Shown one piece after another: positions 1 to 40,825 of a DNA stretch of 40,825 bases. The notes under the pieces were generated by a model that was not told the origin of the DNA, did not search any database, and saw only the letters and a list, made by a program, of their open reading frames with translations. Within the stretch, counting starts at the first letter, position 1; every line of letters begins with the position of its first letter. Source of the stretch: Stutzerimonas stutzeri (GTDB taxonomy: Bacteria > Pseudomonadota > Gammaproteobacteria > Pseudomonadales > Pseudomonadaceae); NCBI RefSeq assembly GCF_024451105.1, contig NZ_JANGEY010000019.1, positions 1-40,825 of the forward strand, written 5' to 3'. The translations under genes were made by a program, and so were the position numbers.

Positions 1-126
1 TCGTGGTTTCTCCGGTGATGGTCAGGTCAGCAAACTCAACCTAGCCAGAAACCACGGTGACCATCCTCCTCACGCCTGACGGCGCTTCTGATGGTGCTCA
101 GTTACACCACTTCCCGGGACACAATC
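1..126 (-). mobile_element. Probable insertion-sequence end (IS256/Mutator-like), leader of a transposase starting outside the window
   Basis: The AraC-type gene loses homology at about 126, and from there to base 1 the minus strand carries a segment unrelated to the gene. Its end contains a motif (about 103-126; minus-strand core GTGTCCCGGGAAGTGGTGTA) that I recall as resembling ends of IS256/Mutator-family elements. A GGAG ribosome-site-like motif at 13-10 on the minus strand would suit a transposase starting just beyond base 1. A 10-bp inverted repeat (2-11 with 47-56) lies inside. The family assignment is from memory and the transposase is not visible, so this remains tentative. Confidence 0.4.
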
Positions 127-838
127 TCGAGGCCAGTCCGGCCAGGTCGCCTGCCTCGGCCGCCTGCCCCAGATGCGCCAGCAACAGGGCATGGCGTGCC
201 AGCCGCTGATAGGCCTTGGGTGTCAGGCCGAACTGCTGGGCAAAACGCCGCTCGATCTGGCGCAGCGACAAGCCGTAGTCTCGCGCCATCTGCCCTGGCG
301 GCTTGTGCAGCAGGGCGTCGCGCATCCAGCAGGTATCCAGCGGGCTGAAGCTGCCGCTCGGCGCCTGCCCGGCAGCGTGCTGCAACCAGTGGCGCAAGGC
401 CTGCTCCAGCAGGGGCTGCTGCTGACTGACTGGAGCGGCAGCCAGTCGCTCCGCAAGCTGGATCAGTCCGCCCCCGCCCAGACTGCGGGCATCCCGATGC
501 CGGTTCAGCAGGCTGAGCGCCGGAACATCCACCAGTGAGTGCCAGCGCCCCGGCGCGAAAACCACCACCAGGCAGGAGAAAGAGCCTTCCGCGATCAGTT
601 TGGCCGGCTGAGTCCGGGCGCCTGAGAAAAACACCCTGGGCAGGGCGCGGGGCTGCTGCGTGGCAGCCTCCAGCAGGCTCACTCTGCCCTTCAGCATCAG
701 GGTCAGACTGGCCGTCGCCGAAGGCGGTAAATGGGTGGTCAGCCGCCCCGACGCCTCCGGTGTACTGCACTGAATGTGGAAATCGACCGAGGGCCGCAGA
801 TCGGCGGCAGGTAACCAGACTGACTCGGAAGCGCTCAT
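98..838 (-). pseudogene. AraC-family transcriptional regulator, C-terminally truncated
   Basis: The 246-residue product has a ligand-binding-like N-terminal part (residues 1 to about 150) and the first helix-turn-helix of an AraC/XylS DNA-binding domain (about 175-215, with the LSLRQIERRFAQQFGLTPKAY segment typical of the family). Intact members continue into a second HTH with a GYxDQxH-type motif. Here the frame runs into SRLCPGKWCN and stops, so the second HTH is missing. The break coincides with the probable IS end at the left edge of the window. The ATG at 838 is chosen over 892 because the domain starts there and an AGGT motif precedes it at reasonable spacing. DNA binding is probably lost. 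Confidence 0.7.
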
Positions 839-961
839 TTCAGTACCTGGCCGACATGGTTTTCGGCGTTGCGGGGGAGGATCGCTGGACAAGCAACACG
901 TGAATCGCCAGTCGCCACCCAGTGTTTCATGGACCCTGCTGCGCTCTGGCCAGCCAGGCTG

Positions 962-1722
962 CTAGGCACGCAGCGCACCGGCCAGGCGCCGCATGGCCGT
1001 CTCGATTTCATGCCCCGTCAAGGACGAATAGCCGAGCAGCCAGCCCTGCTGCGTTGCCTCACCGGCGTACAGCCGGCTGAGGCCGGACAGTTGCACGCCG
1101 ACGCTGGCAGCCTGGCGGATGGTCTGCTCCTCCGACCAGCCCGCGGCCAGCAGGCAGGGAATCTGCAACCCGCCCGGCGGGCGCAGGGCGGTGACGATCC
1201 CGTCCAGGTGCCGGCCGATGGCATCGAGCATGATGGCCCGGCGTTCCCCGTAGAGTTTGCGCATGGCGCGGACGTGGGAATTGTAGTGACCGTCTTCCAT
1301 GAAGCGCGCCAGGGTCAGTTGAGGGATCTGTGGCGTGTGGCCATCCATCATGCTGCGCGCGCAGGTGAAGGCCCTGACCAGTTCGTGGGGCAGCACCATG
1401 TAGCCGATCCGCAAGCCCGGGTAGAGCGTCTTGCTGAAGGTGCCGATGTAAAGGGTGCGCTGGTACTTGTCCAGGCCCTGCACGCAGGCGCTCGGCAGCC
1501 CGTCGTAGTGGAACTCGCTGTCGTAGTCGTCCTCGATGATCCACTTGTCCTGCTCGGCCGCCCAGCCGATCAGCTCGAGCCGGCGCTCCAGCGGCAAGGT
1601 CGCCCCGCTGGGGTATTGATGGGACGGCGTGACATACACGCACTGGGCGCCGCCGCGGTCGGCTTGCCAGCACCAGGATCTGCTCGGCGGAGCACTTGGC
1701 GCCGCGTTCGAGACACATGCTG
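962..1722 (-). pseudogene. MocR/PdxR-type GntR-aminotransferase regulator, 5'-truncated and internally deleted
   Basis: Residues encoded at about 1645-962 match the C-terminal half of a MocR-type regulator, that is, the fold type I aminotransferase domain: [11 protein letters not shown], the IIEDDYDSEF segment, and the PLP lysine region GTFSKTLYPGLRIGY. Just upstream, in another frame (about 1722-1664), is a short piece, [18 protein letters not shown], which matches the start of the same domain. Roughly 70 residues between the two pieces are absent and the frame changes. The N-terminal winged HTH is also missing, being replaced by a BenE-like fragment on the opposite strand. This is a remnant of a regulator and not a functional gene. 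Confidence 0.8.
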
Positions 1723-1903
1723 AGCGTCGCTCTGCCGCTGTTTCTGATCACCCTGACCGGCCAGTACATGCCCGGCATGCTGGTGCTGCGCAACGATGGC
1801 TTTCGCACCAGCGCCAACCCGATCGTGACCGTCACCGGGCTGGGCTCGCTGCTCATGGCGCCGTTCGGCTCGCATGCCTTCAACATCGCCGCGATCACCT
1901 TCC
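1714..1903 (+). pseudogene. BenE-family benzoate/H+ symporter, internal fragment
   Basis: The translation [19 protein letters not shown], followed by [20 protein letters not shown] and [18 protein letters not shown], is the conserved internal transmembrane portion of BenE-type benzoate membrane transporters. Only about 63 of the usual roughly 390-400 residues remain. Neither end of the gene is present: the left junction abuts the MocR remnant and the right junction abuts a YggS-like fragment. It cannot make a transporter. Confidence 0.75.
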
Positions 1904-2044
1904 CTGCACGAGCGCCACGGCCGCTACCCGCAGGCTTACAGCGTCGAGAACTTTCGCCGCAATCTGGCCGCCGTGCGGCAGCGCATCGCCAACGTCTGCC
2001 AGCGGGTCGGCTGCGATCCGGCCAGCGCGCGCCTGCCGCCCTGA
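1904..2044 (+). pseudogene. YggS/PLP-homeostasis-type protein, N-terminal fragment
   Basis: The frame reads [20 protein letters not shown], then [20 protein letters not shown] and SARLPP, then stop. The pattern N-L-x2-V-x2-R-I-x5-R-x-G-R/C-x-P-x-S/A-x-x-L is the N-terminus of YggS-type fold III PLP-binding proteins, which normally continue with a V-S-K containing the PLP lysine. Everything from that lysine onward is lost, and the sequence jumps directly into a serine hydroxymethyltransferase tail. Identification rests on a short segment. Confidence 0.6.
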
Positions 2045-2295
2045 GCGCCGCCTACATCACCGCCAACAAGAACTCGGTGCCGAACGACCCGCGCTCGCCG
2101 TTCGTGACCTCGGGGCTGCGCATCGGCACCCCGGCTGTGACCACCCGCGGGTTCGGCGTGCCGGAGTGCGAGCAACTGGCAGGCTGGCTCTGCGACGTGC
2201 TGGATGGACTGGAGTCCGGCGGCAGCGAGCAGGTCGCCCAGCGTGTCCGCGAACAGGTGGTGGCGCTGTGCCGTCGCCATCCGGTGTATCGGTAA
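2041..2295 (+). pseudogene. glyA: Serine hydroxymethyltransferase (GlyA), C-terminal fragment
   Basis: The last 84 residues are a clear GlyA C-terminus: [33 protein letters not shown], a helical segment ending in [15 protein letters not shown], and the terminal arginine. The rest of the enzyme (over 330 residues, including the PLP lysine) is absent. The fragment is fused in frame to the BenE/YggS remnants, so the continuous reading frame 1696-2295 is a chimaera with no sensible product. An intact glyA is presumably elsewhere in the genome. Confidence 0.85.
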
Positions 2296-2404
2296 ACCCA
2301 CGGTCCTGAGGGCGAGCTGCGCGCGGCGGAGGGCTGGGCGCCGGCCGTCAAAGTTTCACCGGGGCGGCTATACACTGGAGAGCCATCCCGCAAGGACACT
2401 CCTC

Positions 2405-3231
2405 GTGACCGTCTACGGCATCGTACTGTTCGCGGCCCTGCTGCACGCCTCCTGGAACGCCATCGTCAAGGGCGGCAGCGACAAGCTGCTCACCACCGTG
2501 CTGGTCGCCGGCTCGGCCGCGCTGCTCGCCGCTGTGGCGTTGCCGTTCCTCGACCGGCCGGCCGCGTCGAGCTGGCCGTACATCGCCGCGTCGGTGCTGC
2601 TCTAGGTGGTCTATTACGCCCTGCTGGCCAGGGCCTACCAGGCCGCCGACATGAGCCATGCCTATCCGCTGATGCGCGGCTGCGCGCCCCTGCTGGTCGC
2701 GGTCCTCGGCGTCTACTGGCTGGGTGAGCCGCTGAGCGGCAGCGCCTGGCTGGGCATCGCGATCATCTGCGGCGGCATCCTCGGCATGGCCGGACGCGGG
2801 CTCGCCGGCAGCCCCGGGCTGGGACTCGCGCTGGCCAATGCCGGGGTGATCGCCGGCTATAGATCGACGGCGTCGGCGTGCGCCTGTCCGGGGCGCCGGT
2901 CGCCTATGGCCTGTGGATCTTCCTGCTCAGCGGCCTGGCGCTGGTCGCCTGGGCGCTGGCGCAGTTGCAGCGGCGCGGGGCGCTGGTCCGCTACCTCGGC
3001 GGCAACTGGCACTACGGACTGATCGGCGGCTTCGGCACCATCGCCTCGTACAGCCTGGCGCTGTGGGCCATGACCCTGGCCCCGGTGGCGGTGATCGCCG
3101 CCCTGCGGGAAACCTCGATCCTGTTCGCTACAGCCATCTCGGGGCTGATCCTCAAGGAACGGCTGAGCACGGTGCGCATCGCCGCCGCCTGCGTCATCGC
3201 GCTCGGCGCGGTGACCCTGCGGCTTCCTTGA
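2405..3231 (+). pseudogene. EamA/DMT-superfamily transporter with in-frame stop and frameshift
   Basis: A GTG at 2405 opens a typical drug/metabolite transporter (VYGIVLFAALLHASWNAIVK, several hydrophobic helices, then a second EamA repeat with an NWHYGLIGGFGTIASYSLAL segment). The first reading frame is interrupted by TAG at 2603-2605 and resumes directly in the same frame. A second lesion lies near 2860-2866: the reading switches frame between the AGVIAGY segment and the DGVGVRLSG segment, best explained by a deletion of about 4 nt. With both repaired the protein would be about 275 residues with around 10 helices. It closes the run of decayed genes. Confidence 0.8.
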
Positions 3232-3309
3232 GAAGACTGGGGGGATTGTTCACCTGCAGCCGGCCGGCGCAGCCGCAACTGCGCCGGTCGTCGCTGCGCC
3301 TTTCGCGCC

Positions 3310-3636
3310 CTAGTTGGTGCAGCCGGAAGTCTCCGGATACAGGTAGACCAGTCCCTGCATCTGTCCTTGGGAGTCCTGGTAGGTCATGGCGGCGGGAATC
3401 ACGCCGCAGAAGGTCTTCGCCTGGTCGGGAATGAAGTACTCGATCTTGACCACCTTGGAAATGTCCAGGGGCATGCCGTACTGGTACTCCTTGAACTCGG
3501 GGGTTCGTACTTCCTTGACGCCCTTCATCACCATCAGCGGCGGCGCTTCGGTCTGCGCGACCACCACGGATGCGGCGGCGATCATCGCCGCGGCGCAACA
3601 GCTGAACAGTATCGATCGGTTGTTCGACGGTTTCAT
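3310..3636 (-). CDS. DUF2790-like small secreted protein
   Basis: This 108-residue protein has a cleavable signal peptide (a hydrophobic stretch at about 8-27, ending near VVVAQ). Its mature part has the DUF2790 pattern: YQYGMPLDISKVVKI, CGVIPAAMTYQDSQGQ, and a C-terminal YLYPETSGC. The two mature cysteines could form a disulphide. DUF2790 proteins are small periplasmic proteins common in Pseudomonas, with no settled function. The start has a strong GGGAGG site 6 nt upstream. It stands alone between the decayed region and the restriction gene. Confidence 0.75.
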   Translation of the reverse strand: MKPSNNRSILFSCCAAAMIAAASVVVAQTEAPPLMVMKGVKEVRTPEFKEYQYGMPLDISKVVKIEYFIPDQAKTFCGVIPAAMTYQDSQGQMQGLVYLYPETSGCTN

Positions 3637-3984
3637 GGGATGCCTCCCGGAATCAGCAAACGGGCTCCATCATGAGTTTTAGATGTAGGGCGGCGCGCTC
3701 GGCCGCCCTGCAAGAGTTCCGTTAGCCGTAACGCTAGCAGACTGACCCGGCGCTGCTGCTCCGGGCACGTCCGTTCGTCCGCTTTCTCTCGCTGTAGCCA
3801 TCCGAGTGCTACGGGCACAGCCCGGGCCGGGCGGCCTGCACGCGTCTGGCCGGGCATCGGCAGGGGCGTTCGCGGGGCGCCCGCTGCGTGGCGCCGCTCA
3901 TCGGCCGGAGCGCCGTGCGGGCCGATCGATGGGGTGTATGATCCGGACCAGCCGATTCTCGAAACCCTCTGCAGGAACCTGTTC
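3637..3984. other. Intergenic region with a hairpin and a weak -10 element
   Basis: No gene is visible in these 348 bases. An 8-bp stem (3687-3694 with 3702-3709, loop of 7) lies just upstream of the DUF2790 gene and could end leftward or rightward transcription, though it has no T tract. A TATGAT sequence at 3937-3942, about 43 bases before the restriction gene's ATG, is a plausible -10 element; no good -35 is evident. Confidence 0.35.
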
Positions 3985-5856
3985 ATGGAAGCCAACAGCC
4001 GTCCCCTGATGCGCATCTTCGAGCCCACCGTGTGCTACCAGATCCCGCTGTTCCAGCGCCCCTACGTCTGGCGGCGCGAGGGCAACTGGCAGCCGCTGTG
4101 GGATGACTTCGAGCGTCTGCTCGACCATGCGCTGGCCGGCCAGCGCCTGCGTCCGCACTTCCTCGGCGCGGTGGTGATCGAGCAGCTGTTCGACGCCAGC
4201 GGCTGGGTGCAGCTGCGCCAGGTCATCGACGGCCAGCAGCGCCTCACCACCCTGCAGCTGCTGCTGATCGCCCTGCGCGACCTGTGCGCCAGCCTGGGCA
4301 GCAAGCGCTACTTCGAGCGCTTCGAGTCGCTGGTCGCCAACCGCGCGGCGATGGTCGACCAGCCGGAGGAGATCTTCAAGCTGCTGCCGACCAACTTCGA
4401 CCGCAAGGCCTACGCCCTGGTGCACCGGGCCGGCAGCCCCGAGGCGCTGCTGGCGCAGTTGCAGGAAGAGGGCGAGGAAGCCGACCGCGAGCAGGGCATC
4501 GTCGGCGCCTACCTGTACTTCCACGAACAGTGCGCCGACTGGCTGCAGCAGCCGGTCGCGGAGCGCCCCTACCTGGAACTGGAGGACCGCCTCGAGGCGC
4601 TCTGGGCGGTGGCGCAGAAGGGCCTGCAGCTGGTGGTGATCGAACTCGGCGAGCACGACGAGGCCCAGGTGATCTTCGAGACCCTCAACGCCCGCGGCAC
4701 CCAGCTGCTGCCGGCCGACCTGATCAAGAACCTGCTGTTCCGCCGCGCCCAGGCCGAGGGCGACGACATCGACCGGCTGTACCGCACCTATTGGGCGCAA
4801 TTCGACGGCGAGTTCTGGCGCGAGGAAGTCCGCCAGGGCCGCGAAAGCCGGCCGCGCATCGACATCTTCATGCGCCATTTCCTGACCCTGGCCATGCGCC
4901 GGGACGTCCGCTTCGTGCACCTGTTCGACGAGTACAAGCACTACGTGCAGTACACCGACGACTGGCGCTCGTGCCTGATCGGCGAGGTCACCAGCGCCCG
5001 CGAGCACCTGGCGCTGCTCGCCGGTTATGCCGAGCACTTCCGCGAGTTCGCCAGCCCGGCGCCGGGCTCGCACCTGGCACGCTTCCTCAAGCGCCTGGAG
5101 GCGCTCGACACCTCGGCGATTTATCCGCTGCTGCTCTTGTGCAGCCGGCACCTGCGCCCGCAGCAGGAGGACGAGTTCGAGGCGATCCTCGACGTGCTCG
5201 AGTCGTTCCTGTTCCGCCGCATGATCTGCGGCCTGACCAGCAAGAACTACAACCGCCCGTTCCTCGACCTGATCCGCCATCTGGAGGACACCGGCAGCAT
5301 CAGCGCCCGCGCCGTCGAGCAGTTCCTGCTGGCCAGCGAAGGCGAGGGCGCGCGCTTCCCGACCGACGCCGAACTCAAGCGGGCGATCCTCGACCATCCG
5401 CTGTACCAGTGGTGGCCGCAGTACCGCGTGCGCGCCGTGCTGGAAGCGCTGGACGCGGCGCTCGGCAACGCCGAAAGCGAGGCGGACAGCCCGCTGGCCA
5501 TCGAGCACATCCTGCCGCAGAAGTGGGACGAGCACTGGCCGCTGCCGAAAACCGTGCAGAAGAATGCGCAAGGCAAACAGGCCTTCACCGAACAACGCGA
5601 CCGCCTCAAGCACACGCTGGGCAACCTGACACTGGTCGCCGGCAGCCTCAACCCGGCGCTGTCGCGCTCGCCGTGGGAAGTGAAGAAGGCGGAGCTGCTC
5701 AGGTGCAGCCAGCCGGGCCTGAGCCGGGAGCTGCATGAGGTGGAGGACTGGGCGGAGCGGGAGATTCTGGCCAGGGGAGAGGTGCTGGCTGAGGTGGCTT
5801 GTGAACTCTGGCCCTATCCGTCAGCGGTTCAGGCGGCGCCGTATCGCGAGGCATAG
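3985..5856 (+). CDS. GmrSD-like type IV restriction protein (DUF262 plus DUF1524)
   Basis: This single 623-residue chain combines both halves of GmrSD. The N-terminal DUF262 half (about 1-230) has the ParB/sulfiredoxin-like pattern: IPLFQRPYVW at about 20-29 and the DGQQR motif at 82-86, expected to bind and hydrolyse NTP. The C-terminal DUF1524 half has the HNH-like IEHILPQKW motif with His508. Proteins of this type cleave DNA carrying modified (for example glucosylated hydroxymethyl) cytosines. The ATG at 3985 is preferred to 3934 because AGGA lies 6-9 nt upstream and the domain starts immediately. Length and motifs look intact. A diverged copy of its 3' end occurs after hipA. The modified-base specificity is inferred from the family only. 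Confidence 0.85.
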   Translation: MEANSRPLMRIFEPTVCYQIPLFQRPYVWRREGNWQPLWDDFERLLDHALAGQRLRPHFLGAVVIEQLFDASGWVQLRQVIDGQQRLTTLQLLLIALRDLCASLGSKRYFERFESLVANRAAMVDQPEEIFKLLPTNFDRKAYALVHRAGSPEALLAQLQEEGEEADREQGIVGAYLYFHEQCADWLQQPVAERPYLELEDRLEALWAVAQKGLQLVVIELGEHDEAQVIFETLNARGTQLLPADLIKNLLFRRAQAEGDDIDRLYRTYWAQFDGEFWREEVRQGRESRPRIDIFMRHFLTLAMRRDVRFVHLFDEYKHYVQYTDDWRSCLIGEVTSAREHLALLAGYAEHFREFASPAPGSHLARFLKRLEALDTSAIYPLLLLCSRHLRPQQEDEFEAILDVLESFLFRRMICGLTSKNYNRPFLDLIRHLEDTGSISARAVEQFLLASEGEGARFPTDAELKRAILDHPLYQWWPQYRVRAVLEALDAALGNAESEADSPLAIEHILPQKWDEHWPLPKTVQKNAQGKQAFTEQRDRLKHTLGNLTLVAGSLNPALSRSPWEVKKAELLRCSQPGLSRELHEVEDWAEREILARGEVLAEVACELWPYPSAVQAAPYREA

Positions 5857-5946
5857 ATCGGCTCACGGGATGGCCTGGGCCGCTATCAGGGGCATCGGCC
5901 CTGCGCGGTGCGCGCCGGTGGCCGATGCGGGCGATCCCCCGCATCC

Positions 5947-5964
5947 CATTCCCGATCGGGAATG
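5947..5964. promoter_or_regulatory. Putative HipB operator O1
   Basis: A perfect 18-bp palindrome with core TTCCCGATCGGGAA (5949-5962), centred at 5955.5. Two further sites with nearly the same core follow at exact 50-bp intervals up to the hipB start. HipB-type antitoxins repress their own operon by binding several inverted repeats, so these sites are read as autoregulatory operators. Confidence 0.7.
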
Positions 5965-5995
5965 AATCGCCCGTACAGCCACCTGAATGCGCGCG

Positions 5996-6015
5996 ATCTT
6001 CCCGATCAGGAAGAT
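5996..6015. promoter_or_regulatory. Putative HipB operator O2
   Basis: A 20-bp inverted repeat with 7-bp outer arms (ATCTTCC and GGAAGAT) and core TTCCCGATCAGGAA (5999-6012), centred at 6005.5. It differs from O1 by one core base and is the least symmetric of the three. Confidence 0.7.
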
Positions 6016-6040
6016 TGGCTTGCGTCAGTGCGGTTCCCGA

Positions 6041-6070
6041 CGAATAATTTCCCGAACGGGAAATTATTCG
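6041..6070. promoter_or_regulatory. Putative HipB operator O3, overlapping the hipBA translation leader
   Basis: The strongest of the three sites: two perfect 14-base arms around a central AA, core TTCCCGAACGGGAA (6049-6062), centred at 6055.5. It ends 8 bases before the hipB ATG, so bound repressor would block initiation, and the transcript could also fold here. The extended AT-rich arms (AATAATT/AATTATT) distinguish it from O1 and O2. Confidence 0.7.
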
Positions 6071-6078
6071 AGCACGCC

Positions 6079-6333
6079 ATGATTCCTATCGACTCCACAC
6101 AAGCGCTCGGCGCAGCCCTGCGAGCCGCACGCAAGCAACTGGGCCTGACGCAAGCCGATCTGGCCCTGGCCGCCGGGGTGGGCGTGCGCTTCGTGGTCGA
6201 TCTGGAGGCCGGCAAGCCCACGGTGCGGCTGGAGCAGGTGCTCCGCGTGATCGATGCCCTGGGCGGCCGGGTCCGACTGGACGGACTTGCGGATTCTCCG
6301 TCTCCAGCAGAGCCCACTCGTCATGGCGCATGA
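6079..6333 (+). CDS. hipB: HipB-type antitoxin, Xre-family HTH
   Basis: This 84-residue protein has a Cro/C1 helix-turn-helix at about 10-65 (LGAALRAARKQLGLTQADLA, then GVGVRFVVDLEAGKPTVRLE). HipB antitoxins bind operator DNA as dimers and hold the HipA kinase inactive. The ATG at 6079 is chosen because the longer upstream reading would run through the palindromic operators. The stop overlaps the hipA start by 11 bases, indicating translational coupling. Three matching palindromes directly upstream support autoregulation. Confidence 0.85.
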   Translation: MIPIDSTQALGAALRAARKQLGLTQADLALAAGVGVRFVVDLEAGKPTVRLEQVLRVIDALGGRVRLDGLADSPSPAEPTRHGA

Positions 6334-7600
6334 ACTCGCCGTCTGGCTGTTCGCCGAGCAGGTCGGCAGCTTGTCGCTGGTCGATGGTCGCCTGAGCTTC
6401 GCTTATCACCCCGGCTGGCTGGCGAACCCCGACGCGGTAGCGCTGTCGTGCTCCCTGCCGCTGCAGGCGGCCCCCTTCGATGACATTCGTACCCGGCCTT
6501 TCTTTGCCGGGCTGTTACCGGAAGGCCATCTGCGGCGCTTGATCGCCCAACGGTTCCAGGTGTCGAGGCAGAACGATTTCGCCCTGCTGGATGCCATCGG
6601 CGGCGAGTGCGCCGGGGCCATCACGCTGCTGCCGAAGGATGCAGTCCCGCAGGTCGCCGGCGCGGGCGAGGTGTCGTGGCTGGACGATCAACGACTGTCC
6701 GCGATCCTCGACGAGCTGCCCCGTCGCCCGATGCTGGCCGGTCAGGACGGCCTGCGCCTGTCGCTCGCCGGCGCTCAGGACAAGCTGCCGGTGGTGTTCG
6801 ACGGGCAGCGCATCGGCTTGCCTTTGGGAGGACACCCCAGCACGCATATCCTCAAGCCGCCGATCCACGCACTCGAGAATACGGTGCTCAACGAAGGCTT
6901 CTGCCTCGCCCTGGCCCATGCGATGAAGTTGCCAACTGCCGAAGCACGGATTCATCAGGCTGGCGACCGCCGCTTCCTGCTGGTCGCTCGTTATGACCGC
7001 CAGCGCGATGCACAAGGCAATCTGGTACGTCTGCATCAGGAGGATTTCTGCCAGGCGCTCGGCGTGGTGCCGGAAATGAAGTATCAGAACGAGGGCGGCC
7101 CCGACCTGAAAGCCTGTTTCGATCTGCTGCGGCGCGTCACCCGCCCCAATGCCCCCCAGGTGCTGCGTCTGTTGGACTATGTGGTGTTCAACGCCCTGGT
7201 CGGCAACCACGATGCGCACGCCAAGAACTTCTCGCTGCTGTTCGCCTCCCCCTCATCCAGAGCGGCACCGACCCTGGCGCCGCTCTACGATGTGCTGTCG
7301 ACCGCCATCTACCCGAGCCTCACCCCGAAGATGGCGATGAAGCTGGGCAGCAAGTACAAGTTCAGCGAAGTCGAGGCCCGGCACTGGGAGCAATTCGCCG
7401 AGGCCGCCGGGCTGTCACGCGCCCAGACCCGCAAGCGAATCCTTGGCATGGCGCAGGCGCTGCCCAGGGCTGCGCGTACCTTGCAAGCGACGCCCATGTT
7501 TGCGGGAGAGCCACTGATCGAACAGATTGCGACCCTGATCGAGCAACGCGCGGCACTGACTATCCGACGCCTCACAGAAGAAGGTGATGATTCAGCCTGA
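6323..7600 (+). CDS. hipA: HipA-type serine/threonine kinase toxin
   Basis: At 425 residues the protein has the usual HipA length and both family domains. The N-terminal couple-hipB part (about 1-105) precedes the kinase domain. Visible landmarks are the autophosphorylation loop LSLAGAQDK with Ser147, the HILKPP segment with Lys178, the catalytic loop NHDAHAKN (Asp297, Asn302) and YDVLS with Asp323. HipA kinases phosphorylate an aminoacyl-tRNA synthetase and halt growth; the exact target of this one cannot be read from sequence. The ATG at 6323 overlaps the end of hipB. All key residues are present, so it appears active. A restriction-gene remnant follows within about 10 bases of the stop. 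Confidence 0.88.
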   Translation: MAHELAVWLFAEQVGSLSLVDGRLSFAYHPGWLANPDAVALSCSLPLQAAPFDDIRTRPFFAGLLPEGHLRRLIAQRFQVSRQNDFALLDAIGGECAGAITLLPKDAVPQVAGAGEVSWLDDQRLSAILDELPRRPMLAGQDGLRLSLAGAQDKLPVVFDGQRIGLPLGGHPSTHILKPPIHALENTVLNEGFCLALAHAMKLPTAEARIHQAGDRRFLLVARYDRQRDAQGNLVRLHQEDFCQALGVVPEMKYQNEGGPDLKACFDLLRRVTRPNAPQVLRLLDYVVFNALVGNHDAHAKNFSLLFASPSSRAAPTLAPLYDVLSTAIYPSLTPKMAMKLGSKYKFSEVEARHWEQFAEAAGLSRAQTRKRILGMAQALPRAARTLQATPMFAGEPLIEQIATLIEQRAALTIRRLTEEGDDSA

Positions 7601-7609
7601 TGAATGCGG

Positions 7610-7916
7610 GGCAGAAGTGGGACGAGCATTGGCCGGTGCCCAAAGCCGCGCAGGTCAGGCCTTCACCGAACAGCGCGACCGCCTCAAGCACATCCTGGGC
7701 AACCTGACGCTGCTCGCCAGCAGGCTGAACCCGGCACTGTCGCGCTCGCCGTGGGGAGTGAAGAAGGCGGAGCTGCTCAGGAGCGGCCAGTCGGGGCTGA
7801 GTCGCGAGCTGCATGCGCTGGAAGACTGGGCGGAGCGGGAGATTCTGGCCAGGGGGGAGGTGTTGGCGGAGGTGGCGTGTGGGGTTTGGCGGTATCAGGT
7901 GGGGGCGGTGAGTTAG
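7610..7916 (+). pseudogene. Remnant: diverged second copy of the gmrSD-like 3' end
   Basis: Bases 7610-7890 align with about 5517-5810 of the intact restriction gene at roughly 85-90 percent identity by eye. They start at the QKWDEHW codons of the HNH motif and run to EILARGEVLAEVAC near the C-terminus. A gap of about 12 bases plus indels near 7652 shifts the frame, and all upstream coding sequence is missing. Because the copies have diverged, this is an old paralogue or a recombined homologue and not a fresh duplication. Together with the intact gene it brackets hipBA with direct repeats. Confidence 0.8.
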
Positions 7917-8045
7917 ACTTGATGCGTTTGGTCTCGACAGTGTATGGCCAACTACGAAGTATCGTGTCTGGTGCGATTCTTCGAGGCGCTGCCGTGAGTG
8001 CGTCGAACTGCGGTGACATGGGCAGCGACGGGCCGATTTTCGTGT

Positions 8046-8082
8046 CACCGACCGGCATAGCGCAGAGCCGTGCCGGTCGGTG
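8046..8082. terminator. Hairpin between convergent gene groups, possible bidirectional terminator
   Basis: A perfect 12-bp stem (8046-8057 with 8071-8082, arms CACCGACCGGCA and TGCCGGTCGGTG) with a 13-base loop. It sits between the rightward hipA/remnant block and the leftward DprA-like gene ending at 8091. The flanking T run is short (TTTT at about 8089-8092). A second, overlapping inverted repeat (8011-8018 with 8043-8050) is also present. Confidence 0.5.
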
Positions 8083-8090
8083 ATGCGCTT

Positions 8091-8684
8091 TTACTGCCCT
8101 GTTGCAGCCTTTGTGTCACCTGGGTCGCAAAGGGCTAAAGCCAACCCAGAGCGGTCAACTGAACCGCCCTCTCTTTTGTTCAGCAACGCGGCGAGCGGGC
8201 TGCCGGCGGCCACATAGGGCACGACGATCTCGCTGGCCAGCGCCAGCACCAGCCGGTTGCGCTCAAGCGCAGTTGCGCGGGTGGTGCGGCGCACCCGTGG
8301 CGAGCAGGCGGTGATAACCAGCATCCGGCCAGCGGCCAGCGCTTCGCACTCCTCCGCGGCAGGGCGGTAATCCGCGTTTTCGTCACCGAAGCCGCGGGCC
8401 AGCACCTTGACCACGCGGCCCTGGCGCCGCAGCACCGAGCGCAGCACCTGCTGCTCCAGCGGTGAATGAAAGCCGCTGACGATGACGCGCCCGGCCTTCA
8501 CCCACTCCGGCACGCGGTCCAGCGTTGCGAGCAGGACGTGACCGGGGCATTCGCGCGAGGCAATGAAGCCGAGCAGAGACTCCGCCAGTAGAGCCGTCTC
8601 GCCAGCGCCGACTATTCGGGTGGAGAGTTCAGCGCCGACGTGCTGGGCGCGGTGAGGCGGCAAGGTGACGAGGGCGGGCTTCAT
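8091..8684 (-). CDS. DprA/SLOG-like Rossmann-fold protein of the methylase-helicase operon
   Basis: This 197-residue protein resembles the Rossmann-type core of DprA/Smf DNA-processing proteins. It has a VIVSGFHSPLEQQVLRSVL segment, where SLOG proteins carry the phosphate-binding loop, and an ERNRLVLALASEIVVPYVAA segment comparable to the RRNRIIAGLS region of DprA. It lacks the SAM-like N-terminal and winged-helix C-terminal domains of full DprA. Its ATG overlaps the methylase stop by 4 bases (ATGA), so it is translationally coupled to that gene. SLOG-fold proteins bind nucleotides or DNA; here it may be a sensor or DNA-handling accessory. The function is inferred only. Confidence 0.6.
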   Translation of the reverse strand: MKPALVTLPPHRAQHVGAELSTRIVGAGETALLAESLLGFIASRECPGHVLLATLDRVPEWVKAGRVIVSGFHSPLEQQVLRSVLRRQGRVVKVLARGFGDENADYRPAAEECEALAAGRMLVITACSPRVRRTTRATALERNRLVLALASEIVVPYVAAGSPLAALLNKREGGSVDRSGLALALCDPGDTKAATGQ

Positions 8685-11600
8685 TCTTCCTCGTCGGTCC
8701 CACCCATGCGGTACTTGATGTCGTAGTTGATGATGAAGTCGGTTTCTTCATCGGTGAAGCTCAGCATCCTTCCCAACTCCAAGTCTACTTGGTCGATGAT
8801 GGGCTTCGATGCCCTGATTTTGAAACTTTGGGTTTCGGTACGTCCTGTAGATTTCTGGTTGCGGGCGAGCATAGTGCTGTTGCGCTGAAGATCCTCGATG
8901 TATTCATATGCTAGTGATTTCAGCTTGGGCGAGTTTAATGCCGCACGAGGGACGGGGAACTCCTGAATATCCGTCGGATTCAGGTCGCGGAGATTAGATG
9001 TGATCGTGTACCACCACCAAAAACAGTTGCTGCTCAAAACAGCAACGAGCGGTATGGCATCATCCACTTCTCGTGTTGCAAAGCTTGTTTCTCGGCTGCT
9101 GCTTCCAGGGACGCCATTTGCCGTGAATGCAGGGGCAAAATTCGTAAATACTTTCCAATAGAGGCCGCCCGTTGTGCGGTAGTAAACGCGGCCTTGAGAT
9201 CGCCCAAAGAAAGTCCTGGCTTTGGAATCAGCTGAAAGTAACTTCCTAAGGATGCCCGGCTCGATCTCCTCTCCCATTTTGGGAATCCAAAATGAAGGAC
9301 GCTCCCTATCGACCTCCGAATAGAGAAGGCGCTCAAACAGGCCGTCTCGATCAGAACTAGTCCACTTGATGTATCTAGTAGAGAAGCTACTTGGGTTGGG
9401 AGACGCCAAGCTGACAAATATCGTAAGCGCTCTATTTACCGTGTCAAACAGCTTGGCTGGGCGCCATGCGAAGTTTGAAAACCATGTTGAACGACTGCGC
9501 TCGATGATTTTCTGTACTGTACGCATACGTTGAGTTGAGGGTAGTGCAAGCGGAACAATCATGCTGATCGCACCGTTCTTTGACAAAAGGTCGCAACTTC
9601 TCTCCATGCACATGGCATGAATTGCATTGCTCTCGCGTGATGCAAACCCACTCAGTGAATACTCAACCTCACGGACTTCGAGATACGGCGGATTCCCAAT
9701 CACCACATCGAACCCACCCTCGCACATCACGCCGTAGAACTCGGCGAACCAGTGGAAGGGTTGGTGGCTCTCGCGCCAGGCGGCGAAGGCCTTAGCTTTG
9801 TCGGGGTCAATGCCATAATCGCGGGCCAGATACCGGTCCAGTTCCAGGCTCAGCACAGCAAGCTTGTCGCGCAGCTTGCGCTTGTCTTCGGCCGTCACCT
9901 TGCCACCGTGCATGGTTTGCTGCTCACGGAAGCGGTCGAACAGGTCGGCCAGGTCGGCGGTGCTGGCTTTGATTTCGGCGCGATGGGTCTGGTCGCTGGC
10001 CAGGGTGTTGGCTGCGTCAAACTGCGCCTCGGTGGCGTAGCCGACCAGGGTATTGCCGGCGCGGATGTTGAAGTCGATGTCGGGCAGCGGTTCCAGCTGG
10101 CGTCCGGCATCCACCTGTGACACCAGCTTGAGGAAGAGGCGCAGCTTACAGATTTCCACCGCCTCGGCCATGATGTCCACGCCGAAGAGGTTGTGCAGGA
10201 TGATGCTCTTGAAGATGTAGTAGCGGCGCGAGGGGTGCTTGTCGACCTCGGCCAGCACCTTGGCGAAATCGGCCTCGCCGGCTTTGCCGAGCTTCTTCGC
10301 ATCCTCGACAAACCCCTCCATGCGCTCCAGACAGGCTTCGTAGAGCGGCTCCAGGATGTTGAGCGCGGCGAACAGGAAGGCGCCAGAGCCGCAGGTGGGG
10401 TCGAGGATGGTGATGCCGTGGCGGAATTTCTCGTTGGACTTTTCCGGCACACGGCCGACGATGGCTTGCCAGACGGCGCGCAGCAGGTCGGGGCTGGTCG
10501 CGGTGTCGATCACATCCTGCATGAACTGGCGGATGTCCAGGTTCAGGGTGATGAGGTCGTCGGCGCTTTTCACCTCGCCTTGGGCCAGCTTATCGCGCAC
10601 AGCCAGGCAGCGCGTGCGGCGCTCGACGTACTCGCGCCAGGTTTCGGTAGGCAGGGTTCCGCGCTCGCCGGTGACGGTGTGGAAGGTTGCTTCGCCTAGG
10701 TTGTAGCGTCGTTCGAACATGCGCGCCTTGGCGTCCTTCATGCCCGTCTGCACGAAGTCGGGCAAGGCCGATTCGGGGACGACATTGCCCTTGGCGTCGA
10801 TGACGCCGGTTTTCATGGACGGGTAGAGGTAACGGTCAGGGTCGGCTTTGAGCAGTTTCCAAACCGAGGCCTCGCCGTCGAAGGCGACCTTGCAACGCTC
10901 GCGAGCCTGCGCGATCAGGTGTGGGATGACGGTGTTCTTGCTGATGTATTCGGTGATGTCTTCCTTGGTGTAGTACGCCCCCATCTGCTTCTGGTTGATG
11001 TATTTCTCGAAGATGTAGCCGAGCACGTCGGGGTTGATTTCCTTCCCGCTGGAAAGTGGGCGGTCGTCCAGATGCCAGTCCCAAGCGTCGAAGAAGGCGA
11101 ACAGGCGCTCGAAGGCTTCGTCGGGCACATCAATGGCGGGGTTAGCCTCTTCCAGCTCGTGCACGGAAAACAGGCCGCCGTTGAGATAGGGCACGTCGCC
11201 GATCAGGCGCGTGAGCTCTGCGTTGCGCTCGGCCTTGGCCTGGCCCAGCCCTTCGTGAAACAGGCGGCGCAGGAATTGACGGTAGAAGCTGTGAAACTTG
11301 CCCTTGCCGGCGGTCGCCTGAACCTGGGCCATGCGCTTGGCGAGATAGTTTTCGTCGCCATCCAGAAACCCTTTTTTCTGGATGAAGTACACAAACATCA
11401 GCCGGTTGAGCATCAGCGATGCGTACCAGGCCTTTTCGCTGGCTGCGCTCAGGCCCTCGATGAACTCGGCAAACGCTTCGTGCTGGGCCTTGAATTTGTC
11501 ATAGAAGCTCTTGGAGACGCGGTCGCGGTCGAAGGCATTGCGCAGGCCAGTGATCACGTCGGTGAGGGTGATAGCCTCTTCCTCTTCCAGCGACCAGACG

Positions 11601-12004
11601 ATTTGAGCGAGCTTCTGCCGCAGCGATTCGCCACTCTGCCCTTTGTGCCAGGTATGGGTACGGGTGGTCGTGGGCTGCCCCGGCGCACGCGACACCCATA
11701 GCCAAGTGAGCATGGTTTCCTTGGCGTCGGCGAAGACCAGCAGATGTTCGTGGGCGAGCTTGGCGGCCTCCTTCTCGATCCTGAGCAGCAGCGGGCGCGA
11801 GGGCACTTTGCCGGAGCTGTCGGGTGAGCAGCGGAATACCGCAACACCACGCTTGTGGGCAATGTTTGTGAGGGTGAAAGCCTCACCGTTGGCCGTGACG
11901 GTTTGAGGTTTGAGGTTGTGGCGCTCCCATCCAAGCTCGTTGAACAGTTGCTCCAGCTTGAATTCGCCAAGCAGTTTCTGGAAGCGGGTGGCATCGAGTG
12001 TCAT
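8681..12004 (-). CDS. N6-adenine DNA methyltransferase of a restriction/defence operon
   Basis: This 1107-residue protein has the gamma-class N6-adenine methyltransferase motifs: the AdoMet site ILDPTCGSGAF at about 530-545 and the catalytic NPPY (VVIGNPPYLEV) at about 765-770. The long N-terminal region (about 1-500) resembles the helical N-termini of Eco57I-like and PglX-like enzymes. The region after NPPY (about 790-1107) should recognise the target sequence and is visibly richer in A/T than the rest. An AGGGAAAG site precedes the ATG. It lies 22 bases after the PLD-helicase gene and overlaps the DprA-like gene. Expected role: methylating host DNA so that the helicase-nuclease spares it. 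No nuclease domain was recognised in this chain. Confidence 0.85.
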   Translation of the reverse strand: MTLDATRFQKLLGEFKLEQLFNELGWERHNLKPQTVTANGEAFTLTNIAHKRGVAVFRCSPDSSGKVPSRPLLLRIEKEAAKLAHEHLLVFADAKETMLTWLWVSRAPGQPTTTRTHTWHKGQSGESLRQKLAQIVWSLEEEEAITLTDVITGLRNAFDRDRVSKSFYDKFKAQHEAFAEFIEGLSAASEKAWYASLMLNRLMFVYFIQKKGFLDGDENYLAKRMAQVQATAGKGKFHSFYRQFLRRLFHEGLGQAKAERNAELTRLIGDVPYLNGGLFSVHELEEANPAIDVPDEAFERLFAFFDAWDWHLDDRPLSSGKEINPDVLGYIFEKYINQKQMGAYYTKEDITEYISKNTVIPHLIAQARERCKVAFDGEASVWKLLKADPDRYLYPSMKTGVIDAKGNVVPESALPDFVQTGMKDAKARMFERRYNLGEATFHTVTGERGTLPTETWREYVERRTRCLAVRDKLAQGEVKSADDLITLNLDIRQFMQDVIDTATSPDLLRAVWQAIVGRVPEKSNEKFRHGITILDPTCGSGAFLFAALNILEPLYEACLERMEGFVEDAKKLGKAGEADFAKVLAEVDKHPSRRYYIFKSIILHNLFGVDIMAEAVEICKLRLFLKLVSQVDAGRQLEPLPDIDFNIRAGNTLVGYATEAQFDAANTLASDQTHRAEIKASTADLADLFDRFREQQTMHGGKVTAEDKRKLRDKLAVLSLELDRYLARDYGIDPDKAKAFAAWRESHQPFHWFAEFYGVMCEGGFDVVIGNPPYLEVREVEYSLSGFASRESNAIHAMCMERSCDLLSKNGAISMIVPLALPSTQRMRTVQKIIERSRSTWFSNFAWRPAKLFDTVNRALTIFVSLASPNPSSFSTRYIKWTSSDRDGLFERLLYSEVDRERPSFWIPKMGEEIEPGILRKLLSADSKARTFFGRSQGRVYYRTTGGLYWKVFTNFAPAFTANGVPGSSSRETSFATREVDDAIPLVAVLSSNCFWWWYTITSNLRDLNPTDIQEFPVPRAALNSPKLKSLAYEYIEDLQRNSTMLARNQKSTGRTETQSFKIRASKPIIDQVDLELGRMLSFTDEETDFIINYDIKYRMGGTDEEE

Positions 12005-12026
12005 GTTCTATTCTTTCCCTGCTGGA

Positions 12027-15000
12027 TCAGGCCAGGCCCATGGAGCAGATGAGCTTGGGCTCCTTCTGCTGGTCTTGATCGTCAATTACGCACAAACGCC
12101 CGTCTTCCCGCAGTGCGAAAACGAGGTCCAGCAACTGGTGGTCGCCAATGCCGGCCTTGAGTTGACGGTTGAGGCTGTCGATAGCCGATTGGTAGAGCGG
12201 GTAGCGGTAAATTTCCTCCATGACCCGGTCGATGCGGCGCACGTACTCGTCGGTGATGAACAGATCGCGCTTGTCGCCCAGCCCTTCGCGGAAGCGCTTG
12301 AGGCGCTCGAAAGCCTTGAAGCGAGCACCGGAGGGGCGGCCCAAGGCTCCGCCGAAGGATTTTTCTTCTTCGACGATGTGGGCCAGGCCCTGTTGCGTGA
12401 GCGCGTGATGGTGCTCGGTGCGCGGCAGGGCCGGCGTATCTGCCGAGCAGGCGGCGGCTTTCAGGATGGTGAGCTGGGACTGGGTGACCGGCTTGCCATC
12501 TTCGTCCATCCAGGCCAGGGCGTCGTTGCCCTGCGCCGTGCGCATGTACATCAGCACGCCCCTGGGGGATGCCGGATTATGCTCGTGAGCCTTGGTGGCA
12601 TACACAACGTTGGGCATGGCCTCGATCCCGGTGGCCAGTGACGGATCGGCATCGGTGGCGTTTTTCCAGATCTGGTAGGCGTAGGAGGCGAGGTCCACCT
12701 CGCTGTCGCCGTCGTCGTCCAGGATGCCGTTCTTCTCGGTGTAGAGGTCGCGGATCAGCTCTTCGTCTGTGTCGTCGTCGAAGAAGCTTTCGTCTGACCC
12801 CACGACCTCGGCATTCTGAATCAGGCGTTGCTTGACCCGGGCGCGCAGATTGATGAGCCGCTCCACGCCGTCGGCCGGCACGAAGGAATAACAGAGGATG
12901 GTGTCGGACTGCTGGCCGATACGGTCCACACGGCCAGCACGCTGGATCAGGCGGATGATGGCCCACGGCAGGTCGTAGTTGACGATGATGTGCGCGTCCT
13001 GCAGGTTCTGGCCTTCGGAGAGCACATCGGTGGCGATCAGCACGCGCAGCTCGTCGGCCTTTTTAACCTGCTCGCGCTTGCCGTTCGATTCCGGCGAGAA
13101 GCGCCAGGCCAGCGAGGTCGGATCGGCGCTCTGGCCGGTGGCTTCTTCCACCTGCTTAATGCCGCGTGCCGCCAGCTGTGCGTTGAGGTAGCGGGCGGTA
13201 TCGGCAAACTGGGTGAAGATGAGGAGCTTTTCCTTTGGGTGGCGCTCGTTGATCAGCTCGATGAGGGCGGCCAACTTTGTATCCGCATCGGCCTGCCAGT
13301 CTCCGCAGAGTTTGAGGAGTTGAAGCAGGGCTTGCGTATCGGCCTGCAAGTCCTTGGCGAGCGCCTTGATGAACAGGCCACCGGGCAGCCATTTGAAGCG
13401 ACTCTTGAACGAGCCACAGTAGGCCTCATACGCCTTAGCAGCTCGGGAGCGGTAGTCGGCTTCAGTGCGCAGTTCATTGGTGGCGGTGGGATCGGTGATG
13501 TCCTCATCGCCATTATCATCGGCCAACAGGCCGTCCGGGTCTTCGTCGTAATGGCGGGTGTCAAGCAGTTCGGCACCTTGCGTGCCGAGTGGGATGTCCA
13601 GGCAGTTCTCGATGGCATGCAGAACGACGAAATTACGCAGGATATGGCGCTCGATGGACAGGATGAACGCCGGGCCGGCGCTTTCCAGCCGCTTGAAAAG
13701 GTTGGTGCGGCAAAAGCCCATCAGGCGTGTGCCGGCACGGGATAGCCCTTCAATGATCTTGGCTTGGTGCGGCGTGGGCGGCGTTTTGGGCTTGGGGGCA
13801 ACGTAGTTGCCCAGGCCGTAGCGCGGTAGGATCAACTCGTTGATCGCATTGACCACCGGGTCGCTGTAGAAACGCGCAAACGGGTCGGATGGGTTTGCAT
13901 CGTCAATATTGAAACTGAGGTTTTTCGGCAGGCGCTTCGGAAAGTAGGACCTGCGGCCGTCCGCAAACAACAGGTACTTGCCGCGTTCGTCCTCGCGGGC
14001 GTAGTGCTGCATGATGAAGCCACGAGTGCGGCGCACCATGTACAGACGCATCAAATCCCGCCAGTCGTCGGGGATTTCACTTTTTTCGAAGGCGGCCAGA
14101 GAGCGCACACCGCACTGGTGGCGGCGAATGAATTCGTGCTCTCCGCCCAACGCGGCCAGCAGTTTTTCCGGGCGGATGCCGATATCCGCGTCCTCATGCA
14201 GGAACAAGGCTAGTTGGGCGGAAAGGTCGAGATAGGTCTTGTTGTAGGGCGTGGCCGAGAGCAACACGGTGAGGCTATCGTTGCGCTCGATGTAGTCGCG
14301 GATGACCTTCCAGCGCTTGCCTTCCTTGTTGCGCAGGTTGTGCGATTCATCGATGAGGACCAGCCGGTAACGCCGGGTTTTCTCCGGGAGTTCAGTTAGC
14401 ACCTTGGACAACGGCAGCACCTTGGCGTGCAGGCGATACCGGTGGGCATAGTCCTCCCACATCGAAACGAGGTTCTTGGGGCAGATTATGAGCGTTTCGG
14501 TGTGGTAATCGTCCTCGAAAACCTTGGCCAGGGCAGTGGCCATCATCGACTTGCCCAGACCGACCACGTCGCCTATCAGCACGCCGCCACGCTTGTTCAG
14601 GTGGTGCGCGGCGATCTTGACCGCCGCAACCTGGAAATCAAAGAGTGACTCACCGAAAACCGCAGGAATGCGGAACTCCGAAAGGCCTGCACGCGCTTCC
14701 TGGGCGAGGTGGTAGGCCATCTTGAGGTAGACGTGATACGGCGACACCAGTCGCTCGCCGGCCCAGCTCTCATCAATGATGTCGGCCAGCTCCTTGGAAA
14801 TATCGATGCACCAGCGGTCCCGCCAACGATCTTCGAACCAATCGACCAGCTTATTGCAGGCGTCGTGCTCTAGCACATCGACGTTTAGCTCGCCTTGCTT
14901 GGCAAGGCCTGCGAGCGTGAGGTTTGAGCTGCCCAGAAAACCGGTGACTGGATTGTTGGCGTCCTGCCGATGCAGCAGGTAGAGCTTGGCGTGCAGGGGG

Positions 15001-15407
15001 TGGCGCAGATACACCTTGACGACAAGCTTTTTGGCGCGAATCTGGGCCGAGAGCTGGCGCAGCGCCGCTTCGTCATCGTTGGTCGGAACGCCGAAGGTCA
15101 ATTGCTGACGGAACTCCTCGGCAATGCGGCGTTTTTCCCGTAGCGCCGTCTGGTTGTCGAGAATGTCATCGTCTTCGCGAGTGCGCAGGGCCTGCCGGAG
15201 CTCATCGCTGGGAGAAACATGCATTCCGACCAGCAACCGGCAGCAATGGCCGTCACCACCAGCCCATTTATCGACGTACCCGGAAAGGTGACGCCAGCCG
15301 CGCAGGTTGAAATACCCGACGCAGAAATCGGCGCGCTCGGCAGCCTTGAAGGTTTCCTGTAGTGCCGGCAGCAGAGGTTTTTCTATGTTGTCGAAGATTC
15401 TCGGCAT
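12027..15407 (-). CDS. PLD-nuclease/SNF2-type helicase of the defence operon
   Basis: This 1126-residue fusion has an N-terminal phospholipase-D-type nuclease region (HAKLYLLHR near 136, then GFLGSSNLTLAG), giving one HxK motif, so a dimer would form the active site. A superfamily 2 helicase follows: Walker A GDVVGLGKSMM near 276, DESH box near 352, SATPYNK motif III, and a C-terminal RecA lobe with LSEGQNLQDA and a QRAGRVDRIGQ motif VI. The likely role is ATP-driven translocation on and cutting of unmodified DNA, with the downstream methyltransferase as protection. It starts 14 bases after the HTH gene with a GAGAGGGG site. All motifs look intact. Confidence 0.85.
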   Translation of the reverse strand: MPRIFDNIEKPLLPALQETFKAAERADFCVGYFNLRGWRHLSGYVDKWAGGDGHCCRLLVGMHVSPSDELRQALRTREDDDILDNQTALREKRRIAEEFRQQLTFGVPTNDDEAALRQLSAQIRAKKLVVKVYLRHPLHAKLYLLHRQDANNPVTGFLGSSNLTLAGLAKQGELNVDVLEHDACNKLVDWFEDRWRDRWCIDISKELADIIDESWAGERLVSPYHVYLKMAYHLAQEARAGLSEFRIPAVFGESLFDFQVAAVKIAAHHLNKRGGVLIGDVVGLGKSMMATALAKVFEDDYHTETLIICPKNLVSMWEDYAHRYRLHAKVLPLSKVLTELPEKTRRYRLVLIDESHNLRNKEGKRWKVIRDYIERNDSLTVLLSATPYNKTYLDLSAQLALFLHEDADIGIRPEKLLAALGGEHEFIRRHQCGVRSLAAFEKSEIPDDWRDLMRLYMVRRTRGFIMQHYAREDERGKYLLFADGRRSYFPKRLPKNLSFNIDDANPSDPFARFYSDPVVNAINELILPRYGLGNYVAPKPKTPPTPHQAKIIEGLSRAGTRLMGFCRTNLFKRLESAGPAFILSIERHILRNFVVLHAIENCLDIPLGTQGAELLDTRHYDEDPDGLLADDNGDEDITDPTATNELRTEADYRSRAAKAYEAYCGSFKSRFKWLPGGLFIKALAKDLQADTQALLQLLKLCGDWQADADTKLAALIELINERHPKEKLLIFTQFADTARYLNAQLAARGIKQVEEATGQSADPTSLAWRFSPESNGKREQVKKADELRVLIATDVLSEGQNLQDAHIIVNYDLPWAIIRLIQRAGRVDRIGQQSDTILCYSFVPADGVERLINLRARVKQRLIQNAEVVGSDESFFDDDTDEELIRDLYTEKNGILDDDGDSEVDLASYAYQIWKNATDADPSLATGIEAMPNVVYATKAHEHNPASPRGVLMYMRTAQGNDALAWMDEDGKPVTQSQLTILKAAACSADTPALPRTEHHHALTQQGLAHIVEEEKSFGGALGRPSGARFKAFERLKRFREGLGDKRDLFITDEYVRRIDRVMEEIYRYPLYQSAIDSLNRQLKAGIGDHQLLDLVFALREDGRLCVIDDQDQQKEPKLICSMGLA

Positions 15408-15421
15408 GTTTCCCCTCTCAC

Positions 15422-15628
15422 TTAATCAGTCGAAGGTTTTACGGGCTTCCCGTCGTCACAGGCGCCACCCGCGCGCACCCATTCATCAACCTCGGATACC
15501 TTGAACTTCCACAGCCGCCCAACGCGATGCGCAGGCAACCCCTTGCGATCGATCCAGCGGTAGATAGAGTCGCGTGTCACACCCAGATGCTCCGCAATCT
15601 GGTCGACGGATACCCAAGGCTCGGTCAT
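15422..15628 (-). CDS. Excisionase/MerR-type helix-turn-helix DNA-binding protein
   Basis: This 68-residue protein has the pattern WVSVDQIAEHLGVTRDSIYR followed by RKGLPAHRVGRLWKF, which is the small winged HTH of the excisionase family (HTH_17). Such proteins occur as Xis factors and as small regulators at the head of defence operons. It is the first gene of the leftward operon and no integrase is in the window, so a regulatory role is favoured. The start at 15628 is chosen because GGAG lies 7-10 bases upstream and the domain begins at once; a longer reading from 15691 adds nothing recognisable. Confidence 0.7.
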   Translation of the reverse strand: MTEPWVSVDQIAEHLGVTRDSIYRWIDRKGLPAHRVGRLWKFKVSEVDEWVRAGGACDDGKPVKPSTD

Positions 15629-15743
15629 GGCGTCGCTCCGGCAGAGGTTGTTCGGATCGCATAAAGTCGGTTGCAGTCGTAAAAAGTGCAATCTATCAGG
15701 CAGGCGGACAGCTGACGAGCATTGTTATGACTGGGATTCAGAG

Positions 15744-15755
15744 GCAGACGTCTGC
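15744..15755. promoter_or_regulatory. Perfect 12-bp palindrome between divergent operons
   Basis: The site GCAGACGTCTGC lies in the 302-base gap between the leftward defence operon and the rightward steroid-type operon. A repressor or activator site serving either side is possible, but there is only one copy and no match to a known operator is claimed. Confidence 0.3.
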
Positions 15756-15930
15756 ATTTCCACTCGGTTTTTGCTCCAGATCAACAAAACCCCCACTACC
15801 CGCACGGCTACTCCATTCGGATGATGTCGCCCCCCGGCCCCCGCCAAAGAATCCGAACCGTGTCACATGGGGCGGGCCGGCCCTAGTCAGGCGGCCCGCG
15901 ACTTTTCCCCTCACGACCATGGGTGAGTCG

Positions 15931-17118
15931 ATGGAGCAAACAACAAGAATTTCCCCCGAGGAGCTGGTGGCCCGTGCGCGGGCGCTGGTGCCGCTGCTGG
16001 CCGAGCGTGCCGCGCAGGCCGAGTCTGAGCTGAAGGTGGTCGATGACGTGATCGCCGCGCTGCAGGAGGCGCAGCTGTTCCGTGTAATGCAGCCCAAGCG
16101 CCACGGCGGCTTCGAGTACGGGCCCAAGGTGTTCGCCGAGATCCAGCAGACGCTGGCCGAGGGCTGCATGTCCACCGCGTGGATGTACGGCGTGGTGGCG
16201 GTGCATCCGTGGCAGCTGGCGCTGTTCCCCGAACAGGCGCAGCAGGAGGTGTGGGGCGAGGACGCCTCGACGCTGATCGCCTCGACCTACATGCCGGTGG
16301 CCAGGGTCACGGAAGTGGAGGGCGGCTACCGCATCAGCGGGCGCTGGGGCTTCTCCACCGGCTGCGAGCACTGCGCGTGGGTGTTCCTCGGCGGCAACCT
16401 GACCCCGGGCGTCGGCAAGGGCAACAGCTACCGCACCTTCCTGGTGCCGAAGAGCGACTACCGCATCGAGCGCAACTGGGACGTGATCGGCCTGCGCGGC
16501 ACCGGCAGCCACGACATCGTGGTCGAGGACGCCTTCGTGCCGCTGCACCGCACCCACGCCACCCAGCAGCACGACGACGCCGCCAACCCCGGCCGCGAGC
16601 TGAACAGCGCGCCGCTGTACCGGGTGCCGTTCGCCCAGATGTTCATCCCGGCGGTGTCCAACGCCTGCCTCGGCGGCCTGGCGGCGGCCATCCAGCACTT
16701 CAAGGACTACGCCCAGCAGGGCATCAGCAAGAACGTCGGCATGCGCACGGTGGACGATCCCAATGCGCAGCTGGCCTACGCCCGCGCGGTGGTGGCCCAC
16801 GAGCAGATGGTGGAGAACCGCAAGCGCCACTACGAGGTGCAGATGGCCTGGGCCGAGCGCGGCGAGGCGGCGCCGGTCAACGAGCGGCTGCGCCAGCGCT
16901 ACCAGCTCGCCCAGGTGGCCAACGAGTGCGCCCACCACATCAACGAGCTGCTGCGCTGCTGCGGCGCTGCCGGCACCTACCGCAGCTATCCGCTGACGCG
17001 GATCTTCCTCGACGTGTTCACCGGCCGCGCGCACATCGCCAACAACGTCGACCTGTTCGGCCGCGCCTTCGGCTTCATCGCCCTCACCGACCAGACCACC
17101 ACCGACAGCTTCCTCTGA
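15931..17118 (+). CDS. HsaA-like flavin-dependent monooxygenase (acyl-CoA dehydrogenase fold)
   Basis: This 395-residue protein belongs to the group D flavin monooxygenases that share the acyl-CoA dehydrogenase fold. Landmarks are LFRVMQPKRHGGFEYGP, GRWGFSTGCEHCAWVFLGG, and the NWDVIGLRGTGSHDIVVED segment near residue 190. HsaA hydroxylates the phenolic A-ring of seco-steroids, using reduced flavin from a partner reductase (HsaB). No reductase gene is next to it. The adjoining KshA-like and HsaC-like genes make the steroid A-ring role likely, but related enzymes act on other phenols. The ATG at 15931 is chosen over 15919 because GGTGAG lies upstream. An AGGAG-bearing 17-base gap leads into the next gene. 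Confidence 0.75.
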   Translation: MEQTTRISPEELVARARALVPLLAERAAQAESELKVVDDVIAALQEAQLFRVMQPKRHGGFEYGPKVFAEIQQTLAEGCMSTAWMYGVVAVHPWQLALFPEQAQQEVWGEDASTLIASTYMPVARVTEVEGGYRISGRWGFSTGCEHCAWVFLGGNLTPGVGKGNSYRTFLVPKSDYRIERNWDVIGLRGTGSHDIVVEDAFVPLHRTHATQQHDDAANPGRELNSAPLYRVPFAQMFIPAVSNACLGGLAAAIQHFKDYAQQGISKNVGMRTVDDPNAQLAYARAVVAHEQMVENRKRHYEVQMAWAERGEAAPVNERLRQRYQLAQVANECAHHINELLRCCGAAGTYRSYPLTRIFLDVFTGRAHIANNVDLFGRAFGFIALTDQTTTDSFL

Positions 17119-17135
17119 GCCCAGGAGACCCGACC

Positions 17136-18212
17136 ATGTCCATGAATCGCGCAAAGATCATCGCCGACCCGATCCCCGAGCGTTACGCCCGCGGCTGGCA
17201 CTGCCTGGGCTCGGCGCTCAAGTACAAGGACGGCAAGCCGCACACGGTGAACGCCTTCGGCTACCGCCTGGTGGTGTTCCAGACCTCCGACGGCGCGCTG
17301 CAGGTGCTCGACGCCTGGTGCCCGCACATGGGCGGCGACCTCAGCCACGGCCGCCTGGAGGGCGACAACGTGGTCTGCCCGTTCCACGGCTGGCAGTTCG
17401 ACCGCGAGGGCAAGGCGGTGAGCATTCCCTACTGCAAGCGCGTGCCGCCGAAGGCGCGGGTGGGCCGCTGGGCCACCGCCGAGCTGAACGAGGCGCTGTT
17501 CATCTGGCACGACCCGGACGGCAACCCGCCGATCGAGGGCCAGGAGATTCCGCGTCTGGAGGAGCTGTATTCGCCGGAGTACAGCGAGATGCGCTGGGCC
17601 GAGTGGGTGATCAACGCCAACAGCCGCGAGCTGGTGGACAACATCGTCGACATGGGGCACTTCGACGAGACGCACCAGTCGCCGTCGCTGTTCTTCGCCA
17701 ACCTGTTCGAGGACCACAAGGCCACCCAGGTGCAGATCTCCGGCTCGCGGATCATGAGCGCGGGCGAGGCGGTGATCACCTACGCCACCTACTACGGGCC
17801 GGGCGTGCTGCTGGTGTCGCTCAAGGGGCCGTACAAGGGCCACTACATGGAGACCATCTACATCGTCGGCAACACCGCCATCGATCACAACAGCTTCACC
17901 CTGCACTTCGGCGTGGCCACCAAGCACATCCCGGGGCTGAGCAAGGCGGAGAACCAGCAACTGATCGCCGAGTGGACCGAGCTGCAGCAGGTCGCCCTGG
18001 GCACCGACGTGGCCATCTGGGACAACAAGGTGCGCATTGGCAACCCGATGCTCTGCGAGAGCGACGGGCCGATCTACCACGCGCGCAAGTGGTACGACCA
18101 GTTCTTCCAGCCGATCAACGAGGCGTCCGAGGAGTCGACCCGCCGCTACGAGCACGAGATCGACATGGACTACGTCGGCGTGAAGCCGGAACTGCGCCAC
18201 CTGCGCGGCTGA
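17136..18212 (+). CDS. KshA-like Rieske oxygenase (3-ketosteroid 9alpha-hydroxylase oxygenase component)
   Basis: This 358-residue protein has the Rieske [2Fe-2S] ligands Cys62, His64, Cys81 and His84 (CPHMGGDLS and CPFHGW) and the mononuclear iron ligands His175 and His180 in NIVDMGHFDETH, with a later Asp in GTDVAIWDN. The opening ERYARGWHCLG and the ligand spacings resemble mycobacterial KshA, which hydroxylates C9 of 3-ketosteroids and so triggers B-ring opening. It needs an electron-donating reductase (KshB), not seen here. AGGAG lies 8 bases before the ATG. It sits between the HsaA-like and HsaC-like genes, as expected for a ring-degradation operon. Substrate identity is inferred. Confidence 0.78.
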   Translation: MSMNRAKIIADPIPERYARGWHCLGSALKYKDGKPHTVNAFGYRLVVFQTSDGALQVLDAWCPHMGGDLSHGRLEGDNVVCPFHGWQFDREGKAVSIPYCKRVPPKARVGRWATAELNEALFIWHDPDGNPPIEGQEIPRLEELYSPEYSEMRWAEWVINANSRELVDNIVDMGHFDETHQSPSLFFANLFEDHKATQVQISGSRIMSAGEAVITYATYYGPGVLLVSLKGPYKGHYMETIYIVGNTAIDHNSFTLHFGVATKHIPGLSKAENQQLIAEWTELQQVALGTDVAIWDNKVRIGNPMLCESDGPIYHARKWYDQFFQPINEASEESTRRYEHEIDMDYVGVKPELRHLRG

Positions 18213-18239
18213 TCAGCCAAGGCGTGCGCCGGGCTCTTC

Positions 18240-18340
18240 TGTGGGGGCGAATTCATTCGCCATGGGCCGCAGCGCGGCCCCCAATGCTGCCAAGGGCAGG
18301 CCGATGGCCTGCTTGGCGAATGAATTCGCCCCTACGGGGG
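18240..18340. repeat. REP/REPIN-like inverted repeat, copy 1
   Basis: Two inverted arms (GGGGGCGAATTCATTCGCCA and GGCGAATGAATTCGCCCCTA) flank about 55 bases. It matches the short extragenic palindrome type common in Pseudomonas and shares its arms with the elements at 32200 and 38854. It lies between the KshA-like and HsaC-like genes and may lower expression of the downstream gene. Confidence 0.8.
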
Positions 18341-18393
18341 TGTTCATGCGCCGCCATGGTGGCCCCGCCCGGCGCCGCGACGAGGAGAATCCG

Positions 18394-19290
18394 ATGATGG
18401 ACATTCGTGGACTGGCCTACGTGGTGGCGTCGAGCCGCGACCTGGGCGCCTGGCGCCGGCAGGCCGAGGACGTGCTGGGCATGATGGTGGAGGAGGGGCC
18501 GCTGGGCGACCTCTATATCAAGATGGACGAGCGGCCGTTCCGCCTGTTCGTCTCCGGCGGGCCGGCCGACCGCTACGTGGCCAGCGGCTGGGAGCTGGCG
18601 GGCGAGGAAGCCTTCGAGCAGGCCTGCGCGGAGCTTGCGCGCGCCGGGGTGCCGTTCGAGCGCGGCTGCGCCGAGCTGTGCGCGGTGCGCCGGGTCAACG
18701 GCCTGGCCAGCCTGCGCGACCCGTCCGGCAACCTGCACGAGCTGGTGTGGGGCGTGCGCTCGGACTTCCGGCGCTTCGTCTCGCCGGCTGGTGTGCCGGG
18801 CTTCGTCACCGGCGAGCTGGGCATGGGGCATACCGTGCTGCCGGCGGCGAACTTCGAGGAAACCTGGGCGTTCCTGCGCGATGTCATGGGCTTCGGCCTG
18901 TCCGACATCCACCGCTTCCAGCCGGCGCCGGACGCCCCGGCGATCCCGATCTACTTTCTGCATTGCAACAACGGCCGCCACCACAGCCTGGCGCTGTTCG
19001 GCGGCCCGGTGCCCAGCGGCTGCGTGCACCTGATGGTGGAGGTGGAGAACCTGGTGGAGGTCGGCCGCGCCCACGACCGCATGCAGCGCGCGGGTGTGAA
19101 GCTGATGGCCACCCTCGGCCAGCACGTCAACGACCGCATGACCTCCTTCTACATGGACACCCCCTCGGGCTTCGCCATCGAGTACGGCTTCGGCGGCCTG
19201 GTCCTCGACTGGACGCGGCACAGCGTCTTTGAAGCCAGCGAGGTGAGCGTGTGGGGGCATGACTTCGGGGTGGGGTTCAACGCCACCTGA
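18394..19290 (+). CDS. Extradiol ring-cleavage dioxygenase (HsaC/BphC-like, VOC fold)
   Basis: This 298-residue type I extradiol dioxygenase has two glyoxalase/VOC modules. The iron ligands fall at His146 (LGMGHTVLP), His212 (VHLMVEV) and Glu263 (FAIEYGFG), almost the same numbering as BphC. His196/His197 and Tyr253 match the second-sphere catalytic residues. It would open a catechol formed by the HsaA-like enzyme, next to the ring oxygen (meta cleavage), as HsaC/TesB do for seco-steroids. Start: GAGGAG at 18382-18387 precedes two ATGs (18394, 18397); the first is used. A REPIN separates it from the KshA-like gene. Confidence 0.82.
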   Translation: MMDIRGLAYVVASSRDLGAWRRQAEDVLGMMVEEGPLGDLYIKMDERPFRLFVSGGPADRYVASGWELAGEEAFEQACAELARAGVPFERGCAELCAVRRVNGLASLRDPSGNLHELVWGVRSDFRRFVSPAGVPGFVTGELGMGHTVLPAANFEETWAFLRDVMGFGLSDIHRFQPAPDAPAIPIYFLHCNNGRHHSLALFGGPVPSGCVHLMVEVENLVEVGRAHDRMQRAGVKLMATLGQHVNDRMTSFYMDTPSGFAIEYGFGGLVLDWTRHSVFEASEVSVWGHDFGVGFNAT

Positions 19291-19500
19291 ACCGCAACAC
19301 GCCGGGCGCGATGCTGCCGAGCGCATCTCGCCCGGATATCCCTCAAATGGGTGATGCGTCACCCACCCGCCGCTTCCCACACTGACTCCGTCCCCGCCGC
19401 GCCGGCTCCATGCGCGGCGGGGCATGGACCTGCCCGCGCGCCGACCTTCGTTGTCCGGGCGCGGGCCCGAGATGCCTGAAGAACAATAACCGGAGGCAGT
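19291..19500. promoter_or_regulatory. Intergenic region with palindrome and GC-rich hairpin upstream of the DUF1302 gene
   Basis: An 18-bp inverted repeat, TGGGTGATGCGTCACCCA (19348-19365, 7-bp arms), is a candidate operator, possibly for the LuxR-type regulator encoded downstream. A strong 11-bp stem (19392-19402 with 19412-19422) follows and could terminate the upstream operon or act in the leader; it has no T tract. GGAGG at 19492-19496 serves the DUF1302 gene. Confidence 0.4.
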
Positions 19501-21162
19501 ATGCCCAAGGCAGCAAGAAAGGATCGCCGGCGCACCGGCCAGCCGCCGTACCTGCGCGAGTTGCTCGCGGTGGCGGTAGCACTGAGCAGCGGGGCGGCGA
19601 GCGCCCTGCCGACCGTCCAGCTCGGCGAGTCGACCACCCTCGAATCGTCGCTGACGGTCAACTACACCGCCTCGATGCGCACCGAGAAGGCCGACGACGA
19701 GTACCTCAACGACCTCAACGCCGACGACGGCACGCGCAACTTCGACCGCGGCGCGCTGGTCACCAACCGCGTCAGCCTGTTCGGCGAGGCGCTGCTGCGC
19801 CACGACAACCTCGGCGCCATGCTGCGCGCCAGCCACTTCTACGACGCGGCCTATCGCGGCAGCAACGACAACGACTCGCCGGCCACCGTCAACAAGATCG
19901 GCGCCCACGACCACTTCACCGGCAAGACCCGCGAGCGCAGCGGCGGCGAGTTCCGCCTGCTGGACGCCTTCGTGTTCGGCAACTGGGAGCTGGACGGCCG
20001 CTACCTGTCGGTGAAGGCCGGCCGCCATCTGGTGGCCTGGGGCGAGAGCCTGTTCTGGCCGAACATCAGCCAGGGCCAGGCGCCGGTGGACGCCACCAAG
20101 TTCAACGTGCCGGGCACCGAGGCCAAGGACGCCTACCTGCCGGTCGGCCAGGTGTCGGCGTCCTTCTCGCTGACCGACGACCTGACCCTGGTCGGCTTCT
20201 GGCAGTACCAGTGGGAGGAAACCCTGCTCAACCCGGTGGGCGACTTCTTCGGCAGCGACTACTTCGGCCCGGGCGCACAGTTCTACCGCCTGGCGCCGGG
20301 GCTGGTCGGCAGCCTGCCGGACCAGAGCTTCGGGGTGGTCAACTATGCCGGTGAGGTGAAGCCGGGTGACGACGGCCAGTGGGGCCTGGGCCTGCGCTAC
20401 CAGCTGAACGTCAACACCGAGCTCGGCCTCTACCACTACCGCTACCACGACCGGGTGGCGGCGCTGTTCTTCGACTTCACCGGCGACACCCGGTACTCCT
20501 CGCTCAAGCGCGTCGGCCGCGGCACCGGGGCGGGCAACGCGCCGGCCTACCAGCTCGGCTACTTCGACGACATCGCCCTGACCGGGGTGAGCCTGAGCAC
20601 CAAGCTCGGCGACGCGGTACAGATCGGCAGCGACCTGAGCTACCGCGAGGACGCCGCGGTGTACCTGTCCAACGGCGCGCCGACCCGCGGCAACCTGATC
20701 CAGGCCAACCTCAACGCCGTGTACATCCTCGGTCCGAGCGCGCTGGCCCACCAGACCACGCTGATGGGCGAGGTGGTGCACCAGCGCATCGACAGCGTCG
20801 ACGATCTGGTCGTGACCGGCGGCATGCCCGGGCAGAACGGCACCTTCGACGACTTCGAGTACGACGGCCAGACCCGTGGCAGCACCCTGGTCGGCCTCGG
20901 CGTGATGTTCGACTACCCGAGCCTGTTCAGCGGCTGGGACCTGACCACCAAGGTGTTCTGGAACCAGAACGTCGCCGGCGGCGCCTATTCGGGCCTGGGC
21001 CGCGACGAGAAGCGCATCACCGTCGGCGGCGACTTCAAGTACCTGGGCAACTTCCAGGTCGGCCTGACCTACGTCGGCTACCTCGGCTCGGCGGACATCG
21101 CCAACGGCCGCACCCTGGCGGATCGCGACTACCTGTCGCTGAACGCCAAGTACACCTATTAA
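19501..21162 (+). CDS. DUF1302 outer-membrane protein
   Basis: This 553-residue protein has a basic N-terminus and a hydrophobic signal segment (about 20-37, ending in ASALP). The body is rich in alternating polar and aromatic beta-strand residues and ends in an aromatic-rich strand (LSLNAKYTY), typical of outer-membrane barrels. Family DUF1302 is regularly encoded next to DUF1329 genes in clusters for breaking down steroids, aromatic compounds and terpenoids. A role in bringing hydrophobic substrate across the outer membrane is inferred. The DUF1329 gene starts 16 bases after its stop. Confidence 0.78.
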   Translation: MPKAARKDRRRTGQPPYLRELLAVAVALSSGAASALPTVQLGESTTLESSLTVNYTASMRTEKADDEYLNDLNADDGTRNFDRGALVTNRVSLFGEALLRHDNLGAMLRASHFYDAAYRGSNDNDSPATVNKIGAHDHFTGKTRERSGGEFRLLDAFVFGNWELDGRYLSVKAGRHLVAWGESLFWPNISQGQAPVDATKFNVPGTEAKDAYLPVGQVSASFSLTDDLTLVGFWQYQWEETLLNPVGDFFGSDYFGPGAQFYRLAPGLVGSLPDQSFGVVNYAGEVKPGDDGQWGLGLRYQLNVNTELGLYHYRYHDRVAALFFDFTGDTRYSSLKRVGRGTGAGNAPAYQLGYFDDIALTGVSLSTKLGDAVQIGSDLSYREDAAVYLSNGAPTRGNLIQANLNAVYILGPSALAHQTTLMGEVVHQRIDSVDDLVVTGGMPGQNGTFDDFEYDGQTRGSTLVGLGVMFDYPSLFSGWDLTTKVFWNQNVAGGAYSGLGRDEKRITVGGDFKYLGNFQVGLTYVGYLGSADIANGRTLADRDYLSLNAKYTY

Positions 21163-21178
21163 GAAGGGGAAGGGACCC

Positions 21179-22558
21179 ATGAACCACTCGCAACTCGCCA
21201 GGGCGATCGCCTGCGGCGCGCTGTTCGCGCTGGCCATGCCGGCGCTGGCCAAGACCGCGGCCGAGGAACTGGCCCTGCTGGACAGCAGTACCTACACCTG
21301 CATGGGCGCCGAGCGCGCCGGCAACGCCGACGGCAGCATTCCGGAGTATTCCGGCAAGTGGCTGGGCGCGCCGCCGCACGTGAACTTCCAGGGCACCGGC
21401 AACCATCCGCTCGATCCCTATGCGGACGAAAAGCCGCTGTTCGTCATCACCGCGGCGAACATGGCCGAGCACCAGCAGTACCTCACCGATGGCATGAAGG
21501 CGCTGTTCCGGCTGTATCCCGATACCTTCCGCATGCCGGTCTATCCGTCGCATCGCGACTTCCGCTTCAACGACAGCGTGTGCCAGGCGACCAAGGCCAA
21601 CGTCGGCTACGCCCGCCTGACCGACGACGGCGAGGGGGTGGTGGCCAAGACCGGCGGCACGCCGTTCCCGATGCCGAAGAATGGCCTGGAGCTGCTGAAG
21701 AATGCCTCGCTGTTCACCGTGCGCCCGTGGACCGAGGAATACATCTCGGACAACGCCTATGTGCTGCGCGACGGCAAGATCAACTGGGGCCGCGTGCACT
21801 CGAAGAACCTGGCGCCGCACCTGGAGCCGGGGCGCATCGGCGATACCCAGGGCCAGTCGTCCTTCTACCTCAACCAGACCCTGCTGCCGCTGCGCGACAA
21901 GGGCGAGGTGAACACCGGCATGGAGTTCTGGAACGACAGGACCGAGCCGCGCCAGAGCTGGCGCTACGACCCGGGCACCCGCCGCGTGCGCCAGGCCCCC
22001 GGCTACGGCTTCGACATGGCGTTCCCCGGCAGCGGCGGCTCGATCACCGTGGACGAGGTGCGCCTGTTCAACGGCTCCGGCCAGCGCTACGACTGGAAGA
22101 TCGTCGAGAAGAAGGAGCTGTACATCCCCTACAACGCCTATCGCATCCACTCGCCGGAGCTCAAGTACGCCGACCTGCTCAAGCCGGGCCATATCGACCC
22201 GACCCACATGCGCTACGAGAAGCACCGCGTCTGGGTGCTGGAAGGCACCCTGAAGAGCGACTACCGCCACCTGTACGGCAAGCGGCGCCTGTACATCGAC
22301 GAGGACACCTGGTTCCCCATCGTCGCCGACAACTACGACAGCCGCGGCGAGCTGTGGCGCACCTCGATGCTCAACTTCTTCTACGCCTACGAGACCCAGA
22401 CGCCACAGGCTGGTGTCGGCCTGTACCACGACCTGCTGGAGAACACCTACCTGGCGTTCAACCTGATCAACGAGCAGCCCAAGGGCTTCAAGCTGAACGT
22501 GGCGGGCTTCCGCCCGGCGATGTTCGGGCCGGAGGCGGCCCGCCGGGGCGGCCTGTGA
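21179..22558 (+). CDS. DUF1329 periplasmic protein, copy 1
   Basis: This 459-residue protein has a signal peptide (hydrophobic 9-24, cleavage near AMPALAKT). The DUF1329 hallmarks are TCMGAERAGNADGSIPEYSG after the signal, DPYADEKPLFVIT, RYDPGTRRVRQAPGYGFD, and VADNYDSRGELWR near the C-terminus. The family has a beta-rich, lipoprotein-carrier-like architecture and is thought to carry hydrophobic substrates with DUF1302 partners. It is preceded by AAGAAGGGGAAGGG. Its stop overlaps the LuxR-type gene's start (TGATG), so the two are translationally coupled. A paralogue lies at 36600. Confidence 0.8.
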   Translation: MNHSQLARAIACGALFALAMPALAKTAAEELALLDSSTYTCMGAERAGNADGSIPEYSGKWLGAPPHVNFQGTGNHPLDPYADEKPLFVITAANMAEHQQYLTDGMKALFRLYPDTFRMPVYPSHRDFRFNDSVCQATKANVGYARLTDDGEGVVAKTGGTPFPMPKNGLELLKNASLFTVRPWTEEYISDNAYVLRDGKINWGRVHSKNLAPHLEPGRIGDTQGQSSFYLNQTLLPLRDKGEVNTGMEFWNDRTEPRQSWRYDPGTRRVRQAPGYGFDMAFPGSGGSITVDEVRLFNGSGQRYDWKIVEKKELYIPYNAYRIHSPELKYADLLKPGHIDPTHMRYEKHRVWVLEGTLKSDYRHLYGKRRLYIDEDTWFPIVADNYDSRGELWRTSMLNFFYAYETQTPQAGVGLYHDLLENTYLAFNLINEQPKGFKLNVAGFRPAMFGPEAARRGGL

Positions 22559-23721
22559 TGGACGGGGCAGGGGGCGCGTGCGCCCCTTGCCTCGCCGCCG
22601 GCACCAGCTACGCCGAGCTGCAGGGGCTGATCGGCCTGGTCTACGACGGCCTGCTCGAGGACAAGCCGTGGAACGCCCTGCTCGACGCCCTGCGCCGGCA
22701 GTTTCGCGCCAACTACGCCTCGCTGACCATCCGCCTGCCCAGCGCCGAGGATCGCGGCCTGGTGGTGTTCGCCGGCGAGGCGCGGCCGCACATCCACGCC
22801 CTCTACAGCAGCTCGCTGTACGCGGTCGACCCGTTCGTCAACCTGCCGCGCGACACCGTGGTGATGCTCGAGGAGCTGATCGACGAGCGCGAGTGGCTGG
22901 CCAGCGTGATCTACCGCGACTTCCTCGAACCGCTGCAGGTGCGCTACATGATGGGCGCCGACATCCGCAGCGACGACGGCCGCGAACGCGAGTTCCGCCT
23001 GCGCCTGAGCCGCCCGCCCGAGGGCGGGCCGTTCAGCGAGACGGAGCGGGCGCTGTGCGCCCTGCTGCTGCCGCATCTGCGGCGCGCGCTGCGCCTGTAC
23101 GCCCATCTCGACCGGGTGGAGAGCGCCTGCCGGCTGTACGTCGGCACCCTGGAGCGCATCGGCATCGGCTCGATCCTGCTCGACGAGGACGGCGGCATCT
23201 GCCGGCTCAACAAGGTCGCCGAGGAGATCCTCGCCGAGGGTGACAGCCTGCAGCTGCACAACGGCATGCTCGAAGCCGTCGCCCCGCGCGACGACCGCCG
23301 CCTATGGCGGCTGATCAAGCAGGCCGCCGCCGGGCGCAACGGCAGCGGCCTGGTGGAAGCCATCGCCCTGGATCGCGGCGGCCAGCCCGGCGGCCTCAGC
23401 GTACTGGTGCGCAGCATCCCGCTCACCGCCAGCGCCGAAGCCGGACGCGCGGCGGCCGTCGAGCTGATCCTGCGCGACAGCAGCCGCCCGGCGCAGCCCT
23501 CCGAACCCCTGCTGCGCCAGCTCTACCAGCTCACCCCGGCCGAAGCCGCACTGGCCGTGCTGCTCGGCGAAGGCCTGACGCTGGAGGAAAGCGCCAGCCG
23601 CCTCGGCATCAGCCGCAACACCGCCCGCAGCCATCTGCGCGCGGTGTTCGCCAAGACCGGGGTGAAACGGCAGACCGCGCTGGTGCAGTTGCTGTTGTGC
23701 AGTGTGGTGGCGCTGGATTGA
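22558..23721 (+). CDS. LuxR-type transcriptional regulator of the cluster
   Basis: This 387-residue regulator has a C-terminal LuxR/FixJ helix-turn-helix at about 325-385 (LTPAEAALAVLLGEGLTLEE, then RLGISRNTARSHLRAVFAKT). The large N-terminal part (about 15-300) has a PAS-like sensing region and no autoinducer-binding or receiver signature that I can recognise. Long LuxR-type regulators of this shape control steroid genes in some proteobacteria (TesR of Comamonas). Its ATG overlaps the DUF1329 stop by one base, tying its production to the transport genes, so feed-forward control is plausible. Its effector is unknown. Confidence 0.75.
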   Translation: MDGAGGACAPCLAAGTSYAELQGLIGLVYDGLLEDKPWNALLDALRRQFRANYASLTIRLPSAEDRGLVVFAGEARPHIHALYSSSLYAVDPFVNLPRDTVVMLEELIDEREWLASVIYRDFLEPLQVRYMMGADIRSDDGREREFRLRLSRPPEGGPFSETERALCALLLPHLRRALRLYAHLDRVESACRLYVGTLERIGIGSILLDEDGGICRLNKVAEEILAEGDSLQLHNGMLEAVAPRDDRRLWRLIKQAAAGRNGSGLVEAIALDRGGQPGGLSVLVRSIPLTASAEAGRAAAVELILRDSSRPAQPSEPLLRQLYQLTPAEAALAVLLGEGLTLEESASRLGISRNTARSHLRAVFAKTGVKRQTALVQLLLCSVVALD

Positions 23722-23729
23722 GGGGGCGT

Positions 23730-24866
23730 TTATTCCGGCCAGTCGACCTGGTAACGCGTGCTGCGCCCTCTGCCGGGCAGGCGGACCAGGCAGCCCTTGG
23801 CGAGCAGGTCGGCCAGATGGCGGGTGGCAGTGGCCTTGGATACCTTGGCGACGGCCTGGTACTGGGCGGCGCTGATGCCATCCTCGAAGCCGCGTTCGCC
23901 GCCGTCGAGCAGGCGGTTGAGCACCTTGATCTGCTCCGCGGAGAGCGCCTGCCCGCGGTGCCGCTGCCAGAAACGCGCCTTGGCCAGCACCCGCTCGATG
24001 CGCTTCAGCGCCTGCTGCAGGCTGCGCAGCAGGGTATGCAGGAACCACTCGAGCCAGGTGGTGACGTCCAGCCCGGATTTCTGGCTGCGTTCCAGGATGC
24101 GGTAATAACCCTGGCGGTCGTCGAGGACGCTCGCCGACATGGCGTAGAAGCGGATCGCCTGCCGTTCGCCCTGGGCCAGCGCCAGATCGGTGATGGCGCG
24201 GGTCAGGCGGCCGTTGCCGTCGTCGAAGGGGTGCAGGGTGACGAACCAGAAGTGCGCGATGCCGGCGCGCAGCAGCGGGTCGAGGGCGGCATCGCCGCGG
24301 CTGGCGGCGAACCAGTCGAGGAAGGCAGCCAGCTGCTCCTCCAGGCCGTCGCGCGGCGGCGCCTCGAAATGCACGGTGGGGCGGTCGATACGCCCGGATA
24401 CCACCTGCATCGGCTCCTCGCCGCGCAGGGCGCCGACGCGGATGCGCCGTGGCAGCAGGTCGAGCTCCTGCTCGGGGAACAGCAGCGTGTGCCAGTGCAG
24501 CAGGCGCTCCAGCGTCAGCGGTCGGTCGTACTGCTGGGTGGCGTCCAGCATCAGCTCGGCCAGTCCCTCGCTGCGCGGGCTGACGCGCGCCTGCGCTTCG
24601 GCCTCAAGTCCCAGGCGGCGGGCCAGCGAGGAGCGTACAGAACCGACGTTGAGCTGTTCGCCTTCGATGGCCGAGGAGGTGACGATGTTCTGCAGCAGGG
24701 CATCCAGCTCGCTCTGCGCGCCGAACTCGCCTCCGGCGGCGCCGGCCATGCCGAGCAGCCGGCCCTGAGCCTGCGTGCAATCGCGCAGCAGCGGCGCCAG
24801 ACGCTCGGCCTGCCAGCGAAAATGCGGCCAGTCGGGCTGCTGCCAGATCCAGCGGGGTTGTTCCAT
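23730..24866 (-). CDS. Fic-domain protein (putative AMPylating enzyme) with winged-HTH C-terminus
   Basis: This 378-residue protein has the full Fic motif HPFDDGNGRLTR (His212-Arg223). It also has an N-terminal inhibitory helix motif, SSAIEG (Ser64...Glu68-Gly69), marking a class II, self-inhibited Fic enzyme. Residues 1-60 match the DUF4172-type N-terminus. A winged HTH at about 310-375 (ISAAQYQAVAKVSKATATRH) suggests DNA binding. Fic proteins transfer AMP or related groups to target proteins. The start at 24866 is preferred to 24917, which lies inside operator-like repeats. The gene is convergent with the LuxR-type gene (8-base gap) and probably independent of the catabolic operon. Confidence 0.82.
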   Translation of the reverse strand: MEQPRWIWQQPDWPHFRWQAERLAPLLRDCTQAQGRLLGMAGAAGGEFGAQSELDALLQNIVTSSAIEGEQLNVGSVRSSLARRLGLEAEAQARVSPRSEGLAELMLDATQQYDRPLTLERLLHWHTLLFPEQELDLLPRRIRVGALRGEEPMQVVSGRIDRPTVHFEAPPRDGLEEQLAAFLDWFAASRGDAALDPLLRAGIAHFWFVTLHPFDDGNGRLTRAITDLALAQGERQAIRFYAMSASVLDDRQGYYRILERSQKSGLDVTTWLEWFLHTLLRSLQQALKRIERVLAKARFWQRHRGQALSAEQIKVLNRLLDGGERGFEDGISAAQYQAVAKVSKATATRHLADLLAKGCLVRLPGRGRSTRYQVDWPE

Positions 24867-24888
24867 CGTCTGCCTGCTCGCGGGTTGT

Positions 24889-24915
24889 GAGCCGAATAAG
24901 GGGATTATTCGGCTC
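24889..24915. promoter_or_regulatory. Putative fic operator 1
   Basis: An inverted repeat of 10-base arms (GAGCCGAATA and TATTCGGCTC) with a 7-base spacer, starting 22 bases upstream of the fic ATG. Its half-site recurs in the neighbouring repeat 34 bp further out. The HTH at the C-terminus of the Fic protein makes autoregulation likely. Confidence 0.6.
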
Positions 24916-24922
24916 ATTCTGT

Positions 24923-24949
24923 GAGCCGATTATGGCGCCTATTCGGCTC
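24923..24949. promoter_or_regulatory. Putative fic operator 2
   Basis: A second inverted repeat with half-sites GAGCCGA (24923-24929) and TCGGCTC (24943-24949). With operator 1 it makes four alternating half-sites spaced 20, 14 and 20 bases, so a multimer could bind in two registers; the inner pair (24909-24929) is itself an inverted repeat. Confidence 0.55.
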
Positions 24950-25262
24950 AGGGGCCAGTTGGGCAGCTCCAGGAGCTGGCCGGGCAAACCTGTCCGGCGT
25001 TCGGCAAGATACTCCGGTAGGGTACGCCGTGCGCACCTTGTCCGCGTGCAGATCAACGGCTCACTGGCCGGTGCGCTACGGCAAGGCGTGCGGGTCATTC
25101 CGACTCGCCTATGTAGTCGCTATGACAGCTATTTTTCGTGTCGTTTCGACTGCAAATTCCCGATGTCTACGCTAGGTTATTGATCTGCAAGACTCCGCAC
25201 GCCTGGCACGTTTCCTGATTGCTCTTCTACAACTGTTGAAACCCGTTGTGGAGGTACCTGCG
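24950..25262. other. Intergenic region upstream of the small membrane-protein gene
   Basis: These 313 bases hold no recognisable gene. The right third is less GC-rich than its surroundings and probably contains the promoter of the following gene, but no convincing -35/-10 pair could be fixed. A GAGGT site at 25251-25255 serves the next start. Confidence 0.4.
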
Positions 25263-25493
25263 ATGTCTGGCGTACTCGAATCCCCCAGCAAAGTCTTCAA
25301 TCTGGCCAACAACCTGGTCGTGTCCGGCGTGGTCATCCTGCTCGTCGGTGTGCTCGGCGCCTATTGCTTCGACGAGGCCATCGGCCTCGGTCTGGTGGTC
25401 GGCTCGCACATGCTGACCATCGTCGGTCCGTCGCTGGTCAAGCTCGGTTATGTGATGCGCCTGTCGGTGCAGGACAAGCTGCTCGCCTGCTGA
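25263..25493 (+). CDS. Small two-helix membrane protein, PpyR-like
   Basis: This 76-residue protein has two hydrophobic segments (about 20-38, VVSGVVILLVGVLGAY, and about 44-62, GLGLVVGSHMLTIVGPSLVK) and short polar ends. The pattern SPSKVFNLANNL plus LGAYCFDEAIGL resembles the small Pseudomonas membrane proteins annotated as PpyR (a regulator of psl and pyoverdine genes in P. aeruginosa); this is recalled, not searched. The ATG at 25263 follows GAGGT by 7 bases. It lies between fic and the steroid side-chain module and has no obvious link to either. Confidence 0.55.
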   Translation: MSGVLESPSKVFNLANNLVVSGVVILLVGVLGAYCFDEAIGLGLVVGSHMLTIVGPSLVKLGYVMRLSVQDKLLAC

Positions 25494-25502
25494 GGCGAGG
25501 CC

Positions 25503-26288
25503 TCAGCGCCCCTCGAAACGCGGCTTGCGCTTGTCGATGAACGCCTGCATGCCTTCCTTCTGGTCGCGCGAGGCGAACAGCAGGGCGTTGGCCTTGCGCT
25601 CCAGGGCCAGGCCGGCTTCCAAGGATGCGTCCATGCCGGCGAGGATCACTTCCTTGATCTGCTCGGCGGCCAGCGGCGGCATGGCGGCGATGTCGCGGGC
25701 CATCTCCAGGGCGCGCTCCTGCACCTCGGCGTCGTCGACCAGTTCGCTGACCAGCCCGGCGACCCAGGCTTCCTCGGCGCTGATCGGCGCGCCGGTGAGC
25801 GCCATGCGCATCGCCTTGGCCTTGCCCACCGCGCGCACCAGGCGCTGGGTGCCGCCGATGCCGGGCATGATGCCGATGCGGATTTCCGGCTGGCAGAAGC
25901 GCGCGCTGCGCCCGGCGATGATGATGTCGGCGAGCATCGCCAGCTCGCAGCCGCCGCCGTAGGCGTAGCCGCACACCGCGGCGATCACCGGCTTGGGGCA
26001 GTGCTGGATCGGTGCCCAGACCCGCTCGGTATGCCGTTGGTAGATGTCGATGGCGCCGACCCCGGCCATGCTGGTGATGTCGCCGCCGGCGGCGAACACC
26101 TTGTCGCCGCCGGTGAGCACGATGCAGCGCACCGCAGGATCGCTGCCCAGCTCGGCGAAGTGCCGGGAGAGCAGCGCCTGCAGCTCCAGACTCAGGGCGT
26201 TGGTGGCCTGCGGGCGGTTGAGACTGAGGCGCGCGACGCCTTCGGCGGGGAAGTCGAGAAGCACGGGAACCAGGTTGTCGGCGGACAT
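25503..26288 (-). CDS. Enoyl-CoA hydratase/isomerase
   Basis: This 261-residue crotonase-family enzyme shows the oxyanion-hole segments FAAGGDITSMAGVG and CGYAYGGGCELAMLADIIIA, and the ARFCQPEIRIGIMPGIGGTQ stretch with the Glu expected for hydratases. It would hydrate an unsaturated acyl-CoA during beta-oxidation. It is transcribed away from the side-chain operon, sharing a 137-base divergent promoter region with the SDR gene. The start at 26288 is chosen for the GAGAGGT site upstream and for normal family length; a start at 26348 would add 20 residues without homology. The exact substrate is unknown; a sterol side-chain intermediate is inferred from neighbours. Confidence 0.85.
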   Translation of the reverse strand: MSADNLVPVLLDFPAEGVARLSLNRPQATNALSLELQALLSRHFAELGSDPAVRCIVLTGGDKVFAAGGDITSMAGVGAIDIYQRHTERVWAPIQHCPKPVIAAVCGYAYGGGCELAMLADIIIAGRSARFCQPEIRIGIMPGIGGTQRLVRAVGKAKAMRMALTGAPISAEEAWVAGLVSELVDDAEVQERALEMARDIAAMPPLAAEQIKEVILAGMDASLEAGLALERKANALLFASRDQKEGMQAFIDKRKPRFEGR

Positions 26289-26425
26289 GCGCGACCTCTC
26301 TGCAAGACGGGAGCGATGGGCGATTGTTCGCAGGTGCGGGGCCGTCACTCATCGTCCGTTTGAACGACGAGTCCGGCGAAGGGCCGCCCCTAGAGTGAAG
26401 CCATGCAGCTATGAAGGAGCATGCA
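26289..26425. promoter_or_regulatory. Divergent promoter region of the side-chain degradation module
   Basis: This 137-base spacer separates the leftward hydratase gene from the rightward SDR-led operon. It contains a short inverted repeat (TCGTC at 26352-26356 and GACGA at 26366-26370) that could be an operator. No strong sigma70 pair is visible. AGGAG at 26415-26419 serves the SDR start. Confidence 0.4.
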
Positions 26426-27208
26426 ATGGCCACTCAGAACCTCGATTTCACCGGCAAGGTGGTGCTGGTCACCGGCGGCACCAAGGGCGTCGGCGCGGGC
26501 ATCGCGCAGAGCTTCCTCGCCGCCGGCGCCCGCGTGCTGGTCTGCGGTCGCAACGCCCCGGAGGCGCTGCCGCACGCCGACGGCCGCCAGGCCGAGTTCC
26601 TCCCCGCCGACGTGCGCGACGCCGACTCGCTGGCTACCCTGTTCGCGGTGATTGAGGAGCGCTGCGGACGCCTCGACGTGCTGGTCAACAACGCCGGCGG
26701 CAGCCCGCACGTGCTGGCCGGCGAGGCCTCGCCGCGCTTCCACGAGGGCATCATCCGCCTCAACCTGATCGCCCCGCTCAACGTCGCCCAGCACGCCAAC
26801 CGGCTGATGCAGCGCCAGGAGCAGGGCGGGGTGATCGTGTTCATCGGCAGCATCAGTGCCCTGCGTCCGTCGCCGGGCACCGCCGCCTACGGCGCGGCCA
26901 AGGCGGGCGTGCTGGCCCTGGTGACCTCGCTGGCGGTGGAGTGGGCGCCGAAGGTGCGCGTGGTCACCGTCAGCCCGGGCCTGGTGCGCACCGAGCAGGC
27001 GCACCTGCACTACGGCGACGAGGCAGGCATCGCCGCGGTCGCCGGCACCATCCCGGCCGGGCGCATGGCCAGTCCCGAGGACATCGGCAACGCCTGCCTG
27101 TACATCGCCTCGCCGCTGGCCGGTTACGCCAGCGGCTGCAACCTCCTGCTGCACGGGGGCGGGGAAAGTCCCGCATTCCTCGCCGCCGCCAATTCCGCCC
27201 ATCAATGA
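26426..27208 (+). CDS. Short-chain dehydrogenase/reductase (SDR) of the side-chain operon
   Basis: This 260-residue classical SDR has the nucleotide site TGGTKGVGAG (about 14-23), the NNAG motif (LDVLVNNAGG), a catalytic Ser in IGSISAL, and the YGAAK Tyr-Lys pair. It would oxidise a hydroxyl to a ketone, or the reverse, with NAD(P). In this operon a 3-hydroxyacyl-CoA dehydrogenase or hydroxysteroid dehydrogenase role is plausible; sequence alone does not decide. The ATG at 26426 follows AGGAG by about 6 bases. It is the first gene of a rightward run reaching 36379. Confidence 0.85.
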   Translation: MATQNLDFTGKVVLVTGGTKGVGAGIAQSFLAAGARVLVCGRNAPEALPHADGRQAEFLPADVRDADSLATLFAVIEERCGRLDVLVNNAGGSPHVLAGEASPRFHEGIIRLNLIAPLNVAQHANRLMQRQEQGGVIVFIGSISALRPSPGTAAYGAAKAGVLALVTSLAVEWAPKVRVVTVSPGLVRTEQAHLHYGDEAGIAAVAGTIPAGRMASPEDIGNACLYIASPLAGYASGCNLLLHGGGESPAFLAAANSAHQ

Positions 27209-27264
27209 CCGAAGCCGGCGTGCCCGCCGTGCGGCGGGGCGCCCTCAACTCCGAGGAGAACATC

Positions 27265-28242
27265 TTGGCTGAACAAGAATTCATGCCCGCCGTGCGGGCC
27301 ATGGTGGGACGCGAGTACGGTCGCGTCTACGCCTGGGACGCGGTCAACGCGCCGATGATCCGCCAGTGGTGCGAGGTCATGGGCATCGACAACCCGCTGT
27401 ACCTCGACGCCGACTACGCGGCCACCAGCGAGCACGGCGGCATCGTCGCGCCGCCGGCCATGCTGCAGGCCTGGTGCCTGGAAGGCCTGCACCAGAACAA
27501 CTACGCGCCGGGCTCGACCGACGAGAACCCCTACGAGGTGCTCAAGCTGCTGGAAGCCAACGGCTTCGCCTCGGTGGTGGCGGTCAACTCCGATCTGAGC
27601 TTTGACCGCTACGTGAAGCTCGGCGAGAAGCTCTACTACACCACCCGCCTCGACGCGGTGGGCGACCAGAAGACCACCGCGCTGGGCACCGGCTACTTCG
27701 TCACCCTGGTGATGACCTTCTTCTCCGAGCAGCCCGAAGGCGACGAGCAGGTCGGCCAGTTGCTGTTCCGCGTGTTCAAGTTCCGTCCGGCCAACCCGGT
27801 CAAGGCGGCCGCCGAAGGCGACGGTGCCGCGGCGCTGCCGAAGTTCAAGCGGCCCAAGCCCGGCATCAGCGACGACACCCGCTTCTTCTGGGAAGGCTGC
27901 GCCGAGGGCAAGCTGCTGATCCAGCGCTGCACCGCCTGCAACACCCTGCGCCACCCGCCGGGTCCGGTGTGCTCCAGCTGCCATTCCTTCGAGTGGGACA
28001 GCGTGCAGTCCTCCGGCAAGGGCACCATCTATTCCTTCGTGGTCATGCACTACCCGGAAGTGCCGCCGTTCGACTACCCGAACCCGATCGGCCTGATCGA
28101 GCTGGAGGAGGGCGTGCGCCTGACCGCCGGCCTGGTCGGCGTCAAGCGCGACGAGCTGGCCATCGGCCAGGCCGTGCAGGTCGAGTTCCACACCTTCGAC
28201 GACGAGCTGATCCTGCCGCTGTTCCGGCCGGTCGCGCAGTGA
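27265..28242 (+). CDS. ChsH2-like MaoC/DUF35 two-domain hydratase subunit
   Basis: The 325-residue protein combines an N-terminal MaoC-like hot-dog region (about 1-175) with a C-terminal DUF35 region: a zinc ribbon with two CxxC pairs (CTAC and CSSC, about 222-240) and an OB fold. This architecture is that of ChsH2, which pairs with ChsH1 to hydrate the unsaturated three-carbon steroid side-chain CoA ester, and whose DUF35 part docks the Ltp2 aldolase. A TTG at 27265 is chosen because GAGGAG lies 6 bases upstream; an ATG at 27205 (overlapping the SDR stop by 4 bases) would add 20 residues of unlikely sequence. ChsH1-like and Ltp2-like genes follow. Confidence 0.82.
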   Translation: MAEQEFMPAVRAMVGREYGRVYAWDAVNAPMIRQWCEVMGIDNPLYLDADYAATSEHGGIVAPPAMLQAWCLEGLHQNNYAPGSTDENPYEVLKLLEANGFASVVAVNSDLSFDRYVKLGEKLYYTTRLDAVGDQKTTALGTGYFVTLVMTFFSEQPEGDEQVGQLLFRVFKFRPANPVKAAAEGDGAAALPKFKRPKPGISDDTRFFWEGCAEGKLLIQRCTACNTLRHPPGPVCSSCHSFEWDSVQSSGKGTIYSFVVMHYPEVPPFDYPNPIGLIELEEGVRLTAGLVGVKRDELAIGQAVQVEFHTFDDELILPLFRPVAQ

Positions 28243-28252
28243 GGAGAGGACC

Positions 28253-29386
28253 ATGGACTTCGAACTGAACGAGGAACAGCGCGCCATCGCCGAGATGGCC
28301 GGCAGCCTGTTCGCCGACTACTGCAGCGACGACCGCCTGCGCGCCTTCGATGGCTCCGGCGAGCCGTTCATGGGCGGCCTGTGGAAGAGCTGCGTGGAGA
28401 CCGGCCTGCACGCCCTGGCCATCCCCGAGGAGTTCGGCGGCAGCGGCCTGGGCATGACCGAGCTGATGCTGGTGCTGGAAGCCCAGGGCCGCGCGCTCGG
28501 CCAGGTGCCGCTGTGGCGCCACCAGTTGGCCGCCGCCACCCTGGCCAGATTCGCCCCTGACGCCGCCGCCGAGAGCGTGCAGGCCGCCGCCGAGAGCCAG
28601 CGCCTGCTGACCCTGGCGCTGGACGGCCTGGCCAACGCCCGTGGCATCACCCTGCAGGCCAGCGAAGTCGCCGGCGGCTGGCAGCTGGACGGCACGGTGT
28701 CCGCCGTGCCGCTGGGCGCCGACGTCTGCCAGGCGCTGCTGCTGGCCAACGTGGCCGGCTCGCCGCGCCTGCTGCTGGTCGACCTCGCCGCCGCCGGCAT
28801 CGACAAGACCGCCGGGGTGTTCACCCAGGGCGAGGCGGTCGCCGACCTGCGTTTCAGCTCCGTGGTGGTGCCGGCCGCGGCGCTGCTGCCGGTCGCCGCG
28901 CTGGACTGGCTGGAAAGCCGCGCCATCGCCGCGCTGGCCGCCCTGCAGCTGGGCGTCTCCGCCGAGCAGATCCGCCGTACCGTGGAATACGTCAGCGAGC
29001 GCCGCCAGTTCGACCGCGCCATCGGCAGCTTCCAGGCGGTGCAGATGAGCATGGCCGACGCGCACATCGCCGTCGAAGCGCTGCGCTCGGCGCTCTGGCA
29101 GCTGGTCTGGCGCCTCGACGCCGGCCTGCCGGCCACCGCCGAGGCGCTGGCCACCAAGTACCTCGCCTGCGAGGCCGGCCACCTGGTCGGCCACAAGGCG
29201 CAACACGTGCACGGCGGCATCGGCGTCGACCTGACCTATCCGATCCACCGCTACCTCTACTGGAGCCGCGCCCTGGGCATCACCCTCGGTGGCAGCGCCG
29301 CGACCCTCGAACGCCTCGGCGACTGGCTGGCCAACAACGACAAGCTGGGATGGAAATATGACCTCGAAGAAAACCAAGGCATTTGA
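28253..29386 (+). CDS. Acyl-CoA dehydrogenase, ChsE1/FadE28-like subunit
   Basis: This 377-residue acyl-CoA dehydrogenase has the normal fold segments (IPEEFGGSGLGMTELMLVLE, RRQFDRAIGSFQAVQ, VHGGIGVDLTYPIHRY). It has no Glu at either usual catalytic position: helix G has an alanine-rich ALAALQLG stretch, and the late position reads LGGSAAT. This fits the non-catalytic subunit of an alpha2beta2 enzyme such as ChsE1-ChsE2, which dehydrogenates the 3-carbon steroid side chain. Its presumed partner is encoded at 30981. GAGGAGAGGACC precedes the ATG. The end overlaps the next gene by 29 bases. Confidence 0.8.
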   Translation: MDFELNEEQRAIAEMAGSLFADYCSDDRLRAFDGSGEPFMGGLWKSCVETGLHALAIPEEFGGSGLGMTELMLVLEAQGRALGQVPLWRHQLAAATLARFAPDAAAESVQAAAESQRLLTLALDGLANARGITLQASEVAGGWQLDGTVSAVPLGADVCQALLLANVAGSPRLLLVDLAAAGIDKTAGVFTQGEAVADLRFSSVVVPAAALLPVAALDWLESRAIAALAALQLGVSAEQIRRTVEYVSERRQFDRAIGSFQAVQMSMADAHIAVEALRSALWQLVWRLDAGLPATAEALATKYLACEAGHLVGHKAQHVHGGIGVDLTYPIHRYLYWSRALGITLGGSAATLERLGDWLANNDKLGWKYDLEENQGI

Positions 29387-29777
29387 CGAAGTGCTCCCCG
29401 GCCAGGCGCTGCCGGAGCTGGCGATCCCGATCAGCGTGCAGCTGATCACCGCCGGCGCCATCGCCACCCGCGACTACTTCCCCGGCCACCACGACAAGGA
29501 CGCCGCGCGCCAGCTGGGCTCGCCGCACGTGTTCATGAACATCCTCACCACCAGCGGCCTGGCGCAGCGCTACGTCGAGGACTGGGCCGGCCCGGCGGCG
29601 CGCTTCAGGGACCTCAAGATCAAGCTGGGCGCGCCCAACTATCCAGGCGACACCATGACCTTCACCGGCGAGGTGACTGGTCGCGACGAGGCCAGCCGCA
29701 CCGTGCAGGTGACGCTGAAGGGCAAGAACTCCATGGGCAACCACGTGACCGGTACGGCCACGCTGGTGCTGCCGTAA
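29358..29777 (+). CDS. ChsH1-like MaoC hydratase subunit
   Basis: This 139-residue single hot-dog protein carries the hydratase-2 motif (RDYFPGHHDKDAARQLG), with catalytic Asp39 and His44 or His45 and a Gly-rich continuation. In the ChsH1-ChsH2 complex this subunit supplies the catalytic residues for water addition to the C17-propenoyl-CoA side chain. It overlaps the upstream acyl-CoA dehydrogenase gene by 29 bases, implying coupled translation, and the Ltp2-like gene follows after 17 bases. The start at 29358 fits family length; 29289 would add unrelated residues. Confidence 0.83.
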   Translation: MTSKKTKAFDEVLPGQALPELAIPISVQLITAGAIATRDYFPGHHDKDAARQLGSPHVFMNILTTSGLAQRYVEDWAGPAARFRDLKIKLGAPNYPGDTMTFTGEVTGRDEASRTVQVTLKGKNSMGNHVTGTATLVLP

Positions 29778-29794
29778 GGCGCAGGGGACAGGAT

Positions 29795-30970
29795 ATGACC
29801 AGCAATTCGATTTCCGGACGCGCGGCCATCGTCGGCCTCGGCGCGACCGAATTCTCCAAAAACTCCGGGCGCACCGAACTGCGCCTGGCCATGGAAGCCA
29901 CCCTGGCGGCGCTGGCCGACGCCGGCATCGATCCGTCCGAGGTGGAGGGCTTCAGCTCCTACACCATGGACAACGTGCCGGAATACGAGGTGGCGCGCCT
30001 GCTCGGCTGCAAGAACGTCAAGTTCTTCTCGCAGATCCCCCACGGCGGCGGCGGCGCCTGCGCGCCGCTGATGCACGCGGCGATGGCGGTGGCCACCGGC
30101 GTGGCCAAGGTGGTGGTGGTGTACCGGGCGATGAACGAGCGTTCCTGGTACCGCTTCGGCAAGCCGCACGACTTCGGCGGCGCGCCGATCTTCGATGCGG
30201 TCAACTACGGCTGGTACATGCCGCACGGCTTCCACACCCCGGCTGCCTGGGTCGGCATGTTCGCCCAGCGCTACATGCACACCTACGGCGCCACCAGCGA
30301 GGACTTCGGCCGCGTCGCCGTGGCGGTGCGCGACTTCGCCGCCACCAACCCGGCAGCGTTCTTCTACGGCAAGCCGATCACCCTCGAAGAGCACCAGGCC
30401 TCGCGCTGGATCTGCGAGCCGCTGCACCTGCTCGACTGCTGCCAGGAGTCCGACGGCGCGGTGGCCATGGTCATCACCTCGGCCGAGCGCGCCCGCGACC
30501 TCAAGCAGAAGCCGGTGATCATCAAGGGCGCCTCGCAGGGCATCGCCGAGGGCCAGCAGAGCATGACCTCGTTCTACCGCGAGGACATCACCGGCCTGCC
30601 GGAGATGGGCGTGGTGGCGCGCGAGCTGTACGCGCAATCCGGCCTCGGCCCGCAGGACCTGCAGACCGCGGTGATCTACGACCACTTCACCCCGTTCGTG
30701 CTGCCGCAGTTGGAGGAGTTCGGCTTCTGCAAGCGCGGCGAGGCCAAGGACTTCATCCGCGACGGCCTGCACGCCCGCGGCGGCAGCCTGCCGATCAACA
30801 CCCACGGCGGCCAGCTCGGCGAAGCCTACATCCACGGCATGAACGGCGTGGCCGAGGGCGTGCGCCAGGTGCGCGGCAGCTCGGTCAACCAGGTCGCCGA
30901 CGTGGAAAACGTGCTGGTCACCGCCGGTACCGGCGTACCCACCAGCGGCCTGATCCTGGGCGCGGCCTGA
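29795..30970 (+). CDS. Ltp2-like thiolase-fold steroid side-chain aldolase
   Basis: This 391-residue thiolase-superfamily protein has the SCP-x/lipid-transfer-type pattern. It lacks the usual thiolase nucleophilic Cys arrangement but has Tyr-bearing motifs, IYDHFTPFVLPQLEEFG and GEAYIHGMNGVAEGVRQ. These correspond to the catalytic tyrosines of Ltp2, which cleaves the 17-hydroxy-propionyl-CoA side chain by retro-aldol reaction into a 17-ketosteroid and propionyl-CoA. Known Ltp2 works in complex with the DUF35 part of ChsH2, whose homologue is two genes upstream. CAGGGGACAGG precedes the ATG and the next gene starts 10 bases after the stop. Confidence 0.83.
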   Translation: MTSNSISGRAAIVGLGATEFSKNSGRTELRLAMEATLAALADAGIDPSEVEGFSSYTMDNVPEYEVARLLGCKNVKFFSQIPHGGGGACAPLMHAAMAVATGVAKVVVVYRAMNERSWYRFGKPHDFGGAPIFDAVNYGWYMPHGFHTPAAWVGMFAQRYMHTYGATSEDFGRVAVAVRDFAATNPAAFFYGKPITLEEHQASRWICEPLHLLDCCQESDGAVAMVITSAERARDLKQKPVIIKGASQGIAEGQQSMTSFYREDITGLPEMGVVARELYAQSGLGPQDLQTAVIYDHFTPFVLPQLEEFGFCKRGEAKDFIRDGLHARGGSLPINTHGGQLGEAYIHGMNGVAEGVRQVRGSSVNQVADVENVLVTAGTGVPTSGLILGAA

Positions 30971-30980
30971 GGAGCGCAAC

Positions 30981-32147
30981 ATGTTCGTCGATCTGACTCC
31001 CGAGCAACACGCCCTGCGCCTCAAGGTGCGGGACTACTTCCAGAACCTGATGACTCCCGAGCTGCGCAGCGAGCTGCGCGGCAAGGAAGGTGGCGACCTG
31101 TACCGCCAGACCATCCGCCAGATGGGCCGCGACGGCTGGCTGGCGGTCGGCTGGCCGAAGCAGCACGGCGGCCAGGGCTACGCCGCCACCGAGCAGCTGA
31201 TCTTCTTCGAGGAGGCCAACATCGCCGGCGCGCCGCTGCCCTTCGTGACCATCAGCACGGTGGGTCCGGCGCTGATGGAAAACGGCAGTGCGCTGCAGAA
31301 GGAGAAGTTCCTGCCCGGCATCGCCGCCGGCGAGATCATCTTCGCCATCGGCTACTCCGAGCCGGATGCCGGCAGTGACCTGGCCGTGCTGAAGACCACC
31401 GCGCGCCCGGAAGGCGACCATTTCGTGGTCAACGGCAACAAGCTGTGGACCTCCGGCGCCGAGGCGGCCGACTACATCTGGCTGGCCGCGCGCACCGACC
31501 CGGAGCGCCCGCGCCACAAGGGTGTGTCGATCCTGATCCTCGATACCCAGTTGCCCGGCTTCTCGACCACGGTGATCCCGACCTGCAGCAACCCGACCGC
31601 GGCCACCTACTACGACAACGTCAGGGTGCCGGCCGACATGCTGGTGGGCGAGCTGCACGGCGGCTGGAAGCTGATCACCGCCCAGCTCAACCACGAGCGC
31701 CTGGGCCTCGGCTCCTGGGCGGACAAGGTGGCCGGGCTGTTCCGCCGCGTCTACCTGTGGGCGAAGAACCCGGACGAGCAGGGCCGCCGCGCCGTCGAGC
31801 ACGGCTGGGTGCGCTCGGCGCTGGCCGAGTGCTACGCGCGTCTGGAGGCGATGCGGCTGATCAACTTCCGCATCGCTGCAGGTCTGGAGCGCGGGCAGAT
31901 GGACGTGGCGCTGGCCTCGACCACCAAGGTCTACGGCGCCGAGTCGGCCATCGAGATCCTCCGCCGCCTGTCGGAGATCGTCGGCGCCAACGGCCTGGTC
32001 CGCGAGGGTTCGGCGGCGTCGCTGCTGCAGGGCGAGCTGGAGTACGAGGTGCGCGCCTCGGTCACCCTGACCTTCGGCGGCGGCACCAACGAGATCCAGC
32101 GCGAGCTGATCGCCCAGTTCGGTCTCGGCATGCCGCGCGGGCGCTGA
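30981..32147 (+). CDS. Acyl-CoA dehydrogenase, ChsE2/FadE29-like catalytic subunit
   Basis: This 388-residue enzyme opens MFVDLTPEQHALRLKVRDYF and has GWPKQHGGQGY and TFGGGTNEIQRELIA, closely resembling mycobacterial FadE29 (ChsE2) as I recall it. The late Glu position reads Gly (FGGGTNEI), but Glu239 in the LNHERLGLG segment lies at the isovaleryl-type helix-G catalytic position. With the ChsE1-like subunit (28253) it should form a heterotetramer that introduces the side-chain double bond. GAGGAGCG precedes the ATG. A REPIN and a 184-base gap separate it from the next gene, so transcription may weaken there. Confidence 0.85.
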   Translation: MFVDLTPEQHALRLKVRDYFQNLMTPELRSELRGKEGGDLYRQTIRQMGRDGWLAVGWPKQHGGQGYAATEQLIFFEEANIAGAPLPFVTISTVGPALMENGSALQKEKFLPGIAAGEIIFAIGYSEPDAGSDLAVLKTTARPEGDHFVVNGNKLWTSGAEAADYIWLAARTDPERPRHKGVSILILDTQLPGFSTTVIPTCSNPTAATYYDNVRVPADMLVGELHGGWKLITAQLNHERLGLGSWADKVAGLFRRVYLWAKNPDEQGRRAVEHGWVRSALAECYARLEAMRLINFRIAAGLERGQMDVALASTTKVYGAESAIEILRRLSEIVGANGLVREGSAASLLQGELEYEVRASVTLTFGGGTNEIQRELIAQFGLGMPRGR

Positions 32148-32199
32148 GGGCTGGCGCCCGGGCGTTCGCATGGCGGGCTTCCGGGCCGCGCCGATCCCC

Positions 32200-32259
32200 T
32201 GCAGGGGCGAATTTATTCGCCAAAATGCCCCGCAAGGCGAATGAATTCGCCCCTACAGG
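32200..32259. repeat. REP/REPIN-like inverted repeat, copy 2
   Basis: Two arms (AGGGGCGAATTTATTCGCCA and GGCGAATGAATTCGCCCCTA) lie around a short loop; a compact version of the 18240 element. It sits in the 184-base gap between the ChsE2-like gene and the next acyl-CoA dehydrogenase and may separate two expression levels within the operon. Confidence 0.8.
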
Positions 32260-32331
32260 ATGGGAGACGAAATCCGCTACATTGCCGCTGGGGGCACGGC
32301 CCCCGGCGCACCACAACAAGGACAACAACCG

Positions 32332-33522
32332 ATGAGCGCAATCGACGATTTCCGCCGGGAAACGCGGGCCTGGCTCGAAGCCAACTGCCCGCCCTCGCAG
32401 CGCACCCCGCTGCCCGAGGGCCAACTGGTGTGGGGCGGCAGCCAGGTCGAGTTCCATGACGAAGACCAGCGCCTGTGGTTCGAACGCATGCGCGACAAGG
32501 GCTGGTTCTGCCCGGACTGGCCGACCGAATACGGCGGCGGCGGGCTGTCGCCGGCCGAGCTGGCGGTGCTGGAAAGCGAGCTGCGCCGCCTCAAGTGCCG
32601 GCCGCCGCAGATCAACCTGGGGATATGGATGCTCGGCCCGGTGCTGCTCGAATACGGCAGCGAGCAGCAGAAGCGCGACCTGCTCACCCCCATGGCGCGC
32701 GGCGAGATCCGCTGGTGCCAGGGCTTCTCCGAGCCGAACGCCGGCTCCGACCTGGCCAGCCTGAAGACCAGCGCTCGCGACGAGGGCGACCACTTCGTGG
32801 TCAACGGCACCAAGATCTGGACCTCCTACGGCGACAAGTCCGACTGGATGTACGCGCTGGTGCGCACCGATCCGCACGCGCCCAAGCACCTGGGCATCAG
32901 CCTGATCGTGCTGGACATGCGCTCGCCCGGCATCAGCGTCAGCCCGATCGACCTGATCAGCGGCAAGTCGGCGTTCTGCCAAGTGTTCTTCGACAACGTC
33001 AAGGTGCCGAAGAGCCAGCTGATCGGCCCGCTCAACGGCGGCTGGACGCTGGGCAAGAGCCTGTTGCAGCATGAGCGCAAGGCCATGTCCAAGTTCGGCG
33101 AAACCAGCCTGCCGAACCACTTCCACCTGCTGCCGCTGCTCGAGCGCTATCTGCCCGAGCCGCGCAGCGCGGCCGACCAGGCCCTCTACGGCCGCGCGTT
33201 GGCCTGTGCGATGGACGAGCACGCCTACGCCCTCACCGTGCAGCGCATGGGCGAGGAGGCGCGCAGCGGCCAGGACATCTCCGGGCTGATGGCGATCATG
33301 AAGCTGGTGCACAGCGAGCAGGACCGGGAGAAGTTCGAGATTCTCCTCGATGCCCTCGGCTACCACGCCCTCGGCTGGGAAGGCGATGCCTTCACCGGCG
33401 AGGAGCTGGCGATCACCAAGGCCTGGCTGAACGGCTTCGCCCTGACCATCGCCGGCGGCGCCTCCGAGGTGCAGCTCAACGTCATCGCCAAGCGGGTCCT
33501 CGGCCTGCCGGACGCCAAGTGA
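32332..33522 (+). CDS. Acyl-CoA dehydrogenase, FadE26/ChsE4-like catalytic subunit
   Basis: This 396-residue enzyme has GFSEPNAGSDLASLKT (flavin and substrate contact), a VNGTKIWTSYGDKSDW segment, and Glu248 in LLQHERKAM, the helix-G catalytic position (Glu247 in mycobacterial ChsE4). The C-terminus reads IAGGASEVQLNVIAKRVLGL. It should pair with the next gene's product, as ChsE4-ChsE5 do, to dehydrogenate a longer side-chain acyl-CoA. The ATG at 32332 follows AAGGA at about 9 bases; an upstream in-frame ATG at 32260 overlaps the REPIN and is rejected. The order FadE26-FadE27-FadD17-like matches the Mycobacterium tuberculosis block. Confidence 0.82.
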   Translation: MSAIDDFRRETRAWLEANCPPSQRTPLPEGQLVWGGSQVEFHDEDQRLWFERMRDKGWFCPDWPTEYGGGGLSPAELAVLESELRRLKCRPPQINLGIWMLGPVLLEYGSEQQKRDLLTPMARGEIRWCQGFSEPNAGSDLASLKTSARDEGDHFVVNGTKIWTSYGDKSDWMYALVRTDPHAPKHLGISLIVLDMRSPGISVSPIDLISGKSAFCQVFFDNVKVPKSQLIGPLNGGWTLGKSLLQHERKAMSKFGETSLPNHFHLLPLLERYLPEPRSAADQALYGRALACAMDEHAYALTVQRMGEEARSGQDISGLMAIMKLVHSEQDREKFEILLDALGYHALGWEGDAFTGEELAITKAWLNGFALTIAGGASEVQLNVIAKRVLGLPDAK

Positions 33523-33532
33523 GGAACACGCC

Positions 33533-34675
33533 ATGAGCCTGATTTTCAACCAAGAACAACGGCTGCTGGCCGACACCGCGCGCGAATTCCTCGCCGCGCG
33601 CAGCCCGGTGGCCGCGCAGCGCCGCCTGCGCGACGAAGGTGCGCCGCTCGGCTTCGATCCCGCCCTGTGGGGCGAGATGGTCGAGCTGGGCTGGAGCGCC
33701 ATCCCGTTCCCCGAAGATTTCGGTGGCCTGGACTTCGGCTGCCAGAGCCTCGGCCCGCTGTTCGAGCAGATCGGCCGCAACCTCAGCGCCAGCCCGCTGC
33801 TGTCCAGCGTGGTGCTCGGCGGCTCGCTGCTGCAGCTGGCCGGCACGCCCGAACAGCAGCAGCGCTGGCTGCCGGCGCTGATCGCAGGCGACAAGCGCCT
33901 GGCCCTGGCCATCGACGAGGCCGGCCGTCACGATCCGCTGGCCACCGAGCTGCGCGCCGAGTGCGGCGCGGACGGCTGGCGGCTGTCCGGCGCCAAGCTG
34001 TTCGTGGTCGACGGCCTCGCGGCCGATGGCTACCTGGTGCTGGTGCGCACCGCCGGCCAGCGCGGCGAGGCCCACGGCCTGTCGCTGCTGCTGGTCGAGG
34101 CCGGCGCGCCGGGCCTGAGCGTGGCCCCGGCGGCGCTGATCGACTCGCGCAACTGCGCGCGCCTGCAGTTCGACGGCGTGCTGGTCGGCGCGGACGCGCT
34201 GGTCGGTGAAGCGCACGGCGCCCTGCCGGCGCTGGAAACCGCGCTGGACCGTGGCCGCGTGTGCCTGGCCGCCGAGCTGCTCGGCGCCGCCGAGACGCTG
34301 TTCGCCACCACCCTCGACTACCTGAAGACCCGCGTGCAGTTCGACGCGCCGATCGGCTCGTTCCAGGCCCTGCAGCACCGCGCCGCGCGTCTGTACGTCG
34401 AGCTGGCGCTGGCGCGCAGCGCGGTGATGGCCGGCCTGGCCGCCCTCGACGACGCCTCCATGGACGCCGGCGAACGCGCCCGCCTGGCCAGTCTGGCCAA
34501 GTGGAAGGCCGGGATCGCCGCCGACCGGGTGAGCAACGAGGCGGTGCAGATGCACGGCGGCATCGGCGTCACCGACGAGCTGGACGTCGGCCTGTACCTC
34601 AAGCGCATCCGCGTCGCCCAGGCCTGCCTCGGCGACACCGACTACCACTGCCAGCGCTACGGCGTGCTGGTCTGA
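33533..34675 (+). CDS. Acyl-CoA dehydrogenase, FadE27/ChsE5-like subunit
   Basis: This 380-residue protein has the acyl-CoA dehydrogenase fold (IPFPEDFGGLDFG, RVQFDAPIGSFQALQ, MHGGIGVTDELDVGLYLKR). Its helix-G position reads LDRGRVCL, with Gly where the partner has catalytic Glu. This complementary loss fits the non-catalytic subunit of a FadE26-FadE27-type heterotetramer. It starts 10 bases after the FadE26-like gene (GAGGAACACGCC before the ATG) and the ligase gene begins 15 bases after its stop. I see no sign of decay. Confidence 0.8.
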   Translation: MSLIFNQEQRLLADTAREFLAARSPVAAQRRLRDEGAPLGFDPALWGEMVELGWSAIPFPEDFGGLDFGCQSLGPLFEQIGRNLSASPLLSSVVLGGSLLQLAGTPEQQQRWLPALIAGDKRLALAIDEAGRHDPLATELRAECGADGWRLSGAKLFVVDGLAADGYLVLVRTAGQRGEAHGLSLLLVEAGAPGLSVAPAALIDSRNCARLQFDGVLVGADALVGEAHGALPALETALDRGRVCLAAELLGAAETLFATTLDYLKTRVQFDAPIGSFQALQHRAARLYVELALARSAVMAGLAALDDASMDAGERARLASLAKWKAGIAADRVSNEAVQMHGGIGVTDELDVGLYLKRIRVAQACLGDTDYHCQRYGVLV

Positions 34676-34690
34676 TCGCGGGAGTGACCG

Positions 34691-36379
34691 ATGAGCGTGG
34701 AAAACTGGCAAGCCGCCTGGCGGCAACTGATCGCGCCGGGCTCGCCCTTCGAGGTGGTGGCGCCTGACGGCGACGGCCCGCGCTGCTTCCGCAACGCGCA
34801 GCCGGACCTGCTGACCGCGCTGAACGCCGGGCGCGCCCACGGCGAGCGCGAATTCGTGGTCTGGGAGGATGAGCGGCTGACCTTCGCCGAGTTCTTCGCC
34901 CGGGTCGACCGTCTGGCCACCCAGTTGCGCACGCGCTTCGGCGTGCGCAAGGGCGACCGCGTGGCCATCGCCATGCGCAACCAGCCGGCCTGGCTGGTGT
35001 CCTTCGTCGCCGCGGTGGCCAGCGGCGCCATCGTGGTGCCGCTGAACAGCTGGGGTCAGCGCGAGGAGCTGCTGCACGGCCTAGAGGATTCCGGCGCGCG
35101 GGTGCTGCTGTGCGACGCGGCGCGCCTGGCGCTGGTCGCGGGCGATCTGGAGGCGCTCGATCTGCAGGCCATCGCCGTCGGCGCGGCGGAGCAAGGCCGA
35201 TGGGTGTGCGACTACGAGGCGCTGCTCGCCGAGGACGTGGCGCTGCTGCCGCCGCCGGTGTTACAGCCCGACGACCCGCTGCTGATCCTCTATACCTCCG
35301 GTACCACCAGCAAGCCCAAGGGCGTGCTGTCCAGCCACCGTGCGGTGTGCCAGGCGCTGGCCGCCTTCGAGTTCCAGGGCGCCTTCGCCGCGATGAGTTC
35401 GCCCGCGCGGATCAAGGCGCTCATGGCCAGCGGCTTCGCGCCGACCAGCCTGATGGCCGTGCCGCTGTTCCACGTCAGCGGCCTGCACGCGCAGTTCCTG
35501 CTGGCGCTGCGCAGCGGCCGGCGCCTGGTCCTGATGTACAGGTGGGACGCCGAGCGCGCCCTCGACCTGATCGAGCGCGAGCGCTGCACCCAGTTCAGCG
35601 GTTCGCCGGCGATGATGCAGCAGCTTCTGGCCTCGCCGCGCTTCGCCAGCGAAGCGACCACCAGCCTGTTCGGTCTGGGCCTCGGCGGCGCGGCGGCCAA
35701 CCCGGGGCTGCTGGCGCAGCTCACCGGCGTCAAGCCGAACGCCATCGGCGGCGCCGGCTACGGCATGACCGAGAGCAACGGCGTGGGCGCGGCCATCGGT
35801 GGCGACCAGTTCGTCTACAAGCCGGCCACGGTCGGCTGGCCGCTGCCCGTCGTCGAGGTGCGCATCGGCGACACCCCCGACGCGCCGCAGGCACCGGGCG
35901 TGGAAGGACAGATCTGGCTGCGCTCGCCGACCCTGATGTGCGGCTACTGGCAGCAGCCCGCAGCCACCGCCGAGGCGCTGCAGAACGGCTGGCTGGCCAC
36001 CGGCGACGTCGGCTGCGTGGACGAGGAGGGTTTCCTGCGCATCACCGACCGGCTCAAGGACCTGATCAACCGCGGCGGCGAGAAGGTCGCCGCCGCCGAG
36101 GTCGAGGCCTGCGCCAGCGGCCTGGACGGGGTGATCGAAGCCGCCGCCTTCGCCGTGCCGGACGCGCGCATGGGCGAGGCGGTGGCGCTGGTGGCGCGGG
36201 TGCGCGAGGGCAGCGGGGTGGACGAGGTGGCGCTGCACGCGCACATCGCCGCGCACCTGGCGGCGTTCAAGGTGCCCGCGCACCTGCAGGTCGTGCACGC
36301 CGAGCTGCCGCGCAACGCCACTGGCAAGCTGCTCAAGCGCGAGTTGCGCGAGGACTTCGTGCGCCGCTTCCTGCGCTAG
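34691..36379 (+). CDS. Acyl-CoA synthetase, FadD17-like (AMP-forming)
   Basis: This 562-residue adenylate-forming enzyme has the P-loop-like LYTSGTTSKPKGVLSSH motif (about residues 200-216), the GAGYGMTES motif, TGDVGCVDEEGFLRITDRLK and the terminal NATGKLLKREL with the catalytic Lys. It would activate a carboxylic-acid side chain with ATP and CoA to start beta-oxidation. FadD17 of M. tuberculosis lies next to fadE26-fadE27 in the same way. Whether its substrate is a sterol C24-type or C22-type acid cannot be read. A GC-rich hairpin follows 30 bases after the stop. Confidence 0.84.
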   Translation: MSVENWQAAWRQLIAPGSPFEVVAPDGDGPRCFRNAQPDLLTALNAGRAHGEREFVVWEDERLTFAEFFARVDRLATQLRTRFGVRKGDRVAIAMRNQPAWLVSFVAAVASGAIVVPLNSWGQREELLHGLEDSGARVLLCDAARLALVAGDLEALDLQAIAVGAAEQGRWVCDYEALLAEDVALLPPPVLQPDDPLLILYTSGTTSKPKGVLSSHRAVCQALAAFEFQGAFAAMSSPARIKALMASGFAPTSLMAVPLFHVSGLHAQFLLALRSGRRLVLMYRWDAERALDLIERERCTQFSGSPAMMQQLLASPRFASEATTSLFGLGLGGAAANPGLLAQLTGVKPNAIGGAGYGMTESNGVGAAIGGDQFVYKPATVGWPLPVVEVRIGDTPDAPQAPGVEGQIWLRSPTLMCGYWQQPAATAEALQNGWLATGDVGCVDEEGFLRITDRLKDLINRGGEKVAAAEVEACASGLDGVIEAAAFAVPDARMGEAVALVARVREGSGVDEVALHAHIAAHLAAFKVPAHLQVVHAELPRNATGKLLKRELREDFVRRFLR

Positions 36380-36408
36380 AACCGCCTTCCACAACGCCTC
36401 CCAGAGTG

Positions 36409-36449
36409 CGCCCGCACCCGAGCTTCCCCGGAAGTCTCGGGTGCGGGCG
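36409..36449 (+). terminator. Hairpin after the FadD17-like gene
   Basis: A perfect 14-bp stem (CGCCCGCACCCGAG, 36409-36422, with 36436-36449) with a 13-base loop lies 30 bases after the ligase stop. The following T run is weak (GCGTTTTG), so partial read-through into the second DUF1329 gene is possible. Confidence 0.6.
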
Positions 36450-36599
36450 CTGGCGTTTTGCGCCGGCGCCAGGATGTGCCCATGATCCCGACCGCAGGCG
36501 GCGCGTTGTAGTCCTGATGGACGATGAGTTGGAGAACCCCCATTGGGAAACATGGACTCCGGCACCCAAGCCGGACCACCCCATCGGAGACCAACAACA

Positions 36600-37976
36600 A
36601 TGAACAGAAAAGGTGTTGCGCTAGCCATAGCACTGGCGGTCAATGCAGGCCTGATCGCCAGCGCCCACGCCAAGGTAAGCCCCGAGGAAGCCGCCAAGCT
36701 CGGCAAGGAACTCACCTGCACCGGCGCCGAGCGCGCCGGCAACGCGGACGGCAGCATCCCCGCATTCACCGGCAAGTACCTGGGCGAGGTGCCCGGCTGG
36801 AACCATGAGCGCTTCTCCGGCCAGAAACCGGTCGACCCCTACGCCGACGAGAAGCCGGTGGTGGTGATCACCGCGCAGAACATGGAGCAGTACGCCGAGC
36901 GCCTGAGCGAAGGGCAGAAGGCGCTGTTCAAGCGCTACCCGCAGACCTACCGGATCGACGTCTACCCCGGCCATCGCGACTTCCGCTACCCGGACTACGT
37001 CTGCGAGCGGGCCAAGAAGAACGCGCTGACCGCCGAGCTGGAGAACGACGGCATGGGCGTCAGGGGCCTCGGCCAGGTGCCGTTCCCGATCCCGAAGAGC
37101 GCCATGGAAGTGCTGTGGAACCACCAGCTGCCGGTGCGCGCGCATACCGAGGACAACATCCGCGACATCGCCAGCGTGCTGCCCAACGGCAAGATCGCCT
37201 GGGGGCGCACCTGGCAGCGCAACCTGTCGCAGGCCAACGACCCGAACGTCGAGCCGGACACCGCCAGCGGCATGCAGGCGATGAGCTGGAACACCACCCT
37301 CGCGCCGCAGCGCGAGAAGGGCACCATGAACATCGCCCACGAGCCGTACAACTTCGTCACCAGCGACCGCCAGGCCTGGACCTACAACCCGGGCACCCGC
37401 CGCGTGCGCCAGCTGCCGGGCTATGGCTTCGACCAGCCGATGATCGGCACCAATGGCACCATGATCATCGACGAGGACCGCCTGTTCAACGGCTCGCCGG
37501 AGCGCTACCAGTGGAAGCTGCTCGGCAAGCGCGAGATGTACATTCCCGCCAACACCTTCAAGGCCAACAGCGGCGAGGTCACGTACGCCGACATCCTCAC
37601 CCCCAACCACCCCAACCCCGACGTCATGCGCCACGAGCTGCGCCGCGTGTGGGTGCTCGAGGCGACTCTCAAGGAAGGCTACCGCCACCTGTACAGCAAG
37701 CGCGTGCTGTTCATCGACGAGGACACCTGGAACGCGGTGATGGCGGACAACTACGATTCGCGCGGCGAGCTGTGGAAGTACGCCTTCATCAATTACTACT
37801 ACCACCCGGACATGAGCGCCTGGCAGGCCGGCTCGTCCTTCTACCACGACCTGAACTCCGGGCAGTACGTCGGCTACGCCCTGACCAACGAGTCCAAGCG
37901 CGGGCCGATCCTCAACGAGGGCAAGTTCGTTCCGACCATGTATACGGCTGACGCCATCCGCGCCCAGGGCCGCTGA
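36600..37976 (+). CDS. DUF1329 periplasmic protein, copy 2
   Basis: This 458-residue paralogue of the protein at 21179 has a signal peptide (hydrophobic 5-22, cleavage near ASAHAK), TCTGAERAGNADGSIPAFTG, DPYADEKPVVVIT, TYNPGTRRVRQLPGYGFDQP and MADNYDSRGELWK. It shares the same spacing of conserved blocks with copy 1 but has diverged through most of its length. There is no DUF1302 partner next to it, so it may share the one at 19501 or serve another step. The ATG at 36600 follows GGAGA by 9 bases; a longer reading from 36543 has no signal peptide and is rejected. A T-rich hairpin terminator follows. Confidence 0.8.
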   Translation: MNRKGVALAIALAVNAGLIASAHAKVSPEEAAKLGKELTCTGAERAGNADGSIPAFTGKYLGEVPGWNHERFSGQKPVDPYADEKPVVVITAQNMEQYAERLSEGQKALFKRYPQTYRIDVYPGHRDFRYPDYVCERAKKNALTAELENDGMGVRGLGQVPFPIPKSAMEVLWNHQLPVRAHTEDNIRDIASVLPNGKIAWGRTWQRNLSQANDPNVEPDTASGMQAMSWNTTLAPQREKGTMNIAHEPYNFVTSDRQAWTYNPGTRRVRQLPGYGFDQPMIGTNGTMIIDEDRLFNGSPERYQWKLLGKREMYIPANTFKANSGEVTYADILTPNHPNPDVMRHELRRVWVLEATLKEGYRHLYSKRVLFIDEDTWNAVMADNYDSRGELWKYAFINYYYHPDMSAWQAGSSFYHDLNSGQYVGYALTNESKRGPILNEGKFVPTMYTADAIRAQGR

Positions 37977-37993
37977 TACCGGTCGCTCCGTTC

Positions 37994-38025
37994 GGCCGCT
38001 CCCCTCGGGTGAGCGGCCCTTTTTT
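37994..38025 (+). terminator. Rho-independent terminator after the second DUF1329 gene
   Basis: The 8-bp stem GGCCGCTC/GAGCGGCC (37994-38001 with 38011-38018) is followed by CTTTTTT (38019-38025). It is the clearest intrinsic terminator in the window and closes the DUF1329 transcript 18 bases after its stop, so the following SDR gene likely needs its own promoter. Confidence 0.85.
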
Positions 38026-38051
38026 CGAGCATCGTCACGAGGGAGAAGAAG

Positions 38052-38843
38052 ATGGGCAAGCTGCAGGACAGGGTCGCCATCGTCACCGGTGCCGGCATGG
38101 GCATCGGTCGGGGCATCGCCGGCGCGCTGGCCCGCGAAGGGGCCCGGGTGCTGGTGGCGGAAATCGACGCGCAGGCCGGCGAGGAGACGGCTGCCTGGTT
38201 GCGCGAGACCTGGGGAGTGGACGCCGCCTTCCAGCGCGTCGACGTGACCGACAAGGCGCAGGTGCAGGCCATGGTCGGTGCTGCCGTCGAGCGTTTCGGC
38301 CGGCTGGACATCCTGGTCAACAACGCCTGGCGTGGCTCCGGCTTCGCCCGTCTGGAGAGCCTCGGCGACGAGCGTCTGCGCGGTGCCTTCGACATGGCGG
38401 TGATGGCCGCCTTCTGGGCCATGCAGGCGGCCCTGCCGGAGTTCCGGAAGATTGGTGGCGGGCGCATCATCAATCTGTGCTCGCTCAACGGGGTCAACGC
38501 CCATCTGTACACCGCCGACTACAACGCCGCCAAGGAGGCGCTGCGCACCCTGACCCGCAGCGCGGCGCGCGAGTGGGCTGCCGAGCAGGTCTGCTGCAAC
38601 GTGATCTGCCCCGGCGCGGTCAGCGAGGCCTATCGCAAGTTCGCCAGCGCCAACCCGGGCAATGCCGCGGCGATCGCCGCCGCCAATCCGATGGGGCGGG
38701 TCGGCGACCCGCTCGACGACATCGGCCCGGTCGCGGCCTTCCTGGCCAGCGACGATGCCCGCTATCTGACCGGCAACACCCTGTTCGTCGACGGCGGTGC
38801 ACATATCAACGGCGTGGCCTGGGCGCCGCAACTGAAGGACTGA
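38052..38843 (+). CDS. Short-chain dehydrogenase/reductase, second SDR
   Basis: This 263-residue classical SDR has VTGAGMGIGRG (about 11-21), the LDILVNNAW motif (the usual NNAG ends in Trp here), catalytic Ser in NLCSLNG and the YNAAK pair, then the CPGAV segment. It resembles hydroxysteroid or 3-oxoacyl-reductase SDRs; the position beside steroid genes suggests oxidation of a ring hydroxyl (3-, 7-, 12- or 17-position), which is inference. GAGGGAGAAG lies 5-14 bases before the ATG. A REPIN follows its stop. Confidence 0.82.
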   Translation: MGKLQDRVAIVTGAGMGIGRGIAGALAREGARVLVAEIDAQAGEETAAWLRETWGVDAAFQRVDVTDKAQVQAMVGAAVERFGRLDILVNNAWRGSGFARLESLGDERLRGAFDMAVMAAFWAMQAALPEFRKIGGGRIINLCSLNGVNAHLYTADYNAAKEALRTLTRSAAREWAAEQVCCNVICPGAVSEAYRKFASANPGNAAAIAAANPMGRVGDPLDDIGPVAAFLASDDARYLTGNTLFVDGGAHINGVAWAPQLKD

Positions 38844-38853
38844 CCGCACCGCC

Positions 38854-38916
38854 CTGTAGGGGCGAATTCATTCGCCAACGCGGCCCGGTCAGGCGAATTA
38901 ATGAGCCCCTTTCAGG
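38854..38916. repeat. REP/REPIN-like inverted repeat, copy 3
   Basis: The left arm (GTAGGGGCGAATTCATTCGC) matches the other copies, while the right arm (AGGCGAATTAATGAGCCCCT) has drifted by insertion and substitution. It lies between the second SDR gene and the amidase gene. Confidence 0.75.
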
Positions 38917-38962
38917 CCGCATGTGGCAACCGAGCGAACCATAACGATAAGAGGCGAGAATC

Positions 38963-40546
38963 ATGGAAAAGGCGTGTGGCCCGCAGGGGCAACAACAGGT
39001 CGAGGCTGGCGAAGGGCTGCAGTTGCAGCGCCGGCAGCTGCTCAAGGCCGGTGCGGTGCTCGCCGGGGCCAGCCTGTTGCCGCGCTTCGGCATCGCCGCC
39101 ACGGGGCTTTCGCAACGCGAATATCTCGAGCTGGACGCCACGGCCATGGCCGAGCAGGTGCGCCGCGGCGCGATCAGCCCAGAGGAGCTGCTGGCCGCCG
39201 CGCTGGCGCGCTGCGATGCCGTCAATCCGAAGGTCAACGCCGTGGTGATGCGCCACGACGAACATGCCCGGCAGCAGCTCGCCAGCCGCAAGAGCCAGGG
39301 GCTGGCCCGCGAGGGTGCGCTGGCCGGCGTGCCGATGCTGCTCAAGGACCTCAACACCTACCTGGCCGGCACCTCGACCAGCAACGGTTCGCGCTTCTTC
39401 AAGGACGCTCCGCCAGCCAAGTACAGCAGCACCCTGGCCGCCCGCTACGAGGCCGCCGGCGCGCTGACCTTCGGCAAGACCGCGGTGCCCGAGTTCGGCC
39501 TGACCACCACCACCGAGTCGCTGGCCTGGGGGCAGACCCGCAACCCCTGGAACCTGGCGCACAGCGCCGGTGGCTCTTCGGGCGGCGCGGCGGCGGCGGT
39601 GGCCGCCGGCATAGTCCCCGCCGCCCATGCCACCGACGGCGGTGGCTCGATCCGCATTCCGGCCTCCTACTGTGGCCTGTTCGGCATGAAGCCCAGCCGC
39701 TACCGCACGCCCAGCGGCCCCGGCCGCTTCGAGAGCTGGTTTGGCGCCAGCTCCGCCCATGTGGTGTCGCGCAGCGTACGCGACTCGGCGCTGCTGCTCG
39801 ACGTCGGCCAGGGCCGCGAGCCGGGCAGCCCCTATTGGCTGCCGCCGCTGGAGCGGCCGTTCGCCGACGAGGTCGGCCGCGACCCGGGCAAGCTGCGTGT
39901 GGCGCTGATCGACCAGTCGCTGACCGGGCTGCCGCTGGACATCGAGATCCGCCGGGTGCTCGACCAGACGATCAGGCTGCTGCTCTCCCTTGGCCACGAG
40001 ATCGAGCAGATATCGCAGCCGGTCCAGCCGCAACAGGTGTTCGGCGCCCACGGCACGGTGATCGGCACCGCCCTGCTGACCGCCATCCGCGACCGCGAAC
40101 AACTGCTCGGCCGCAGCGCCGGTGCCGACGACCTCGAACAGGTCACCCGCAAGGTTCTCGAGCGCGCCCAGGGCGTCAGCGGCGAAGCGCTGTTCCGTGC
40201 GCGCCAGTCGTTCGAGGCGGTCAGCCTGGCGATGGAAAACCTGTTCGAGCGCTTCGACGTGATCCTCTCGCCGGTTACCGCCACCCTGACCCCGGAGCTC
40301 GGCAGGCTGCGCCTGAGCCAGCCGTGGGAGGACTACGCCGGCGCCGCCACCGGTAGCGCGGCCTTCACCGTGGTCGCCAACGTCGGCGGCCAGCCGGCCA
40401 TGTCGGTGCCCTCCGGCTGGAGCGAAAGCGGCCTGCCGGTGGGCATGATGTACACCGCGCGGCTGGGCGGGGAAGGCCTGCTCTATCGTCTGGCCGGCCA
40501 GCTCGAGCGTGAGCGGCCGTGGCAGGGGAGAGTGGCGAAGCTCTGA
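38963..40546 (+). CDS. Amidase-signature hydrolase with Tat signal
   Basis: The 527-residue protein begins with a twin-arginine signal ([10 protein letters not shown] at 21-30, hydrophobic stretch to about 46), so it is probably exported folded to the periplasm. The amidase-signature triad is visible: Lys128 (PMLLKDL), cis-Ser205 in AGGSSGGAA, and nucleophile Ser229 in [11 protein letters not shown], with the spacing of fatty-acid amide hydrolase. It cleaves an amide or similar bond of unknown substrate. Beside a steroid module, a conjugated bile acid or other steroid amide is an attractive but unproven substrate. It is the last gene before the rRNA leader. Confidence 0.83.
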
Positions 40547-40583
40547 CGTCTGGGTTGCTCTCGGGTTTTCGATGCGCCCGGTG

Positions 40584-40611
40584 TTGACAGCTTTTTTAAA
40601 GGCTGTATTAT
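40584..40611 (+). promoter_or_regulatory. Upstream sigma70 promoter of an rrn operon
   Basis: TTGACA at 40584-40589 and TATTAT at 40606-40611 are separated by 16 bases. With the second promoter and the boxA downstream, this marks the leader of a ribosomal RNA operon whose 16S gene begins beyond the window. Confidence 0.75.
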
Positions 40612-40691
40612 TCGCCACCTCGTTACGGCGCACAGCCAGTTAACGAAGCTGCAAGTAATTGATTTTGAACGAAATTCTTCAAAATAAACGC

Positions 40692-40719
40692 TTGACAGGT
40701 TGAAAGGCTGCTGTAGAAT
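40692..40719 (+). promoter_or_regulatory. Downstream sigma70 promoter of an rrn operon
   Basis: TTGACA at 40692-40697 and TAGAAT at 40714-40719 with 16-base spacing, followed by a GC-rich discriminator (GCGCGGCCTC), as expected for growth-rate-controlled, ppGpp-sensitive rRNA promoters. Confidence 0.85.
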
Positions 40720-40766
40720 GCGCGGCCTCGGTTGAGACGAAAGCTTCCGCTGAATCTGATCGAAAC

Positions 40767-40778
40767 GCTCTTTAACAA
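40767..40778 (+). promoter_or_regulatory. rrn boxA antitermination site
   Basis: GCTCTTTAACAA matches the boxA consensus bound by NusB-S10 in rRNA leaders. The rest of the window (40779-40825) continues the leader towards 16S rRNA; no mature rRNA base is reached. Confidence 0.9.
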
Positions 40779-40825
40779 GTTGAATCAAGCAATTCGTGTG
40801 GGTGCTTGTGAGGTAAGACTGAGAG

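Follow-up and report, generated by a model that had tools for sequence, protein, structure and literature searches.

Gene content and layout of the locus

The window (the whole stretch of 40,825 nucleotides that was analysed) carries four tightly packed minus-strand genes, which encode an excisionase-like HTH protein, a PLD-SNF2 helicase-nuclease, an N6-adenine methylase and a DprA/SLOG-like protein (Table 1). ORF calls and reading of the DNA showed that the genes are intact and that the junctions given in an initial annotation are real: 14 bp, 22 bp, and then a 4-bp overlap between the methylase stop and the DprA-like gene. The gmrSD and hipBA genes named there as neighbors were confirmed next to the operon, on the opposite strand and convergent with it, and the surroundings form a small defence island as had been supposed. 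The G+C content of the methylase, helicase and HTH genes is 0.58–0.61 vs. 0.69 for positions 15700–40825, which fits acquisition; the DprA-like gene has a G+C content of 0.68. Promoter and terminator scans gave no clear excess over shuffled sequence.

Table 1. Positions in the window of the operon, its motifs and the neighboring genes. Motifs were read on the DNA; conservation is given for 68 helicases or 80 methylase sequences.
Feature	Position	Strand	Details
gmrSD	3934–5856	plus	Pfam GmrSD_N and GmrSD_C
hipBA HTH gene	5908–6333	plus	HTH
HipA gene	6254–7600	plus	Pfam
DprA/SLOG-like gene	8091–8684	minus	197 aa; Pfam DNA_processg_A 38.6 bits (cut-off 29.6)
Methylase gene, Eco57I-type N6-adenine	8681–12004	minus	1107 aa; Pfam Eco57I 79.9 bits (above cut-off)
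Variable C-terminal region, putative target-recognition domain	8825–9664	minus	residues 781–1060
Methylase catalytic motif NPPY	9683–9694	minus	NPP 100%, Y 96%
Methylase motif I DPTCGSGAF	10376–10402	minus	91–100% per residue
Methylase N-terminal domain	11585–12004	minus	residues 1–140
PLD(HKD)-SNF2 helicase-nuclease gene	12027–15407	minus	1126 aa; proposed effector and translocase; Pfam PLDc_2, RE_NgoFVII, SNF2-rel_dom, Helicase_C
Helicase motif VI QRAGRVDRIGQ	12912–12944	minus	91–100% per residue
Walker B DESH	14340–14351	minus	D, E, S 100%, H 94%
Walker A GDVVGLGK	14550–14573	minus	K 100%
PLD catalytic segment	14922–14993	minus	HAK 14985–14993, GSSN 14922–14933; each residue 97–99%
Excisionase/HTH_17-type DNA-binding protein gene	15422–15628	minus	68 aa; Pfam HTH_17 60.9 bits; frame open to TTG at 15691

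The description of the helicase as a PLD-nuclease/SNF2-helicase fusion with intact Walker A and DESH motifs was borne out on the DNA and by Pfam (Helicase_C 59.6, SNF2-rel_dom 40.4, and PLDc_2 29.4 bits, all above their cut-offs). Its top PADLOC model is C3a139 "HKD+Snf2" (166 bits, residues 112–871). The 1107-aa protein is likewise the N6-adenine methylase it was said to be, given its Eco57I profile and its DPTCGSGAF and NPPY motifs. It also matches the PADLOC type IIG model PDLC03628 REase_MTase_IIG over its full length (923 bits, residues 1–1102).

The HTH protein is correctly labeled excisionase-like, with 61.9 bits against TIGR01764 (cut-off 28.8). It is not a conserved part of the system, however. 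A tblastn search of 86 loci placed such a gene just upstream of the helicase in five, and 62 of 80 loci extend at least 250 bp beyond the helicase start and could reveal one; a sixth match (L045) lies on the opposite strand. We therefore rejected it as a core component, and it is probably a local regulator.

The putative recognition region of the methylase turns over while its core is conserved, as in restriction-modification enzymes. In 28 pairs drawn from the window and seven close relatives, the mean identity was 28.8% (range 18–71) across residues 781–1060 vs. 81.7% (76–91) across residues 141–780. Among 94 methylase pairs with a core identity of at least 75%, 74 showed 35% or less in the recognition region. 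The recognition region of the window is nearer to that of relative L047 (60%) than to that of L036 (22%), and the cores rank the opposite way. A plain swap of this region with L047 is not claimed, as L047 is not listed among the pairs that are more alike in the recognition region than in the core.

Conservation of the core and linkage of the DprA-like gene

The PLD-SNF2 helicase and the Eco57I-type methylase form a conserved restriction-like core, as the initial annotation had implied. The helicase is held in 66 of the 69 loci that have at least 2.5 kb upstream of the methylase, and by the rule of our script it lies directly upstream in 64 of the 69. The helicase/methylase/DprA-like set recurs far beyond chance in many bacterial phyla, and it is rare near home: methylase matches at E 1e-3 were found in 15 of 185 genomes of the same class (own genome included), with a single other close methylase among the 185 (G068, 1.3e-80).

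The DprA-like protein has PsyrA as its top PADLOC match (58.6 bits) and does not qualify as a competence DprA, scoring 33.4 of the 191.15 bits of the DprA equivalog TIGR00732. In 46 of 80 loci its gene follows the methylase on the same strand, and in no locus does it precede the methylase, so that all 46 linked copies share one orientation and order. Where at least 6 kb of downstream sequence was available, the gene was detected in 30 loci and not detected in 11 (n = 41). The distance to the methylase is 60 bp or less in 15 of the 46 linked loci, and 10 of the 46 show the 4-bp overlap with no cargo between the two genes. Copies per genome were counted after leaving out L099, whose isolate name is identical to that of L097. 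All 16 genomes with the gene at the locus hold exactly one strong copy, and 13 of the 33 genomes without it at the locus hold a strong copy elsewhere.

Across 84 genomes in the phylum of a Poribacteria record, the DprA-like gene was present in 24 of 26 methylase genomes (Fisher p 1.1e-9); 12 of 37 genomes had the gene but no core. The gene and the methylase tend to be co-inherited, with a rho of 0.74 over 43 loci (0 of 2000 permutations as high) and of 0.45 over the 32 loci left after removal of close relatives (0 of 2000; top permutation 0.39). When viral contigs were searched with the DprA-like family alone, methylase and helicase lay upstream in three of five loci, directly in two. One viral copy without the core immediately precedes the gene for a type I HsdR protein that contains an SNF2 motor. 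A cellular copy in genome G646 matches ∼40 bp before the helicase match, the methylase being on another contig.

Other searches found the gene and the core apart from each other. It was not detected in any of the five plasmid relatives screened and does not appear in the annotation of a sixth, and plasmid and phage searches with DprA-like protein queries gave no match. The family was matched in 13 of 398 genomes of the window's own phylum at E 1e-10 or better; only the window's genome has a short frame and the other 12 hold longer ones, two of which (L118 and L123, read by eye) adjoin a RecQ-like gene. In the phylum of a Kapaibacterium record (G578; 395 genomes), 38 genomes matched at 1e-12 in 39 places. 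Among the best 16 of these 39 places, six have a methylase upstream on the same strand, five have too little contig, and five have context but no core. Copies without the core in two phyla rule out strict linkage. We concluded that the DprA-like gene is genuinely associated with the core but can also occur separately; the co-occurrence on which the initial annotation depended thus stands as linkage and a tendency to co-inheritance, not as an obligate association.

The genes between the methylase and the DprA-like gene vary, and several match known defence genes, which makes this interval a place to seek further systems. We scanned 117 downstream genes of relatives (three methylase-like genes of 120 were dropped beforehand), and these matched 393 PADLOC and 98 Pfam families. 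PADLOC mad3 matched 5 of the 117; these are probably related ATPases. A pair of genes of ∼430–450 and 177–182 aa, judged by length only, occurs near the DprA-like gene in 8 of 12 neighborhoods read. In the single such pair that was scanned, one protein is an AAA_21 ATPase and the other matched nothing.

Proposed mechanism and alternatives

We consider it likely that the operon encodes an ATP-dependent defence of three parts that resembles restriction-modification: the methylase marks self DNA, the PLD-SNF2 protein attacks, and the DprA-like protein regulates the helicase-nuclease. The methylase would read a short sequence via its variable C-terminal region and modify self DNA with N6-methyladenine. 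Where the DNA is unmarked, recognition by the methylase would recruit or activate the PLD-SNF2 protein, which would translocate with ATP hydrolysis while its PLD domain cuts. The DprA/SLOG-like protein is most likely a restraint on the helicase-nuclease, by analogy with RqlI and RqlH, and this restraint would be released on foreign or single-stranded DNA.

The initial annotation had instead proposed a sensor or DNA-loading factor. This is not the best-supported role, because the gene is separable and because passages of PMC9122126 and PMC4670107 describe the DprA homologs of three other systems as antitoxins or restraints. A factor that binds the single-stranded DNA of entering phages or plasmids and passes it to the helicase-nuclease is possible, if doubtful. 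Membership of the DprA/SLOG family would suit it; passages of PMC9122126 also state that DprA-like proteins bind single-stranded DNA in competence and suggest the sensing of phage DNA as a possible task of a DprA-like protein. The viral copy before HsdR and the G646 copy before the helicase point the same way, but helicase-methylase pairs exist on plasmids without the gene. It is unlikely that the DprA-like gene merely shares the defence slot of the core, either as mobile cargo itself or as the antitoxin of adjacent cargo. Its persistence without the core in the Poribacteria-record phylum, the recurrent gene pair of similar lengths and the variable intervening genes, known defence genes among them, are consistent with such cargo, whereas its direct overlap with the methylase gene by 4 bp, the invariant strand and order, and the co-inheritance speak against it.

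The remaining alternatives concern the core. The helicase matches the PADLOC models DrmD (117 bits) and PbeA (47 bits) and reaches 130 of 610 bits with NCBIfam DISARM_DrmD, and the methylase weakly matches DrmMI and PglX (PADLOC and NCBIfam). Together with the pairing of an HKD-SNF2 helicase with an N6-methylase in type-2 BREX-related (BR) systems (passages of PMC12839542), these matches could suggest a relative of DISARM class I, ARMADA, CxC-ABC/Pbe or type-2 BR that has lost its other genes. We regard this origin as quite unlikely, as DUF499, PglZ and MZB/DUF1998 are absent from the window's own genome and no hallmark of these systems ranks in the top 25 families by frequency in the 117 downstream genes, a ranking that leaves room for rarer cases. 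We judge it very unlikely that the methylase works alone as a type IIG enzyme, cutting with a nuclease domain at its own N terminus, and that the helicase is an unrelated neighbor. The full-length type IIG match would agree with it, but the helicase is too regularly retained, and the N-terminal 140 residues gave no match in a PDB sequence search up to E 1; nor do the positions conserved across 80 sequences form a clear D...(D/E)xK signature. Acidic positions 27, 77, and 86 in this domain are 84–93% conserved and may leave room for an unusual nuclease active site.

Under the restraint reading, the DprA/SLOG-like protein would hold the helicase-nuclease back on self DNA and release it when the DNA is foreign. 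A broader and tentative proposal, which we hold with little confidence, is that short proteins of the DprA/SLOG-like kind generally serve SNF2-driven restriction machines as a licensing subunit and that the gap between the methylase and the licensing gene is a protected slot for defence genes. If so, such licensing might perhaps extend to some HsdR motors of type I, next to one of which a copy was seen, and the slot would give nested two-layer immunity.

Comparison with known systems

The operon had been called possibly undescribed. As a whole this holds, since no tested profile set (PADLOC 2023, NCBIfam, Pfam) names the entire gene set; a literature search for the set or its parts returned no title, abstract start or passage describing such a system. 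The methylase is not new, because it has the full-length type IIG match and a relative on the Synechocystis PCC 6803 plasmid pSYSX. That relative (SGL_RS01585/SGL_RS01600) keeps the gene order, with 55% (helicase) and 44% (methylase) identity in alignments, but there the helicase and methylase genes are separated by a small gene and one of the VapC family, and a DUF2513 gene comes after them; no DprA-like gene was found at the pSYSX locus. Two DNA methylases are listed for the plasmid in its PLSDB gene table. The relative's methylase is probably M.Ssp6803IV (GAm6AGGC), whose gene name we take to be slr6050. Passages of PMC7296061 and PMC6604393 place M.Ssp6803IV on pSYSX.

The DprA-like protein recalls RqlHI, PsyrTA (printed as syrTA in PMC9122126) and ShosTA, in which such a protein is paired with a helicase or PRTase; the passages on these systems in PMC4670107 and PMC9122126 name no methylase. 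The partner here is the PLD-SNF2 protein and not a RecQ-like helicase as in PsyrTA and RqlHI. According to passages of PMC4670107, the RecQ-like helicase RqlH, which includes a PRTase domain, is bound and restrained by RqlI; RqlI contacts the PRTase part and carries further HTH and MoCo-like domains. PADLOC, NCBIfam and Pfam profiles report no PRTase domain in the present helicase, a point against the RqlI analogy.

The initial annotation saw no DrmB or PglZ, and neither mark was found in the window's own genome, from which PglZ (PF08665; control matched in 2/14), DUF499 (PF04465; 1/14) and MZB/DUF1998 (8/14) are absent; we take MZB/DUF1998 as the mark of DrmB. The absence of PF08665 separates the operon from BREX, and DISARM differs by DrmA/DrmB, which none of the four genes encodes. 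DISARM class I and ARMADA share a RapA/SNF2-type helicase and PglX-like methylase pair and also carry YprA-family helicases (passages of PMC12458937, in which DprA has 0 matches). The four genes here include no third helicase, and MZB is missing from the genome. In CxC ABC-ATPase systems and PbeABCD, an HKD endoDNase is fused to an SF2 helicase, in some with a DNA methylase, and the systems center on an ABC ATPase together with a DndE cognate (passages of PMC10853773), neither of which is among the four genes here. The equivalog cut-offs of MADS were not reached (MAD1 64.8 of 80 bits for the HTH protein, MAD2 11.8 of 720 bits), and the PADLOC mad1 model matches the HTH protein at 51.7 bits. 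Hma comprises HmaA, a methylase and an ATPase; the operon has no separate ATPase gene, and the HmaA model gave 70.5 bits with a best stretch of 118 residues.

Type IIG and type ISP enzymes have a gamma-class N6 methylase with a C-terminal recognition region, to which ISP adds an SF2 motor. The methylase resembles type IIG by its profile, but nuclease and motor reside here in the separate PLD-SNF2 protein. Type-2 BR shares with the operon an HKD nuclease N-terminal to an SNF2 helicase and an N6-adenine methylase; those systems, however, center on a DUF499 ATPase and also have DUF3780 (1090 taxa, 98%), and no DprA-like gene is named in the passages of PMC12839542 (DprA, SLOG, Smf: 0 matches). 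In the present set, which occurs across many phyla, a DprA-like protein accompanies a methylase and a motor of the restriction type. With three genes and none of the large ATPases known from BREX and BR, the set is compact enough for the role of the DprA-like protein to be tested through single-gene removals.

Operon structure and conservation of the helicase-methylase core

ORF calling and reading of the DNA confirmed the four tightly packed minus-strand genes of the initial annotation; all are intact, with the junctions it described. A purine-rich stretch precedes the starts of the helicase, methylase and DprA-like genes. The methylase, helicase and HTH genes are lower in G+C than the flank. 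gmrSD and hipBA border the operon at one end and a gene of acyl-CoA-dehydrogenase type at the other.

Features of the operon, its surroundings and selected related loci
Feature	Location	Strand	Description
HTH gene	window 15422-15628	-	first gene of operon
PLD-SNF2 helicase-nuclease gene	window 12027-15407	-	second gene; PLD domain with HAK and GSSN, SNF2 motor with Walker A, DESH and motif VI
Methylase gene	window 8681-12004	-	third gene; Eco57I-type N6-adenine methylase
DprA-like gene	window 8091-8684	-	fourth gene; DprA/SLOG-like protein; 4-bp overlap with methylase stop
gmrSD (type IV restriction) and hipBA	window 3934-7600	+	adjoin operon, opposite strand
Long PLD-domain frame	G000:C6:47056-47853		second such frame in the window's genome, 1094 aa (L004, L005)
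AbiP2-type reverse transcriptase	L037:13348-14892		in the slot after the methylase, before the DprA-like gene; full length, 672.8 bits; 4-bp overlap with methylase end
Short DprA-like gene	L136:5986-8133		viral contig; directly upstream of type I HsdR gene with SNF2 motor
Helicase, methylase, DprA-like gene	L134:1-12414		viral contig; followed by HAD-hydrolase/TM gene and LmuB-like gene
Multiubiquitin, E2, ThiF, DUF6527 genes	L029:11793-14414		pSYSX; just past helicase-methylase pair

A profile search of genome contigs with the methylase alignment (A1) matched at least 590 stretches; 406 relatives were among the matches listed, and the best 80 loci were kept. By record titles, these best 80 of at least 406 relatives, mostly metagenome-assembled genomes, belong to Pseudomonadota, Verrucomicrobia, Chloroflexi, Poribacteria, Planctomycetes, Cyanobacteria and Acidobacteria, among others. 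Where at least 2.5 kb was available upstream (69 loci), the helicase lies directly upstream of the methylase in 64 by the script's rule and is present at all in 66. The helicases of L044 and L112 escaped the rule because the methylase frame had been called too long; no helicase was found in L048, L078 or L108.

Among 68 helicases, every residue of the PLD and motor motifs listed above is conserved at 91-100%, and the residue after Walker A is Ser in the window and Thr in 85%. Methylase motifs are 91-100% conserved among 80 methylases. The window's methylase and seven close relatives (28 pairs) have a mean identity of 81.7% in residues 141-780, compared with 28.8% (range 18-71) in residues 781-1060. 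At least 75% identity in residues 141-700 was seen for 94 of 3160 methylase pairs, 74 of which are at or below 35% in residues 781-1060. Judged from these alignments, such turnover is the behaviour of target-recognition regions, which residues 781-1060 would represent.

Plasmid pSYSX of Synechocystis carries a related helicase and methylase (SGL_RS01585/SGL_RS01600) in the same order as the window. Its whole-plasmid gene table in PLSDB, a type of table that is incomplete, holds two DNA methylases, a type I enzyme and SGL_RS01600. M.Ssp6803IV, with the motif GAm6AGGC, sits on pSYSX according to the available text of two reports (PMC6604393, PMC7296061). Given this placement and motif, and only two methylases in the table, SGL_RS01600 is probably M.Ssp6803IV. 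The recognition region of the window's methylase differs from that of its pSYSX relative. A large gene block is repeated on this plasmid (L131, L115), the stretches at ~4-27 kb and 59-82 kb sharing many protein accessions.

The DprA-like gene and the slot before it

Of the best 80 loci, 46 have the DprA-like gene on the strand of the methylase and downstream of it; none has it upstream. With at least 6 kb downstream it was present in 30 of 41 loci and not found in 11; some copies are hidden by assembly breaks and the 10-kb flank limit of the loci. We searched 49 genomes for strong copies (E < 1e-30). All 16 genomes behind loci with the gene have exactly one. The other 33 genomes lie behind loci without it: a strong copy was detected in 13, several within ~2 kb of a contig start, and was not found in 20. 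In genome G588 the copy shares a contig with the methylase and lies 12.3 kb past it.

A reverse search covered 84 genomes belonging to the same phylum as the Poribacteria record G609. With E limits of 1e-25 for the DprA-like gene, 1e-60 for the methylase and 1e-100 for the helicase, it detected them in 37, 26 and 28 genomes, respectively. The DprA-like gene is present in 24 of the 26 methylase genomes (Fisher p 1.1e-9, a guide only as the genomes are related), but neither core gene was found at these limits in 12 of the 37 DprA-like genomes, and 19 of 38 copies are near a core gene on their own contig. Twelve neighbourhoods (L169-L180) were fetched, from 11 of the 12 core-less genomes and from G696, which has a helicase fragment. 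The gene occurs there without intact helicase and methylase (helicase fragments in L177 and L180). In 8 of the 12, two genes recognised by their length, with products of ~430-450 and 177-182 aa, are close to it; in the only such pair scanned, one product is an AAA_21 ATPase and the other had no match.

A search of 398 genomes from the phylum to which the window belongs detected the short DprA-like form in the window only, and longer frames in 12 other genomes. In the phylum of G578 (395 genomes), 38 genomes gave DprA-like matches, and the methylase is present in 6 of the best 16 loci, which were fetched. Helicase, methylase and DprA-like gene are together in 3 of 5 viral loci; in a fourth (L136) the DprA-like gene adjoins a type I HsdR gene, and the fifth starts 80 bases into a 4-kb contig. 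We concluded from the 84-, 398- and 395-genome and viral-contig searches that the DprA-like gene is a real, frequent partner of the core, but separable.

The gap between methylase and DprA-like gene is at least 60 bp in 31 of 46 loci and at least 400 bp in 29, and is occupied by varied genes, including GmrSD (L089), SIR2 and HerA (L058), an OLD-family ATPase with TOPRIM (L078) and an integrase/transposase-type gene (L055). In close relatives of L037, methylase and DprA-like gene are directly coupled at the AbiP2 position. Several slot genes match known defence models, as a plain tally from relatives' loci alone and not an enrichment over other neighbourhoods; 8 of 20 scanned singly had no Pfam match. 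For 117 genes lying downstream of the methylase, taken from relatives that have the DprA-like gene and from others that lack it, GajA-type ATPase models gave up to 7 matches. Related ATPase families share these matches, so the figure should not be read as a number of Gabija systems.

Proposed working and comparison with known systems

The methylase would mark self DNA and read sites, and the PLD-SNF2 protein would move along DNA and cut it. Attack by type III and ISP enzymes needs two sites or motor movement. A one-strand mark on an asymmetric site such as GAAGGC would leave one daughter duplex unmarked after replication; if the present system marks in this way, its attack would likewise be expected to depend on two sites or on motor movement.

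The closest tested parallel found for the DprA-like protein is RqlI/RqlH, in which RqlI binds the helicase RqlH and limits its toxicity (PMC4670107, available text). The available text of another report treats the DprA homologues of shosTA, syrTA and rqlHI as antitoxins, and suggests that a DprA homologue could sense phage DNA (PMC9122126). Because of this restraint of RqlH and these antitoxin roles, we tentatively favour gating of the helicase-nuclease by the DprA-like protein over a function as loading factor, which appears somewhat unlikely; that the gene is cargo is less probable still.

No profile collection searched (PADLOC-DB of 2023, NCBIfam, Pfam) names the whole set. The operon proteins scored below the MADS equivalog cut-offs, and the DprA-like protein below that for DprA. 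DUF499, PglZ and MZB/DUF1998 were not found in the window's genome. No description of the set was found in the literature searched, a library with few subscription journals and without the preprints that bioRxiv itself holds. Type-2 BR, although built on DUF499, which the window's genome lacks, is the closest published design seen, and it also combines HKD-SNF2 with an N6-methylase.
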